This document shows, one piece after another, positions 1 through 64,000 of a DNA stretch of 64,000 nt (positions are counted from its first letter, which is position 1; every line of letters begins with the position of its first letter). Both the position numbers and the translations under genes were made by a program. This DNA is from Halapricum desulfuricans (GTDB taxonomy: Archaea > Halobacteriota > Halobacteria > Halobacteriales > Haloarculaceae): positions 2,465,030 through 2,529,029 of the forward strand of contig NZ_CP064788.1 of the NCBI RefSeq assembly GCF_017094525.1, read 5' to 3'. The notes under the pieces were generated by a model that saw only the letters and a list, made by a program, of their open reading frames with translations, made no database searches and was not told the DNA's origin.

Positions 1-954
1 GCGGACGGCGAGGGCGAACCGGCGGCCGACGGCGGGGCGCTCGCGACCCGCGAACGGATCGGCGAGACGGAACTGCTCCGGCTGGCGGCGACCGCCGAGC
101 GCGGGAGCGAACACCCCCTCGCACAGGCGATCGTCGAGGGCGCACGCGAGCGCGGTATCGAGATCGGCGACGCCGAGGCGTTCGAGAACGTCCCCGGGCA
201 GGGGATCCGGGCGACCGTCGACGGTCGCGAAGTGCTGGTCGGCAACCGGAAGCTGCTTCGCGAGCACGGGATCGATCCCTCGCCGGCGGCCGACACGATG
301 GAGCGACTCGAAAGCGAGGGCAAGACGGCGATGCTAGTCGCCTACGAAGGTGACCTCGCTGGCGTCGTCGCCGACGCCGACACGGTCAAACCGAGCGCGA
401 AAGAGGCCGTGAGCGCCCTTCGAAAGCGGGGCATCGACGTGATGATGATCACCGGCGACAACGAGCGGACCGCCCGGGCGGTCGCCGAGCGGGTCGGGAT
501 CGACCCCGACAACGTCCGGGCGGAGGTCCTGCCCGAGGACAAGTCCGACGCCGTCGAGGCGATCCAGGACGAGGGACGACAGGCGATGATGGTCGGCGAC
601 GGCGTCAACGACGCGCCGGCGCTGGCGGTCGCCTACGTCGGGACGGCCATCGGTTCGGGCACGGATGTCGCCATCGAGGCGGCGGACGTGACGCTGATGC
701 GAGACGACCCGATGGACGTGCTCAAGGCCATCCGGGTCTCGGACGCCACGCTCCAGAAGATCAAGCAGAACCTGCTGTGGGCGCTGGGGTACAACACGCT
801 GATGATCCCGCTGGCGTCGCTGGGGCTGCTCCAGCCGGTGCTGGCGGCCGCGGCGATGGCCTTCTCCAGCGTCTCGGTGCTGACCAACAGCCTGCTGTTC
901 CGGGCGTACACCCCCGACCGGGACTACAGGCTACTGGGTCGGCTGCGGCGGTAG
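1..954 (+). CDS. copA: Cu(I)-translocating P1B-type ATPase, C-terminal part (5' end outside window)
   Basis: The reading frame is open from base 1, so only the last 317 residues are present. They hold the end of the nucleotide-binding domain with the SEHPLAQAIV (HP) motif, then the P-domain with TGDN and GDGVNDAPAL. Two membrane segments follow, carrying the YN pair and the MAFSSVSV signature of Cu(I) pumps. The DKTGT phosphorylation site and the CPC helix must lie upstream. In this family the protein exports Cu(I) or Ag(I) across the cytoplasmic membrane using ATP. Copper specificity rests on the two C-terminal membrane motifs. The stop is followed within 30 bases by a convergent acetyltransferase gene. 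Confidence 0.93.
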   Translation, partial: ADGEGEPAADGGALATRERIGETELLRLAATAERGSEHPLAQAIVEGARERGIEIGDAEAFENVPGQGIRATVDGREVLVGNRKLLREHGIDPSPAADTMERLESEGKTAMLVAYEGDLAGVVADADTVKPSAKEAVSALRKRGIDVMMITGDNERTARAVAERVGIDPDNVRAEVLPEDKSDAVEAIQDEGRQAMMVGDGVNDAPALAVAYVGTAIGSGTDVAIEAADVTLMRDDPMDVLKAIRVSDATLQKIKQNLLWALGYNTLMIPLASLGLLQPVLAAAAMAFSSVSVLTNSLLFRAYTPDRDYRLLGRLRR

Positions 955-980
955 GACTGAGCCGGCCGTCGATCTCTCGC

Positions 981-1367
981 TTACGACGGATCGTGGCGAA
1001 ACCGGACCGTCGGCGTCCCGTCGAAGGTCGGGCCGGTCCCGTCGCGCTCGAACCCCGCTTCTTCGACCGCTTGCCGGACCGTGTCGTTCGATTCGGGGAC
1101 CAGCAACTCGACGGCCATGCCCTCGCCCGCGGCGAAGCTCATCGGTTCTTCGAGCAGCCGCGTGCACGCGTCGGACGTGCCCTCAAGCTGCGTGACGTGG
1201 ACGGTCCGCTCGCGGGCGTCGAAGCTCACGAATCCGGAGATCTCCTCGTCGGACTCGGCGACGCGGACCGTCCGGTCGTGGATCAGGTTGCGCATGACGT
1301 CCCGCGGTGCGTCGGTCAACTCTGCCAGCCGTCCGGCGTCGGCCTCGACGGCGTCGCGAACCTGCAT
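981..1367 (-). CDS. GNAT-like acetyltransferase
   Basis: The 128-residue protein begins MQVRDAVEADAGRLAEL, the usual first strand and helix of the GNAT fold. A central strand pair (ISGFVSFDARERTVHVTQL) and a C-terminal EEAGFERDG segment follow. The acetyl-CoA loop (R/Q-x-x-G-x-G/A) is poorly conserved, so activity is uncertain and the substrate unknown. The start at 1367 removes an 18-residue upstream extension that does not resemble the fold. It is convergent with the copper ATPase gene, and the divergent gene on the other side is aspartate kinase. It could equally be called a hypothetical acetyltransferase-like protein. Confidence 0.65.
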   Translation of the reverse strand: MQVRDAVEADAGRLAELTDAPRDVMRNLIHDRTVRVAESDEEISGFVSFDARERTVHVTQLEGTSDACTRLLEEPMSFAAGEGMAVELLVPESNDTVRQAVEEAGFERDGTGPTFDGTPTVRFRHDPS

Positions 1368-1531
1368 ATCCGGTTCGTCGGTCGCCTCGTACTTATACTG
1401 TCTGTTGTCAGCATATCTCACGATACCCGTGTACCGGGAGCGCAGACTGCGAGACGCGAATGAACACAGTTATTCCCGGCGACGGGATATGGCGGGGTAA
1501 TGAGTCACGCACACACGACGCAGGTGATGGC

Positions 1532-2710
1532 ATGCGCGTAGTCACGAAGTTCGGCGGGACGAGCCTCGGGAACGGCGAGCGGATCAACCGGGCTGCGGAC
1601 TCGATCGCCAAGGCGGTCGAGCAGGGCCACGAGATCGCTGTCGTCGCTTCGGCGATGGGGAACACGACCGACGAACTCCTCGATGAGATCGAGTTCGACG
1701 CCGACGAGGCCGACAAGGCACAGATCGTCTCGATGGGTGAGCGGACGTCCGTCCGGATGCTCAAGGCGGCGCTTGCGGCCCGCGGCATCGAAGCGATCTT
1801 CCTGGAGCCGGGCAGCGACCAGTGGCCGATCATCACCGACGAGCACGGCGAGGTCGACATCGAAGAGACGACCCGGCGGGCGCACGCGCTGGCCGGACAG
1901 CTGGGCGACATCGTCCCGGTCATCACGGGCTTTCTCGCGGAGGACCACCAGGGCAACGTGACGACGCTCGGCCGCGGCGGCAGCGACACGACGGCCGTGA
2001 TGCTCGGCAAGTACATGGACGCCGACGAGGTCGTCATCGTCACCGACGTCGAGGGCGTCATGACCGGCGACCCCCGCGTCGTCGAGGGCGCACGCAACGT
2101 CGGCGAGATCACCGTCGACGAACTCCAGAGCCTCTCGTTTCGAGGAGCCGAAGTGGTCGCTCCGTCGTCGCTGTCCTACAAGGACGCCGACCTCTCGGTC
2201 CGGGTCGTCCACTACCAGCACGACGATCTGCTGGCCGGCGGCACCTCGATCGAAGGCCAGTTCGAGAGCCTGATCGACCTCGAGGAGACGAAACTGGCCT
2301 GTGTCACGATCGCCGGCCGTGCGATCCGCAACAGCCCGGGCATCCTTGGCGAGCTCGCTTCCTGTCTGGGTGACGCCGACATCAATATCGACGCCAACTC
2401 CTCGGGGATGGATTCGATCACGTTCTACGTCGCCGACGCCGACGCCGACGACGCCGAAGCGCTGCTGCACGACGAGGTCGTCGAGGACGAGACCCTCTCG
2501 TCGGTGACTGTCGAGGAAGACGTCGCCGTCGTTCGGGTCACCGGCGGGGAGTTCCCCAACGAAACCGACTCCGTCAAGCGCATTATCGATCCCATCGCGA
2601 ACGCCCACATCGACATCTACGACGTCATCACCTCCGCGACGTCGGTGTCGGTGTTCGTCCCCTGGGAGGACCGCGAGCAGGCCCTCCAGCTGGTCCAGAA
2701 GGAGTTTTGA
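1532..2710 (+). CDS. lysC: Aspartate kinase
   Basis: Phosphorylates L-aspartate to 4-phospho-L-aspartate, the first step toward threonine, methionine and, where present, lysine. The 392-residue protein starts with MRVVTKFGGTSL, the amino-acid-kinase nucleotide loop. TLGRGGSDTTAV and the VTDVEGVMTGDPR substrate segment follow in the first 200 residues. Residues from about 265 to the end form two ACT domains (ITIAGRAI, NSPGILGEL and later VVRVTGGEFPN), the usual site of feedback inhibition. The ATG at 1532 is chosen because the motif follows at once; the upstream in-frame extension is not protein-like. The stop overlaps the sequence leading into the next gene. Confidence 0.95.
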   Translation: MRVVTKFGGTSLGNGERINRAADSIAKAVEQGHEIAVVASAMGNTTDELLDEIEFDADEADKAQIVSMGERTSVRMLKAALAARGIEAIFLEPGSDQWPIITDEHGEVDIEETTRRAHALAGQLGDIVPVITGFLAEDHQGNVTTLGRGGSDTTAVMLGKYMDADEVVIVTDVEGVMTGDPRVVEGARNVGEITVDELQSLSFRGAEVVAPSSLSYKDADLSVRVVHYQHDDLLAGGTSIEGQFESLIDLEETKLACVTIAGRAIRNSPGILGELASCLGDADINIDANSSGMDSITFYVADADADDAEALLHDEVVEDETLSSVTVEEDVAVVRVTGGEFPNETDSVKRIIDPIANAHIDIYDVITSATSVSVFVPWEDREQALQLVQKEF

Positions 2711-2787
2711 AACCGCCGGATCGACCGCAGTCGACGGCGATCCATCCGGTGCGTACATTCAAGTCGGATGACGGGGCAATCGCGGGT

Positions 2788-4032
2788 ATGCTCGCGATCG
2801 CCGGATCGAAAGGCGGCTGTGGAAAGACGACGACCACGCTCGGGGTAGCCGGCGCGTTCGCCCGCGCGGAGACGCCGACGCTCGCGATCGACGCCGACCG
2901 ACAGATGCCCGACCTCCACGTGACGGCGGGCGTCGATCGCGAACCGACACTGGCGTCGCTCGAGGACGCGGACGCCGGGGCGATCGCCCAGTCGGTGTCC
3001 GGACTACCCGGGGTGAGCGTCCTCCCCGGACCGAAGCCGGCCGAGTCGATCGACGTACAGCGCGCGCTCGAACACCTCGACAGCGGGGACTCGCAGGTGC
3101 TGGTCGACTGTCCGTCCGGGACGGGGCCGGACCTCACCGATCCGCTGGCCGCCGCCGACGCGGTCGTGGTCGTCACGACCGACAGCGGACAGAGCATCGC
3201 GGACGCCGAGACGACTATCGAGGTCGCCGATCGACTGGGCGTGCCCGTCGCGGGTGCGGTCGTGACGATGACCGACGACCCGGACGCGGTCGAAACGCGA
3301 CTCGACGTGCCGGTGCTGGCGACGGTACCGGAATCGGAGTCCCCACTGGCGGACGAGGAGGCCCACGCCGCCTACGACAGTGCAGTCGAGCGGCTGCGCA
3401 CGGTCGAGACAGACGACCCCGATCCGATCGATCCCACCGGGACCCGGATGGCGATCGGCGTCGGGTCGATCGACCGGCAGCTCGGGGGCGGACTGCCGCC
3501 CGGATCGATCGCCGCCGTCGTCGGCGAGCCGGACGGCCACGCCGAATCGTTGCTCCATCGACTGACGACCGCGCGCGGGACGCTGTATCTCTCGGCCGAC
3601 CGGCCCGCGCGGCTCGTCCGGACGGCGATGTCCGCAGACGGCTGGCCGACCGAAAGTCCGGCGGTACGAACTGCCGGTGCGGACCCGCTCGAGGACGCGA
3701 CCGGGCTGCTCGCGGACCTGCCCGCGGGTGCGAACTTCGTCGTCGATCCCGCGGACGTGCTGGAAGCACACGACCGGGACGCCTATCTCGAGTTCCTGCG
3801 GACGCTCAAGGATCGCATGCTCGAAACGGACGGGATCGCCGTACTGCACTGTCTCGACGGCGAGCGGCGACCGGCGAACCGCGACGTGACCGAACGCGTC
3901 GCGGACGCCGTCCTCGCGGTGAGCGCAGTCCGGGACGGCACGGCGCTCGAAGCGCGTGCGACCGTCCGGAAGTTCCGGCCGGACCCGTCCGCTCGCGGGA
4001 CGGTGGCCGTCGACGCCGGCGAGCGTTCGTGA
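2788..4032 (+). CDS. MinD/ParA-like ATPase fused to a degenerate RecA/KaiC-like domain
   Basis: Residues 1-210 are a deviant-Walker SIMIBI ATPase of the MinD/ParA type: GSKGGCGKTTTT near the N-terminus, DADRQMPDLH as switch I and VDCPSGTG as Walker B. From about residue 221 a second domain starts with the KaiC/RadA-like pattern GSIDRQLGGGLPPGS. Its P-loop position reads VVGEPDGHAES, with no lysine or GK[ST], so this half probably cannot hydrolyse ATP. MinD-like proteins act at membranes or on positional systems; the cargo here is unknown. The 414-residue start at 2788 places the P-loop at residue 6. The gene lies 77 bases after aspartate kinase, and a link between them is not evident. Confidence 0.8.
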   Translation: MLAIAGSKGGCGKTTTTLGVAGAFARAETPTLAIDADRQMPDLHVTAGVDREPTLASLEDADAGAIAQSVSGLPGVSVLPGPKPAESIDVQRALEHLDSGDSQVLVDCPSGTGPDLTDPLAAADAVVVVTTDSGQSIADAETTIEVADRLGVPVAGAVVTMTDDPDAVETRLDVPVLATVPESESPLADEEAHAAYDSAVERLRTVETDDPDPIDPTGTRMAIGVGSIDRQLGGGLPPGSIAAVVGEPDGHAESLLHRLTTARGTLYLSADRPARLVRTAMSADGWPTESPAVRTAGADPLEDATGLLADLPAGANFVVDPADVLEAHDRDAYLEFLRTLKDRMLETDGIAVLHCLDGERRPANRDVTERVADAVLAVSAVRDGTALEARATVRKFRPDPSARGTVAVDAGERS

Positions 4033-4164
4033 CGGCCACGGCGTCCACGCGGGACTGGATCGACTCTGATCGGCCACTGCGTGCACGCGGAGCTGTACCC
4101 GATCAGTCGCGGGGACGAGTGACCGGCCCGGGAGTTTTTTCGCGTGTCCGCCCGGACATCGGCC

Positions 4165-5142
4165 ATGGAGTACACGACGCTGGGTTCGACCGGGATCGAG
4201 GTCAGCCGCATCGCGCTGGGCTGTATGAGCTTCGGGACGCCCGAGTGGCGCGAGTGGGTGCTCGACGAGTCCGAGAGCCGCGAAATCATCGAGCGGGCGA
4301 TCGAGCTGGGGATCAACTTCTTCGACACCGCCAACATGTACTCGCTCGGGGAAAGCGAGCGCATCCTCGGGAACGTGCTGGCGGAGTACGACCGCGACGA
4401 ACAGGTCGTCGCCACGAAGGTCTACTTCCAGATGGACGAAGACGACCCCAACTCCCAGGGCCTCTCCCGGAAGGCGATCGAACAGGAGCTGTCGAACTCG
4501 CTCGATCGGCTCGGAATGGACACCGTCGACCTCTACCAGATCCATCGCTGGGACGAGGACACGCCCATCGAGACGACCCTGCGAGCGCTGGACGACGCCG
4601 TCCGCCGCGGGCAGGTCCGCCACGTCGGAGCCTCCTCGATGTGGGCCTACCAGTTCGCCGAATCACTGCACGCAAGCGACCGTCTCGGGCTGGAGCGCTT
4701 CCGGACGATGCAGAACCACTACAACCTCCTCTATCGGGAGGAAGAACGGGAGATGCTGCCGCTCTGTGACCGGGAGGGGGTCGGTGTCTTGCCCTGGAGC
4801 CCGCTGGCGCGCGGCTATCTCGCCCGCCCGCACGACGAGTTCGACGTGACGACCCGCGGGCGGACCGACGATTACGCCCGCGACCACCCCTACTTCGAGG
4901 GTGGCGGCCGCGAGATCAACGAACGCGTCGCCGAACTCGCCGCCGAGAAGGGCGTGACGATGGCCCAGATCGCGCTGGCCTGGCTGCTCCATCAGGACGC
5001 CGTCGACGCGCCGATCGTCGGGACGACCAGCGTCGAACACCTCGAGGACGCCGTCGAGGCGCTTGAGATCGACCTGACCGCAAGCGAGCAGGCCTACCTC
5101 GAAGAACCCTACGAACCAGTGCCGGTGTCCGGTCACGAGTGA
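4165..5142 (+). CDS. Aldo/keto reductase
   Basis: The 325-residue TIM-barrel oxidoreductase has the complete AKR tetrad by eye: Asp in FFDTANMY, Tyr in the same segment, Lys in VVATKVYF and His in DLYQIHRWD. The C-terminal GTTSVEHLEDAVEAL segment fits the NADP(H) adenosine-binding pocket. AKRs reduce carbonyls to alcohols; the substrate cannot be read from sequence. ATG at 4165 gives the standard MEYTTLGSTGIEVS opening; a GTG seven codons upstream is less likely. A T-rich box near 4132-4140 suits a promoter with a very short leader. Confidence 0.92.
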   Translation: MEYTTLGSTGIEVSRIALGCMSFGTPEWREWVLDESESREIIERAIELGINFFDTANMYSLGESERILGNVLAEYDRDEQVVATKVYFQMDEDDPNSQGLSRKAIEQELSNSLDRLGMDTVDLYQIHRWDEDTPIETTLRALDDAVRRGQVRHVGASSMWAYQFAESLHASDRLGLERFRTMQNHYNLLYREEEREMLPLCDREGVGVLPWSPLARGYLARPHDEFDVTTRGRTDDYARDHPYFEGGGREINERVAELAAEKGVTMAQIALAWLLHQDAVDAPIVGTTSVEHLEDAVEALEIDLTASEQAYLEEPYEPVPVSGHE

Positions 5143-5179
5143 CGGGCGGGTGGGACAGCCGTTCCTGCGGCGAGCGACT

Positions 5180-5187
5180 CATATATC
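5180..5187 (+). promoter_or_regulatory. TATA box of the 5209 zinc-protein gene
   Basis: The AT-rich octamer catatatc stands alone in GC-rich DNA, 22-29 bases before the ATG at 5209. This is the spacing expected of a haloarchaeal leaderless transcript. Confidence 0.6.
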
Positions 5188-5208
5188 ATCGTTACAATAG
5201 TCTCGGAT

Positions 5209-5430
5209 ATGTCGGACGCGGGACCGACCTTCGAGTGTGCTCGCTGCGGAGCGACGTTCGACACCGGAACCAGCCACACGGAACTCGTTCGCCGGGACTT
5301 CGTCGACCGGCCGCGCCCCTCGAAGATCGAGCGGCTCTGCCCGGACTGCTGGCGGGCGTACGTCGATGACTTCCTCGATCGGGATTTCGAGGCCGAACTC
5401 GCCGCCTACGAGGCCGAACCCGAAGCGTAG
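5209..5430 (+). CDS. Small zinc-ribbon-like protein
   Basis: This 73-residue acidic protein has two CxxC pairs, FECARCG near residue 10 and LCPDCW near residue 44, which together would bind one zinc ion. Between them lies a basic stretch (VRRDFVDRPRPSKIER), and the last 20 residues are acidic and helical. Zinc-ribbon micro-proteins of this size are common in haloarchaea, and most have no assigned function. It has its own TATA box and appears leaderless. Function is unknown; nucleic-acid or protein binding is inferred only from the zinc knuckles. Confidence 0.75.
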   Translation: MSDAGPTFECARCGATFDTGTSHTELVRRDFVDRPRPSKIERLCPDCWRAYVDDFLDRDFEAELAAYEAEPEA

Positions 5431-5499
5431 GCCCGCAACGGGATCAGCCCTACCCGCTTCGATCCGGCTGTACAAGCCGATCCAGTCTTTAGGGGAGAC

Positions 5500-6216
5500 A
5501 TGTCGAACGCTGACCGAGACTCGCGCCACCTCCTGTCGATGCGGTGGCGAGACGCCGTCTTCGCCCACTGGCCGGTCGAGTGCGACGTGATCGAGCCGAC
5601 ACTCCCCGAGGGGCTGGCGGTCGATACCGGCCCGGACGGGCGGGCGTGGCTGAGCGTCGTCGGGTTCGTCATGGCGGACATCCGACCGCGGTTCTCGCCG
5701 ATCGGGCGGTCGTTTCCGGAGCTCAACCTCCGGACCTACGTCCGCCACGGCGACGCGACCGGGGTGTACTTCTACAATCTCGACGCCGACGATCGGCTGA
5801 GCGTCGCGCTCGCCCGGCGGCTGTTCAAACTGCCCTACTACCGTGCGGAGATGCGCGTCACCGAACGCGACGGCGAGATCCGGTTCCGGAGCTACCGGAC
5901 CCACGAGGGCGTCGAGACCGCGGCCTTCGACGCGACGATCGAACCGCAAGGCGCGCCAGAGCCGGTCGAGCCGCGGTCGCTCGCGGCGTTTCTGGTCGAG
6001 AACTACCGGTTTTTCGTCGCCGGCGACGGGGCGCTCTACGAGGGGGCGGTCTCTCACGAGCCGTGGGCGATCGCGCCGGCAGAGCTGACGGTCCGGGAGA
6101 ACACGCTGTTCTCGGCGTCGGGGTTCGACCGACCGGCGGGTGAGCCGCTCGTGCAGTACGCACCCGGCGAAGCGGTCACGGCCGGTCGCATCAGGCGCGC
6201 CGAACACAGGTTATAA
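5500..6216 (+). CDS. DUF2071 (YqjF-like) family protein
   Basis: The 238-residue protein follows the DUF2071 pattern. An N-terminal LLSMRWRDAVFAHWPV segment precedes PTLPEGLAVDT, GRAWLSVVGFVMADIRPR, FPELNLRTYVR and GVYFYNLDAD, and then a LFKLPYYRAEM segment. The family has an acetoacetate-decarboxylase-like beta fold, but no reaction is established. No membrane segment or signal peptide is visible. Its TAA stop overlaps the TATA box of the following PH-domain gene, so the two are closely packed but separately transcribed. Confidence 0.8.
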   Translation: MSNADRDSRHLLSMRWRDAVFAHWPVECDVIEPTLPEGLAVDTGPDGRAWLSVVGFVMADIRPRFSPIGRSFPELNLRTYVRHGDATGVYFYNLDADDRLSVALARRLFKLPYYRAEMRVTERDGEIRFRSYRTHEGVETAAFDATIEPQGAPEPVEPRSLAAFLVENYRFFVAGDGALYEGAVSHEPWAIAPAELTVRENTLFSASGFDRPAGEPLVQYAPGEAVTAGRIRRAEHRL

Positions 6217-6217
6217 G
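6210..6217 (+). promoter_or_regulatory. TATA box of the PH-domain operon
   Basis: gttataag lies 26-33 bases before the ATG at 6243 and overlaps the stop codon of the upstream DUF2071 gene. The geometry suits a leaderless transcript. Confidence 0.55.
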
Positions 6218-6242
6218 CCCCGGACGGACGCAGGGACCGACG

Positions 6243-6773
6243 ATGGACGACGAGCTAGCCGACGCGGACAGCGAAGCAGGTGAGGCCGATCCGAGCGCGT
6301 ACACGACCGACGTGCGGACGCTCGACCCGCGCGTTCGCTGGCTGTGGGTCGGACGGGCACTCGTCGTCGCGCTGATCCTCGGTGCCATCGCGACCGCCGG
6401 CGCGCTCGCGGCCCTGCCACAATGGCCGTGGATCGGCCCCGCCGTGTTCGTGCTCGTCGCCACGCTCGGGGTCGGACACGCGCTGCTCCTCTATCGCTCC
6501 TGGTCCTACGAGGTCCGCGAGGACTCGATGCTTCTCGACAGAGGAGTTATAACGCGCGTCCGGACGGTCGTCCCGTACGTCCGCGTCCAGCACATCGACA
6601 CGAGCCGGGGGCCGATCGAGCGGGCCGTCGGGCTCTCGTCGCTGGTCGTCTACACCGCCGGTTCGCGGGGTGCCGACGTGACGATTCCCGGATTGCGGCC
6701 GCGGGAGGCGACCGACCTGCAGACGCGACTGAAGGCACTGGCGATCGAATCCGAGGGCGAGGACGCCGTCTGA
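6243..6773 (+). CDS. Bacterial-PH (bPH2/YdbS-like) membrane protein
   Basis: The 176-residue protein has an acidic N-terminus, two membrane helices (about residues 38-60 and 67-82), and one bPH2 domain. The domain signature is SWSYEVREDSMLLDRGVITRV followed by VPYVRVQHIDTSRGPIERAVG and LVVYTAGS. It is the small partner of the adjacent YdbT-like protein, from which it is separated by two bases, so the two are surely co-transcribed. In bacteria YdbS/YdbT pairs affect sensitivity to secreted antimicrobial peptides; that role is not established in archaea. Location in the cytoplasmic membrane is predicted. Confidence 0.85.
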   Translation: MDDELADADSEAGEADPSAYTTDVRTLDPRVRWLWVGRALVVALILGAIATAGALAALPQWPWIGPAVFVLVATLGVGHALLLYRSWSYEVREDSMLLDRGVITRVRTVVPYVRVQHIDTSRGPIERAVGLSSLVVYTAGSRGADVTIPGLRPREATDLQTRLKALAIESEGEDAV

Positions 6774-6775
6774 CC

Positions 6776-8296
6776 ATGCAACTGGATCCACTCTCGATCC
6801 CCTACCGGGCGGTCGAAAGCGGCCTGCAGGCCATCGTCGGGATCGCGATTGCGGGCATCGCCGGTGCCGGCTCGGTGGGCGGCGCGGAGGGGATCGCAGT
6901 CTTCGGCGTCGTACTGGTCGTCGGGATCGCACTCTCGATCGGCTGGCAGGTCGCCTACTACCGCCGGTTCGAGTACCGGCTGACCGGGGACACCTTCGAC
7001 ATCGACTCGGGCGTGCTCTCGCGCCGGGAACGGGAGATCCCCTACGGTCGGATTCAGAACGTCGACATCCGACAGAACGTGCTCCAGCGGGCGCTCGGGA
7101 TCGCCGAAGTCCGACTCGAGACCGCGGGCGGCGGCCAGACCGAAGCCCGGCTGCGATACGTCGACCTCGGGAGTGCCCGCCACGTCCAGGAGGAAGTCAG
7201 TCGCCGCAAGCGCGGCGAGCGCGACGGCTACGGCGACGAGGAGACGGCAGCGACCGATCAGGGGGCGACGCTGTTCGAACTCGACGACAGGGAGCTGGTG
7301 ATCCTCGGAATCGTCTCGATGGACCTGCGCCTGCTGTCGATCATCGCCGTGCCGCTGTCGTTCGTCGGCCCGTCGGTGCTCGCCGACGTCGCGCCGACGG
7401 CAACCGCGTCTATCGTCGTCGTCGTGCTCGGAATCGTCGCGCTCGTCGTCGCCTCGGCGCTGTTCAGCGCCGCGCTGTCGATGGCCCGGTACTACGGGTT
7501 CGTCCTCACCGACCGCGGCGAGGAGTACCGCTACGAGCGCGGACTGCTCCAGCGGTTCAGCGGCTCGATCCCCAAGGACAAGGTCCAGACGATCACGCTC
7601 ACCGAGAACGTCATCGCGCGCCGGCTCGGCTACGCCAGCCTCTCGATCGAGACGGCGGGCTACGGCGGGGCCAGCCAGGAGTCGACGGGATCGCAGTCGG
7701 CGATTCCGATCGCCGAACGCGACCACGCGGTCGCACTCGCCGGGCGGATCGAGGACTTCGAGTCGCTGTCGTTCGAGCGAGCGCCGAAACGCGCCCGGGA
7801 GCGCTACGCCGTCCGCTACGGGCTCGTGCTGGCGGCGCTGATCGCGATCGCGTACGGGGTCGTCCGGCTGACGGCGCTGTCGTTCCCGTGGTACGCGCTG
7901 TTCGGTGGCGTCGCGCTCGTCCCCGTCGCGGCCCACCTCAAGTGGTGCCACCGCGGGTATCGCCTCGAGGACGACTACGTCATCACGCGCAACGGCTTCT
8001 GGTCGCGCCGGATCACGATCGTCCCGATCTACCGGATCCAGACGCTGGTCACCGCCGAGACGGTCTTCCAGCGCCGTCGCGACCTGGCGACGCTGGTCGT
8101 CGATACCGCCGGCACGTACAGCCTCGTCGGCGAGGACTCCAAGGCCGTCGACATCGACGTCGAGACGGCCGACCGGCTCAGTCGCGAGCTGGCCGACGAT
8201 CTGCAGGAGGCCGTCGTCGAATATCGTCGCCGGCGCGACCGCGCTAGCGCGGTCAGTTCGGGCGAGGATGTTCCGGACGACGCGAACGCCGGCTAG
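6776..8296 (+). CDS. Multi-domain bacterial-PH (YdbT-like) membrane protein
   Basis: This 506-residue protein contains three successive bPH2 modules, each preceded by a pair of membrane helices. They are marked by YRLTGDTFDIDSGVLSRRER, YRYERGLLQRFSGSIPKDKVQ and YVITRNGFWSRRITIVPIYR. Each has the usual following pattern (R-x-Q-x, then a VETAG or VDTAG strand). The ATG at 6776 lies two bases after the stop of the YdbS-like gene, fixing the start. The pair probably forms one membrane complex. No enzyme motif is visible and its substrate or ligand is unknown. Confidence 0.85.
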   Translation: MQLDPLSIPYRAVESGLQAIVGIAIAGIAGAGSVGGAEGIAVFGVVLVVGIALSIGWQVAYYRRFEYRLTGDTFDIDSGVLSRREREIPYGRIQNVDIRQNVLQRALGIAEVRLETAGGGQTEARLRYVDLGSARHVQEEVSRRKRGERDGYGDEETAATDQGATLFELDDRELVILGIVSMDLRLLSIIAVPLSFVGPSVLADVAPTATASIVVVVLGIVALVVASALFSAALSMARYYGFVLTDRGEEYRYERGLLQRFSGSIPKDKVQTITLTENVIARRLGYASLSIETAGYGGASQESTGSQSAIPIAERDHAVALAGRIEDFESLSFERAPKRARERYAVRYGLVLAALIAIAYGVVRLTALSFPWYALFGGVALVPVAAHLKWCHRGYRLEDDYVITRNGFWSRRITIVPIYRIQTLVTAETVFQRRRDLATLVVDTAGTYSLVGEDSKAVDIDVETADRLSRELADDLQEAVVEYRRRRDRASAVSSGEDVPDDANAG

Positions 8297-8328
8297 CGCT
8301 TTTGTCTCCGGGCCGCGACAGTACCGCC

Positions 8329-8757
8329 ATGCTCGTGCGTGAACTGATGACGACTGACGTAGTTACCTGTGACGAGCATGCGACGCTGAGAGTCGCAGTC
8401 GGGACGTTGCTCGAACGGGGGGTCGGATCGGTCGTCCTCACCAGCGACGAAGGCAACCCCACAGGGATCGTCACCGAAAGCGACGCCCTGCGAGCGGCCT
8501 ATCGGACGGACAGACCGCTCTCGGGGATCGAAGTGGCGGACCTCTCGCACGGATCGGTCATCACCGCTTCGCCGGACGAAACCGTCCAGCGTGTCGCCCG
8601 CCGGATGGCGACCGAGGGCGTCAAGAAGGTCCCCGTCATGGACGGCGTCGACCTGCGGGGGATCGTCACGCTGACCGACATCGTCTGGCACCTCTCGGAC
8701 ATCCGATCGGAAGCTGCCGAAGTCGCCGAGATGGGCTCCGAATGGGGACCGAAGTGA
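8329..8757 (+). CDS. CBS-domain pair protein
   Basis: The 142-residue protein consists almost entirely of two CBS motifs: MLVRELMTTDVVTCDEHATL to about residue 57, and VADLSHGSVITASPDETV to about 125. Each ends with the (G)IVTxxD signature, here GIVTESD and GIVTLTD. CBS pairs bind adenine nucleotides or similar ligands and regulate partner enzymes or transporters. With no fused effector domain, this protein presumably acts in trans or by ligand buffering. The start at 8329 is chosen because the fold begins there. Confidence 0.88.
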   Translation: MLVRELMTTDVVTCDEHATLRVAVGTLLERGVGSVVLTSDEGNPTGIVTESDALRAAYRTDRPLSGIEVADLSHGSVITASPDETVQRVARRMATEGVKKVPVMDGVDLRGIVTLTDIVWHLSDIRSEAAEVAEMGSEWGPK

Positions 8758-8767
8758 CCTGCCCGTC

Positions 8768-9442
8768 TCAGAAAACGGTCGTCAGTTCCGTCGGGGACGC
8801 AAAGCGGTAGTCGGGCACGTGCGTCGGATCGGCCGGTGGATCGAGGTCGTGTTCGTCCGGGATCCAGCAAGCAGTCAGTCCGGCGCGTTTCGCGCCGATC
8901 ACGTCCGCCCGGTAGTCGTTGCCGACGTACAGAGCGCCGTCGGCCGGCGCGTCGAGTTCGGCCAGCGCCGTCTCGAACGGCGCGGGACTGGGCTTGGGTT
9001 CGGTCCGATCGGCCGCGTAGACGATCGTCTCGAAGGCGTCGGCGATCCCCAGCGCGTCGAGTTTCGCCCGCTGGGTGTCCCGGGTCCCGTTCGTGACGAG
9101 CCCGACCTGCGCGTGCTGGCGGGCGCGCTGTAGCGCTTGTCTTGCGCCCGGTCGCCACTCGACGGCGGTGGGATCGCGCAGCTCGACGGTCGCCGCCGCG
9201 AGCGCATCGGCGTCGATCGGCCCCTCGTCGGCGCGCGCCCCGACGCGTTCGAAGACATGCCGGAAGAACTCCCGGTCGGTGTCGGCGTCGGTGACCGTCG
9301 TCGCGGCCGCCCGGACCTCCTCGGGCGTACAGAACGGCTCGACGCCGGCCCGAGCGAAGGCCTCGGCGTGGAGTTTCCGGTCGTCCTGCGTCGAGCGACA
9401 GAGCGTGCTGTCGAGATCGAACAGGACGGTATCGGGGGTCAT
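8768..9442 (-). CDS. HAD-superfamily hydrolase
   Basis: The 224-residue phosphatase-like protein has all four HAD motifs. These are LFDLDSTLC near residue 8 (both aspartates present), GLVTNGT for motif II, KPSPAPF providing the motif III lysine, and YVGNDYRADVIGAKRAGL for motif IV. A helical cap (residues about 15-90) makes it a C1-cap member similar to phosphoglycolate phosphatase or pyrimidine 5'-nucleotidase. The substrate is not predictable. It is convergent with the CBS gene, with only 10 bases between stops. Confidence 0.88.
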   Translation of the reverse strand: MTPDTVLFDLDSTLCRSTQDDRKLHAEAFARAGVEPFCTPEEVRAAATTVTDADTDREFFRHVFERVGARADEGPIDADALAAATVELRDPTAVEWRPGARQALQRARQHAQVGLVTNGTRDTQRAKLDALGIADAFETIVYAADRTEPKPSPAPFETALAELDAPADGALYVGNDYRADVIGAKRAGLTACWIPDEHDLDPPADPTHVPDYRFASPTELTTVF

Positions 9443-9515
9443 CGATCGGGTGTAGGCGATCCACGGTACAAGAACGTCCGGATCGAGACGGACACGTGAT
9501 GACCGTTGTAACGAT

Positions 9516-10412
9516 TCACTCGCCTTTCCGCGGCCTCGCCCATCCTGCCCCGGGGATCGTGTCCCGGATGTCGAAGTCGAAGCGGTCGGTCACGAGCAGA
9601 CCCGACCCCAGCAGCCCCGCCAGCCCGACGGGGACCCAGTTGCCGAACGCGGCGTTGATCGCCCCCCAGAGGATGACGAAACTCACCAGGTCGTCGAGCA
9701 TGAACGGACAGGTCCGCAGTCGCTGGATCAGCGCCTCGCCGTCGAACGCGAGATCGAACAGGACGACAGAGATCGTCGCCGAGATGACCCAGCCCGCGTA
9801 GTTCGACCACGGGACGCCGTAGTAGACACCGCCCGCGTCGTACGTCCAGAACCCGAGCCCGACGGCCGCCGGGTCCAGCACGAGGTCCATCACCAGCACC
9901 GTCGCGATCACCGCGAGCAGGCGGACCGGCGTCGAACGGGCCCGCTCACCGAGCAACAGCAGACAGAGCAGGTAGCTGTTGAGCACCAGCGGGAAGAAGA
10001 AGACGGGCAGCCCCGCCGGCACGAGACCGAACAGCATCGGTCCGAGGTCGATCCCGTACTCGAAGGCCCCGTAGGGCCAGCCCGTCGCGACGCCGAGCAG
10101 TTCGATCCCGAACGCGTAGGTCGTGACGGCCGCCAGCGCGACGGCAGCGCGCCGATCCACCAGCGGCGCGAGCCCGGCGACAAGCGGCAACCGCATGACG
10201 ATCACGCCCAGCAGGATGAACCACGGGTTGAACGACATGAACGAGACCGGGTCGGGATACCAGCCCCGCGCCGAGGCGTACAGCGAGACCGCCCCGACGA
10301 CGGGGAAGACCACCGCGATCGTAAAGCGGTTCTCGGCGACCAGTCGGTCGAGCCAGGCCTCGATCCCGGCCCGGTCGCGGCGTTCCAGCGGCGGGAACGG
10401 CGACTCAGGCAT
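9516..10412 (-). CDS. cruF: Bisanhydrobacterioruberin hydratase (C50 carotenoid 2'',3''-hydratase)
   Basis: This 298-residue polytopic protein with about seven membrane helices belongs to the CruF/DUF422 carotenoid hydratase family. Recognisable pieces are GIELLGVATGWPYGAFEYG, GLPVFFFPLVLNSYL and MDLVLDPAAVGLGFWTY. In Haloarcula japonica the homologous enzyme hydrates the end groups of bisanhydrobacterioruberin to give bacterioruberin. Its start overlaps the stop of lyeJ by 8 bases, and the order crtD-lyeJ-cruF matches the Haloarcula cluster. It is the last gene of the operon. Confidence 0.92.
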   Translation of the reverse strand: MPESPFPPLERRDRAGIEAWLDRLVAENRFTIAVVFPVVGAVSLYASARGWYPDPVSFMSFNPWFILLGVIVMRLPLVAGLAPLVDRRAAVALAAVTTYAFGIELLGVATGWPYGAFEYGIDLGPMLFGLVPAGLPVFFFPLVLNSYLLCLLLLGERARSTPVRLLAVIATVLVMDLVLDPAAVGLGFWTYDAGGVYYGVPWSNYAGWVISATISVVLFDLAFDGEALIQRLRTCPFMLDDLVSFVILWGAINAAFGNWVPVGLAGLLGSGLLVTDRFDFDIRDTIPGAGWARPRKGE

Positions 10413-11289
10413 ACAGCATCACCCACAGCGCCGCCATCGTCAACACCGCGCCGACGACCGTGTTGATCACCGGGAACCACCAGTAAGCCCGGTCGACCGC
10501 CACCTCCGAGCGGGCGATCGCGATCGCGAGCAGCGGATACACCCCGAGTACGCCGCCCAGAAACGGGTGGACGAGTCCGAACGCGATCGCTCCGGCCAGC
10601 CAGACGAGCGCGCAGTAGGCGTAGGTCCGCTCTTTCCCAAGTAGCGTCGCCGTCGTCCGGATCCCGGCCTCCCGGTCGGGCTCGATATCTGGAATCGCGC
10701 TGAAGGTGTGCATCGCCATCGTCCACAGCCAGCCGCCGGCCATCGCCGCGGCGGGCGGGTACGTGCCGGCGACCGCAGCGTAGGCCGCGATGCCCGGCAG
10801 GGCGTACAGCCCGTTCGAGACGGAATCGAGGACCGGCGTCGTCTTGAACCGAAACGGCGGCGCGCTGTACTCGGTCGCAAACAGGTAGAACAGCCCGAAC
10901 GGAACCAGCGCTGCCGGCCCGAGAAACGGGATCAACACGAGCCCGATAGCACCGGCGGCGAACACCGACAGGATCACCAGCGGCCCGCCCTCGTATCGGA
11001 CCTCCTTGTCGTCTTTCTTGGGGTTGAGTTCGTCGATATCGGCGTCGAAGACATCGTTGATCCCGTAGAGGTAGACGTTCGCCGGGATGAGGAAGTACGC
11101 GAACAGCGCGACGGCGAGCGGCGAGAACAGCTCGGCGGGTGAGTCGGCTGCGTAGGCGACCCCGACGATCACCGGACCGGCCAGATACAGCCAGAACCGG
11201 GGCCGGGAGAGCCAGAACAGATAGCCCAGCGAGGACTCCTCGGAGGGGAGCGCGCTGCCGAGCCGCTTCTCCAGGCCGAGATCCGTCAT
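10405..11289 (-). CDS. lyeJ: Lycopene elongase / 1,2-hydratase (UbiA-type prenyltransferase)
   Basis: The 294-residue, roughly nine-helix UbiA-superfamily protein has two aspartate-rich motifs, YGINDVFDADIDE near residue 75 and IPDIEPDREAG near residue 200. They would bind Mg2+ and the diphosphate of dimethylallyl-PP. In haloarchaea LyeJ adds a C5 unit and water to each end of lycopene on the way to C50 bacterioruberin. The gene lies 8 bases after crtD and overlaps cruF, consistent with one transcript. Other UbiA enzymes look similar, but the neighbours make this assignment strong. Confidence 0.92.
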   Translation of the reverse strand: MTDLGLEKRLGSALPSEESSLGYLFWLSRPRFWLYLAGPVIVGVAYAADSPAELFSPLAVALFAYFLIPANVYLYGINDVFDADIDELNPKKDDKEVRYEGGPLVILSVFAAGAIGLVLIPFLGPAALVPFGLFYLFATEYSAPPFRFKTTPVLDSVSNGLYALPGIAAYAAVAGTYPPAAAMAGGWLWTMAMHTFSAIPDIEPDREAGIRTTATLLGKERTYAYCALVWLAGAIAFGLVHPFLGGVLGVYPLLAIAIARSEVAVDRAYWWFPVINTVVGAVLTMAALWVMLYA

Positions 11290-11297
11290 GCGTTCGA

Positions 11298-12860
11298 TCA
11301 GTCGTCCTCTGCAAGCGCCTGCGCGGCGTGTTGGCCGCTGATCAGCGTCATGGGGACGCCGATCCCGGGCGTGGTGAACGCGCCGGTGAAGTACAGTCCG
11401 TCGACCGCCGACGACCGGTTGTTCGGCCGCAGGAGCGCGGTCTGTCGCAGCGTGTGTGCCAGCCCCAGTGCGGTCCCGTCGGTGGCGTTGTACCGATCGA
11501 CGAAATCGTCGACGGCGAAGGTCTCCTCGACGACGATCCGATCGCGCAGGTCGACCCCGGTGTTGGTCGCGACGTCCTCGAGGATCTTCTCGCGGTAGCG
11601 TTCGCGCAGCGCTTCGGTGTCGCGCAGTCCCGGCGCGATCGGGACGAGCACGAACAGGTTACTGTGGCCCTCCGGTGCGACGGCGTCGTCGGTCTTCGAG
11701 GGGACACAGAGGTAGTAGGCAGGGTCGTCCGGCCAGGCCGGGCGGTCGAAGATCTGCTCGAAGTGTGGGTTCCAGTCCTCCGGCAGGACGAGCGTGTGAT
11801 GGGCCAGTTCGTCGACGTCGCCCTCGACGCCCAGATACATCAGGTACGCCGACGGCGCGTAGGTGCGGTCCGCCCAGTAGGACTCGTCGTACTGGCGTTC
11901 GTGTTCGGGCATCAGCTCCTGTTCGGCGTGGCGGTAGTCTGCGTTGACGACCACGCGGTCCGGGCGGTAGACCTCGCCGTCGACCGTTTCGACGTGGAAG
12001 GCGTCCTTCCGGCGGGTGATCTCTCCGACCTCGCTGTCGGTCTCGAAGGTGACGCCCAGCTGTTCGGCCAACTCGACGATCCCGTCGACGACGACGCCGA
12101 CTCCGCCGGGGCCGTCGCCGTCCTTCGGTACGGGGTAGTAGACGCCGAGGTTGAAATCGACGTGGCTCATCATGTTGTACAGCGCCGGCGTGTTCGCCGG
12201 GGAGCCGCCGAGGAAGACCAGCGTGTACTGCACGATCTGCTGGAGCTTCGGGTCGTCGAAGTAGTCCTCGACGTGGCCCTGCATCGACCCGATCAGCTGC
12301 AGTCCGATCGGGGCCGCCCGCATCACGTCCGGATCGATCCAGTCCCGGAGCCGCGAGCGGTCCTCGTAGACGAACTTCTCCATCGCGGTCCGATAGTGGG
12401 TCTCGCTGGTCGCAAGGTACTCCTCGAAGGCCTCGCCCGCACCCGGCTCGATCGACTCGAACAGCTCGCGGTTCTCCGCTCGATCGGGGCTGATGTCGAT
12501 GACCTGGTGGTCGGCCGACCCGCTTGCACCCCGGCTCGGCGTATCGGGGACACCGTCCGACTCGCCGTCCTTGAAGAAGATCCGATAGTGGGGGTCGAGC
12601 CGTTCGAGGTCGTAGAACTCCTCAGGTTCGCGGCCGAAGTGCTCGAAGAAGCGCTCGAAGACGTCCGGCATGAGATACCACGACGGCCCCATGTCGAAGA
12701 CGAACCCGTCGCGTTCCATGCGGCTCGCTCGCCCGCCCAGCTGTTCGTTCTTTTCCAGCACGGTGACGTCGGCCCCGGCGTCAGCGAGATAACACGCCGC
12801 GGAGAGTCCACCGATCCCGCCACCAACGACCACGACCTGCCGGTCCGAAAGCGATTGCAT
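11298..12860 (-). CDS. crtD: Carotenoid 3,4-desaturase (phytoene desaturase family)
   Basis: This 520-residue FAD-dependent amine-oxidase-fold enzyme has the dinucleotide motif VVVVGGGIGGLSAACYLADAG at the N-terminus. The family C-terminal motif is GLYFTGAFTTPGIGVPM. In the bacterioruberin pathway CrtD introduces the 3,4 double bonds into the elongated lycopene derivative. The position upstream of lyeJ and cruF favours CrtD over CrtI, which is homologous, so CrtI is the only real alternative. The ATG at 12860 gives MQSLSDRQVVVV; an in-frame extension of 14 codons is not conserved-looking. A TATA-like box lies 25-32 bases upstream. Confidence 0.88.
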   Translation of the reverse strand: MQSLSDRQVVVVGGGIGGLSAACYLADAGADVTVLEKNEQLGGRASRMERDGFVFDMGPSWYLMPDVFERFFEHFGREPEEFYDLERLDPHYRIFFKDGESDGVPDTPSRGASGSADHQVIDISPDRAENRELFESIEPGAGEAFEEYLATSETHYRTAMEKFVYEDRSRLRDWIDPDVMRAAPIGLQLIGSMQGHVEDYFDDPKLQQIVQYTLVFLGGSPANTPALYNMMSHVDFNLGVYYPVPKDGDGPGGVGVVVDGIVELAEQLGVTFETDSEVGEITRRKDAFHVETVDGEVYRPDRVVVNADYRHAEQELMPEHERQYDESYWADRTYAPSAYLMYLGVEGDVDELAHHTLVLPEDWNPHFEQIFDRPAWPDDPAYYLCVPSKTDDAVAPEGHSNLFVLVPIAPGLRDTEALRERYREKILEDVATNTGVDLRDRIVVEETFAVDDFVDRYNATDGTALGLAHTLRQTALLRPNNRSSAVDGLYFTGAFTTPGIGVPMTLISGQHAAQALAEDD

Positions 12861-12884
12861 CACTCGATATACCGCTCCCGACTG

Positions 12885-12892
12885 GCATAAAT
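12885..12892 (-). promoter_or_regulatory. TATA box of the crtD-lyeJ-cruF operon
   Basis: On the minus strand atttatgc lies 25-32 bases before the crtD ATG at 12860. This is the spacing of a leaderless haloarchaeal promoter. Confidence 0.5.
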
Positions 12893-12989
12893 CACGTGCC
12901 AAACTGCTGGGGGCGGCGCTACGCGTCGAAGCCCTTATCCGCGCGACTGGCGGATACGGACAGTAACGATCACTCGACCAGGGTTACCG

Positions 12990-13850
12990 ATGGAACGGAC
13001 ACCGACAGTTCGCGGCGTTGATCTGACGGACGGTGAGACGATCCTGGGGCTCGGCTCGCTCGCGGCGTTTCTCGCGGTGTCGACGCTGGCGGCCGTCGCC
13101 GAGCAGTGGAAGTTGCTCGCGATCGCCTGGGTCGCCTTCGTCGCGATGGCCGGTGGCGCACTGATCGGCGCGCGCGTCAGCGACCGCCAGCCGAACAGGC
13201 TGGTGTGGGGCTACGGCCTGGCCAGCGGCGCGATGATCACCAGCGCTGCTGTCTTTCTGGTCCCGCAGGCTATCAGCCAGCACGCCAAGATCGGCGGGTT
13301 CGGCATCGCCGCCGGCGTGCTCGTCGGCTATAACGCACACACGATCGGCCACCGACTCACCCATCTGGAACTGCCGATGGACACCACGGCGACGGAGCTT
13401 GCCGCCCACGCGCTCTCTGCCGGACTCATCATCGGCGTCATCTACGGTGCGATGCCCGAACTCGGGCTGTTGCTCGGGCTGGCGATCGTCTCCCACAAGG
13501 GCCCAGCGGGGTACGCGGCTGCCCGTCGGTCGACGCTGGCCGGGGAGTCCGCGATGCCGATCCTGCTTCCGGCGGCCGGCGTCGGTCTGACCGCGATCCC
13601 CGTCGGAACGGTGGCGTTTCCCGACTCCGCAGTCTTCAACGCCGCAGTCTTCGGGTTCGCCTCGGGCGTGTTCCTGCACGTCGCGATGGACTTTCTCCCC
13701 ACCTGCGAGGTCGGCGGCGAGATCGACCGCCTGTCCGAGCACGACGAACACGAACACGCGGTCCTCGACCGGATGCGAACGCACGCGCTCGCGAGCACGA
13801 CGCTGGGGGGGCTGGCCGTGCTCGTCGCGTGGCTCGCGGTCGCCCCGTAG
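12990..13850 (+). CDS. ZIP-family metal transporter-like membrane protein
   Basis: The 286-residue polytopic protein has about eight membrane segments. It has the ZIP-type pattern AAHALSAGLIIG in one helix and VSHKGPAGYA in the next, histidine-containing helices resembling the M4/M5 metal sites. GFASGVFLHVAMDFLPTCE follows near the C-terminus, then a His-rich loop (EHDEHEHAV). ZIP proteins import Zn2+, Fe2+ or Mn2+ into the cytosol. Metal specificity is unknown, and the M4 motif HxxxD is only partly met. It is transcribed divergently from crtD. Confidence 0.75.
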   Translation: MERTPTVRGVDLTDGETILGLGSLAAFLAVSTLAAVAEQWKLLAIAWVAFVAMAGGALIGARVSDRQPNRLVWGYGLASGAMITSAAVFLVPQAISQHAKIGGFGIAAGVLVGYNAHTIGHRLTHLELPMDTTATELAAHALSAGLIIGVIYGAMPELGLLLGLAIVSHKGPAGYAAARRSTLAGESAMPILLPAAGVGLTAIPVGTVAFPDSAVFNAAVFGFASGVFLHVAMDFLPTCEVGGEIDRLSEHDEHEHAVLDRMRTHALASTTLGGLAVLVAWLAVAP

Positions 13851-13858
13851 TTGCCGTT

Positions 13859-14539
13859 CTACCGAACCGTCGAACAGGCCGTCTCGAGGACGTAAGTCTC
13901 GCCGTCGACGGGACAGACCGTCTGGACGTACTCAGCTCGAGCGGCCTGCTCGGGATCGCAGTCGACGCCCGTCCGGTGCTCGGACACGTCCACACAGTCC
14001 TCGATCGTCCCGTCGGGCAAAACGAGCCGAGTGCCACGGACCGCGTAGGAGCGATCCCACGCCGGGATCGCATGGATCGTCACGGGTTCGCTCTCGACGG
14101 TCGTCCGGACGACGATTCGCCCGACCACACCGTCGTCGTGGACGGTCGGCACGAGCGTGATCGCCTCCTCGAGATCGGCTTCGGTGAACGTCTTCAGACA
14201 GACCGCCGGATCGAGCGTGAGAGCGTCTATCGCGAGATCGACGCCGTTCGCAGCCAGCACGTCGAACAGGGACAGATCAACTGTCTGCCTAAAAGCCTCG
14301 CGCACGTCCGCGAGGTCGTCGTATCCCTCCCGTAGCGTCGCCCGAACGTCCGCGGCGTCGACCTCAGCGAGCACGTCCGAGACGGAGCCGGCGAGCGCGT
14401 CGCTTCCCAGGAGGTCCCGTCGCGAGGTCTCGCCCCGGCGCAGTCCCTCGGCAGCGGTCATCGTCTCCACGCATCCCCCACCGTCGACGATCTCGTCGAG
14501 GGTGTTCCGGTACTCCTCGTAGTCTGACTCGTCAGTCAT
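13859..14539 (-). CDS. Hypothetical haloarchaeal protein
   Basis: I do not recognise this 226-residue soluble, acidic protein. The first half is mostly alpha-helical, with repeated Asp/Glu-rich turns. The second half looks beta-rich (VGRIVVRTTVESEPVTIHAIPAW). It contains cysteines at GGGCVET, PAVCLKT, EDCVDV, GVDCDPE, TVCPVDG and ETACSTV, and the last four cluster in the final 50 residues, which could make a metal site. Coding is supported by typical haloarchaeal codon bias and acidity. It is convergent with the ZIP gene, 8 bases apart. Confidence 0.65.
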   Translation of the reverse strand: MTDESDYEEYRNTLDEIVDGGGCVETMTAAEGLRRGETSRRDLLGSDALAGSVSDVLAEVDAADVRATLREGYDDLADVREAFRQTVDLSLFDVLAANGVDLAIDALTLDPAVCLKTFTEADLEEAITLVPTVHDDGVVGRIVVRTTVESEPVTIHAIPAWDRSYAVRGTRLVLPDGTIEDCVDVSEHRTGVDCDPEQAARAEYVQTVCPVDGETYVLETACSTVR

Positions 14540-14546
14540 ATCTGTT

Positions 14547-14690
14547 TCTGTGGGAGTCGAACAGTATCAACGCTCCCGTTGGAAAGCTGGGCCTGTGTCA
14601 ACTGCCTCGGGGTCAAGTGGTTCGAGACGACGGCGGCGTCTCATCATCACGGGAGAGCGAAGCTCTCTCGAACGACCCCGAGGCTTGTCA
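14547..14690 (-). mobile_element. Possible relic of a TnpB (IS1341-type) gene 3' end
   Basis: Read on the minus strand, this stretch ends with codons for EPLDPEAVDTGPAFQRER and a stop. By memory that resembles C-terminal tails of haloarchaeal TnpB proteins, but no RuvC or zinc motif remains upstream. It also contains an 18-bp stem with a 5-nt bulge: arms at 14604-14614 plus 14620-14626, pairing with 14667-14684. Such stems are common at ends of IS200/IS605-group elements. A nucleotide comparison with haloarchaeal TnpB elements would settle it. Confidence 0.3.
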
Positions 14691-14888
14691 GTGGACTCCC
14701 ATTCTAGCCGAAGATAAATGGTGGGACGGTGAACGGCAACGGCTATCGGCCAACCGCCGAAAGTTGATTGCTGGGAGTCCACATCAAAGCCCCACCCGCA
14801 ACGAGCGAACCGCATATGCGGTGAGCAAAGTAGGGTGGGTAGTTTACCTGACAGCGGTGGGTTGCCGCCCGGGTTCGACCCCGTCAGG
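14691..14888. repeat. Series of inverted repeats in a gene-free region
   Basis: Three further stems follow one another. Perfect 11-bp arms lie at 14691-14701 and 14772-14782. A 7-bp stem (14791-14797 with 14833-14839) encloses the 14-nt palindrome accgcatatgcggt (14809-14822). A 6-bp stem (14847-14852 with 14883-14888) encloses two small hairpins, one being ggg-ttcga-ccc, reminiscent of a tRNA T-arm. The region holds no credible ORF. It could be a structured RNA or a miniature transposable element. Confidence 0.5.
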
Positions 14889-14895
14889 CTTAAAT
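14888..14895 (+). promoter_or_regulatory. TATA box of the 14925 RHH-like gene
   Basis: gcttaaat ends 30 bases before the ATG at 14925, directly after the last stem of the hairpin-rich region. The spacing suggests a leaderless transcript. Confidence 0.55.
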
Positions 14896-14924
14896 GCCCC
14901 TCTGTCGAAGCGGGGAACAGTCCG

Positions 14925-15140
14925 ATGGCGCAAGTAGAGATCAACGTACCGGAACATCTGGAGATGCAGATCGCCCAGCTCGTCGAGCAAGGCGAGTTCC
15001 TCAACCGCGAGGAGGCGATCGAGGATCTGCTCTCGACGGGACTGAAAGCGTACAAGACCAGCGGACCGATGGACGAGGAAGAGGAACCGGGCCTGGAAGA
15101 CGACGGGATGATGGGTCACGACGACGAGTACGTGTTCTGA
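14925..15140 (+). CDS. Small ribbon-helix-helix-like protein
   Basis: The 71-residue protein opens with AQVEINVPEHLEMQIAQLVEQGEF and NREEAIEDLLSTGLKAY, the strand-helix-helix pattern of CopG/Arc-type ribbon-helix-helix regulators. A very acidic tail (DEEEEPG onward) follows. RHH proteins bind DNA as dimers through the N-terminal strand; the targets here are unknown. The tail may modulate binding or partner contacts. The start is fixed by the fold and by a TATA box 30 bases upstream. An in-frame extension upstream falls in the hairpin-rich region and is rejected. Confidence 0.75.
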   Translation: MAQVEINVPEHLEMQIAQLVEQGEFLNREEAIEDLLSTGLKAYKTSGPMDEEEEPGLEDDGMMGHDDEYVF

Positions 15141-15268
15141 TCGCCACGTCAGCAGGGACGTGACGGATCGCCAGCCAGCTTCGAACGTGGGGATGGTCGT
15201 GAAACGCCCCTCTGGTAGTCGCTACCGGGCAATCCTTAAGCCGTCGTCTGTCCAATGAGTACACACGA

Positions 15269-15547
15269 ATGCACAAAGACGAGCTCTTAGAACTCCACGA
15301 GCACATGGTCACGATCATGGAGTACTTCAGCGAGCAGGAGCACGTCGAGCAGGGACTGTTCGATCCCTACGAGGAACTCGACGTCACGCCGGCGGACGTT
15401 CACAAGTCCAAAAGCGAGCACAAACACGCCGTGTTCGTCCTCGGAAACGCCCTGGCAAAAGCCATGAGCGACGACGAGTTCTCCGACGCCGGCCGCATCG
15501 GCAAGCGCATGAAAGAACTGGCCGAAGACGCCGAATCGAAGATCTAG
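15269..15547 (+). CDS. UPF0058 family protein
   Basis: The 92-residue helical protein matches the archaeal UPF0058 family: MHKDELLELHEHMVTIMEYF at the start, then DVTPADVHKSKSEHKHAVFVLGNAL. It is rich in histidine and acidic residues, and the family is thought to be small and dimeric, with no assigned function. The tag stop overlaps the stop of the convergent crotonase-like gene by 3 bases. A possible TATA element (aatccttaag) lies about 30 bases before the start codon. Confidence 0.85.
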   Translation: MHKDELLELHEHMVTIMEYFSEQEHVEQGLFDPYEELDVTPADVHKSKSEHKHAVFVLGNALAKAMSDDEFSDAGRIGKRMKELAEDAESKI

Positions 15548-16314
15548 AACTGCGGCTCTCGTTCGGTCGCGAACGCGGTGACTCCCTCCTCGAAATCGCC
15601 GCCCTTCGACAGCCGCTCGGCCACCGCCAGTTCCGCTCTCAACCCCTCGCGTAGTTCCCCGTGATCGGTTCTGAGCAGTGTCTTCGCCGCGATCAGCGCC
15701 TCGCGGGGGCCGGTCGAGAGCGTCGCCAGCAGCGAGGCGAGTTCGTCCTCGAAGCCGTCGGCGGGATACAGCGCGGTGAACAGCCCCAGTTCGGCCGCCC
15801 GCCCGGCCCCGACGAGTTCGCCGGTGTACAGCAACCGTAACGCGGTGTCGGGGGCGACGACCCGCGGGAGTAGATGTGAGACGCCGGCGATAGCCGCCAG
15901 CCCGAACCGCCGGAAGCCGAAGCCGATTGACCCGTCGGTGCTCGCGACCCGGAGATCACAGGCCAGCGCGAGCGCCGCCCCGGCACCGAAGGCCGGCCCG
16001 TCGATGGCCGCGACCGTCGGAAGCGGACACTCGTAGACGGCGGCGACAGCGTCGCCGACTGCTTCGAGGCGTTCGCGCCACTCGGCGGCGTCGATATCGC
16101 CCCGGACGCGGCCGACGTGTGCCCCGACATCGCCGCTGGCACAGAAGGTGTCGCCCTCGCCGCGGACGAGCACACAGCGGGCGTCGGTGTCCTCGATCCC
16201 TGCGATCGCGTCGGAGAGTCGTCGCGCGGTCTCGGCCGTGAGCGCGTTGCGCCCGGCCGGGTCCTCGAGCGAGCAAACGACGACCCGGTCCGATCGCTCG
16301 ATGGAGACAGTCAC
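15544..16314 (-). CDS. Enoyl-CoA hydratase/isomerase-fold protein with altered active site
   Basis: The 256-residue crotonase-fold protein has both oxyanion-hole segments, DTFCASGDVGAHV and AAIDGPAFGAGAALALACD, so it should bind an acyl-CoA. Aligned by eye to rat mitochondrial hydratase, the two catalytic glutamates fall at GFRRFGLAA and DTALRLLYTG, where arginine or a neutral residue stands. A plain hydratase reaction is therefore unlikely; isomerase or another crotonase chemistry is possible. The GTG at 16314 is preferred because the fold starts VTVSIERSDRVVV; the upstream extension is rich in Pro and Arg. Confidence 0.8.
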   Translation of the reverse strand: MTVSIERSDRVVVCSLEDPAGRNALTAETARRLSDAIAGIEDTDARCVLVRGEGDTFCASGDVGAHVGRVRGDIDAAEWRERLEAVGDAVAAVYECPLPTVAAIDGPAFGAGAALALACDLRVASTDGSIGFGFRRFGLAAIAGVSHLLPRVVAPDTALRLLYTGELVGAGRAAELGLFTALYPADGFEDELASLLATLSTGPREALIAAKTLLRTDHGELREGLRAELAVAERLSKGGDFEEGVTAFATEREPQF

Positions 16315-16442
16315 GGATCGGGAGTCGCGCCAGTCGGTCAAAAACGTTGGCAGTCTGCCGAAACGGTGGCCGGTCCTGACCGGAGGAGATGGCCCCACCA
16401 GTTTGGCGGTGCCTTCAGAAGGGAGCAGGCCGATAGGAGCGT

Positions 16443-17843
16443 ATGCGCATTCACTGGCATCGACGCGATCTGCGGGTGGCCGACAACCGGCCGCTGGTCG
16501 AGGCCGACGCGGACGGCCCGGTCGTCCCGGTCTTCGTCTTCGATCGGGACGTGCTCGAGCATGCCGGCCCGCCCCGCGTCGCGTTCATGCTCGACGCGCT
16601 GGAATCGCTCCGGGAGGGCTATCGGTCACGCGGGAGCGACCTGCTGATCCGCGAGGGCGACCCCCGCGAGGTGCTGCCCGAACTCGCCGAGCGCTTCGAC
16701 GCCGACGCCGTCACGTGGGGCCGGGACTACTCCGGGCTCGCCCGCGAACGGGACGCCGAGGTGCGGCGGGCGCTAGACGAGGCGGGCGTCGCCCGCGAGG
16801 CCGTCCACGACGCTGTGTGTCACGAACCCGGCGCGATCCGCACGAACGACGGCGACCCCTACTCGGTGTTCACCTACTTCGGCCGCAAGTGGCACGACCG
16901 CGAGAAACACCCGTCGGTCGATCCGCCCGACAGCGAGCAACTGGCCGAGGTCAGCGACGACGAACCGATCCCGACACTGGGTGAACTCGGCTTCGAGGAG
17001 CCGGAGGCGAAGATTCCACCGGCGAGCACCGCCGAAGCGCGCGAGCGCCTGGAGTCGTTCTGCGGGGACGATATCTATCGCTACGAGGAGCACCGGGACT
17101 ACCCCGCCGAGGCGTGTACCTCACGGCTCTCGGCACACCTGAAGTTCGGGACGATCGGGATCCGCGAGGTCTACGAGGCGACCGAGGCGGCGAAACAGGG
17201 CGTCGAGGGCGATCGCCGCGAATCGGTCGAGGAGTTCCAGGATCAGCTGGCCTGGCGGGAGTTCTACGCGCAGGTGCTGTATTTCGATCCCGAGGTCGTC
17301 ACCGAGAACTACAAAGAGTACGAGCAGGAGATCGACTGGCAGGAAGACGAGGACGCCATCCAGGCCTGGAAGGACGGCCGGACGGGCTATCCGATCGTCG
17401 ACGCGGGGATGCGCCAGTTGCGCGAGGAGGCGTACATGCACAACCGCGTGCGGATGATCGTCGCCTCGTTTCTGACCAAGGATCTGCTGGTCGACTGGCG
17501 GGTAGGCTACGAGTGGTTCCGGGAGAAACTCGTCGATCACGACACCGCGAACGACAACGGCGGCTGGCAGTGGGCGGCCTCGACGGGGACCGACGCCCAG
17601 CCGTACTTCCGGATCTTCAACCCGATGACCCAGGGCGAGCGATACGACCCCGACGCCAAGTACATCAAACGCTACGTACCAGAGTTACGCGAGGCAGACC
17701 CGGAGATCATTCATTCGTGGCACGAGGCGTCGCTCACCCAACGTCGGAGCGCGGCCCCCGAATACCCGGATCCGATCGTCGATCACAGCGAGCGCCGGGA
17801 AGCGGCGATCGAGATGTTCGAGACGGCTCGGGGTGAAAGCTAG
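16443..17843 (+). CDS. phr: Deoxyribodipyrimidine photolyase (class I, CPD type)
   Basis: Repairs UV-induced cyclobutane pyrimidine dimers using blue light and FADH-. The 466-residue protein has the N-terminal antenna domain (MRIHWHRRDLRVADNRPL) and a long alpha-helical FAD domain. That domain shows GYPIVDAGMRQLREEAYMHN, WRVGYEWFREKL, NDNGGWQWAASTGTDAQPYFRIFNP and QGERYDPDAKYIKRYVPEL. These are the flavin and DNA-lesion contact segments of class I photolyases. Haloarchaea typically carry such a phr2-type gene and rely on it in sunlit brines. A cryptochrome role cannot be excluded from sequence. Confidence 0.93.
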   Translation: MRIHWHRRDLRVADNRPLVEADADGPVVPVFVFDRDVLEHAGPPRVAFMLDALESLREGYRSRGSDLLIREGDPREVLPELAERFDADAVTWGRDYSGLARERDAEVRRALDEAGVAREAVHDAVCHEPGAIRTNDGDPYSVFTYFGRKWHDREKHPSVDPPDSEQLAEVSDDEPIPTLGELGFEEPEAKIPPASTAEARERLESFCGDDIYRYEEHRDYPAEACTSRLSAHLKFGTIGIREVYEATEAAKQGVEGDRRESVEEFQDQLAWREFYAQVLYFDPEVVTENYKEYEQEIDWQEDEDAIQAWKDGRTGYPIVDAGMRQLREEAYMHNRVRMIVASFLTKDLLVDWRVGYEWFREKLVDHDTANDNGGWQWAASTGTDAQPYFRIFNPMTQGERYDPDAKYIKRYVPELREADPEIIHSWHEASLTQRRSAAPEYPDPIVDHSERREAAIEMFETARGES

Positions 17844-18295
17844 ACGATCGCCGACCAGAACGGCGCGACGAACTGGAAGAGACTGAGATAGCCGACATAC
17901 AGCAGCGCGAGCACGGAGGCCCCGATCGCGCCCTTCGGGGCGTCAAGATCGACGCCGCGGCGGAGTTCGGCGTTGCGGGCCTCGAACTCGAAGAGGTCGG
18001 TGACGAACAGCCCGAGGATCAGCGTCGAGGCGACGATGCCGGCGTGCTGGTCGAGCGTCGTGTAGTAAAAGGCAGTGAGTATCATTGCGACGTTCGAGGC
18101 GACGTGCAGGGGATGACGGGAGAGGCGCTCGGCGTCGTCACCGGCCTCGCTGACGTGGCTGCGGTGTGCGAGCAGCCGTGTGACGACGTTGACGAGCAGC
18201 AGGCCGAGCAGGAGGTACTCGACGGTCCCCGCTCCGCCGAGAACGGAGTCGACAGCCCCGAGTGGGCCGGGGAGTTGGTAGGCTGGCGCTGACAT
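17840..18295 (-). CDS. Small polytopic membrane protein (haloarchaeal DUF7313-like)
   Basis: The 151-residue protein has four likely membrane helices: TVEYLLLGLLLVNVVTRLL, VASNVAMILTAFYYTTL, GIVASTLILGLFVTDLFEF and ASVLALLYVGYLSLF. A conserved-looking LAHRSHVSEAGDDAERLSRHPLH loop lies between helices one and two. I connect it with a haloarchaeal family of unknown function from memory only. The ATG at 18295 opens MSAPAYQLPGPLG; an upstream ATG ten codons earlier is less attractive. Its stop overlaps the photolyase stop by 4 bases. Confidence 0.7.
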   Translation of the reverse strand: MSAPAYQLPGPLGAVDSVLGGAGTVEYLLLGLLLVNVVTRLLAHRSHVSEAGDDAERLSRHPLHVASNVAMILTAFYYTTLDQHAGIVASTLILGLFVTDLFEFEARNAELRRGVDLDAPKGAIGASVLALLYVGYLSLFQFVAPFWSAIV

Positions 18296-18321
18296 ACCCG
18301 GACGTGCGAGCCAGAGGCATA

Positions 18322-19095
18322 TCAAGATGATTTTCCCGGCGAACCTTCCCGGGGAGAGCCCTCGACTCCGCCGAAACAGGACTGACTCTCCGGAACACGG
18401 TAGAGCCGGAGCGCATCGACGACGTCGATCGAAACCGACGTCAGCGGCGGGACCCGCCCCGCGTCACGGTCGTCGAGAAGCAGGGTGACGCCGGCCTCTT
18501 CGCGGGCGACCCGCCCCTGAAGTACCGGACCGCGATCAGGGACCGGCACGATCCACTGATCAAGCGAGGTCGCGAACGCGGCGACCGGGACGACCGCGGC
18601 GGCTCGCGTCTCCGGCCCGAACACAGGGGCATCGAGCCGCCGGGCGTAGCCGCTGGTCCCCGCGGCAGTGGCGAGTACGAACCCGTCGGCGCGGAACTGT
18701 GCGATCCGGTCGGTAGGGGTTTCGAGTTCGAACTCCGAGATGTGGGCCGCCTCCTCGGTGACGAGCATCACGTCCAGCAGCGCTCGACCACGTGACTGGC
18801 CGTCGATAGTGACGCCGAGGACGGGGAGCTCGAGTTCGGTTGCGCGGCCCTCCCGGACGCTTTCGAGTGCGGCCTCGACTCGTTCGCGCGGCACCGACCG
18901 GACGCCGGTGCCCGCATCGACCGGCAGGATCGGCGTCGAACACCCCGTACGGGCGAGTTCCAGCAGTGCGGATTCGCCGACCGCCACGACGACGTCCGCG
19001 CTCTCGCTGTCGGAGACCGTCGCCGCGTCCGCGAGCGTCTCGAGGGACTCGCCGGTCACGTGGACGCGGGCCGCGCCTGCCAGGTCGTCGCTCAT
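18322..19095 (-). CDS. NAD kinase-like protein with degenerate GGDG motif
   Basis: The 257-residue protein keeps the C-terminal half of the NAD kinase fold. Features are DVMLVTEEAAHISEFELETP in the position of the substrate-recognition loop, GFVLATAAGTSGYARRLDAPVFGP in place of the LSTPTGSTAY segment, and VVPVAAF. In the N-terminal half the catalytic GGDGT motif appears as VVAVGESALLEL, without the aspartate. NAD kinases phosphorylate NAD(H) to NADP(H); this protein probably cannot, and may have a regulatory or different kinase role. It is followed by the membrane gene 26 bases downstream. Confidence 0.7.
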   Translation of the reverse strand: MSDDLAGAARVHVTGESLETLADAATVSDSESADVVVAVGESALLELARTGCSTPILPVDAGTGVRSVPRERVEAALESVREGRATELELPVLGVTIDGQSRGRALLDVMLVTEEAAHISEFELETPTDRIAQFRADGFVLATAAGTSGYARRLDAPVFGPETRAAAVVPVAAFATSLDQWIVPVPDRGPVLQGRVAREEAGVTLLLDDRDAGRVPPLTSVSIDVVDALRLYRVPESQSCFGGVEGSPREGSPGKSS

Positions 19096-19278
19096 GTCTC
19101 GGGGGTAGGTGAGGGTGGCAAAAAAGCCACCGCACCGCGACAGGATGAGACGGTATCAGGACTGTCCAGTCACCGGCCGTCAATACATTTTCGTGGGAGT
19201 TTCGCCACCGGAGGTGCCGGAATTCTCCACGAACGTATAGCCGGCAGAATTACGTCGTTTGAGACACGGGTATGAGAT

Positions 19279-19608
19279 ATGGTCCTTGGCTCAGGGGTCA
19301 AGACCCGCGATTCGCTGCATACCGATCTCATAACAGCAATCGAACGGGCACTCTCACTGGAGGCGTGGGTTTCCAGTGCTCACGAACGGATCCTTTCACC
19401 GGCGTTCGTGCGTCGCCATACTCAGTTCGACTCGGTGGACAGATTCTGTGAAGCCAGCCCGAGTGGCGATGCGACGATCGGGAGCGTCCAGCAGCTCTCG
19501 GCCGACGAACGTGACGCGTTCGTGGCTCGGACGACCGACTTCGAGACGTGGGGAGAGATGAAGGAACGAGCGGCAGTCGAGAACCTCATGACGCTCCAGA
19601 ACGTCTGA
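19279..19608 (+). CDS. Hypothetical protein
   Basis: This 109-residue protein is predominantly helical, with no cysteines beyond one and no membrane segment. The central stretch (SPAFVRRHTQFDSVDRFCEASP) and the GEMKERAAVENLMTLQNV end look like a small globular helical fold. No family is recognised. Support is the open frame with acidic haloarchaeal composition and the clear intergenic space on both sides. It is convergent with the phosphate permease. Confidence 0.55.
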   Translation: MVLGSGVKTRDSLHTDLITAIERALSLEAWVSSAHERILSPAFVRRHTQFDSVDRFCEASPSGDATIGSVQQLSADERDAFVARTTDFETWGEMKERAAVENLMTLQNV

Positions 19609-19676
19609 TACCGGGGACGATGCCGTTCTGCACGGCAGTCCGGCGAATGTCTGTACGGACGTGTGGCCACCGGATA

Positions 19677-20885
19677 CTACCCCAGCCCGGGGAGTGCAGC
19701 CAGCGCGTGGTAGAGCGCGAAGCTGATCGCGCCGCCGCCGACCATCGAGGCGATCCACGCCCCGACCGTGTATCCCGTCTTCGCGGCGGACACCCCGTCT
19801 GAACTCGACGAGCCGCCGACGAGCCCGGCCCCGACGATGCTGGATATCATCACCTTGTTGAACGAGATGGGATAGCCGAGGGCGATCGCGGCCTGGGCGA
19901 TGAGAAACGCGGGAATGAACGCGGCGATCGATCGCTTCGGCCCGAGCGACGCGTACTCGCGGGCCACGGCCTGAATGAGGCGCGGCGACCGGAACCAGCC
20001 ACCGAGGAGAATGCCGAGTCCCCCGAGTGCGAGCAGATACAGTGACGGGAGACCGAGCGACGATTCGAAGACGGACTCCAGCGGTCCGGTGGCGAGTCCG
20101 ACCTGTGACCCGCCGCTGGTGAACACGACGACGAGAGCGAGCGCCACCAGCATCCGGTTGATCCCGGTCGTCACGTCACGCCGAAGCTGCCAGTAGACCG
20201 CGACAATCGTGAGCAGGCCGATCACGCCCCCGACGAGTGCAGTGCTGGCCTCGCCGATCCCTGTCGCCGCGAGGTCGAGTTGACGGGTGAGGACGCCCGC
20301 GATCGAGCCCTGTTCGCTGTGTGGGGCCGGGAGGAACGATAGCTGGACGTTGGCAAGTGCGTAACCGACGCCGCCGGCGAGCAGCGGGATACTCAGCGTG
20401 TCCGGGACCGTCTCGTCCAGCAACAGCCACGCGAGACCGTACGCGAGGACGCCCTCGACGACCGGAATCGCGAACCAGAACCCCAGAATCTCGGCGTACG
20501 TCCCGACCGCAAAGCCGCCGCCGAGCGCGACGCCCGCCCCGATCGCCGCACCGGTCACCGTGAACGCGGAGGGGATCGGGTACCCGCGGGAGTTTCCGAT
20601 CGTGATGAGCGTCGCCGCCGTGAGAAGCGTCGCAGTAGCGGCCAGCGGGGTGATCGTCACGCCAGTCACCAACCCGTGGCCGATGGTTTCCGAGATGCTG
20701 CCACCCTGTGCGACGGCCCCGAGGGCGGCGACGAGCCCGACCAGCAGCGCCCCTCGCAAGGTGGACAGCGCGTTCGCCCCGACTGCCGGCGCGATCGGAG
20801 CGGAGTTGCTGTTCGCCCCGACGGTGAATGACATGAAGAGCGATGCAACGAGCGCGACAGTGACGATCCCGACGAGTGAAGACAT
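19677..20885 (-). CDS. pitA: Inorganic phosphate transporter, Pit family
   Basis: The 402-residue polytopic permease shows the duplicated PHO4 signature. SFTVGANSNSAPIAPAVGANALSTLRGALL lies near the N-terminus, and the second half has KVMISSIVGAGLVGG with SAAKTGYTVGAWIASMVGGG. Pit proteins import metal-phosphate complexes using the proton or sodium gradient, at the cytoplasmic membrane. The canonical second GANDVAN motif is altered, as in many archaeal members. ATG at 20885 gives MSSLVGIVTVALV directly into the first helix; the 46-codon upstream extension is Arg-rich and rejected. Confidence 0.88.
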   Translation of the reverse strand: MSSLVGIVTVALVASLFMSFTVGANSNSAPIAPAVGANALSTLRGALLVGLVAALGAVAQGGSISETIGHGLVTGVTITPLAATATLLTAATLITIGNSRGYPIPSAFTVTGAAIGAGVALGGGFAVGTYAEILGFWFAIPVVEGVLAYGLAWLLLDETVPDTLSIPLLAGGVGYALANVQLSFLPAPHSEQGSIAGVLTRQLDLAATGIGEASTALVGGVIGLLTIVAVYWQLRRDVTTGINRMLVALALVVVFTSGGSQVGLATGPLESVFESSLGLPSLYLLALGGLGILLGGWFRSPRLIQAVAREYASLGPKRSIAAFIPAFLIAQAAIALGYPISFNKVMISSIVGAGLVGGSSSSDGVSAAKTGYTVGAWIASMVGGGAISFALYHALAALPGLG

Positions 20886-21107
20886 GATTGTACGTATTCC
20901 GTATCGACTGCGCCCGGTCGGTACGATACTCCGTCGAAGTACTCGGAGTCGACCTCGATACGCCACACTCCCGAACAGGCATAGTTGATTCTGTCGATAG
21001 CGCTCGTTTGCCTCGGCGGCCACACCTGCCGTGCCCGCCGGTCACGGCAGAACGAACACCGTCCGCCGGAAACCGAACTCGCGTGGGCTGTTGTAGGCCC
21101 CCTCGAA

Positions 21108-22604
21108 TCACTGTTCGTCGGAGAGAAGCGCTTCGACCGCCTCGCGGTCGACCGTCCCGGAGGCGGTCCGGGGCAGTTCGTCGGCGACGGCGATCGTCTT
21201 CGGCACCTCGAAGGCGGCCAGTCGGTCCCGGCAGTGGGTCTCGACCGCCCCGGGATCAATGCCACCGACGACCAGCGCGGCGACGCGCTGGCCCCACTCC
21301 GGATCGTCGAGCCCGACGACCGCGGCGTCCTCAACGGCCGGGTGTTCGCGGATTGCCGCCGCCACCCTCTCGGGATCGACGTTCTCGCCGCCGGAGACGA
21401 TCCGGTCGTCGCGTCGACCCGCGATCCAGAGTCGTCCGTCGACGTCTCTGTATCCGAGATCGCCGGTGTGCAGACCGGCCTCGTCGAACGCCTCGGCGGT
21501 CCGCTCCTCCGCAAGGTAGCCCGGCGTCACCGTCGGCCCCGAGACGACGAGTTCGCCGGTCTCGCCCGGATCGGCCGGTTCGCCGTCCGAGTGGATCCGG
21601 ACGGTCGTGTTGACCAGCGGCTGGCCGACCGACCCCGGGTTCTCGGCCGCCTGCTCGGGGCGCGCGGTGGCGATCTGAGAGGCCGTCTCGGTGGTCCCGT
21701 AGGTCGGGGAGACGGGAACGTCTCGGCCGATGGCGCGCTCGATCAGCGATTCGTCGGCCGGTGCGCCCCCGAGCAGTACCGCATTGAGGGCGGCCGGCGG
21801 CTCCCACCCCGAATCGAGCAACCGCTGGAGCATCGTCGGCACGAGCGAGACGCCCGAGACGTCGAACCGTTCGAGGACGGCGGCCGTCTCGGTCGCGTCG
21901 AACGCCCGCTGGACGACCAGCGTCGTCCCGTACAGCGCGGTCCGGACGATCGGCGCGAGCCCGCCCATGTGGTACATCGGGAGACAGCACAGCCACCGGT
22001 CTCCGGGCGCGACGCCGAGTCGGTAGGCCGAGGCCTCGGCGCTGGCCAGCAGGTTCCGGCGGGTCAGCCTGACGCCTTTCGGCTCGCCCGTCGTCCCCGA
22101 CGTGAACATAATCACCGCGAGGGAGTCGGGATCGCGGCCGATGGGGACGAATCCCTCGGGATCGGCGTCGGGAAGTTCTCGGACCTCGCCGGTCCCGGCT
22201 GTGTCGTCAGGTCGGTCGACCGAGACCGGCGTCCCAACGTCGAGTTCGCGGGCTGTTCCGGCGGTTTCGGTCCCGCAGATAAGTACGTCCAGATCGGCTC
22301 GTTCGGCCTGGGCGGCCAGCGCGTCGGTCGGTTTCTCGACGTTCAGCGGGACGAGCACGCCGCCGAGCCGGGAGACGGCGTGGGCGACCCGGACGAACGC
22401 GGGACGGGTCGAGAGCAACAGTCCGACGCGCGTCCCCAGCGAGACGCCGACCGACTCGAGCGCGGCCGCGAGTTCGTCGACCGCGTCGTCGAGTTCGCGA
22501 GCGGTCCACTCTCGGCCGGTGTCGGCGTCGATCAGCGCGGTCCGGTCGGGCGTCGTCTTCACCCGGTGGGTTAGCAGATCGTAGCGGGGCCAGCGGTCGG
22601 TCAT
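21108..22604 (-). CDS. menE: o-Succinylbenzoate-CoA ligase
   Basis: This 498-residue adenylate-forming enzyme activates o-succinylbenzoate to its CoA thioester in menaquinone synthesis. The AMP-binding signature is IMFTSGTTGEPKGVRLTRRN, followed by PTYGTTETAS, HTGDLGYRDVDGRLWI and SGGENVDPERV. The C-terminal lysine lies in ELPRTASGTVDRE, where the usual GK is GT. The Shine-Dalgarno-like ggaggtgacgct precedes the ATG at 22604. That start overlaps the menC stop by 4 bases, indicating translational coupling. The frame is open far upstream over menC, but that part is a shadow. Confidence 0.9.
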   Translation of the reverse strand: MTDRWPRYDLLTHRVKTTPDRTALIDADTGREWTARELDDAVDELAAALESVGVSLGTRVGLLLSTRPAFVRVAHAVSRLGGVLVPLNVEKPTDALAAQAERADLDVLICGTETAGTARELDVGTPVSVDRPDDTAGTGEVRELPDADPEGFVPIGRDPDSLAVIMFTSGTTGEPKGVRLTRRNLLASAEASAYRLGVAPGDRWLCCLPMYHMGGLAPIVRTALYGTTLVVQRAFDATETAAVLERFDVSGVSLVPTMLQRLLDSGWEPPAALNAVLLGGAPADESLIERAIGRDVPVSPTYGTTETASQIATARPEQAAENPGSVGQPLVNTTVRIHSDGEPADPGETGELVVSGPTVTPGYLAEERTAEAFDEAGLHTGDLGYRDVDGRLWIAGRRDDRIVSGGENVDPERVAAAIREHPAVEDAAVVGLDDPEWGQRVAALVVGGIDPGAVETHCRDRLAAFEVPKTIAVADELPRTASGTVDREAVEALLSDEQ

Positions 22605-23656
22605 AGCGTCACCTCCCTGCCGAGACCCGGCGATTGCGGGACAGCGATCGTCCCGTCTGCGACCGGACACGGGTCGGGAGCGAGATCCTCGGCCAGCCGG
22701 TCGGCCGTCGCCAGCCCGCAGGCCCGCACGTCGGGGATCGCGGCGGCGACGTGGACGGCGGCGGTCCGGGCGATGAGGCCGTCGATAGTGGTGGTCACGA
22801 CCGGTTCGATCCCGCGCTCGCGGGCGCGAGTCGCCAGCGCGTGGGCGCTGTCCGGCCCGCCGAGGACCATCGGCTTGAGGATCAGCACGTCTGCGGCGTC
22901 TGCGTCCAGAATCGCCTGCGGATCGTGCTCGACGAGGCTCTCGTCCAGCGCGATATCGACGCCCATCTCTCGCAACTCGCGGTGACCTGCGAGGTCGTCG
23001 GCGGCCAGCGGCTGTTCGACGTAGGAGACGCCCGCGCTCGCGAACGCTTCGAGGGCCTCGCGGGCCGTCTCGCGGTCGTAGGCGGCGTTGGCATCCGCCC
23101 GCAGTTCGACGCCCTCGCCGACGGCCTCGCGGACGGCCCGGAGTCGCCGAGCGTCCTCGGCGACCGATCGCGCGCCGACCTTGCATTTCAGTGCCTCGAA
23201 ACCGTCCGCGACCGCCGCCTCGGCGGCTTCGACGGTCTTTTCGACCGGCGCGTCGCCGATCGTGGCGTTGACCGGCACCGACGAGACCGTCCCCACGTCG
23301 GCGTCGAACCACCGATAGAGGGGGACGCCGTCGGCGCGGGCGTCGGCGTCGAGCAGTGCCGTCGCGAAGCCGTGGCGCGCGGCGGGCGTCTCGGCGGCGT
23401 CCAGTTCGAGGAGTGCTGGCCCGTGGCCCGAACCGTCGCTGTCACTGGCGTTCTCGTCGGCGGCCGCGGCCGCGCGGTGGAGTGCCTCGCGACACGCCTC
23501 GAGCGACTCTGTCCAGCCGGGTAACGGCGTCGCCTCGCCGACGCCCCGCTGACCGCGGTGGCGGTAAGCGACGGTGAATCCCTCGCGGGCGTCGATCGTC
23601 CCTGCGGCCGTCACGAGCGGGTCGGCCAGCTCGAGCGTGAACGGGTCGATCCTCAT
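22601..23656 (-). CDS. menC: o-Succinylbenzoate synthase
   Basis: The 351-residue enolase-superfamily enzyme dehydrates SHCHC to o-succinylbenzoate. The catalytic acid/base segment is ALKCKVGARS (KxK), and the metal ligands are in ELRADANAAY, YVEQPLAADD and IALDESL. The second lysine lies in VLILKPMVLGG. Length and motif order are typical. It overlaps menA by 4 bases upstream and menE by 4 bases downstream, so menA-menC-menE form one coupled operon on the minus strand. Confidence 0.92.
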   Translation of the reverse strand: MRIDPFTLELADPLVTAAGTIDAREGFTVAYRHRGQRGVGEATPLPGWTESLEACREALHRAAAAADENASDSDGSGHGPALLELDAAETPAARHGFATALLDADARADGVPLYRWFDADVGTVSSVPVNATIGDAPVEKTVEAAEAAVADGFEALKCKVGARSVAEDARRLRAVREAVGEGVELRADANAAYDRETAREALEAFASAGVSYVEQPLAADDLAGHRELREMGVDIALDESLVEHDPQAILDADAADVLILKPMVLGGPDSAHALATRARERGIEPVVTTTIDGLIARTAAVHVAAAIPDVRACGLATADRLAEDLAPDPCPVADGTIAVPQSPGLGREVTL

Positions 23657-24594
23657 ACTGCCAGCCCCACGGCGAACAGCAGTGCGTGTGCGATCATCGT
23701 CTGGCCGGTGCGTTCAAGCGCCGGATTGAGCGCCTCGCCGCTCGTCTCTGTCAGGACCGTCCTCGTCACGCGGGCCGCGAGCGGCAGCGACAGCAACGGT
23801 GCCAGCGCGGGCAGACCGTATTCGGGCTCGAGTGCGAAGATCACCGGGACGGTGTAGGCCATCCCCATCAGCAGGACGTACTCGGCGCGCGCGCCGCGAT
23901 AGCCCAGGATGACCGCCAGCGTCCGCTTGCCGGTCTCGCGGTCGGTCTCGATGTCGCGGATGTTGTTGACGACGAGCACGCACGTCGAGAGTGCGGCCGC
24001 CGCGAGGCTCGCGACGACGGCGTCGACGGGGACGCTCCCGGCGGGCAGCCCCAGCGGGAACAGCCCCACACCGGCCATGTTCGCGACAGCCTGGACGTAG
24101 TAGGTACCCGTGACGGCGATGACGCCGAAGTAGACGAACACGAACAGATCGCCCAGCCCGCGGTAGCCGTAGGGGTAGGGGCCGCCGGTGTACAGCACTC
24201 CGGCGACGATCGAAGAAAGGCCGACGACGAGGATCGGCACGCCGCCGATCGCGACCAGGTAGACGCCGACGAGGACGGCCAACCCGTAGGTGGCGATCAT
24301 CGCCTGCTTGACGCGCTCGGGTTCGATCAGCCCGCCGGCGGTGACGCGGGTGAACCCCTCGCGGTCCTCGGTGTCTGCCCCTTTGACGGCGTCGTAGTAG
24401 TCGTTGGCGAAGTTGGTCCCGATCTGGATCAGTAGCGCGCCGACAAGCGCAGCCAGCGCGGGCAGAAGTGCGAGGACGCCGGCGTGGACCGCCAGCCCGA
24501 CGCCCACGACGATCGGCGCGGTGCCGGCGGGCAGCGTCTGTGGCCGGGCGGCCATCAGCCAAGCCTTCCGCCGGGAGACGTCTGCGGTACTCAT
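23653..24594 (-). CDS. menA: 1,4-Dihydroxy-2-naphthoate polyprenyltransferase
   Basis: This 313-residue UbiA-superfamily membrane enzyme attaches the polyprenyl tail to dihydroxynaphthoate, giving demethylmenaquinone. Motifs are GTNFANDYYDAVKGADTED, the first Asp-rich site with the MenA-type spacing, and NNIRDIETDRETGKRTLAV, the second. About eight to nine membrane helices are visible. It is the first gene of the menA-menC-menE operon. The start MSTADVSRRKAWLMAARPQTLPA is typical of the family. Confidence 0.93.
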   Translation of the reverse strand: MSTADVSRRKAWLMAARPQTLPAGTAPIVVGVGLAVHAGVLALLPALAALVGALLIQIGTNFANDYYDAVKGADTEDREGFTRVTAGGLIEPERVKQAMIATYGLAVLVGVYLVAIGGVPILVVGLSSIVAGVLYTGGPYPYGYRGLGDLFVFVYFGVIAVTGTYYVQAVANMAGVGLFPLGLPAGSVPVDAVVASLAAAALSTCVLVVNNIRDIETDRETGKRTLAVILGYRGARAEYVLLMGMAYTVPVIFALEPEYGLPALAPLLSLPLAARVTRTVLTETSGEALNPALERTGQTMIAHALLFAVGLAV

Positions 24595-24665
24595 TGGCGG
24601 CGTGTTAGGGCGGTGCCGTCAAAGCCGCTGTGGATCGGTGGGCCAAACCTTGATACTATTCCGAT

Positions 24666-25199
24666 ATGAAATATCGTCACATGATCGGCGGTGGACTCGG
24701 AAACGAAGTCTTGCAGTACGTCGAAGAGTGGATTCCGGATCGGAGTTACAGATCCGAAACCAAGTTTCAGAACGACCTGCAGGAGTACTTGGACCAGAGA
24801 CTGAACGAATCTGGAGGAATGGGGCTTGACATCGGCCTAGGTGGGGGATCAGGGGATCAGATTCCAGTAAAACGTGAGCACGGGAGCGTCAACGCAGATG
24901 TCGCTGTCGGGGACGATATTGGGATCGAAATGAAACGGGACTTCACGAACAGCAAAAAGCACCGTTTGAGCGGGCAAATTACGGATTATCAGAAGGAATT
25001 CCCGTATGTGATCGTCGTTGCCTGTGGGATTTCCGACATGGACGGATGGAGGGAACTCCAGAACGAGTACGGTGGCCCGGGGGGTATCGGTATGAACCAA
25101 GGCGAAGTCCACTTCGTCCACAAGAAGAAGGAGAATTTCGGAAAAGATCCGTCCGAAGTGAATCGAGATGGAGATGGGCCTCTAGGAGGGGTACTCTGA
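24666..25199 (+). CDS. Putative PD-(D/E)XK nuclease-like protein
   Basis: The 177-residue protein has a compact core fitting the PD-(D/E)XK fold. An aspartate in NADVAVGDDIG is followed by the E-x-K triad in GIEMKRD, then GQITDYQKEFPYVIVVACG, a helix-strand unit with Q and Y as in many such nucleases. The N-terminal half holds a helical region (ETKFQNDLQEYLDQRL) and a glycine-rich turn. It is unrelated to its menaquinone neighbours and visibly less GC-rich, suggesting acquisition. Its stop overlaps the start of a 31-residue membrane peptide. Nuclease activity is an inference from the triad alone. Confidence 0.6.
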   Translation: MKYRHMIGGGLGNEVLQYVEEWIPDRSYRSETKFQNDLQEYLDQRLNESGGMGLDIGLGGGSGDQIPVKREHGSVNADVAVGDDIGIEMKRDFTNSKKHRLSGQITDYQKEFPYVIVVACGISDMDGWRELQNEYGGPGGIGMNQGEVHFVHKKKENFGKDPSEVNRDGDGPLGGVL

Positions 25200-25294
25200 T
25201 GTCCAACTCCGGACAAGGGGGCCTTCCGGATTGGATTGTCTTTCTGTTGATTCTCGTCTTTCTCGTCGGGGCTGCGATCGTCCTGTTCCTGTAA
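25199..25294 (+). CDS. 31-residue single-pass membrane peptide
   Basis: The ATG at 25199 shares bases with the TGA of the nuclease-like gene (tgATG), so the two are translationally coupled. The peptide has a short polar N-terminus (MSNSGQGGLPD) and one hydrophobic helix to the C-terminus (WIVFLLILVFLVGAAIVLFL). There is no other domain. Toxin-like, anchoring or accessory roles are all possible; none can be asserted. The coupled start and exact membrane-length helix argue that the small ORF is real. Confidence 0.55.
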   Translation: MSNSGQGGLPDWIVFLLILVFLVGAAIVLFL

Positions 25295-25330
25295 CTCGTC
25301 GTGGGAGATGTCGTTTCAGAAGCGCCAGAA

Positions 25331-25485
25331 GAAACGCCAAGCATACGCCGAGCGAAGCGAGGCGTTTCCCCGGAATCGCCCTCACAAGGCGATTCCGGCC
25401 TTTTTCCCCAAGTTTTTCTCGCGCAGTGGTTCTCGCGCGAGCGCTTGCGGGCGCTCGCAGCGAGAACCCGAGCGAGAAAAAGTGG
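25331..25485. repeat. Hairpin element between convergent genes, related to that at 48.4 kb
   Basis: Three nested stems occur. The first pairs 25331-25338 with 25361-25368. The second, perfect over 11 bp, pairs 25370-25380 with 25388-25398. The third pairs 25409-25422 with 25472-25485 and contains an inner 9-bp stem. Shared blocks with the 48.36-48.48 kb element are gcatacgccga, gaggcgtttc, ttccggcctttttcccca and gaaaaagtgg. The element sits between the membrane peptide gene and menB and may terminate both; it lacks a flanking 3'-end duplication. Confidence 0.7.
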
Positions 25486-25486
25486 C

Positions 25487-26437
25487 TCAGTAGTGCCAGG
25501 GAAAGTCCTCGAAGTCGGGTTCCCGCCCCTCGTTGAAGGCGTCCCGGCCTTCCCTGGCCTCGTCGGTCATGTACGCGAGCCGTGTCGCCTCGCCGGCGAA
25601 GACCTGCTGGCCGACCAGCCCGTCGTCGGTGAGGTTGAACCCGTATTTGAGCATCCGCATCGCCGTCGGGGACTTGCCCGTCATCGTCTCGGCCCACTCG
25701 AGGGCCGTCTCCTCCAGTTGCTCGTGGGGTACCACCTCATTGACCATGCCCATCTCTTCGGCCTCCTCGGCGGAGTAGGTCTTCCCGAGGAAGAACACCT
25801 CGCGGGCCTTCTTCTGGCCGATCTGCTTGGCGAGATACGCCGACCCGAAGCCGGAGTCGAACGACGCCACGTCGGGGTCGGTCTGGAGGAACTTGGCGTG
25901 CTCGGCGCTCGCAAGCGTCATGTCACAGACGACGTGCAGCGAGTGGCCGCCGCCGACCGCCCAGCCGGGGACGACCGCCACTACGGGCTTGGGGATGTGA
26001 CGGATCTGCCGTTGCACCTCCAGGATGTGTAGGCGACCGACGTTCTCGGGCGCGTTGGGGTTGTCCGGCCCGTCGCCCACTTGCGGGCCGGTTTCCTCCT
26101 CGTCCGCGGCCGAGTCCCGCGGCGACTTGCTGTATTCGTACCCGGAATCGCCGCGGATCGACTGGTCGCCGCCGGCACAGAACGCCCAGCCGCCGTCCTT
26201 CGGGGAGGGGCCGTTGCCGGTCAGCAAAACGGTGCCGACGTCGGTCTGGCGCTTGGCGTGATCGAGGGCGGTCGAGAGCTCGTCGACCGTCTCCGGGCGG
26301 AAGGCGTTGCGCACCTCGGGGCGGTCGAAGGCGATCCGGACCGCGCCGACCTCGTGGGCGCGGTGGTACGTGATGTCCGAGAAGTCGAACCGATCGATCG
26401 ACTCCCAGCGGTCGGGATCGAAGATCTCAGAGACCAT
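25487..26437 (-). CDS. menB: 1,4-Dihydroxy-2-naphthoyl-CoA synthase
   Basis: The 316-residue crotonase-fold enzyme closes the naphthoate ring of menaquinone. It has the MenB-specific insert and motifs: FCAGGDQSIRG, VVPGWAVGGGHSLHVVCDMTLAS, QTDPDVASFDSGFGSAYLA and GQKKAREVFFLG. YMTDEAREGRDAFNEGREPDF closes the protein. The GWAVGGGH context corresponds to bicarbonate-dependent type I MenB by comparison with the E. coli enzyme. ATG at 26437 is preferred to a GTG two codons upstream. It is separated from menA by the nuclease-like gene pair. Confidence 0.95.
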   Translation of the reverse strand: MVSEIFDPDRWESIDRFDFSDITYHRAHEVGAVRIAFDRPEVRNAFRPETVDELSTALDHAKRQTDVGTVLLTGNGPSPKDGGWAFCAGGDQSIRGDSGYEYSKSPRDSAADEEETGPQVGDGPDNPNAPENVGRLHILEVQRQIRHIPKPVVAVVPGWAVGGGHSLHVVCDMTLASAEHAKFLQTDPDVASFDSGFGSAYLAKQIGQKKAREVFFLGKTYSAEEAEEMGMVNEVVPHEQLEETALEWAETMTGKSPTAMRMLKYGFNLTDDGLVGQQVFAGEATRLAYMTDEAREGRDAFNEGREPDFEDFPWHY

Positions 26438-26531
26438 AGCCACTCTGGGGGACGGAGGAGCAAAAAAGGTGCTCGCTCCGTCGGGAGATTTTTGCGCCGG
26501 GCGGGGATAGAGTAGAGACGATAGGTCCCCA

Positions 26532-27512
26532 ATGGCAGAGACGTTCTACGACGTGCTCGGGGTGGATCCGGAGGCCGACGAGTCGGCCATCGACGACGCC
26601 TTCCGCGAACGGATCAAGGACGTCCATCCGGACGTCAGCGACGATCCCGAGGCCGGACAGCGCTCTCGGCGGTTGATCGAGGCCAGAGCGGTGCTCACCG
26701 ACGAGTCGGAACGCGCTCGCTACGACCGGCTCGGCCACGACCAGTACGTCCGCCAGACCGACACCGACGCGGGCTGGACGACCGACACCGCGTCGCGGTC
26801 GCCGTCGGACACGGCGACGACGTGGGCCGACGACAGCGAGACGACGGGGGACAGCGGCTCCACCTGGGCCGGACGTGGGAGATGGCGACACAGGCGGCGA
26901 GGGCAGGGTCGCCGGAATCGACGCGCACGCGAGGCGCGCGGCGGTCCCGGAGCGGGAGCCGCGGAGTCCGGTAGCGAGACCGCGACTAGAGGCAAAGCCA
27001 CTGGAGACGGGACGGGCGACGCGGCAACCGGCGACGACCGAGTCGGAACGCGGACGGGCGGTCCGGGCACTGCCGAAGGTGGCGGAGGTGTCGGCACGTC
27101 GGGAAACGTCGGCGGGCCGGTCGGGTGGGCCACGGGCGGCGGCTACGCCGTTCGCGAGGAGTCGACACGGGACGGCTTCGACCGGAGCCGGCTGTTCCCG
27201 CCGACCCAGTCGGTCGTGTTGCTCGTCGCCGCCTTCTTCTCGTATCCGGGACTGGTCTTCAGCAGCGTCTTCCCCGCGTTCTCACCGATAGTCAACGTCA
27301 TCGTCGCGGCGTGTACGCTGGCGCTGATCGTCTATCTCGCGTCGATGCCCGAGGTCGGTATCTACGTCTTCGGCGGCTGGACGGTGCTGGGAACGTTCGT
27401 CCTCCTCGCGAGCACGGTCGATCCGCTCTCGATCGTCGGACTGGTCGTCCTCGGGGCGACGTGGCTGCCGCTCGGCCTGACGGTGCTGACCTACTGGGCG
27501 CTGCGCTGGTAG
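26532..27512 (+). CDS. J-domain membrane protein
   Basis: Residues 1-68 are a DnaJ domain (FYDVLGVDPEADESAIDDAFRE) with the HPD tripeptide in DVHPDVSD, which stimulates Hsp70 ATPase. A long Gly/Thr/Arg-rich low-complexity linker occupies about residues 75-215. Three or four membrane helices then end the protein (SVVLLVAAFFSYPGLVF, IVNVIVAACTLALIVYLAS, GIYVFGGWTVLGTFVLL, SIVGLVVLGATWLPL). It would recruit DnaK to the membrane. It interrupts the menaquinone genes between menB and menD on the opposite strand. Confidence 0.88.
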   Translation: MAETFYDVLGVDPEADESAIDDAFRERIKDVHPDVSDDPEAGQRSRRLIEARAVLTDESERARYDRLGHDQYVRQTDTDAGWTTDTASRSPSDTATTWADDSETTGDSGSTWAGRGRWRHRRRGQGRRNRRAREARGGPGAGAAESGSETATRGKATGDGTGDAATGDDRVGTRTGGPGTAEGGGGVGTSGNVGGPVGWATGGGYAVREESTRDGFDRSRLFPPTQSVVLLVAAFFSYPGLVFSSVFPAFSPIVNVIVAACTLALIVYLASMPEVGIYVFGGWTVLGTFVLLASTVDPLSIVGLVVLGATWLPLGLTVLTYWALRW

Positions 27513-27532
27513 GGGAGCGAAAACAGCCCCGA

Positions 27533-29308
27533 TCAGGAGCCGCTATTCACCGCCGAGCACACCTGCTCGTGCAGGCGTTCGCGCGTGCGGTGGCTCTCGT
27601 CGGCGTCGAACCGGACCTCGATGACCTGCGTGCCGTCGGTGGCCAGCGACTCGGCGTAAGCCGCCTCGAAACCGTCGAGGTCGTCGACGACGGCGTACTC
27701 GAGCCCGTAGAGATCGCCGACGGGTTCGAAGTCGATCCCGTGGGGCGTCCGGAAGTACTCGGTGAACGGCGGGTCGAATTCCTCGATGGGGAGCATGTGA
27801 AAGATCCCGCCACCGTCGTTGTTCAGCAGGACGATCGTCGCGTCGACGCCACAGCGCTCGACCGCGAGCAGTCCGTTCATGTCGTGATAGAACGCCAGGT
27901 CACCGATCACGAGCACGAGCGGGTCCGCGGTCGCGCCGCCGGCCCCGAGCGCGGTGCTGGTGATCCCGTCGATCCCGCTCGCGCCGCGGTTGCCCAGCAC
28001 CGTCAGGTCGGCCGATCGAGGCCGGCCGAACCGATCGAGGTCTCTGACGGGCATGCTGTTGGAAACGACCAGCGTCGCCGGGTCGGGGGCCCGACTCGCG
28101 ACCGTCGAGAGGACAGCACCCTCGAACGGTTCGGAACCGACGGCGTCGCCGACGCGCTCCCAGTGGCGCTGTTCGGCACGGCGGAACCGTTCGCGCCAGC
28201 CAGTATCGGACTCGCCGTCCGCGTCGCCCCGTTCCAGTCGATCCGCGAGTCGGTCGGCCAGCCACGACGGGTCCGCCGTCACGAGGTCCGTCGCGGTGAA
28301 CTCGGCCTCGCGCCAGCCGCCAGCGGGATCGACAACGAGCTGACGCTGGGCGTGGTCCCGAAGGTAGTGTCGCAGGACTTTCGAGGTCGGCGACGCCCCG
28401 AAGCGGACGACGAGTTCGGGGTCGGGCCACTCCCCCGCTGCATCGAGATAGGAGTCGTAGCCACCGTAGACGGGAGTTTCCGAATCGTGGCCGAACCGAT
28501 GTCCAGAGAGCGGGTCGGCGAGCACCGGGAAGCCGGTCGCCTCGGCCAGTGCAGAGAGCGCCTCGCGGGCCGGCGTCGCCGCGTTGGCAGGCCCTGTCAC
28601 GAGCAGCCCGCGATCGACCCCGGAGAGAGCGTCCGCCAGCGACTCGACCGCGTCCGACTCGAGGGTCGGTCGCCCGCGCGTCGTCCGGACGAAGGGGCCG
28701 TCTCGTCCCTCGACGCCGAGCGGAGCCCGTTCGGCCAGCTCTTCGGGTACGTCGTCGGGAACCTCGGTCGGTTCCAGCGGCTTTGCGACCGGGACGTTGA
28801 GATGGACGGGACCGGGCGGCGTCCCGATCGCCCGTTCGACGGCCCGGTCGGCGGCGACCCGAAGCGAGCGCAACGCCCGCGGCTGCGGTTTCGGTTCCGG
28901 GAGCGTCCGGTAGTGCCGGACGGCATCACCGTAGAGTTGCTCCTGGTCGATCGTCTGATTCGCGCCGCTGTCCTGCAGTTCCGCTGGCCGGTCGGCCGTC
29001 AGCACGACCAGCGGGACCCGGGACTGGTGGGCCTCGATCACGGCGGGATGGAAGTTCGCCGCGGCCGTCCCGGAAGTGCAGACCAGCGCCGTCGGCTCGC
29101 CCAGCCGGCGGGACCGCCCCAGCGCGAAGAACGCCCCGGACCGTTCGTCCAGCTGGGAGAACGTCTCGACGTCGTTTCGTCGGGCGAACGCGGTCGTCAG
29201 CGGCGTCGATCGGCTTCCGGGTGCGAGGACGACGCCGCTGACGCCGGCGGCGATCAGTTCGTCGACGAGCGTCTCGCCCCATAACGTCGCGCGATTTGGT
29301 GCAGTCAT
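27533..29308 (-). CDS. menD: 2-Succinyl-5-enolpyruvyl-6-hydroxy-3-cyclohexene-1-carboxylate synthase
   Basis: This 591-residue thiamine-diphosphate enzyme joins 2-oxoglutarate to isochorismate, the first committed menaquinone step. The N-terminal Pyr domain shows GVVLAPGSRSTPLTTAFARRN and ALVCTSGTAAANFHPAVIEA. The central domain has TADRPAELQDSGANQTIDQ. The PP domain has GDLAFYHDMNGLLAV and VLLNNDGGGIFHMLPIEEF, the TPP-Mg2+ site. All are MenD hallmarks. It follows menF by 31 bases and is probably co-transcribed with it. Confidence 0.95.
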   Translation of the reverse strand: MTAPNRATLWGETLVDELIAAGVSGVVLAPGSRSTPLTTAFARRNDVETFSQLDERSGAFFALGRSRRLGEPTALVCTSGTAAANFHPAVIEAHQSRVPLVVLTADRPAELQDSGANQTIDQEQLYGDAVRHYRTLPEPKPQPRALRSLRVAADRAVERAIGTPPGPVHLNVPVAKPLEPTEVPDDVPEELAERAPLGVEGRDGPFVRTTRGRPTLESDAVESLADALSGVDRGLLVTGPANAATPAREALSALAEATGFPVLADPLSGHRFGHDSETPVYGGYDSYLDAAGEWPDPELVVRFGASPTSKVLRHYLRDHAQRQLVVDPAGGWREAEFTATDLVTADPSWLADRLADRLERGDADGESDTGWRERFRRAEQRHWERVGDAVGSEPFEGAVLSTVASRAPDPATLVVSNSMPVRDLDRFGRPRSADLTVLGNRGASGIDGITSTALGAGGATADPLVLVIGDLAFYHDMNGLLAVERCGVDATIVLLNNDGGGIFHMLPIEEFDPPFTEYFRTPHGIDFEPVGDLYGLEYAVVDDLDGFEAAYAESLATDGTQVIEVRFDADESHRTRERLHEQVCSAVNSGS

Positions 29309-29339
29309 AGCTATCAGGACAGGGAGTCCGCCAACCCGT

Positions 29340-30665
29340 TCACTCCAGTTCGTCGAGCATCGGGCGGTATTTCAGCTGGACCTCGTCCCACTCACGGTCC
29401 GGGTCGCTGTCGGCGACGATTCCCGCGCCGGCAAACAGCGTCGCCGTCCGATCGCGAGCCAGCGCCGAGCGGATCGCGACCGCGAACGTGCCGTCGCCGT
29501 CGGCGTCGATCCAGCCGACCGGCGCGGCGTACCACCCGCGGTCGAACGCCTCCGTGGACTTGATCGTCTCGAGGGCAGCGTCCGGCGGGAGTCCACCGAC
29601 AGCGGGCGTCGGATGCAGCGCCTCGACGAGTTCGAGGACGTGTCGGTCCCCGTCGAGCGCGGCCCGGATCGGCGTCTCGAGATGCTGGACGGTCGCGAGC
29701 TTGCGGATCGATCGCTTGCCGGTCGTGACGCGTTCGGCGACCGGGTCGAGCTGTTCGCGAATCGCCTCGACGACCAGATCGTGTTCGTGGTTGTCCTTAT
29801 CGCTGTCGAGCAGTTCCTCGGCCAGCCACTCGTCCTCGTTCCGGGTATCGCCGCGACCGGTCGAGCCCGCGAGCGCGCCCGTCCGGACGGTCCGGTCAGT
29901 CAGCGAAACGAGCGTCTCCGGGGTTGCCCCGAAGAAGGTTCCCGCCTCGTCGCCGGGCGTGAACGCGAACCGGTAGCAGTCGGGATAGGTCCCGTCGAGA
30001 CGGGCCAGCGCGTCCGGGATCGAAACCGGTCCGGCGAGATCGACCGACAGCGACTGCGCGAGGACGACCTTCCGGAGTCGGGCGGCACGGATATCCGAGA
30101 GCGCGGCCTCGATCTGTTCGCGCCAGTCCTCGCGCGACGGCGTGCGGCGTTCGTCGACGATTCCTGGCGGGCCCGAGCGCTCGCGGTCGGTCGCGCCGGC
30201 CAGCCGCTCCTGCCAGTCATCGAGACGTTCGGTCGCGATATCGGGCGTTTCAGCAGTCACTGTCAGCCAGCGTGCCCCGTTGTGGGCCGTCACCTGCACG
30301 CGAGGCAACACGAACCAGGCGTCGGGAAACCCGTCCCATGTCGTGTCCGAGCGTGCCCCGTCGTGGAAGGCGAAGCCGCCGAACAGCCGCGGCCGCGCCG
30401 GACGGGGGACGTCACCCGTCAGGCTCTCGAATAGCGCCGTCGCGGTCTCGCGAACCGTCTCGAACCGGTCCGGCCCGTCGGCGCTGACCGAGGCCGTCGC
30501 TCCCGCGGCCGCAATCGACTCCCGGGGACCGCGCCAGACGACCGTCGGCGCGTCAGCGATGCGCTGGAGCACATCCGGGGAGAAGTCCTCAAGTCGCCGA
30601 CTGCATGCCGAGACAGGCAGTTCCGACGCCGCCCCGACGGCCTCGTCCCCGTGCAGCGTTTCCAT
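29340..30665 (-). CDS. menF: Isochorismate synthase
   Basis: Converts chorismate to isochorismate, feeding MenD directly downstream. The 441-residue chorismate-binding enzyme has LRKVVLAQSLSVD, FAFTPGDEAGTFFGATPETLVS, ALAGSTGRGDTRNEDEWLAEEL and VQHLETPIRA. It also has LHPTPAVGGLPPDAAL and the terminal GAGIVADSDPDREWDEVQ, a complete set for the MenF/EntC family. Family resemblance to anthranilate and salicylate synthases is resolved by the menD neighbour. ATG at 30665 is preceded by a TATA element at leaderless spacing. Confidence 0.94.
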   Translation of the reverse strand: METLHGDEAVGAASELPVSACSRRLEDFSPDVLQRIADAPTVVWRGPRESIAAAGATASVSADGPDRFETVRETATALFESLTGDVPRPARPRLFGGFAFHDGARSDTTWDGFPDAWFVLPRVQVTAHNGARWLTVTAETPDIATERLDDWQERLAGATDRERSGPPGIVDERRTPSREDWREQIEAALSDIRAARLRKVVLAQSLSVDLAGPVSIPDALARLDGTYPDCYRFAFTPGDEAGTFFGATPETLVSLTDRTVRTGALAGSTGRGDTRNEDEWLAEELLDSDKDNHEHDLVVEAIREQLDPVAERVTTGKRSIRKLATVQHLETPIRAALDGDRHVLELVEALHPTPAVGGLPPDAALETIKSTEAFDRGWYAAPVGWIDADGDGTFAVAIRSALARDRTATLFAGAGIVADSDPDREWDEVQLKYRPMLDELE

Positions 30666-30688
30666 TGCCACGTCGTTAGGACTACGAC

Positions 30689-30696
30689 GTTTTAAG
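30689..30696 (-). promoter_or_regulatory. TATA box of menF-menD
   Basis: On the minus strand cttaaaac lies 24-31 bases before the menF ATG, in the divergent spacer facing the PhoU/TrkA-C gene. Confidence 0.5.
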
Positions 30697-30776
30697 CGCT
30701 GGCAAACAGGGTGTGGGAGGGAGCAGGGCACGGTCGAGGCCAACGCTTTTTCTTCGGGGCCGCGAACCGTCCGATT

Positions 30777-31994
30777 ATGGACGACGACAGGGTCGCATAC
30801 GAACCGGTCAGCGTCAAGGACGTGCTGGCCGAGATGAAAGACACCGCCGAGTTGCTGATCGACCTCTCGTACTCGGCGGTCCTTTTCGGTAGCGACGCCA
30901 TCGCGGAGGAGGTGCTCGACCTCGAATCCCAGATGGAGGTGTTGCACCTCAAAGCGCGGATGAGCCTCCTGCTGGCCGCGCGCAATCCCAGTGACGCCGA
31001 ATCACTCGCGCCCGTGCTCGCGGTGGTCGGGGCCGCCGAGAAAATCAGCGACGCCGCCGGCGACATCGCGAAGGTCGTTCTCGAAGACATCGGGCTGCCG
31101 GAGGCAATGCGGGCCGCGCTCCCGGAGGCCATCGAGGCCATCGAGCGTGCGTCGGTGGTTTCGGGGTCGAAATACGCTGACCGAACGCTGGGCGAGGTCA
31201 CGCTCGAAACCGAGACCGGCGTCCGCGTGATCGCCGTCCGTCGCGACGGCGAGTGGCTGCTCAACCCCGGGCCCGAGACGGCACTGCGGGCGGCAGACGT
31301 TGTGATCCTTCGCGGCCCGCGTGAGGGGCTCTCCGAGGTCTACGAGACGATGACCGACGAAACGTACGTCCCACCGGATCCCCCGGAGGCACCCTCTCAG
31401 GACCTGGAGCGCGCTGTCGATTCGATCGTCCTGATGAAAAACATGAGCGAACTCGCCGTCGATCTGGCCTACGGCTCGGTCCTGTTCGACAGCAAACCCG
31501 TCGCCGAAGAGGTGCTGGAACTGGAAGCCGAGGTCGACGCGCTCCAGTCACGCTTCGAGGCCTGGGTCCTCCGGGCAGCGAGCCGAACTGACGACCCGGT
31601 GAACCTCCGGGGACTCGTTCAACTCGGTCGCGCGACGGAGGTCATCTCCGACGCCGCCCTGGAGATCAGCGAGGGAGTTCTCCGCGGAATCGGTACTCAC
31701 CCCGTCGTCGCCGCAGCCGTCGAGGAGAGCGACGAGGTGATCGTCCGATTCACCGTCGATCCCGACAGCCGCCTCGCGGGGCGAACGCTGGGCGACGCCG
31801 CAGTCAAGACCGAGACGGGGATGCGCATCATCGCGGTCCGTCACACCGGACGGGAGAGCCGTCGCACCGGACGTGAGGGGAGCGACTGGGTCGTCTCGCC
31901 GGGAGCGACGACCGAGATCGAAGCCGGCGACGTGCTACTCGCGAAAGGTACCCGGACCGGGGCCGATCGGCTGGCCGACCTCGTGGGCGAGTAG
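30777..31994 (+). CDS. Duplicated PhoU/TrkA-C regulator protein
   Basis: The 405-residue protein consists of two tandem copies of one unit. Each unit has a PhoU-like helical segment (KDVLAEMKDTAELLIDLSYSAVLFGS; LMKNMSELAVDLAYGSVLFDS) followed by a TrkA-C beta domain (LGEVTLETETGVRVIAVRRDGEWLLNPGPET; LGDAAVKTETGMRIIAVRHTG). TrkA-C domains bind c-di-AMP or nucleotides and gate K+ or other cation transporters. No transporter lies beside it, so it probably acts in trans. ATG at 30777 starts MDDDRVAYEPVSV. Confidence 0.88.
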   Translation: MDDDRVAYEPVSVKDVLAEMKDTAELLIDLSYSAVLFGSDAIAEEVLDLESQMEVLHLKARMSLLLAARNPSDAESLAPVLAVVGAAEKISDAAGDIAKVVLEDIGLPEAMRAALPEAIEAIERASVVSGSKYADRTLGEVTLETETGVRVIAVRRDGEWLLNPGPETALRAADVVILRGPREGLSEVYETMTDETYVPPDPPEAPSQDLERAVDSIVLMKNMSELAVDLAYGSVLFDSKPVAEEVLELEAEVDALQSRFEAWVLRAASRTDDPVNLRGLVQLGRATEVISDAALEISEGVLRGIGTHPVVAAAVEESDEVIVRFTVDPDSRLAGRTLGDAAVKTETGMRIIAVRHTGRESRRTGREGSDWVVSPGATTEIEAGDVLLAKGTRTGADRLADLVGE

Positions 31995-32006
31995 CCGGCG
32001 GTATCA

Positions 32007-32085
32007 TACGGTCGGTTGTAAGTCTATTCCGGGTCGATCGCATCCGTTATGCGATCGTACCGGTAAATCGTTACAACCGACCGTA
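32007..32085. repeat. Nested inverted-repeat element
   Basis: Perfect 15-bp arms (tacggtcggttgtaa and its complement) lie at 32007-32021 and 32071-32085. They enclose a second perfect 9-bp stem, 32035-32043 with 32049-32057. The element fills the gap between the convergent PhoU/TrkA-C and small membrane protein genes, and its right arm abuts the latter's stop. It could be a bidirectional terminator or a miniature transposable element. Confidence 0.75.
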
Positions 32086-32343
32086 TCACAGTTCTCGCGT
32101 GAGCCGGCGTGCCTGCAACGCAACGAGAACCGCCGTGAGCAACCCGCCCAGCGACAGCGCGAGCGACGCGCCGAGCCCGAGATACCACAGTCCAGCACCG
32201 CCGGTGCCCGGCAGGACGACAAAGAAAAGATACACCAGCACCGTCACTGCGATCCCGACGCCGAACCCGCGAAGCGCGTGCTTGCGGACCTGCAGCGCCT
32301 CGACGAAACGCGCGCGACCGGATTCGGGACGGTCGTCTGACAC
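32086..32343 (-). CDS. Small two-helix membrane protein
   Basis: The 85-residue protein has a basic-acidic N-terminus (SDDRPESGRARFVEALQVRKHALRGFG). Two membrane helices follow, AVTVLVYLFFVVLPG and LWYLGLGASLALSLGGLLTAVLVAL, with a basic C-terminal tail. A GTG at 32343 is the only start matching this architecture. It lies upstream of a nested hairpin and downstream of uS2 on the same strand. No function can be proposed; many haloarchaea have similar orphan two-helix proteins. Confidence 0.6.
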   Translation of the reverse strand: MSDDRPESGRARFVEALQVRKHALRGFGVGIAVTVLVYLFFVVLPGTGGAGLWYLGLGASLALSLGGLLTAVLVALQARRLTREL

Positions 32344-32414
32344 ACGTCGCTGTTGTCGGTCCCGGTACAAAACCACACTGATCACCGATCGGACGAAACG
32401 CTTCGAAAAACCGA

Positions 32415-33212
32415 TCAGATCTCGCTCTCGAAGTCCTCGAGCGCGTAGGCGGGTTCGGCACCGCGGCGATCCAGCGTCTCGTTGGCCAGCAGCCAGTAGA
32501 CGACACTCAGGGCCTTGCGACCCTTGTTGTTCGTCGGGACGACCAGATCGACGTTGCTGGTCGTGTTGTTCGAGTCGCACATCGCGATGACCGGGATGCC
32601 GACCGTGATGGCCTCTTTGACGGCCTGTGCGTCACCGATCGGGTCCGTGACGACCACGACGTCCGGCTCGATGTAGCCCTCGTAGTCGGGATTAGTGAGC
32701 GTTCCGGGGATGAACCGACCCGTTCGGGCGCGAGCGCCCACGGCATCGGCGAACTTCTCGGCCGGGAACCGGCCGTACTGTCGGGAGGAGGCCACGAGGA
32801 TCTGCTCGGGGTCGTAGTTCGCGAGGAAGTCCGCGGCGGTGCGGATCCGCGAGTCGGTCATCGAGACGTCCAGCACGTACAGCCCGTCCGTGCGGACGCG
32901 GTGGATGAACCGCTCCATGTCGGCGGTCTTCTGCTGGGTCCCGATGTGAACCCCGGCTCCGAGGTAGTCCTCGACCGGAATGAGGAGGTCGGCCTCCTCG
33001 CCCTCGGGCATGACGTCCTCGTCCAGTGCCGGCCCTTCCTCGGCGTCGGGTTCGTCGGCGTCCGCTTCCGGTTCGTCGGTCGCGGGTTCGGTCTCAGCGT
33101 CCGTCGGCGCGTCGGCCTCGGACGCCGGCGATTCCTCCGTCTCGGCGACAGCGCCGGCGTCGCCGGCGGCCTCCGAAGTCTCGTCGATGTCGTCTTCTTC
33201 GTCCTGACTCAT
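32415..33212 (-). CDS. rpsB: 30S ribosomal protein uS2
   Basis: The 265-residue protein has an Asp/Glu/Ala-rich N-terminal extension of about 72 residues, as usual in haloarchaeal S2. It is followed by the uS2 core: [32 protein letters not shown]-like [43 protein letters not shown] and [11 protein letters not shown]. It stabilises the 30S head-body junction near the mRNA exit. The start overlaps the enolase stop by 4 bases. It is the distal gene of the ribosomal/RNAP block. Confidence 0.96.
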
Positions 33213-34408
33213 GCTTGTTCTTCGATGCGGATGAGTTCGTTCAGTTTGGCGGTGCGTTCGCCGGCGACGGTGCCGGTCTTGATGTAGGGGGCGGCCGCGC
33301 CCACGGCGAGGTGGGCGATGGTCGTGTCCTCGGTCTCACCGCTGCGGTGAGAGACCACCGACTGGATGCCATGTCTGGCCCCGAGTTCGATGGCGTCGAC
33401 GGCGTCCGAGAGCGTCCCGATCTGGTTGGGCTTGATGAGAATGGAGTTCGAGGAGCCCTTGTCGATACCTTCCTGGAGGCGCTCGACGTTAGTGACGTAG
33501 AGGTCGTCGCCACAGATGAGCGTCCGGTCGCCGACGCGGTCGGTCAGCTCGGCGAAGGCCTCGAAGTCGTTCTCGTCCAGGGGGTCCTCGACGTAGGCCA
33601 TGTCGTACTCGTCGACCATCTCGGCGACGTAGTCGATCTGTTCGGCCGTCGAGCGGTTGTCCTCGCCCTCGTAGACGTACTCGCCGTCTTCGTACATCTC
33701 GGCGGCGGCCATGTCCAGGCCGAACGAGATCTCGAAGCCGAGTTCGTCGCCGACCTCGGTGGTGGCCTGATCGACGATTTCGAAGGCCTCGTCGTCGCCG
33801 ATCGGCGGCGCCCACGCGCCCTCGTCGCCCTTGTTCGCGGGGACGCCCTTCTCTTCGAGAATCTCGCCGATGCGAGCGTGAACCTGCGCGTTGGCGAAGA
33901 CCGCCTCGGTGACGCTCGGTGCGCCCACCGGCGCCGAGAGGAACTCCTGGATGTTGGTGGCTTCCTCGGCGTGCTCGCCGCCGCCGACGACGTTCCCCAG
34001 CGGCGTCGGGAACTGATCGCCCCGGAAGGTCCCGCCCAGGTGCTGATACAGCGGTGCACCGAGCACGTCGGCGCCGGCCTTGGCGGCGGCCATGCTGATC
34101 GCGACCGCGCTGTTCGCGCCGATCTCCGAGAAGTTCTCGGTGCCGTCGGCGGCGTGCAGCGCGGCGTCGACCTCGCGCTGGTTGCCGGCGTAGACCTCGC
34201 CGACCAGCCGCGGGACGGCGTGTTCGCGGGCGCTGGCGATCGCCTCGTTGGCCGGTAGTTCGATCGCTTCGTGTTCGCCCGTGCTCGCGCCGCTCGGAGC
34301 GGCCGCACGGCCGAACCCACCGCTCTCGGTGGTGACGTCGGCCTCGACGGTCGCGTTGCCTCGCGAGTCCAGTACGCGTCGCAGTCGCACGTCCGTGATA
34401 AGTGTCAT
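33209..34408 (-). CDS. eno: Enolase
   Basis: Converts 2-phosphoglycerate to phosphoenolpyruvate. The 399-residue enzyme has [50 protein letters not shown] and [35 protein letters not shown] and [21 protein letters not shown] close the catalytic barrel. The metal-binding aspartate and glutamate are in FDGLDMA-like [11 protein letters not shown] and [12 protein letters not shown]. Placement between rpoK and rpsB is the classical archaeal arrangement. ATG at 34408 overlaps the rpoK stop by 4 bases. Confidence 0.96.
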
Positions 34409-34590
34409 GTGTGCTGCCCTCGGTTGACGGTGAAAGGGAGGACGCCGGCGTCGTACTCTTCGGCCGCGATGAGGATCGGCTGGGTCTGCTCGGTGTCGAT
34501 CAACACCGGCGCGCCGTGGGCGATCTGCAGCGCTCGCGCACCGATGATGCGAGCCTTCTCGTAGCGGTTGTACTGCTGGGCCCCCATCAT
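34405..34590 (-). CDS. rpoK: DNA-directed RNA polymerase subunit K
   Basis: The 61-residue homologue of eukaryotic Rpb6 has the invariant [16 protein letters not shown] and the following GAPVLIDTE and [18 protein letters not shown]. It stabilises the clamp and assembly of archaeal RNA polymerase. Two adjacent ATG codons (34590 and 34587) are possible starts and overlap the rpoN stop. The gene is translationally coupled to rpoN upstream and enolase downstream. Confidence 0.95.
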
Positions 34591-34781
34591 TGATACGGTG
34601 CGACGACGTCGACGAGGTCCTCGTGCGAGACGAGCATCCGCCGACAGCAGTGTCGTTCGACGCCCAACTCGTCGAGTACCTTCTCGGGGTCTTCGTCGCC
34701 CTCGCGGGCCCGCTCTTTGAACTCCTCCCATTCGCCGGCGATAACGTTTCCACAGGTGAAACACCTGACCGGTACCATCAT
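34587..34781 (-). CDS. rpoN: DNA-directed RNA polymerase subunit N
   Basis: The 64-residue Rpb10 homologue has the zinc-bundle motif [14 protein letters not shown] followed by [15 protein letters not shown], the CFTCG...CCRRM signature. It anchors the RpoD/RpoL platform. It lies 12 bases downstream of rpsI, and its TGA overlaps the rpoK start region. Two adjacent ATG codons could serve as start. Confidence 0.96.
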
Positions 34782-34793
34782 ATCTTGATCACC

Positions 34794-35192
34794 TTAGCGG
34801 TAGGACTTCTGATAGCGCGCACGGGCACCGGGTCCGCCCCACTTCTTGGGCTCGGACTGACGCACGTCGTTGACCAGCAGCGAGCGGTCGAACTCCATGT
34901 ACGCGTCGCGCAGTTCCGCGTCGTTCATGTGCTGGACCAGCCCGCGTGCGATCGCCGTCCGGGTGGCGTCCGCCTGCCCGGTCGTGCCGCCACCCTCGAC
35001 CGTCACGTCGACGTCGACCGATTCGCGCAGGTCGTCGTCGGCGATCCGGAAGGGCTCGAGCATCTTCAGCCGTGCCAGCTCCGGTTCCACCAGTTCGACG
35101 GGGCGGGAGTTGATCCGAACCCGGCCCTCGCCGTCGCTCACTGTCGCGCGAGCGATGGCGGTCTTCTTCTTGCCTGATGTGTTCGTTACCAT
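34794..35192 (-). CDS. rpsI: 30S ribosomal protein uS9
   Basis: The 132-residue protein has the uS9 signature [20 protein letters not shown] at the N-terminus, [20 protein letters not shown] in the middle and the invariant C-terminal tail [11 protein letters not shown]. In the ribosome that tail contacts P-site tRNA. The start overlaps the 3' end of rplM by 7 bases. Confidence 0.97.
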
Positions 35193-35623
35193 GTTACCTT
35201 GGCTCCGAGGCTTGCCGCGAGTTCGTCCAGTTCGACGAACCTGATGTTCGATAGCCGATCCAGCGACGTGTCCTCGAGAACTTCGCCCTCGTCGTCGTAG
35301 GGATTGCCCACGTACACGCGGACGTTCTCGAAGGCTTCACGACCCTGTTGCTCCTTGTAGGGAAGCATGCCACGGATCGCGCGCTTGAAGATCCCGTCGG
35401 GTCGCTTGGGATAGGCCGGCCCCCGATCGGAGCCGATGTCCCGACGCTTCTGGTATTTCTCCACGACGTCGTCCTCGCGGCCGGTGATGACCGCGCGTTC
35501 GGCGTTGACGACCGCGATCGTCTCGCCGTCCATCGCGCGTTCGGCGACCTGACTCGCCACGCGACCCATGATGCAATCACGGGCGTCGACGATCACGTCG
35601 ACATCGATCGTGTCTGTGTTCAT
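35186..35623 (-). CDS. rplM: 50S ribosomal protein uL13
   Basis: The 145-residue protein matches uL13: [77 protein letters not shown]. It sits near the 50S assembly core. The start ATG overlaps the stop of the eL18 gene by 4 bases, and its end overlaps rpsI. Confidence 0.97.
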
Positions 35624-35970
35624 CGGATCACCCGTACGTTCGAGCCGTCGGGGTTGTTCTGTACTGCCTGTTCGAGCGAGACGGTCTCGCCGACCTGTTC
35701 GATCTTTGTCTCGGCCGAGCTGGAGAAGTCGACGGCCGCGACAGTGACGTCCTTCTGCAGGACACCGCTGCCGAGAACCTTGCCCGGAACGACCACGGTC
35801 TCGTCTTCCCGGGCGTACCGTTCGATACGGCCCAGGTTGACTTCTGCGTGGGTGCGCCGCGGCTTTTCGAGCCGGTCGGCGACGTCGCCCCAGACATTTC
35901 CGCCCGACTGACGGGCGGCCGACTTCAGATCGGCGATGAGACTACTGAGTCTCGGGTTACTCTTACTCAT
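35620..35970 (-). CDS. rpl18e: 50S ribosomal protein eL18
   Basis: This 116-residue eL18 (L18e) protein has [66 protein letters not shown]. It is archaeal/eukaryotic-specific and belongs to the uL15/eL18 superfamily. It lies just downstream of tRNA-Leu and opens the eL18-uL13-uS9-RpoN-RpoK run. Confidence 0.96.
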
Positions 35971-35988
35971 AACGTCCCTCCTGAAAAG

Positions 35989-36073
35989 TGCAGGGAGCAG
36001 GATTTGAACCTGCGGACCCCTACGGGACAGCGCCCTGAACGCTGCGCCGTTGGCCAGACTTGGCTATCCCTGC
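35989..36073 (-). tRNA. tRNA-Leu (anticodon CAG)
   Basis: On the minus strand the gene begins gcagggatagcc and ends ...tccctgc plus the discriminator A; CCA is not encoded. The 7-bp acceptor stem is perfect. The anticodon stem cagcg/cgctg holds the loop ttcaggg with anticodon CAG. A long variable arm follows, as required for a class II tRNA, and the T-loop reads ttcaaat. It lies within the ribosomal block, between rpoD and eL18. Confidence 0.95.
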
Positions 36074-36190
36074 TCGCAATAGTCTGTTTTTCGTGGCCCT
36101 TCAAACCCCTTTCGGTCCGGCGGTCCCGACCGCTCGCACCGCTGGGGGCAGCGGACGGACGCCGTGGGTGTCGAAGGGCAGTTTTCATTG

Positions 36191-36940
36191 TTATAGCTGT
36201 ACCGCGTCTTTCAGTTCCTCGGCGCGACCGCGGATCGAATCGATCCCGGCCTGCACGAGCGTGTCCACGTCGAACGACCCGTCCGTCTCGACGTCGAAGA
36301 CGAACGCGTTCTCGACGTCCGTGACCTCAACCTCGCTGTCAGGGTAGCGCTCGGTGAGGTCGTTGTCGAACTCCTCGGCCGGGACCAGCTCGCCGTCTTC
36401 GGTCTCGATGACCCCGCGAACGATTTCGGGTTCGTCGTCGTGGAACTCGTCGCGATCGCCGACGACCTCGACGCGCTGGAGGTGTCGATACCCGACCGCA
36501 ACGCCACCCTGGTGTTTGGCGTGGTCTTTCCCGTAGCCGAGTTCGGCCTCGGCCTCGAGTTCCAGCCGCTGGCCGTCCTTGAGTTCGATGATCGGCACGT
36601 CCGTTTCGGCCGGCTGCACCATCTCGTCGCTTGAGACGAGATCGCCGGAGTAGGCCGTCTCCGGGCCCTCGACGTCGAGTGCGAGCGTGACAGTGTCCTC
36701 GGCGTCGAACTCGCCGCCGAGCGGCGTCGTCAGCGGGACCAGCCCGAGCCGGAGCGCGAGCTGCTCGTCGAACATCACCGAGGAGTTCTCGATGAACCGG
36801 ACGGTATCGATACTGAACGTGGGCACGTCGGCGATCATCGCCCGGCGGATGCCGTTGGCGAACGCCGGCGTGACACCACGGACGAGGAACTTCGCCTCGG
36901 TGTCGTCGCGCTCGATGAACGTTACGTCGTAGTCTGCCAT
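36191..36940 (-). CDS. rpoD: DNA-directed RNA polymerase subunit D
   Basis: The 249-residue protein is homologous to Rpb3 and bacterial alpha: [53 protein letters not shown] is split over its first 80 residues. An [21 protein letters not shown] insertion domain and a C-terminal dimerisation helix follow. No Cys-rich Fe-S ferredoxin motif is seen in the insert. It nucleates RNA polymerase assembly with RpoL, RpoN and RpoP. ATG at 36940 lies 5 bases beyond the uS11 stop. Confidence 0.95.
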
Positions 36941-36945
36941 TGTGG

Positions 36946-37332
36946 TTACCCGCTGGATTTCGGACTGCGCGTCCCGTCGTGTGGGATCGGCGTGACGTCC
37001 TCGATGCGACCGATCTCCAGGCCCGCACGGGCCAGCGCGCGGATCGTCGCCTGCGCACCCGGACCGGGGTTGGTCTGGAGGTTTCCGCCGGGACCGCGCA
37101 CGCGAACGTGAACGCCCTCGACGCCCTGGGACTGGACGTCCTCGGCGACGGTTTCGGCCATCTGCATCGCCGCGTACGGCGAGGCCTCGTCGCGGTTCTG
37201 CTTGACGACCGTCCCGCCGGAGGACTTCGCGAGCGTCTCCGCGCCGGTCAGGTCGGTGATCGTGATGATCGTGTTGTTGAACGATGCGTGCACGTGAGCG
37301 ATGGCCCACTTGCTGTCCTCGTTTTCTGCCAT
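36946..37332 (-). CDS. rpsK: 30S ribosomal protein uS11
   Basis: The 128-residue protein has [49 protein letters not shown] and the diagnostic [31 protein letters not shown]. It forms the platform of the 30S subunit. The gene follows uS4 with one base between, and the ATG at 37332 is well supported by the homologous start. Confidence 0.97.
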
Positions 37333-37333
37333 G

Positions 37334-37846
37334 TTATTGATCCTCCGCGCGTTCGGGGTGGAGTTCGTCCGCGAGCGGGCTCGCCTCGTCGAAGGCGATC
37401 GTGCCCTCCTCCTCGACAGCGACCTTCTTCGAGGGGGTCTGGACCCGAGCACCGTCGACGGTGACGTGCCCGTGGACGATGAACTGCCGGGACTGTTCGG
37501 GCGTGTTGCCCAGCCCCTTCCGGTAGGCGACCGTCTGGAGTCGCCGTTCGAGCACGTCGGTCACGTCCAGCCGCAGGACGTCGTCGAGCGCGTCCTGCTC
37601 GCCGAGAATGCCGAGGCGCTTGAGCCGGGCGAGGAACTCGCTCGCCTCCTCGTCGCCGGTGTCGGCGCGGCCGAGCAGTTCCCGGGCCTCACGGCGGTAG
37701 CCGCGCAGTTCTGACTGGGCCCGCCAGAGCTCTTCCTTGTTCTTGAGACCGTACTGGGTGAGCAGTCCGGACTCCTCGCCGATCCGTTCACCCTGGTAGG
37801 GGTGGTTCGGCGTCTCGTAGAACTTGGTGTTTGATCCGAGTGCCAT
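37334..37846 (-). CDS. rpsD: 30S ribosomal protein uS4
   Basis: The 170-residue protein has the S4 RNA-binding domain: [45 protein letters not shown], spread over about residues 85-130. The N-terminal [16 protein letters not shown] is typical of archaeal uS4. It shares one base with the stop of uS13, so it is tightly coupled. The protein binds the 5' domain of 16S rRNA early in assembly. Confidence 0.97.
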
Positions 37847-38367
37847 TATTCTTCCTCAGCTGCGGCTTCCTCAGCCTGTTCTTCCTTGATCGCCTCAACG
37901 TTGACACCGATCGTCCCCTCGGTACGGCCTGTGGACTTGGTGCGCTGGCCACGGACCTTCTGTCCGCGCTTGTGGCGGACGCCCTTGTAGGAGTCGATCA
38001 TCTTCATGCGGTTGATGTCCTGACGACGCGTGAGATCGAGATCGTTGCCAATCTCGTGAGTCGTCTCGCCGCTGAAGAAGTCGTTGCGATGGTTCGCGAG
38101 CCACTCGGGGACCTCGTCGGCGAAGCCCTCGACCAGTTCGACGATCTCGTCGATCTGCTCCTGGTCGAGGCGACCGAACGTGTCCCGTCGATCGACGCCC
38201 GCTTTCTGGGCGATGATCCGAGCGGCGCGGTGACCGATACCGTTCATGTCCGTCAGCGAACGCTCGACCGACTTGGTGCCGTCGAGGTCCGTCTGTCCGA
38301 TGCGGACGAAGTACTGGAGGTCCTCGTCGTCCTCCGGCGCGTCCGCGTCTGGGTCTTCTGCACTCAT
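37846..38367 (-). CDS. rpsM: 30S ribosomal protein uS13
   Basis: The 173-residue protein has a 20-residue acidic N-terminal extension and then FVRIGQTDLDGTKSVERSLTDMNGIGHRAARIIAQKAGVD, the helix-two-turn-helix of uS13. The tail ends with YKGVRHKRGQKVRGQRTKSTGR. It contacts tRNA and the 50S subunit. The ATG at 38367 is 18 bases downstream of tRNA-Ser, making this the first protein gene of the operon. Confidence 0.96.
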   Translation of the reverse strand: MSAEDPDADAPEDDEDLQYFVRIGQTDLDGTKSVERSLTDMNGIGHRAARIIAQKAGVDRRDTFGRLDQEQIDEIVELVEGFADEVPEWLANHRNDFFSGETTHEIGNDLDLTRRQDINRMKMIDSYKGVRHKRGQKVRGQRTKSTGRTEGTIGVNVEAIKEEQAEEAAAEEE

Positions 38368-38384
38368 GTGTGGGTTGGGTGAAG

Positions 38385-38467
38385 CGTCGTGGCGGGGATT
38401 CGAACCCCGGAGGCTTGACGCCACATGGTTAGCAACCATGCGCCTTGGGCCGCTTGGCTACCACGAC
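38385..38467 (-). tRNA. tRNA-Ser (anticodon GCT)
   Basis: On the minus strand the gene starts gtcgtggtagcc and ends ...ccacgac plus discriminator G. The acceptor stem is perfect, the anticodon stem catgg/ccatg holds the loop ttgctaa (GCT, for AGC/AGU codons), and the T-loop reads ttcgaat. A long variable arm marks it as class II. It heads the ribosomal operon, about 83 bases after a TATA box. Confidence 0.96.
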
Positions 38468-38549
38468 TCGCTTGCAGTGTACTCGCGCCCTCTCGGACTC
38501 GGGGGCCGTCCCCCTGCACGATTCGTACGTGACTGCTCGGTCGTGCCGG

Positions 38550-38557
38550 CATATAAG
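38550..38557 (-). promoter_or_regulatory. TATA box of the tRNA-Ser/ribosomal operon
   Basis: On the minus strand cttatatg stands in GC-rich sequence about 83 bases before tRNA-Ser. It is the best promoter candidate for the whole tRNA-Ser to rpsB block, giving a leader of roughly 55 nt. Confidence 0.6.
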
Positions 38558-38677
38558 CCCAACGGATCACCGTTCGGATGCGGACGCGTGTCACTGGCTC
38601 GCCCGTCACCGGTCGCGGCGAGACGTCTGCCTGCCAATCACGCTACGCTCTATCTGTTCGCTGCGATGATGGCTGAC

Positions 38678-38753
38678 ACTGGTGGCTATCCCATTTCGAA
38701 CTGATCTGGCACGACGGCGTGCCAGATATCGTTCCGAACGGATAGCCACCAGT
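38678..38753. repeat. Nested 76-bp inverted repeat upstream of gyrB
   Basis: Perfect 14-bp arms (actggtggctatcc and complement) lie at 38678-38691 and 38740-38753. They enclose a perfect 9-bp stem, 38704-38712 with 38719-38727, with the 6-nt loop gacggc. The element lies in the 514-base divergent region between tRNA-Ser and gyrB, about 230 bases before the gyrB start. Apart from it and the two promoters I see nothing else there. Confidence 0.75.
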
Positions 38754-38945
38754 ATGAACCCGCGGTCAGCCGCTCCGGCCCGGCGGTCATCCGGAGGTGT
38801 CTTCCCACAGCTCGACGGGCCGACAACAGTGGTGGTTTGCGCCCGTGTGCCCTGACCGATTCCGCATGATCGCGAATAACGCTCACAATAGATAGATAAG
38901 TGAAAACATAATTCCTCATTGATCTATTTCGCGCGCGCACGTGAG

Positions 38946-45064
<6,119 letters not shown>

Positions 45065-45396
45065 CGGCGACGTCCGGGCCGTTTTTTCATCAACGGTTTT
45101 CGGGAGCGCGCTCGTCGCGCGACCCAAAAAGGTTGAAGGGAGTCGTTATTATGGACGTCGAGGACGACGACAGCGTCGCGTGTCTGGACGTCCTGCCGGC
45201 AGAGACACCCACAGACCAAGAGTAGCGGCGACGTCCGGGCCGTTTTTTCATCAACGGTTTTCGGGAGCGCGCTCGTCGCGCGACCCAAAAAGGTTGAAGG
45301 GAGTCGTTATTATGGACGTCGAGGACGACGACAGCGTCGCGTGTCTTGACGTCCTGCCGGCAGAGACACCCACAGACCAAGAGTAGCGAGTAGATA

Positions 45397-45416
45397 GGTG
45401 AAATCGACGTTTCACC
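45397..45416. repeat. Small hairpin after the gyrA repeats
   Basis: Perfect 7-bp arms ggtgaaa and tttcacc with the loop tcgacg lie 8 bases after the last partial gyrA copy. It may be a terminator or the edge of the duplicated region. The remaining 60 bases to the TnpB element show nothing else. Confidence 0.4.
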
Positions 45417-45477
45417 GATCGTATTCGATTTCCGGTTCGAGCCACAGACTGCGATCATAGCGGATACAGCGCGGAAA

Positions 45478-46836
<1,359 letters not shown>

Positions 46837-46864
46837 TTAGCTTACGGATCGATCGACCGCCGTT

Positions 46865-47299
46865 TTGGTCGTGCTCGCGCTCGTCGGGTTCGCACTGATC
46901 GCGGCACCGGTCGCGTCGCCGCCGGACGTCCCCGAGGACCGAATCGAGTACTACGTCGAGGACGGCTGGATGGACAACGAGGATCAGGTGAATCTCGCGT
47001 ACGCGAACCTCACCGAAGCCGAACGCGCGGTCTTCGACGAGGCACGACAGACGAACGAGAACACAAGTAGCGGGACGACGGTCAACGCCTCAGCCGGTGA
47101 CACCCCCGAGTCGCTAACGCCGCCACCGGACAGTATCAGGCTCTACAACGTCCGATACGACGGGGAGTGGTACCTCTTGCAGGTCAGACATCTCACCTAC
47201 GAGGTGGACTTCGTGACACAACAGCTCCCGCGAGTCGGATCGATGGCCGTCGGCGTCGTGTGTCTCGTCGGGGCCGCGTATCGGCGGTTCGCTGTCTGA
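46865..47299 (+). CDS. Membrane-anchored hypothetical protein, 5' end probably displaced by the TnpB element
   Basis: From the first possible codon (TTG at 46865) the frame encodes 144 residues. There is an N-terminal membrane helix (LVVLALVGFALIAAPVA), then an extracytoplasmic acidic domain with EDRIEYYVEDGW, AYANLTEAERAVFDEARQ and IRLYNVRYDGEWYLLQV, and a C-terminal helix (VGSMAVGVVCLVGAAYRRFAV). No ATG or GTG precedes the helix; the frame runs back only nine codons to the TAG adjoining the TnpB right end. The original start was therefore probably lost on insertion. Unknown function. Confidence 0.6.
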   Translation: MVVLALVGFALIAAPVASPPDVPEDRIEYYVEDGWMDNEDQVNLAYANLTEAERAVFDEARQTNENTSSGTTVNASAGDTPESLTPPPDSIRLYNVRYDGEWYLLQVRHLTYEVDFVTQQLPRVGSMAVGVVCLVGAAYRRFAV

Positions 47300-47358
47300 T
47301 CGGCGCGCGCTTTCGCACGACTTTTGGGTATGCCCCAATTATAGGGGGTTACGACACG

Positions 47359-48354
47359 ATGATCTCCAAGGGTTGCGAGCAGTGTGCGAAAGGCGGCAAG
47401 ATGGTGATTTTCGTCTACGGGTACTGCGATCAGCGCGACTGTTTCTACTGCCCCCTTGGGGAGAACCGCAAGAACGTCACCGACGTCTACGCCAACGAGC
47501 GGAAAGTCGAGGAGGACGAGGACATCATCCGCGAGGCCGAGCGCATGAGCGCGATGGGGTCCTCGATCACCGGCGGCGAACCCCAGGAAGTGATGGACCG
47601 GACGACCCGCTACATCTCGCTGCTGAAAGACGAGTTCGGCGATGACCACCACATCCACCTCTATACGGGGATCACCGGCGGTCGGGAGAACATGCGCCGG
47701 CTGGCCGAGGCCGGACTGGACGAGATCCGCTTTCACCCGCCGCTCGAACAGTGGGGGGAGCTGCACGGCACCGAGTGGGAGGAGATCCTCTACATCGCCC
47801 GCGAGGAAGGAATCACGCCAGCCTTCGAGATTCCGGGCATCCGGCCTGAGACGGAGTTCCTCGAGTTCATCGACGAGGGTGCCGCGGAGTTCTGCAACGT
47901 CAACGAGTTCGAGATGTCCCACGGCAACTTCCGGCGGATGCAAGAGGAGGGCTACGAACTCCGGGAGGGCCACATGAGCGCCGTCGAGAGCGGCCGCGAG
48001 GAGATCCTGGACGTGATGGGCGACCACGAGAAGGTCTACTTCTGTACGTCCGTGTTCAAAGACGCCGCACAACACCGCCGTCGGCTCAAACGGATGGCCC
48101 GCAACGTTCGTCGTCCCTTCGACGAGATCACCGACGACGGAACGCTCGTCTACGGCAAGGCGACGGTCGACCCGGGACGCTTCGAGGAACTGGGCGTCCC
48201 GGAGGAGTACTATACCGTCAAGTCCGAGCACGTCGAGGTCGCGTGGTGGCTGTTAGAGGAGATGGTCGGGGAGGGTGACATCGAACGCGGCGAGATCGTC
48301 GAGCAGTACCCGACGGTCGATGGCACGGTCGTCGAGCGGACACCGGTGGCGTAG
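47359..48354 (+). CDS. Radical SAM protein with CX4CX2C cluster motif (COG2108-like)
   Basis: The 331-residue protein has the cluster segment VYGYCDQRDCFYCPLGENRKN near residue 20. The cysteine spacing is CX4CX2C rather than the classical CX3CX2C. SITGGEPQEVMDRT (the GGE motif) and a TIM-barrel pattern (HHIHLYTGITGG, DEIRFHPP, ITPAFEIPG, FCNVNEFEMSH) support the radical SAM fold. I relate it to archaeal proteins annotated as pyruvate-formate-lyase-activating-enzyme-like. The substrate is unknown. An N-terminal CEQCAKGG pair could hold a second cluster or zinc. Its 3' end is duplicated downstream. Confidence 0.85.
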   Translation: MISKGCEQCAKGGKMVIFVYGYCDQRDCFYCPLGENRKNVTDVYANERKVEEDEDIIREAERMSAMGSSITGGEPQEVMDRTTRYISLLKDEFGDDHHIHLYTGITGGRENMRRLAEAGLDEIRFHPPLEQWGELHGTEWEEILYIAREEGITPAFEIPGIRPETEFLEFIDEGAAEFCNVNEFEMSHGNFRRMQEEGYELREGHMSAVESGREEILDVMGDHEKVYFCTSVFKDAAQHRRRLKRMARNVRRPFDEITDDGTLVYGKATVDPGRFEELGVPEEYYTVKSEHVEVAWWLLEEMVGEGDIERGEIVEQYPTVDGTVVERTPVA

Positions 48355-48570
48355 CATACGCCGAACTGCGTGAGGCGTTTCACCGGAACCGAGTGCAACG
48401 AGGTTCCGGCCTTTTTCCCCACGTTTTTGCGAGGAGTGGTAGCCGAGAGACGCGAGGCTACCCGACGAGGAAAAAGTGGGACTGGCACGGTCGTCGAGCG
48501 GACACCGGTGGCGTAGCATACGCCGAACTGCGTGAGGCGTTTCACCGGAATCGAGTGCAACGAGGTTCCG
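48321..48570 (+). repeat. 88-bp direct repeat of the radical-SAM gene 3' end flanking a 74-bp hairpin
   Basis: Copies lie at 48321-48408 and 48483-48570 and differ by one C/T change. Each contains the last 34 coding bases of the radical-SAM gene, including the stop, plus 54 downstream bases with the imperfect hairpin ccggaa...ttccg. The 74-bp spacer 48409-48482 has five-T runs and an inverted repeat pairing ccccacgtttttgcgagg with gaggaaaaagtggg, around ggtagcc/ggctacc. The second copy ends two bases before the SMR gene stop, so the element fills the convergent spacer. Confidence 0.93.
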
Positions 48571-48571
48571 A

Positions 48572-48895
48572 TCAGTGTCCACCGGACGTGAGGTTGAGCC
48601 CGACGATCCCGACGACGATCACGCCGATGAAGGCGACGCGAGCGAGCGTCGCGGGCTCATCGAGGAGCACGATCCCGAGCGATGCGGTTCCGACGGCCCC
48701 GATGCCGGTCCACACGGCATACGCCGTCCCGACGGGCAACTCCTGGACGGCATGTGCGAGCAGGACCATACTGACGAGCAGTGCGGCGACAGTTCCGAGC
48801 GTCGGGAGCGGCTTCGAGAGCCCGTCGGAGTACGCGAGCCCGATCGCCCACGCGATCTCGAACAGTCCCGCGACGAACAGTACGATCCAGGCCAT
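48572..48895 (-). CDS. Small multidrug resistance (SugE/Gdx-like) exporter
   Basis: The 107-residue four-helix protein has the SMR pattern: MAWIVLFVAGLFEIAWAIGLAYSDG with the essential glutamate at E13, LPVGTAYAVWTGIGAVGTASLGIVLLDEP and a final hydrophobic helix. The segment SDGLSKPLPT resembles the SugE/Gdx branch, which exports guanidinium, rather than EmrE. It works as an antiparallel dimer exchanging protons. Specificity is inferred only from that resemblance. No guanidine riboswitch is apparent upstream. Confidence 0.88.
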   Translation of the reverse strand: MAWIVLFVAGLFEIAWAIGLAYSDGLSKPLPTLGTVAALLVSMVLLAHAVQELPVGTAYAVWTGIGAVGTASLGIVLLDEPATLARVAFIGVIVVGIVGLNLTSGGH

Positions 48896-48904
48896 CTTGA
48901 CTCC

Positions 48905-49339
48905 CTATCGCTCGCCGACGACCCACTTCTGACTGTATCGCTGGCCGCAATCACAGACCGCGTAGGCGTGAACGACGTCGCCTTGTGCGTAGATCCCGCC
49001 GACGTCTTCGTTCTGTTCCTCGGCAAACGCGAAGATGAACCGGACAGCGTGTTCAGCGTTCGAGTCGTCGTCGCTCGCGGGACAGACGCCACCAGTCAGA
49101 TCGGATTCGATCGTGCCGTCGGTGTCCATCGCCGCCTGGGCCAGTTCCATCGGGTCCGTGCCGGTCGCCTTCCGGAAAGCGCTTCGGCCGTTCTCGCCCG
49201 GCAGGACGAGGACGACGCCGTTCTCGACGGGTTCGGCGTACGGTTCCAGCGCGTCGAGATCGTCGACGGTGTCTTCCCGGAGAAAGAACGCCACGTCGTC
49301 GGGTCGGTCGCCGGCCAGGAACTCGGATCGCTTGCTCAT
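48905..49339 (-). CDS. DUF5807-like haloarchaeal protein
   Basis: The 144-residue acidic soluble protein begins MSKRSEFLAGDRPDDVAFFLREDTVDDL and ends with DVVHAYAVCDCGQRYSQKWVVGER. Two further cysteines near the end (CDCG) and one at GGVCPAS could bind metal. I associate it with the haloarchaeal DUF5807 family from memory. No function is known. It lies 9 bases upstream of the SMR gene on the same strand, probably co-transcribed. Confidence 0.7.
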   Translation of the reverse strand: MSKRSEFLAGDRPDDVAFFLREDTVDDLDALEPYAEPVENGVVLVLPGENGRSAFRKATGTDPMELAQAAMDTDGTIESDLTGGVCPASDDDSNAEHAVRFIFAFAEEQNEDVGGIYAQGDVVHAYAVCDCGQRYSQKWVVGER

Positions 49340-49405
49340 GGCTGTCAGGAGTCGATCCGCGTGGAAAAGTGGTCCGATGCGGGCGAAGGGAACGCAGAAA
49401 GTGGG

Positions 49406-51151
49406 CTAGATAGTGAGGAACTGCGAGACCATCCACTTGGTGAAAATCGCCGTCAGCGCTCCGAGCCAGGCGAGCATCACGAAGTGCATGTAGGAGTTCA
49501 TCTTGTGGCCGCCGTCGAGCGTGCGGACCATCAGTGCCGACAGCATGGCGTTGAACACGACGACGACGATCAGCAGGAACTCGATCAGCGGGATGTCGTA
49601 GACGCCGGTGTTGATCAACGCACCGGCGTCGAACTGGCTCGTCTCGGCGAGATTCAGCGAGAGGCCGGTGAGGATATTGACGACCTGAAGTCCGATGAAG
49701 AAGGCGAACGTCGAGGCCGCAGTGATACCGTACAGCAACCCGATCAGCGTGGTCGTCTCCTGGCGGCGCTGCTGGCGCAACTGGAGCACTTCGTTCATGT
49801 TTTCCGCGATGAGTTCACCCAGCATCTTGGGATCGCCACCCATCTCGCGGCCGACGAGGTACATCTCCGAGAACGTCTGGATGAGATACGACCGCGACTC
49901 GGCAGTGAAGTGACGCCAGGCGCTGGCGGGTTCGATGCGCATGTTCAACCGCTTGTAGAGGTTGTCGATCTGTGGCGTCAGCGCGCCGAAGTCCTTCTTT
50001 CGGAGCGACTTCAGCACCGTCGAGGTGGTCGACTGCTTGGCACCCTCAGTGGCCCCGAGCCCGCGAATGAAACTGGGGAACTCCTCGTCACGGCCCTGAA
50101 TCCGCCGCTCTTCGGCACGGGCCGCGAGCCCCGGGATCAAAAGCGGCGTCACGGGGACGGCGGCGTACAGCGTCAGCGGTGGCGGCGACCAGAACGGAAC
50201 GAGCGTATCGAGCGTGATCGGACTGATCCCGAGTCGGCCGCCGAAGGTGATAAACACCAGCACAGCCGTGAGGCCGATCCCGACCGCGAACGCCCGATTG
50301 AGACGGTCCTCGATCGGTGAGGGGTACTCCTCGGGGTGGTACCAGACCGGGTCGTAGGGCGCGATCGACCGGATGGCGAGGTAGAACCCGGCCTGGACGA
50401 ACACGAACAGGAGGATGACCGACGCGACCGTCGCCGTCGGGTTAGTTCCGGTCAACACCGGCAGGACGACCGCGAACACGAGCGCGAACGTCATCGAGAG
50501 GATCATCGACAGGTAGAGGTCTTTCATCACGTTGAGGTTGCCCAGCGTCCCCTCGTAGACCGTCGTGTAGTTCTCGATGATCATGTCCTGTTCGCTGATC
50601 AGGTAATCGTCGAGCGGCTGTCCGGCACCGAGATTGTACGCCAGCCGTTCGAAGAAATCCGAGAGCGTCTCGCTCGGGACCTGTTTGGCCCGTCGCCGAC
50701 AGGCGTCGTCGAGGCTCTGATTCCAGGTGTCGACCAGCTCGACGACTCGCCCGAGTTCGGTCGCGAGTTCGCCGTACTCGTCTTCCTCCGCGAGCGCGCG
50801 GAACACTTCCATGCGATCGATCTTCGTCGTCGAGAGGACGGTCATGTGCGTGACCAGCAGGTGAAACCGGTTGTTGAGCTGGCGTTTGCGCTGGGAGAGC
50901 TGGACCTTGGGGAAGAACACGGCCGTCGCGAAGATCAGGAGCCCGAGCATCGGGATCGGTGCCCGAATGAACAGTGGGATGTCGAAAACGACCGTGGCGA
51001 CAATCGTCACGAGGAAAAACACGGTCGCCGGCAACAGGATCGTCAGGAGGTATCGCTGGAGCGGGATGTCGAGTTTCCGATAGGAATCCATCAGTCCCGC
51101 GAGCGTGCTCGAGATCGACAGATCAATCGTAGCGGAGTCTTTCGTCGCCAT
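49406..51151 (-). CDS. arlJ: Archaellum membrane platform protein ArlJ (FlaJ)
   Basis: The 581-residue polytopic protein has two GspF/T2SF-like domains with about nine membrane helices. The cytoplasmic segments contain FFERLAYNLGAGQPLDDYL and QTFSEMYLVGREMGGDPKMLGELIAENMNEVLQLRQQ. ArlJ anchors the archaellum motor and contacts the ATPase ArlI. Its start shares a base with the arlI stop, as expected in the arl operon, of which it is the last gene. Confidence 0.94.
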   Translation of the reverse strand: MATKDSATIDLSISSTLAGLMDSYRKLDIPLQRYLLTILLPATVFFLVTIVATVVFDIPLFIRAPIPMLGLLIFATAVFFPKVQLSQRKRQLNNRFHLLVTHMTVLSTTKIDRMEVFRALAEEDEYGELATELGRVVELVDTWNQSLDDACRRRAKQVPSETLSDFFERLAYNLGAGQPLDDYLISEQDMIIENYTTVYEGTLGNLNVMKDLYLSMILSMTFALVFAVVLPVLTGTNPTATVASVILLFVFVQAGFYLAIRSIAPYDPVWYHPEEYPSPIEDRLNRAFAVGIGLTAVLVFITFGGRLGISPITLDTLVPFWSPPPLTLYAAVPVTPLLIPGLAARAEERRIQGRDEEFPSFIRGLGATEGAKQSTTSTVLKSLRKKDFGALTPQIDNLYKRLNMRIEPASAWRHFTAESRSYLIQTFSEMYLVGREMGGDPKMLGELIAENMNEVLQLRQQRRQETTTLIGLLYGITAASTFAFFIGLQVVNILTGLSLNLAETSQFDAGALINTGVYDIPLIEFLLIVVVVFNAMLSALMVRTLDGGHKMNSYMHFVMLAWLGALTAIFTKWMVSQFLTI

Positions 51152-52827
51152 CAGTCGGGTCGGTGGATGTCAAAGGGGACGCCCTCCAGTCCGTCCCGCT
51201 GGAAGTCCTCGATGAACTCGTTGACCTCGTGATAGCCGAGGATGTTTTCCTGGATCGCGCGCTGGATCAGGTCGGCACGGAACTGCAAGTCGTCGTAGAT
51301 GTCACGGGTGTCCTCGTAGCCCAGCAGCGTCGCGATCTGCTCTTCGAGGACGTAGGAGTTGTTCATCCCCTGGAAGACAATCTCGTCTTCGACGGGATCC
51401 CAGTAGAACACCTGTCGAGTGATGACACCTTCCATCTCCTTGGAGTAACCCTCGATCTCCTGGACGCTGGTCACGCGCCGAAGGACGTCGTCGCCCTGTT
51501 TGACGCGGTTCTGGAAGAGCGCGATGTCGGCGTTGTCCATGAATGTCTCGGGGACGTTGATCGGATCGCCGGTGAACCGCTGGATCATCGAGACGATGTC
51601 GCTGGCGTGGAAGGTCAGCATGACAGGGTGGCCGGTCTGAGCGGCCTGAAACGCCATCCGACCTTCCTCGCCGCGGACCTCGCCCACGATGATGTAGTCG
51701 GGGCGAGAGCGCAGCGCGGCAGCCACGAGGTCGAACATGTCCACACCGGTGCCGCTCGACTCGTCGCCCTCGCGGGTGAGCAACTGTTGCCAGGTGTCAT
51801 GTGGCGGGAGCACTTCGGCGGTGTCCTCGGCGGTGTAGATCTTGCTGTCCCGCGGGATGAACGACATGACCGCGTTCAGCGTCGTGGTCTTCCCGGACGC
51901 CGTCTCTCCGACGACGAAGACGGTCTGTTCGTTCTCCAGCGCGAGCCAGAGATACGCGGCCAGTTGCGGGCTAAGCGTCCCCCACTTGGTAATCTGGAAG
52001 ATCGACAGCGGCGTCTCGTCGCCCTGGCGGATCGTGAGGCTGGGGCCTTTGACCGAGACGTCGTCGGAGTAGATGAGGTTCAGACGCGAGCCGTCCGGCA
52101 GCGTCGAGTCGACGATCGGGTCGCTGTCGGAGACGGGATCGCCGATGCGCTCGCCCATGTTACGCAGCCACTGGTCGAACTCCTCGTTGCTGTTCCACTC
52201 GACAGTCGTCTCAAGCATCCCGAAGACGCCATGATCGACGTAGCACTCGGTCGGCCCGATGACGTGGATGTCCTCGTTCGCAGGGTCGCGCATGACCGGT
52301 TCGAGCGGGCCGAGGCCGACGATGTCTCGGTTGAGTCGGTAGCGGATGTTCTCGTAGGTTTCCGGCTTGACGTCGATCTTGCCGATCGAGCTGAGGTTCC
52401 GGAGTCGCGAGAGGACCCCCGAGCCGCTCTCGCGGGTCTTGACGTGTGTCGTCTCCTGGAGGAGTTCCTCGATTCGGTCGTCGTACTCCGATTCGTCGGT
52501 CGGAGCGGGCTTGTTGACACTGCGCTGGAGCAGGCGATTGCGTACCTTGTCGAACACGACCTGCTCCTCGTCGGACAGATCCGGTTCGATCGCGTAATAT
52601 TTCATGTCCTGCCCGATGTCGCCGTAGATGTGGGTGAAGATCGGGCCACCGACCGGATAGAGGATGTTCGGGCGGTCGGTCTCGAGTTCGCCGGCGGCCT
52701 CCTCGACGAACATGGGGAACTCGCCGGTAATCTGCTTGAACTTCTTGAGGTGATCGCGCAGATGTGGCCGGTTGGCCGCGTACTGTCTGAGTTCGTCCGA
52801 CGGTTTCGGTCGTCCCTGTTCGGTCAT
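51151..52827 (-). CDS. arlI: Archaellum motor ATPase ArlI (FlaI)
   Basis: This 558-residue GspE/PilT-type ATPase powers both archaellum assembly and rotation. Walker A is [16 protein letters not shown], the Asp box [17 protein letters not shown], Walker [18 protein letters not shown], and the His box [14 protein letters not shown]. The long N-terminal domain (about 230 residues) includes [23 protein letters not shown]. It lies 4 bases downstream of arlH and overlaps arlJ. Confidence 0.96.
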
Positions 52828-52831
52828 CGTT

Positions 52832-53593
52832 TTATGCCACGCTCCGTGATTCGATGACGATGCCGGTACCCGAGCGGACCGAGTAGCCGATCGTATCGCC
52901 GACCTGCTCGCCCATGCCGGCGAACCGTTTGACTGAGATCTGTCGACGCACGTCGTTGCCGACCTCGATCATCTCCAGTTCGAGGAACACGTCCGCGATC
53001 GACCGGAACGGCCCGATCGCGTCCTCGTCCAGCGTCGAGGGGTCGACAGTGAGCACGATGACTTTCCCCTCCGCGATGATGTCCCGGAAGAAGGAGATGA
53101 TCTCCAGTGCCGCCTGTCGCTCCTCGTTTTTCCGGACGAGGGCCTCGAACTTCGGATCGTTGCGCAAGATCGCGTCGAACGTATCGATGATGATCACGTC
53201 CGACTCCCACATGACCTCGGCGTCCATCAGTCGCTTGAGTAGATCCATGCGCTCGCCGCCGTCGTCTTCGTCGGAGAAGGTATTCGAATCGCCGATGTCG
53301 GCGTGCAGGAACAGGACGTGCTCGTCGAGTATGTGCTCGACCATGTCGTAATCGAGGCTGTGCATCTGGTCGAGAAAGCTTCCGACAGTGAGTTCGGTCG
53401 AGAGCATCGTTACCTGATGTCCCTCTTCACAGAGGCCGTAGGTGAACCGCTGACTCATCGCCGATTTGCCGGCCCCGTAGTCGCCCTCGATGAGGACGAT
53501 ACTCCCGGGCGGGATACCGCCGCCGAGTTCCTTGTTCAGTCGGTCGCGCTCGTCCAGTCCAAGCGAGAAGAGATCGGTCGTTGCGATACTCAT
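52832..53593 (-). CDS. arlH: Archaellum ATP-binding protein ArlH (FlaH)
   Basis: The 253-residue RecA/KaiC-family protein has Walker [21 protein letters not shown] and Walker [11 protein letters not shown]. In characterised archaella, ArlH forms a ring that binds ATP and regulates ArlI rather than hydrolysing quickly. The gene overlaps arlG by 4 bases at its start and immediately precedes arlI. Confidence 0.95.
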
Positions 53594-54048
53594 ACGTTAA
53601 ATCTGAACACCTCCTCGTCACCGTTGATCGACACCTTGACCCGGTGGTCCCCCGAAGCGAGATCCGGTGTGGCGAACTCGACCCGGACGACGTCGCCCGG
53701 CCGCCAGCTGTCAGGGTTCTCGCCATCGACGACCGTCACCTCGATGTCCGACTGGAAAGCACCGTCCAGCAGTACCGTCAGCTGGTCGCCGTTCGCCGGC
53801 AGTATACGCGAGCCGGTGTTCTTCACCAGTAGCGTGACGTTTTCGTCCCCGGTACGGTTGTAGATCTGCGCGCCGCTGTCGCTGATGACCTCGACGTCCG
53901 TACGGACGTCCTGGCTCAGCGCGTCGCCCTGTTCGGAGACGCCCTCGCTGAGACGGCCGACAGTGTTCGTGATCGTGCCGGCGACGCTCGCCGCGACGAG
54001 CACGCTGGCGATAAACAGGATCAGATGCGACGCGGAGACGCTAGCCAC
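53590..54048 (-). CDS. arlG: Archaellum stator protein ArlG (FlaG)
   Basis: The 152-residue protein has one N-terminal membrane helix ([29 protein letters not shown]) and an extracytoplasmic beta-sandwich ([25 protein letters not shown]). NRT and NVT are possible N-glycosylation sequons. ArlG with ArlF forms the stator that contacts the S-layer. It overlaps arlF by 8 bases and arlH by 4. Confidence 0.92.
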
Positions 54049-54481
54049 GCGTCACCACCTCCGTTGCCGCCACGCCGTTTTCAGTCACTACTTTGACCCG
54101 GTCCGGCTGGCTCGTCGCGCTCACGCTGAACGTGAGTCGCTGACCCGACGCCCAGATGTCGGTCTCGGAGTCGTCGTCGACATCGCGGTCCTGCATCGCC
54201 GTCCGGTACTCGTTGTCGACGAGTAGATCCGTCGCCTCGACGGAGAGGGTCGTCGCTCCGGTGTTGTTGACCTCGACGACGAGGCTGTCGGTCTCGTTGT
54301 CGTAGACCGCGCTGACGATATCGATCTGCGTGTTGTGCTGGGCGAGGCGCCTGTCCTGCCAGTCGGAGTTGGCGTCAGTTACCTGACCCATCGTGTTGGT
54401 ACTGGCGCTGTAGAAGGTCCCGAACGCGATGAACAACCCGACAAACACGATCGCCGCCGAGCCGCTAAGGCTGAAGCCCAT
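54041..54481 (-). CDS. arlF: Archaellum stator protein ArlF (FlaF)
   Basis: The 146-residue protein has an N-terminal membrane helix right after the start (MGFSLSGSAAIVFVGLFIAFGTFYSAS). A beta-rich external domain follows (DIVSAVYDNETDSLVVEVNNTGATTL). In Sulfolobus ArlF binds S-layer protein and acts as stator with ArlG. ATG at 54481 places the helix at residue 10; a 15-codon upstream extension overlaps the arlCDE end and is rejected. Confidence 0.9.
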   Translation of the reverse strand: MGFSLSGSAAIVFVGLFIAFGTFYSASTNTMGQVTDANSDWQDRRLAQHNTQIDIVSAVYDNETDSLVVEVNNTGATTLSVEATDLLVDNEYRTAMQDRDVDDDSETDIWASGQRLTFSVSATSQPDRVKVVTENGVAATEVVTRG

Positions 54482-56219
54482 CGGATCCACCTCCGGAAAG
54501 CCCCATACGCTCGACCTGTGGGACACCGTTGAGCTGGCCGATGTACTTGAGCGATCGCGTGTGGTGGTCGATCGTCAGGTTGCCGCCCGTACTGTCGTCG
54601 TCGAATCCGCGTAGATAGTCCTGCAGGCTGTCGGCGACCGGCTCGCTCAGCCAGTCGATGCGCTCGTAGTAGTCGATCGCCTCCGCGGTCGAGCGGACGC
54701 CGACCTCGCCGACGAGATATTCGAGCCACTCGAAGACGATGAGTTCCGAACCGTAGCCGTCCGGCATCGTCGCGAGATAGGGCTTGCCGTCGCGTTCCGC
54801 GGCGGCTGTGCGCCGGTCGTCGCTTTCGGCGGTCTGTGTACTGTTCGGCTGTCCACTCGCCGCTGCGGATTCGTCGGTCGTCGGTTCGGCATGTGCCTGC
54901 TCGGAGCCGCCGGACGAATCGCGAGACTCCTCGACACTTTCGGGCGTCTCCGACCCGTTCGCTTCGTCTGCCGTCTGTTCCGTCTCCGGTTCGACCTCGG
55001 CACCTCCCTCGTCTTCGATCACGGTATCGAACAGCTCGTCGTCGGCCAGCTCGTCGTCGAGGGCGTCCTCCGTCTCGTCACCAGTGTCGTCAAGCGCGTC
55101 GCCAGCGTCCGTTTCACCGTCGAACTCGTCGCCGGCGTCCGTTTCACCGTCGAACTCGTCGTCGAACGCCTCCGCGGCGTCGTCGCCGTCAGACTCGTCA
55201 GTCTCTTCTTCGAGGGGTTCGTCGCCGCTGTCTTCCTCGGCCCAGTCGGCTTCGCCGGACTCGTACTCGTCTTTGAGCTCCTGGAACGATTTCCCGCCGC
55301 CACCGTCGTCGCTGTCGCCTTTGCTTTCGTCGGACCCTCCATCGCCGAAGTCGTCCGCAAGCCCACCTTCGTCGAGGTCACCGTCGTCGAAGTCGTCTTC
55401 ACCGAACGCCTCGTCGTCGAAGTCGTCTTCACCGAACGCCTCGTCGTCGAAGTCGTCTTCGAACGGGTCGCTGCCCCCGTCGAGGTCCTCTTCGCCCATC
55501 ACGTCCTCGACGGACTCGCCGAACTCACCGTCGTCATCGTCGACGAGGTCGTCGTCGAAAAAGCCCTCCGCGTCCGCGTTTGCGATGTCTTCGTCCAGTT
55601 CCTCGTCGCCGTCGTCGTCCTGCTGGTCGGTATCGAACAGACCGAACGAATCGCCGTCGCCACCGCTCAGACCGCCGCCCTCGATGTCGTCGGCGAAGGG
55701 ATTGACCCCCCGCGTAACCATCTCGTAGATATCGAGCAGTTTTCGGACGTTCTCCTCGACGTCATCGACCGTCTCGCTGATCTGTTCGTTCTCGTTGCGG
55801 ACCGTGTTGACCGTCGAAGAGAGACTGCCGACCTCCGTTTCGAGTTCGTCGAGCCGGTGTTCGAGTTCGTCCGTGTCGGGACCGCCGTCCATGTCGCCGA
55901 ACTCGTCGTCGCCGAAGTCGCCGAACTCGTCGTCGCCCTCGTCCTCGAAGCCGCCGAGTCCGCCCAGGTCGTCGCCGCCCTCTTCGTCCATCAGGCCGGC
56001 TCCGTCGCTCATCTGCTCGCTCTCTCCGTCGTCCTCATCCGACAGGATCGAATCGAAGACGTTCTTGATGCTCATCCCGGCAACACCTGCAGAAAACAGT
56101 GTCAACACGACTGGATCGCCCGGGAGTGCCACCTGACCGACTCCGGATACATCGCTGGTGGACGCCATCACTGCCTCAACCAGACTCGACAGTGCGGCGA
56201 CGGTGGCGAAATCACTCAT
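54465..56219 (-). CDS. arlCDE: Fused archaellum cytosolic-ring protein ArlCDE (FlaCE/FlaD type)
   Basis: The 584-residue euryarchaeal switch-complex protein links CheF/CheY to the motor. The C-terminal 110 residues form the ArlD/E domain (KPYLATMPDGYGSELIVFEWLEYLVGEVG, STAEAIDYYERIDWLSEPV, LQDYLRGF). A coiled coil and ArlC-like segment (ELEHRLDELETEVGSLSSTVNTV; VTRGVNPFADD) lie around residues 115-185. Between them is an Asp/Glu/Gly linker of about 270 residues with 10-residue tandem repeats. The start could instead be the ATG at 56075 (MSIKNVFDSILSD); the upstream part is hydrophobic and less certain. Confidence 0.88.
   Translation of the reverse strand: MSDFATVAALSSLVEAVMASTSDVSGVGQVALPGDPVVLTLFSAGVAGMSIKNVFDSILSDEDDGESEQMSDGAGLMDEEGGDDLGGLGGFEDEGDDEFGDFGDDEFGDMDGGPDTDELEHRLDELETEVGSLSSTVNTVRNENEQISETVDDVEENVRKLLDIYEMVTRGVNPFADDIEGGGLSGGDGDSFGLFDTDQQDDDGDEELDEDIANADAEGFFDDDLVDDDDGEFGESVEDVMGEEDLDGGSDPFEDDFDDEAFGEDDFDDEAFGEDDFDDGDLDEGGLADDFGDGGSDESKGDSDDGGGGKSFQELKDEYESGEADWAEEDSGDEPLEEETDESDGDDAAEAFDDEFDGETDAGDEFDGETDAGDALDDTGDETEDALDDELADDELFDTVIEDEGGAEVEPETEQTADEANGSETPESVEESRDSSGGSEQAHAEPTTDESAAASGQPNSTQTAESDDRRTAAAERDGKPYLATMPDGYGSELIVFEWLEYLVGEVGVRSTAEAIDYYERIDWLSEPVADSLQDYLRGFDDDSTGGNLTIDHHTRSLKYIGQLNGVPQVERMGLSGGGSDGLQP
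55097..55460. repeat. 30-bp tandem repeats within the arlCDE linker
   Basis: Two clusters of 30-bp direct repeats encode 10-residue acidic units. Around 55097-55165 the unit reads DEFDGETDAG. At 55381-55410, 55411-55440 and partially 55441-55460 the unit reads EAFGEDDFDD. Unit length keeps the frame, so copy number can change without disrupting the protein. Confidence 0.85.
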
Positions 56220-56222
56220 CAC

Positions 56223-56476
56223 TATGAAAATTCGCTCTGAGACCCTTCAATGTACCGTTTAGAGTATCGTATTTGATAATTGATGGGTGGATACACGGCG
56301 TTTTACGTAGAAACGATCGTCAGACGCCGAAGTGAATCCCGTTATCGGGTTATCGAGCGCGCGCTCCAGCCGGTCGTTTGCGGGCCGTTTTCGGACGTAT
56401 CGCCCTCTATTATCAATATCTGAATACGATATCGGGGTCGAGCCGACAATTATATTTCCACAATATATAGTTATTA
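56223..56476. other. AT-rich spacer between arlCDE and cheD
   Basis: This 254-base gap is much more AT-rich than the surroundings (56430-56475 especially) and has no convincing ORF. On the minus strand ctctaaac near 56257-56265 could be the promoter of the arlCDE-to-arlJ operon. No long inverted repeat is seen. Confidence 0.5.
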
Positions 56477-56989
56477 TCACAACTCGGTACTCCCCTTGTT
56501 TGCGCTTTTGACGACGAGTTGCCCGGTCGAACCCTTGAGCTTGATCGACCGGCCGTGATCGCCGCCGATGTCCGCACCGACGACCGGGATACCGTGTTCC
56601 TCGAGCGTTTCCTGTACCTGTTCGGCGTTGCGCTGACCGATGCCGGATCCGCTCTCGGAGAAATCGAGCATGTCGCTACCGCCGGCGATCTTTGCGACCA
56701 TGTTCGACCTGTCGCCGCCGGCGTCTTCGAGTTCTTCGATGAGCGTTTCCACGCCCGTGTCCGCGAACTTCGCCGGGTTGCCGTTTTCCGCCTCGTCGGC
56801 CGACGGCAACATCACGTGAACGAGTCCGGACACGGGAACCGTCTCGTCGTGGAGCGCGACGCCGATACAGGACCCGAGACCGCTCGTCGTCAACACGGCC
56901 CCGTTTCTCGTCACGTCGTATTCCGCGATCCCGATCTTGATCTGCTCAGGCTTGGATTCCGACTCAGCCTGTCCGTCGTAGACCTTCAT
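56477..56989 (-). CDS. cheD: Chemoreceptor glutamine deamidase CheD
   Basis: The 170-residue protein deamidates receptor glutamines and interacts with CheC. The catalytic Cys lies in LTTSGLGSCIGVALHDE and the His in SGLVHVMLPSAD, with IAGGSDMLDFSESGSGIGQRNAE further on. GADIGGDHGRSIKLKGSTGQLVVK ends the fold. It overlaps the cheC stop by 4 bases, in the order cheY-cheC-cheD. Confidence 0.95.
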   Translation of the reverse strand: MKVYDGQAESESKPEQIKIGIAEYDVTRNGAVLTTSGLGSCIGVALHDETVPVSGLVHVMLPSADEAENGNPAKFADTGVETLIEELEDAGGDRSNMVAKIAGGSDMLDFSESGSGIGQRNAEQVQETLEEHGIPVVGADIGGDHGRSIKLKGSTGQLVVKSANKGSTEL

Positions 56990-58203
56990 CCTTGGAATAT
57001 TTCCTCGGGATCAGCGTCGGTTTGCTCGGCTCGTTCGGCCTGCAGTTCGTCGAGCGCCTCGCGCAGTTCCTGCTCGTTTGGCAGGGCGTGGATCTCGGCC
57101 TCGAACTCGATGTCATCGGTTCGCATCGTCGACTCGACAATGAACGCGTGTTCTTGCTGGCGACCGACCTGCGCCACGAGTGGGTCGATGATGGCCTGTC
57201 CCATGTCGTGGACCAGCCGCGGGGGCGTGTGATCGACGGCGGCCTGTAACACGTTCGCCCAGCCGTCGACGAACCCGCTCGTCATGATGTTCCCCAGTTC
57301 CTTGATCGCCGACTCGTGTTGGTCGGTCAACGCCTCGCTTTCCACCTCGATCGGCATCATCGCCTCGGCGACGTTTCTGGCCGACAGTTCATCGAACAGC
57401 ACCATCAGATACCCGCTCGGGATCCCCGTGAACTCGACGACGGTCCCGACGTACGTCTCGTTGCTGATCTGCTTTGGCACGTCCGTGATCGGGGCGAAAC
57501 TGATCTGTGAGACCTCGGCTTCGGTCTCGATGCCGGTCATCATCGTGACGTTCTCGGCGGCCGTCTCGGTCCCCTGGCGGGTCATTTCGTTGAACACCTC
57601 GAGCTTGTCGACCGGGATCGCGTCGTCTTCGGTGTCGACGTGCTCGGCCATCAGCACCGTCAGCGGCTCGTACTCCGGGAGCATGTATATGTAGAACTCG
57701 ACCGACTCGTCGGTCCATTCGATCCGGCTTTTGAAGACGAACACGTGGTCCGTGTTATCGCCCACCGGGACGTCCGGAAGTACTGCCCTCCCGTCGCCTT
57801 CGATGTACGTGGGGGGAGAGTGGTCGATCGTCGCACCCAGATAGTTGGCCCAGCCGTCGATAAAGCCACTCATCATGATGTTGCCGATCTCTTTGACACC
57901 GCTGCGGGCCATCGACTCGCTGTCCGCGCTCCCGACGAGTGCCTCGACCAGGGACGTGCTACAGTCCCGGTCGAACACGAGCACCGTGTCGCCGGCGAGT
58001 TCGCCCTCGTAGTCGAACTGGACGCCGACGAATTCGTGCTCGCCCAGCTCCTCGCCGATATCCTGGCGATCGACGAGCGACAGTTTCGTCACCTCGACGT
58101 CGGCCTCGATTCCGGTCATCTGGGTCATCGACGCCGTCGCCTGCTCGGCACCCTCGCGAGCCAGCTGGTTGAACGTCTCGAGCGACTGGATGTCGACGTT
58201 CAT
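56986..58203 (-). CDS. cheC: CheY-P phosphatase CheC, tandem two-domain form
   Basis: The 405-residue protein is two CheC-like domains in tandem, about residues 1-190 and 195-385. Each has the phosphatase helix with the ExxN pattern: SGVKEIGNIMMSGFIDGWANYL and SAIKELGNIMTSGFVDGWANVL. Each is followed by PPTYIEGD or PPRLVHDM. CheC dephosphorylates CheY-P and is regulated by CheD. The start lies 1 base before the end of cheY. Whether both halves are active cannot be told from sequence. Confidence 0.92.
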   Translation of the reverse strand: MNVDIQSLETFNQLAREGAEQATASMTQMTGIEADVEVTKLSLVDRQDIGEELGEHEFVGVQFDYEGELAGDTVLVFDRDCSTSLVEALVGSADSESMARSGVKEIGNIMMSGFIDGWANYLGATIDHSPPTYIEGDGRAVLPDVPVGDNTDHVFVFKSRIEWTDESVEFYIYMLPEYEPLTVLMAEHVDTEDDAIPVDKLEVFNEMTRQGTETAAENVTMMTGIETEAEVSQISFAPITDVPKQISNETYVGTVVEFTGIPSGYLMVLFDELSARNVAEAMMPIEVESEALTDQHESAIKELGNIMTSGFVDGWANVLQAAVDHTPPRLVHDMGQAIIDPLVAQVGRQQEHAFIVESTMRTDDIEFEAEIHALPNEQELREALDELQAERAEQTDADPEEIFQG

Positions 58204-58563
58204 CTATGACGGGACGACGTCCTCGATGGCCTCCATCACGCTCGGCTTCTGGAAGGGTTTGGTGATGTATCCGTCCGCTCCGGCCTTGACCGCTTCCTTC
58301 ATTTTCTCCTCCTGGCCGACGCTCGTACACATAATGACGTTGGCATCCGGGTCGGCGCTTTTGATCTCGTCCGTGGCCTCGATGCCGTCCCTGATCGGCA
58401 TCACGATGTCCATCATGACCAGATCCGGGTGCTCCTCCTTGTAGGTCTCGACGGCCTCGACGCCGTTTTCGACTTCACCGACGATCTGGTGGTCTTCCTC
58501 GAGGATCTCCCGAAGGAGGTTGCGCATGAACTCGGAGTCGTCAGCGATCAGCACGTCTGGCAT
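58204..58563 (-). CDS. cheY: Chemotaxis response regulator CheY
   Basis: The 119-residue single receiver domain has acidic pocket D8/D9, phospho-acceptor D52 in LVMMDIVMP, T80 in MCTSVGQ and K102 in YITKPF. In haloarchaea phosphorylated CheY reaches the archaellum switch through CheF and ArlCDE. The gene directly precedes cheC, and its upstream 87-base gap is AT-rich, compatible with a promoter. Confidence 0.96.
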   Translation of the reverse strand: MPDVLIADDSEFMRNLLREILEEDHQIVGEVENGVEAVETYKEEHPDLVMMDIVMPIRDGIEATDEIKSADPDANVIMCTSVGQEEKMKEAVKAGADGYITKPFQKPSVMEAIEDVVPS

Positions 58564-58650
58564 GATCAGTCACTCTAAACGTACTGGAATCAACTAAATA
58601 AATGCTTCCGCGGGATTATCGCCATTGATACCGATTCGAGAAAGCGACAC

Positions 58651-59292
58651 CTACAACCTGAACCCGTCCTCGCCGATCGCCTCAAGCAGGTCGGCGATGG
58701 TATCATCGGGGTCGAGCCCCTCGCGTTTGATCGCCTGCGAGAGACTCTCTGTGGGATAGGTAATCGGGACGTTCGATTCGGTCAACAGAATCCCGAGGAT
58801 CTCCTCGACGGGCGTTTCGCTGTCGATATGTTGGGCGTACCACAGGATGAGACTCTCGAAGATCGTCACCACGTCGTTTGACATCATGCGGCGCTGGAAC
58901 ACCCGTCCGTCAAACGTCGCAGTCACGTGGAACCCGTATCGGGAATCGGCCTCCTGAAAGTTCGCCTCCAGCCACCGGGAGACGTCCCGTTCGGTCAGCT
59001 CGGAGACGTCGGTCGGCTGGCTGTCCGTCGACGGGGGTCGGTCGGGTCCGGCGGTCGGTTGTTCCGTGCCGGGCGCGTCCCCGGTGTCGGCCTCGTCCGT
59101 CTGCGTGTCGGTGTCGACTCGTTCTCGGGCGGGCTGGCTCGAGGCGACGTTCGGCGCGTCCTCGATCGGGTCGTTCGGGGAGACGACGTAGCGGCCGTCG
59201 TCGATCTCGGCGACGTGCTCGTCGTCGGAGATATCCAGCTCCTCGGGGGCGAGTACGCGGCCGTCCTCGTCAGAGTCGTCCCCGGATCCCAT
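58651..59292 (-). CDS. Hypothetical protein in the archaellum/chemotaxis locus
   Basis: This 213-residue acidic protein has two parts. Residues 1-45 read GRVLAPEELDISDDEHVAEIDDGRYVVSPNDPI, and after a Pro/Thr/Asp-rich linker comes a globular C-terminal domain from about residue 100 (LTERDVSRWLEANFQEADSRYGFHVTATFDGRVF; VEEILGILLTESNVPITYPTESL). No enzyme motif is visible. ATG at 59292 is chosen over one 17 codons upstream. Its place between archaellin and cheY suggests a motility link, but similar proteins of unknown function may occur elsewhere. Confidence 0.65.
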   Translation of the reverse strand: MGSGDDSDEDGRVLAPEELDISDDEHVAEIDDGRYVVSPNDPIEDAPNVASSQPARERVDTDTQTDEADTGDAPGTEQPTAGPDRPPSTDSQPTDVSELTERDVSRWLEANFQEADSRYGFHVTATFDGRVFQRRMMSNDVVTIFESLILWYAQHIDSETPVEEILGILLTESNVPITYPTESLSQAIKREGLDPDDTIADLLEAIGEDGFRL

Positions 59293-59376
59293 ACGTGTGT
59301 CTCTATGGCGGGCCAGTATAATTCCGTCGGTGATGCCACTCACCGACGTGATGAAAACGGAAAAGCGGCGACGGCG

Positions 59377-60030
59377 TTACAGCTGGACGCTATCTTTCCC
59401 GGAGAGCGAATCGGGAACGACCAGCGTCACGGTCGTTTCTCCGCCGGAACGGGTCACGATCTGTGCCTCAGCAGTCTGGCCGGAATCCAGCTCCATTGGT
59501 TGAGAACTGTTATCGGACGCAGTTTCATTCACGAGATTGATGTTCATGATGGCTCGGTCGACAGGATCATTGAGGGTACTATCCTCACTGATCGATTTAT
59601 CATCATCTGGCCCGTCTCGGAGCGCTTGCCAAGTAAAGTTCCCATAGGTCGTTCCAGTCTCCGATTGATTGAGCTCGCCAGAAACCAACTGACTACTGCC
59701 GGAACTCGTAACCCACTGGATAGTCGTATCATTGAGATTGACGTCACTGGAGCCAGGAGCCAGCTTGAGCGTCATCTCAATTTCTGAAATCGTAGCATTA
59801 TCCGTCACTGTCCCGGTCGTCGACGTTTCGACCAGCCGGTTGGTGACCTGCTCGGAGGCTTGTTCACCGCTCTGTTCGGCACTACTCTGGAGGAATCCAG
59901 CCGTGTTGATCAGCACGCCCGCGGCGATGGCGGCGACCAGGACCATCGCGATGAACACGATGAGCGTCCCGATCCCGACCTGCCCGCGGTCGCGGTCTCG
60001 ATCTCGTCTGTCGTCAGTTCCGTCGAACAT
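59377..60030 (-). CDS. arlA: Archaellin (flagellin)
   Basis: The 217-residue prearchaellin has a charged leader (residues 1-16, ending DRDRG) before [32 protein letters not shown]. That is the type IV pilin-like helix cut by the prepilin-type peptidase ArlK after G16. The outer domain is acidic, with several N-glycosylation sequons (NAT, NDT, NQS, NFT, NET, NSS), as found on haloarchaeal archaellins. It forms the filament. Only one archaellin gene is in the window. ATG at 60030 is preferred to the one 12 codons upstream because it gives a standard leader. Confidence 0.93.
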
Positions 60031-60081
60031 TGATGGGTCACGCCTGGGGAGCCAGGCTCTATGCACAACTCATTCAGAATT

Positions 60082-60090
60082 ACACTTAAC
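60082..60090 (-). promoter_or_regulatory. Possible promoter of the archaellin gene
   Basis: On the minus strand gttaagtgt lies about 52-60 bases before the ATG at 60030, after a G-run. It would give a leader of roughly 28 nt. The assignment is tentative. Confidence 0.35.
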
Positions 60091-60202
60091 CCTACCCCCC
60101 GAATTATCGTCTCTGAAAACGCGGTTTCGCGGCCGGTCCAGGCGTTGTCAGCGATGAAAACAGCGGATAGGCCGCTACAGAAGGCCAGATTGCGTTCGCC
60201 GG

Positions 60203-60496
60203 TTACGTCTGGTAGCTCACTAGACTGTAGATCACGAAGAGGTACCCGAAGGTCGTCAGGGCACTGTTGACCAGCAGGAGCGACTCGGGGTTCGCCGTCG
60301 AGGACGCACCGAAGTCAGTCAGGAAGGCACTGATCATCGTCGCGGCCGCGCCGGCGACCGCGAGCGCGAACCCCAGCGAGAGGTGCAACATCGCCCGTCT
60401 CGACGTCTGTACGTACGCCCGCATCGCCATCCCGACCATCGTCAGGCCCGCGACGACGAAGACCAGTGTCAGGACGGCATAGAGGAACTCGATCAT
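60203..60496 (-). CDS. Three-helix membrane protein (DUF7521-like)
   Basis: The 97-residue protein has three membrane helices: FLYAVLTLVFVVAGLTMVGMAMRAY, LHLSLGFALAVAGAAATMISAFL and LLLVNSALTTFGYLFVIYSL. The charged loop QTSRRAM between helices one and two is typical of a haloarchaeal family that pairs with winged-helix regulators; I recall this as DUF7521. It lies just downstream of such a regulator on the same strand. It may act as a membrane sensor or anchor for it (inference). Confidence 0.72.
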   Translation of the reverse strand: MIEFLYAVLTLVFVVAGLTMVGMAMRAYVQTSRRAMLHLSLGFALAVAGAAATMISAFLTDFGASSTANPESLLLVNSALTTFGYLFVIYSLVSYQT

Positions 60497-60635
60497 CTTA
60501 CCCGACGTTCGTTCACGTCGACTATTAAATCCACCTTCAAAAATATCGGCACTGATAACTGATCGAGGACTCGCGCCTTGCTGGAACGACTGTCGATAGC
60601 GAACACGACCAGATTGCTGGCCCCACCCCGTCAGT

Positions 60636-60971
60636 TCACCCTTCCGAGAGCGTCCGCCAGGCGTCGTCGAGTTTGTTCGTCACTTCCGAGCGCTCTTCGA
60701 CGGAGATCGCCATCGACTGGTCGAAATCGACGGTGACCGACTCGACGTTCCGTCGATAGACCTTGATCCGCCGGCGGTCCTCGGACAAGATGCTGTCGTG
60801 CAGTTCGAGCAGTCCGTGCTCGGTCAACTCGTCGATCCGCCGATAACAGGTCGCGATCGGGATGTCGAGTTCGTCGCTGAGGTCCTGTGCCGACTGTGGC
60901 TCGTCCGCCGCGTCGAGGATCTCCGCACTGTATTTGTTCCCCAGTGTCCGGAGAAGATCGACCGAAGCCAT
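60636..60971 (-). CDS. Winged-helix (ArsR-like) transcriptional regulator
   Basis: The 111-residue protein has a wHTH: VDLLRTLGNKYSAEILDAADEPQSAQDLSDELDIPIATCYRRIDELTEHGLLEL, spread over residues 3-57. A beta wing (SEDRRRIKVYRRNVESVTVDF) and a C-terminal dimerisation helix follow. It is typical of haloarchaeal ArsR-like regulators. The adjacent membrane gene and the archaellum context suggest local control, possibly of motility genes, which is inference. ATG at 60971 gives MASVDLL; an ATG three codons upstream is also possible. Confidence 0.82.
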   Translation of the reverse strand: MASVDLLRTLGNKYSAEILDAADEPQSAQDLSDELDIPIATCYRRIDELTEHGLLELHDSILSEDRRRIKVYRRNVESVTVDFDQSMAISVEERSEVTNKLDDAWRTLSEG

Positions 60972-61092
60972 CGTTATCAACTTTTGAATTCTGTGAACAA
61001 TAAAGGTACCGTCTCTTTTTTTCGAGATGAGTATCGAAGACGGGGGCTTTCAAGTATGATACCGAGCCCTCTACCGGCCGATATCGGAGGTT

Positions 61093-61821
61093 TCACTCGA
61101 GCGGCGAGTCGCCGTGGTTCATCATCGAGAACTCGCTGGCGTTGTCGTGAACGGTGATCCCGCCCCAGGAGATCTCCATCGGGAAGATGTCCGTCTCGAT
61201 GTCCTGCTTTCGCATCTTCGCGACCCAGACGTATCGCTTGACGCCGGAGTCGGTCGGGGTCTGGAGCAGGTAGATGTTCCCGTCGGTCAGGTAGTTCTCG
61301 AGCCCGATCTCGCTTTTCGGGAAGACAGCCCCCTGCTCGTTGGTCATCAGCGTCGTCAACCCGTTCTCTTTCAGAATGTCAGAGAACTTCAGGAGGTACG
61401 TGCGACGTTCGCGCTCGTCGTCGAAAAAGAGGTTGAACATCGCAAGCGAATCCAGCACGAGCCGTTCGTATTCGCTGTCTTTGAAATCTTCGAGCAACAT
61501 ATCAAGTGAAGACGAAAAGTCGTGTTCCCCGAGGAGTTCCCGCTTGTCGTAGACGAGGATGTCGCCGCGTTCGACGTATTCCGGCCATTTGTCGAGTCCG
61601 ATCGATTCAGCGGCTTCACGGAGGTCCTCCTGGTTTTCCTCGAAGGAGAGATAGATTCCCTTCTCGTCGAACATGTCGACGCCGTTGTAGATGTACTGCA
61701 ATCCGAGAATGCTCTTTCCCGCCCCGGGGTTCCCGCTGACGAGCGTCGTCGAGTCCTTCACGATGCCGCCGTTCAGTATCTCGTCCAGACCATCGATGCC
61801 GGTTTTCGTGAGTTCGATCAT
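61093..61821 (-). CDS. Single-domain KaiC-like RecA-superfamily ATPase
   Basis: The 242-residue protein starts TKTGIDGLDEILNGGIVKDSTTLVSG, with Walker A SGNPGAGKSILGLQYIYNG. Paired glutamates lie in IYLSFEENQEDL, and Walker B in YERLVLDSLAMFNLFFDDE. It ends IFPMEISWGGITVHD, a KaiC-family C-terminal pattern. It is distinct from ArlH, which is also in the window. KaiC-like proteins in archaea are often associated with signalling; a role in taxis is suggested only by flanking che and arl genes. Confidence 0.85.
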   Translation of the reverse strand: MIELTKTGIDGLDEILNGGIVKDSTTLVSGNPGAGKSILGLQYIYNGVDMFDEKGIYLSFEENQEDLREAAESIGLDKWPEYVERGDILVYDKRELLGEHDFSSSLDMLLEDFKDSEYERLVLDSLAMFNLFFDDERERRTYLLKFSDILKENGLTTLMTNEQGAVFPKSEIGLENYLTDGNIYLLQTPTDSGVKRYVWVAKMRKQDIETDIFPMEISWGGITVHDNASEFSMMNHGDSPLE

Positions 61822-61892
61822 TGTAGTTTCGTCGCGTCACGCGACACGCTGTTGGATGTACCTCAGTTGTGAGGGTAAAAAAGCTTGTTCCA

Positions 61893-62318
61893 TCAGGCGG
61901 TCCGGATCGCGTCCGGATTCACCCAGATGACGAATCCGCCGTCGCGCTTGACGACGCCGCGGACCGAGTCGACGTCGTCGCTGGTCGGCGATCGATCGAC
62001 GTTTTCGGGATCGACCTGGCTCACCTGATGGACCTCGTCGACGAGCCAGCCGACTGCTCCCTGTTCGTCGTCGGCGATTTCCGGATCGAAGACGATGATG
62101 CGGGACGGATCACCGCCGTCGATATCGAAGACCACCTTCGGATTGACGATCGAGGTCGTATGCCCCCGAAGATCCATGACTCCCTCGACGTGCGGTGGGG
62201 CGTTCGGAACCGATGTCAACTCCCCGACGTCGACGATTTCCGTCACGTAATCGATGCTCACGCAGTAGGTCTCGTCCCCGAGCTGGAATTCGAGGACCTG
62301 ATTCGTTGCGTCTGACAT
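61893..62318 (-). CDS. cheW: Chemotaxis adaptor protein CheW
   Basis: The 141-residue protein couples receptors to CheA. CheW landmarks are VLEFQLGDETYCVSIDYVTEIVDVGELTSVPNAPPHVEGVMDLRGHTTSIVN, spread over residues 8-59, and the conserved GWLVDEVHQV segment. It is transcribed divergently from cheB-cheA. A TATA-like cttaaggg occurs about 80 bases upstream. Confidence 0.95.
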   Translation of the reverse strand: MSDATNQVLEFQLGDETYCVSIDYVTEIVDVGELTSVPNAPPHVEGVMDLRGHTTSIVNPKVVFDIDGGDPSRIIVFDPEIADDEQGAVGWLVDEVHQVSQVDPENVDRSPTSDDVDSVRGVVKRDGGFVIWVNPDAIRTA

Positions 62319-62527
62319 GGTCTTGCTGGTTGAAACGCGACTGCGATGACTGCCGATAGTGTCGTCGGCCGGTATCTATACGCTCCCAACAGGATCCCTT
62401 AAGCGTGTCTCCTGTGCTATCAAGACTGATTACCGGGGCGGTGTCTTTATTTTGTCGCTCCGGATAGATGAGCCCAACGTGGGTCGGCGGCCCTTTCGGT
62501 CGCGTCCACACCACAGGTAAGGGACTC

Positions 62528-63583
62528 ATGCCACGATCATCGCCGCGGGCTGTCGTCGCCGACGACTCGCATTTCATGCGGAGCGTCATCTCCGACATTC
62601 TCTCGGAGGGCGGGATCGAGGTGGTCGCGCAGGCGAAGAACGGTCGCGAGGCCGTCGAAGCCGTCCGCGAGCACGACCCCGATGTCGTCACGATGGACGT
62701 CGAGATGCCGGAGATGGATGGGATCGAAGCCGCCGAACGGATCATGGCCCGGCAGCCGACGCCGATCCTGATGTTGAGCGCGCACACAGACGAAGACGCC
62801 GACGTCACCTTCGAGGCCCTCCAGAAAGGAGCAGTCGACTTCTTCACCAAACCCGGCGGCGAGGTCTCGATGGAGATGTCCCGGCTGAAAGACCAACTCG
62901 TCGACATCGTTCGATCGGTCGCACAGGCAGAGCCGCGAGCGGGCGACACCGCGGAAGCCGAGACCGACGATTCGTCCCAGTCGCACACCCGATACGGCGG
63001 CCGGCCGACGCTCGTCGTCGGCTCCTCGACCGGCGGTCCGACGGTCGTCGAGCAGGTCATGTCGTCGTTGCCGGTCGAGGCGTCGCTGCGCGTGCTGATC
63101 GTCCAGCACATGCCCGGCGGCTTCACCGGCCGGTTCGCGGAGCGGCTGGACGCCCGAAGCGAGTACGACGTCTCCGAAGCGCGCGACGGAGCTCGCATCT
63201 CCGCCGGCGAGGCGCTCGTGGCCGCCGGCGACCGACACATGGAAGTCGCAAACTACAGTCACGGTCGGCTTCGGGTGGCGCTCACTGACGATCCGCCGGT
63301 CAACAGCGTCCGACCGTCCGTCGACGTGACGATGCAGTCCGCCGCCCGGACGGTCGACGACCAGTTGATCGGCGTCATCCTCACCGGCATGGGCCAAGAC
63401 GGTGCCGACGGCATCCGTGCGCTCAAAGAACACGGCGGACGAACGATCGCACAGGACGAGGCCAGTTCGGCGGTGTTCGGGATGCCAAAGCGGGCGATCG
63501 AAACAGGCTGTATCGATACGGTCACCTCGATCGAATCGATTCCGACGGCCGTTCTCGACGCGATACCACAGGAGGTTCACTAA
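62528..63583 (+). CDS. cheB: Chemotaxis methylesterase CheB
   Basis: The 351-residue protein has an N-terminal receiver domain (D12/D13, phospho-acceptor D57 in VTMDVEMPEMDG) and a C-terminal esterase domain. Its Ser is in VVGSSTGGPT (about residue 167), His in VQHMPGGFTGRFAERL and Asp in TGMGQDGADG. It removes methyl groups from receptors. ATG at 62528 places the receiver at residue 8, the normal distance; an in-frame ATG 20 codons upstream gives a Gly/Pro-rich extension. cheA follows one base after the stop. Confidence 0.95.
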   Translation: MPRSSPRAVVADDSHFMRSVISDILSEGGIEVVAQAKNGREAVEAVREHDPDVVTMDVEMPEMDGIEAAERIMARQPTPILMLSAHTDEDADVTFEALQKGAVDFFTKPGGEVSMEMSRLKDQLVDIVRSVAQAEPRAGDTAEAETDDSSQSHTRYGGRPTLVVGSSTGGPTVVEQVMSSLPVEASLRVLIVQHMPGGFTGRFAERLDARSEYDVSEARDGARISAGEALVAAGDRHMEVANYSHGRLRVALTDDPPVNSVRPSVDVTMQSAARTVDDQLIGVILTGMGQDGADGIRALKEHGGRTIAQDEASSAVFGMPKRAIETGCIDTVTSIESIPTAVLDAIPQEVH

Positions 63584-63584
63584 C

Positions 63585-64000
63585 ATGGACGATCAGTATC
63601 TCGATGCGTTCATCCGCGAGAGCGAGGAAGCGATCACCGAGCTGAACAACTCGCTGCTCGAACTCGAATCGGACCCCGAAAACACCGAGGCGATGGACTC
63701 CATCTTTCGGACGGCACACACGCTGAAGGGTAACTTCGGCGCGATGGGTTTCGACGACGCCTCCGAGCTCGCGCACGCGATCGAGGACCTCCTCGACGAG
63801 ATGCGCGACGACCAACTAGAGGTCACCCCGGAGATCATGGACCTGATCTTCGCCGGCGTCGACCGGATCGAGGCGATCGTCCACGAGATCGACGAGACCG
63901 GCCAGTCGACGGCCGATACCGATGCCATCGTCGCCGACATCCGTGGGGTCATGAACGAAGACGCTGTCGGGAGCGAGACGGACGACGAACGAACCGCCGG
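63585..64000 (+). CDS. cheA: Chemotaxis histidine kinase CheA, N-terminal part (3' end outside window)
   Basis: Only 138 residues are present. They form the P1 Hpt domain, MDDQYLDAFIRESEEAITELNNSLLELE, with the phospho-accepting histidine H45 in RTAHTLKGNFGAMGF. The start of an acidic linker follows (EDAVGSETDDE). A strong Shine-Dalgarno-like ggaggt precedes the ATG by 8 bases, overlapping the end of cheB, so the pair is coupled. The kinase core and CheW-like domain lie beyond base 64000. Confidence 0.95.
   Translation, partial: MDDQYLDAFIRESEEAITELNNSLLELESDPENTEAMDSIFRTAHTLKGNFGAMGFDDASELAHAIEDLLDEMRDDQLEVTPEIMDLIFAGVDRIEAIVHEIDETGQSTADTDAIVADIRGVMNEDAVGSETDDERTA

Follow-up and report, generated by a model that had tools for sequence, protein, structure and literature searches.

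The element studied here lies in the window, a 64,000-nucleotide stretch of the Halapricum desulfuricans genome, between a short peptide gene on its left and menB, which converges on it from the right. A sequence-only reading of the DNA had described this gene context correctly, and had rightly stated that the site has no flanking duplication; we place the menB stop at 25487 on the minus strand and find no direct repeat there. The same reading placed the left end at 25331. The homologous element instead begins at about 25340 with AGCATACG, and its right end at 25485 is retained. The coordinates of the features are collected in Table 1.

Table 1. Features of the 25.4-kb element, the gyrA-like array and the 48.4-kb element, in window positions
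Feature	Position	Strand	Basis or remark
177-aa ORF, left of the element	24666–25199		
31-codon ORF, hydrophobic peptide	25199–25294	+	stop about 45 nt before 25340; overlaps the 177-aa ORF
Whole element, GCATACG ... AAAAAGTGG	25340–25485	+	homology start of the G001 orthologue and covariance-model match
Hairpin 1, GAAACGCC (25331–25338) with GGCGTTTC (25361–25368)	25331–25368	+	fold, inverted repeat I7
Alternative pairing of hairpin 1, ACGCC with GGCGT	25345–25349 with 25361–25365		form found in relatives
Hairpin 2, perfect 11-bp stem CCGGAATCGCC/GGCGATTCCGG, 7-nt loop	25370–25398	+	fold, inverted repeat
TTTTTC run right behind hairpin 2, candidate termination signal toward the left genes	25401–25406	+	sequence
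Hairpin 3, TTTTTCTCGC (25413–25422) with GCGAGAAAAA (25472–25481), plus GGTTCTCGC/GCGAGAACC	25408–25485	+	fold, inverted repeats
TTTTT run on the opposite strand, toward menB	25477–25481	−	sequence
menB, naphthoate synthase family	25487–26443	−	1-nt gap between its stop codon and the right foot of hairpin 3
Divergent relative at the gyrA-like gene end, unit 1 of 2 near-identical units	45083–45135	+	R2 E 0.0035; array D2
Unit 2 of the gyrA-like array	45244–45296	+	array, R2 model
S, left duplicate, comprising gene tail, stop codon, and hairpins 1 and 2	48321–48408	+	direct repeat D14
Second family element	48354–48479	+	covariance-model core 48411–48479, E 2.1e-13
S', right copy	48483–48570	+	starts 3 nt past the hairpin foot, ends 1 nt before the facing stop

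The element is built of three hairpins. Hairpin 1 can also be written as GCATACGCC...GGCGTTTC within 25340–25485, and hairpin 2 is followed directly on its 3' side by CTTTTTCCCC. The arms of hairpin 3 start with AAGTTTTTCTCGC and end with GCGAGAAAAAGTGG; the 25.4-kb copy has a 23-nt inner stem in this hairpin that is absent from its orthologue in the related genome G001. The region folds with a free energy of −90.9 kcal/mol (z = −8.76), equalled by none of 200 shuffled sequences. Alignment with the G001 orthologue (94.6%) starts at 25340 and does not extend upstream; the left end of the element thus falls on a synteny break. In the interval 24666–25294, between a menA-like gene and the element, the 177-aa ORF and the peptide gene overlap by ATGA. 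Both are missing upstream of the G001 orthologue, so gene content has turned over locally at the element's left boundary. Elsewhere in the window, at 32006–32086, lies an inverted repeat whose 38-nt arms, 82% complementary, are separated by 5 nt; by its sequence this repeat falls outside the hairpin family.

A second element is located at 48.4 kb (fold z = −3.7; own-genome BLAST against the 25.4-kb element, E = 1.9e-11). The ordered blocks that the sequence-only reading had listed as shared are indeed present at both sites: GCATACGCCGA at 25341, 48354 and 48516, GAGGCGTTTC at 25359, 48372 and 48534, TTCCGGCCTTTTTCCCCA at 25393 and 48404, and GAAAAAGTGG at 25476 and 48470. Here the element (E) stands between two copies (S and S') of the upstream gene tail, and the gene facing S' occupies 48572–48895 on the minus strand. 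The end of the gyrA-like gene (44974–45391) forms an array with a 161-nt period, consisting of two full units and a third copy that stops just past the stop codon. Each full unit contains a divergent hairpin element, and the architecture is that of the S-E-S' loci. Just past the array, 45478–46829 contains a 10-bp palindrome, CCCACCCGTG/CACGGGTGGG, and a 413-aa ORF that by eye resembles the TnpB-type protein of an IS200/IS605 element.

The 25.4-kb region belongs to a large, previously uncatalogued haloarchaeal family of structured gene-end elements of about 60–150 nt. A search of the own genome with an exact-core pattern, mismatches allowed, gives 11 matches compared with none for the reversed control, and BLAST finds several further copies. 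A covariance model (R1) was built from seven own-genome copies, the 25.4-kb copy being left out. R1 recovers this copy (25400–25485) at E values of 1.3e-6 and 2.4e-7, and model R2 does so at 1.7e-10. The element had been counted as the third of its kind; it is one of 13 copies that R1 detects in the own genome at E ≤ 0.01. Of 59 relatives, R1 also matches 50, the copy number reaching 45 per genome. The sequence-only reading had proposed such a search and named confinement of the blocks to two places as an outcome that would refute its reading; both pattern and model searches found more. In a phylum-wide sample of 148 genomes, 15 have matches, all within the own order, and no match lies outside the order at 1e-4. 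A search of the whole window against Rfam at gathering thresholds returned tRNA only, and the matches to the element at E values up to 10 are all far under the family thresholds. A known RNA family was rejected for want of an Rfam match, and no published description of the hairpin family was found in the open-licence literature.

The paired structure is conserved across the family. In 103 distinct aligned copies, whose alignment was fitted to the model and thereby leans toward structure, 93.0% of the cells are paired, compared with 78.9 ± 0.5% after shuffling and at most 60% when the partners are slid. Double-change cells number 273 against 82.9 expected, and double changes occur in 20 of 24 pairs and in every helix. 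The smaller MAFFT alignment of the model-building set gives the same picture (95.1% versus 87.3% paired). RNAalifold finds only 7 pairs in a 120-row alignment with a gappy apex, and the structure counted is the supplied one. The foot of hairpin 3 covaries as CCAC/GTGG, CGAC/GTCG and CTAA/TTAG, and as CAAC/GTTG in the gyrA-like relative. These data support selection on structure rather than sequence. The earlier view that the stems differ by compensatory change is borne out by this covariation, but part of the difference reflects replacement of a whole element, as at the menB site of G005. Some sequence is also retained: the T-runs of both strands are among the best conserved columns, with TTTTTC on the plus strand and TTTTT on the minus strand conserved across the family, and the internal-loop letters GAGTGGT...ACCCGA are conserved. 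Paired positions contain 84 G.U against 15 A.C combinations, or 51 against 15 without the two weakest pairs, an excess that hints at selection on RNA of the element strand and part of which may come from the model's own alignment.

Gene context was assigned with a codon-score gene caller for 112 elements in four genomes. Convergent genes flank 64 of these, whereas 25 stand behind the left gene, 18 behind the right gene only, and 5 between divergent genes; the location noted at the two window sites, between convergent genes or at gene 3' ends, thus holds genome-wide. Among 51 unduplicated elements, 34 have the right foot of hairpin 3 within −4 to 4 nt of the facing stop codon. This closeness is seen in other genera too, where the right foot also lies 1–2 nt from tRNA 3' ends (L048, L052, and L070). 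The 25.4-kb copy is of this unduplicated class and abuts the stop codon of menB. Elements also stand behind menB in Halobellus inordinatus (1 nt), Halobium salinum (3 nt), Halococcus morrhuae (4 nt), and Halorussus salinisoli (17 nt), and next to the menB stop in Halorussus amylolyticus, whose menB was overlooked by the gene caller. Within the genus, the element at the menB site of G001 is the same but for a shorter inner stem, whereas G005 shares the left flank and the menB stop but has a different element between them. The lack of flanking repeats had been proposed as a possible sign of an older or resolved state. No duplication is present at any menB-site element examined, in G000, G001, G005, or five species of four other named genera. 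A resolved S-E-S' locus would be expected to lose the element and leave one S, as seen in G000 at three loci that are duplicated in G001. An older or resolved state is not supported for the 25.4-kb copy, the resolved one being rejected from its orthologues.

An element of G000 (L285, G000:C1:837651–837704) is reversed, lying upstream of and antisense to mcm, and is flanked by 41-bp repeats. The other genomes of the genus that are readable at mcm (L286–L289) contain one or two elements there, with differing repeats.

In the family, though not in the 25.4-kb copy, a duplicate of the upstream gene tail is added at a preferred breakpoint, the right foot of hairpin 3. A direct repeat of upstream sequence starts 0–9 nt past this foot in 49 of 113 elements, compared with 4 of 834 random positions. 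The duplicated tail S measures 20 to about 130 nt. Its start falls inside the ORF of the left gene, 13 to 126 nt ahead of the stop codon, in 39 of 46 cases; no sequence motif marks this start except weak purine richness, and microhomology between the element end and the S start, judged by eye, is not consistent. Among the 27 non-array S' copies, the end lies no more than 5 nt from the stop codon in 12, 12 to 54 nt past it in most others, and 7 to 28 nt before it in three (differences taken by hand from the table). At convergent loci, the gap between the end of S' and the facing stop codon is often a few nucleotides, 1 nt in the 48.4-kb case. S-E units commonly form arrays, and the arrays seen contain gene tails only. 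At one gene end, the S start and the element of G003 are unlike those of G000, G001, and G005, indicating that the duplication event recurs.

Occupied and empty sites can be compared between G001 and G000, which show presence/absence polymorphism at four loci. Three have S-E-S' in G001 and a single S in G000. At the fourth, G001 has an element without S' that is missing in G000. The relation of S-E-S' to S is clean between the two genomes, and either direction of change is compatible with it. At 519247, one of the three loci, the element is also present in G005, and G002 has a gap as short as that of an empty site; loss by recombination between the S copies is therefore at least as likely as gain. 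G003, at another locus, shows hairpin 1 alone and no element. A further arrangement occupies G000:C1:701638–703496 (L074–L077): three S-E units are followed by a different gene, behind which stand two additional elements that carry the same gene tail. In G001 this place holds a single element and the two outer neighbours are adjacent, which means that gain or loss of a gene has taken place between element units.

Bacterial bidirectional intrinsic terminators serve convergent genes from one palindromic region with T-runs on both strands. The haloarchaeal family is likewise palindromic, with T-runs on both strands and convergent genes around it, but differs in the position of the T-runs, which are placed at the outer foot and within the stem arm, in its three chained hairpins, and in its conserved internal-loop letters. 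In Haloferax volcanii, intergenic transcription stops have a C after a T stretch, some stop sites are preceded by hairpins, and termination was also seen with one hairpin examined in vivo (PMC7237163, accessible part). The family resembles these terminators in the T run ending at C and the location at gene 3' ends. The accessible part of that study describes a T-stretch motif and some hairpins, but no large covarying repeated element common to convergent genes (PMC7237163).

Since TTTTTC is offered to both transcripts and T stretches mark transcription stops in H. volcanii, the element is probably a compact bidirectional transcription terminator at gene 3' ends, where RNA polymerase would stop in both directions. 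A T stretch at a gene 3' end, as in archaeal intrinsic terminators, is present, and the position between convergent genes suits an element able to serve both. A polymerase arriving from the left would transcribe hairpin 2 and then at once TTTTTC. One arriving from menB would pass the stop codon and, after 1 nt, meet CCACTTTTTCTC, the outer arm of hairpin 3; the right transcript would carry TTTTTC just past its stop codon. With a T-run at a hairpin on each side, each polymerase would meet one before entering the opposing gene. However, a stop at the first TTTTTC would leave hairpin 3, the best conserved part, untranscribed. A plain terminator thus fails to explain the covariation of hairpin 3, which needs a further role, in read-through RNA or in DNA. 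The element antisense to mcm also counts against termination.

The strand-biased G.U excess and the conserved internal-loop letters would both fit a structured 3' UTR RNA that protects or processes mRNA ends and does not stop transcription. This reading is distinctly unlikely, as the flush fit to the facing stop codon and the T-runs on both strands point to termination, and 18 elements face the right gene only. That GC-rich palindromes merely resemble one another by chance is extremely improbable. Short palindromes are abundant in GC-rich genomes, but the empty reversed control, the covariation, and the lack of matches in non-haloarchaeal genomes of the 148-genome sample led to rejection of a chance palindrome.

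The duplications invite other accounts. The gene-tail copy would most likely arise through the hairpin while DNA is copied or repaired: the nascent strand may fold once hairpin 3 is complete, slip back, and later skip the template hairpin. Slippage does not explain the 12 of 27 non-array S' copies that end within 5 nt of the stop codon, and pure slippage as the origin of S' is weakened by them. The elements could instead be small non-autonomous mobile elements that insert behind stop codons, duplicate a 20–130 nt target, and have no necessary host function. Near-identical cores occur at unrelated loci of one genome (2088866, 2654607, and 703212), G001 and G000 provide clean occupied/empty pairs at three loci, the menB site carries different elements in G001 and G005, and the end of S' often coincides with the stop codon, as though a complete element had been set directly behind it. 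Like MITEs, the elements are small, non-coding, and dispersed, with occupied and empty sites (PMC10969869, accessible part). Unlike the MITEs described there, they have no terminal inverted repeat pair, and their duplications are long and variable or absent (PMC10969869). The short, constant target-site duplication of MITEs is not seen: the lengths range from 20 to about 130 nt, and over half of the elements, including most of those without S', have no duplication at all. A simple transposon with a short target duplication was rejected on this ground. Moreover, hairpin 2 abuts the T-run whether it belongs to S or to the element, an odd coincidence for insertion; no transposase was linked to the family; and at 519247 loss is at least as likely as gain. 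A mobile element of this kind is accordingly rather unlikely. An unlikely alternative is a transfer unit of gene tail plus element, perhaps a circle, which by homologous recombination would convert X-S-Y plus S-E into X-S-E-S'-Y. It explains why S nearly always starts inside the ORF and spans the stop codon and why the homology often ends at the stop codon, and S-E arrays and single-S empty sites follow from it. It leaves the first junction of hairpin foot and S unexplained, and the near identity of S and S' in G001 makes no foreign origin visible. Each of three processes, hairpin-driven slippage, insertion that duplicates its target, and homologous transfer of tail plus element, accounts for part of the S' facts. 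We consider only tentatively, as somewhat doubtful, that the two-way terminator is itself a new kind of small mobile or recombinogenic element, its structurally defined right foot breaking and joining so that it spreads, or is exchanged between gene ends, along with a duplicate of the host gene tail. If so, the reading frame would be kept, while units amplify, swap, and delete.

Two further systems are comparable in part. Integron attC sites conserve structure rather than sequence, lie behind genes, and form tandem units. The family likewise keeps structure and not sequence, sits behind genes, and forms tandem units, but its units hold the gene tail only and its outer foot has no fixed core. 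With REP sequences it shares short, dispersed, extragenic palindromes and a proposed terminator role (PMC3733652 and PMC2817692, accessible parts). It differs from REP as described there in its larger three-hairpin build, a foot that varies with covariation, and the gene-tail duplications (PMC3733652 and PMC2817692). The GTAG or CGTC tag of REP is absent from the hairpin foot, which reads GTGG, GTCG, TTAG, or GTTG.

The two-way terminator reading gives haloarchaea a recognizable terminator family that can be searched by model and has natural variants in dozens of genomes, with which the rules of archaeal termination and 3'-end formation become directly testable. The duplicated gene tails at the hairpin foot preserve a natural record of gene-end recombination, a process of which no description was found in the open-licence literature. 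The elements also mark sites at which neighbouring gene content turns over.
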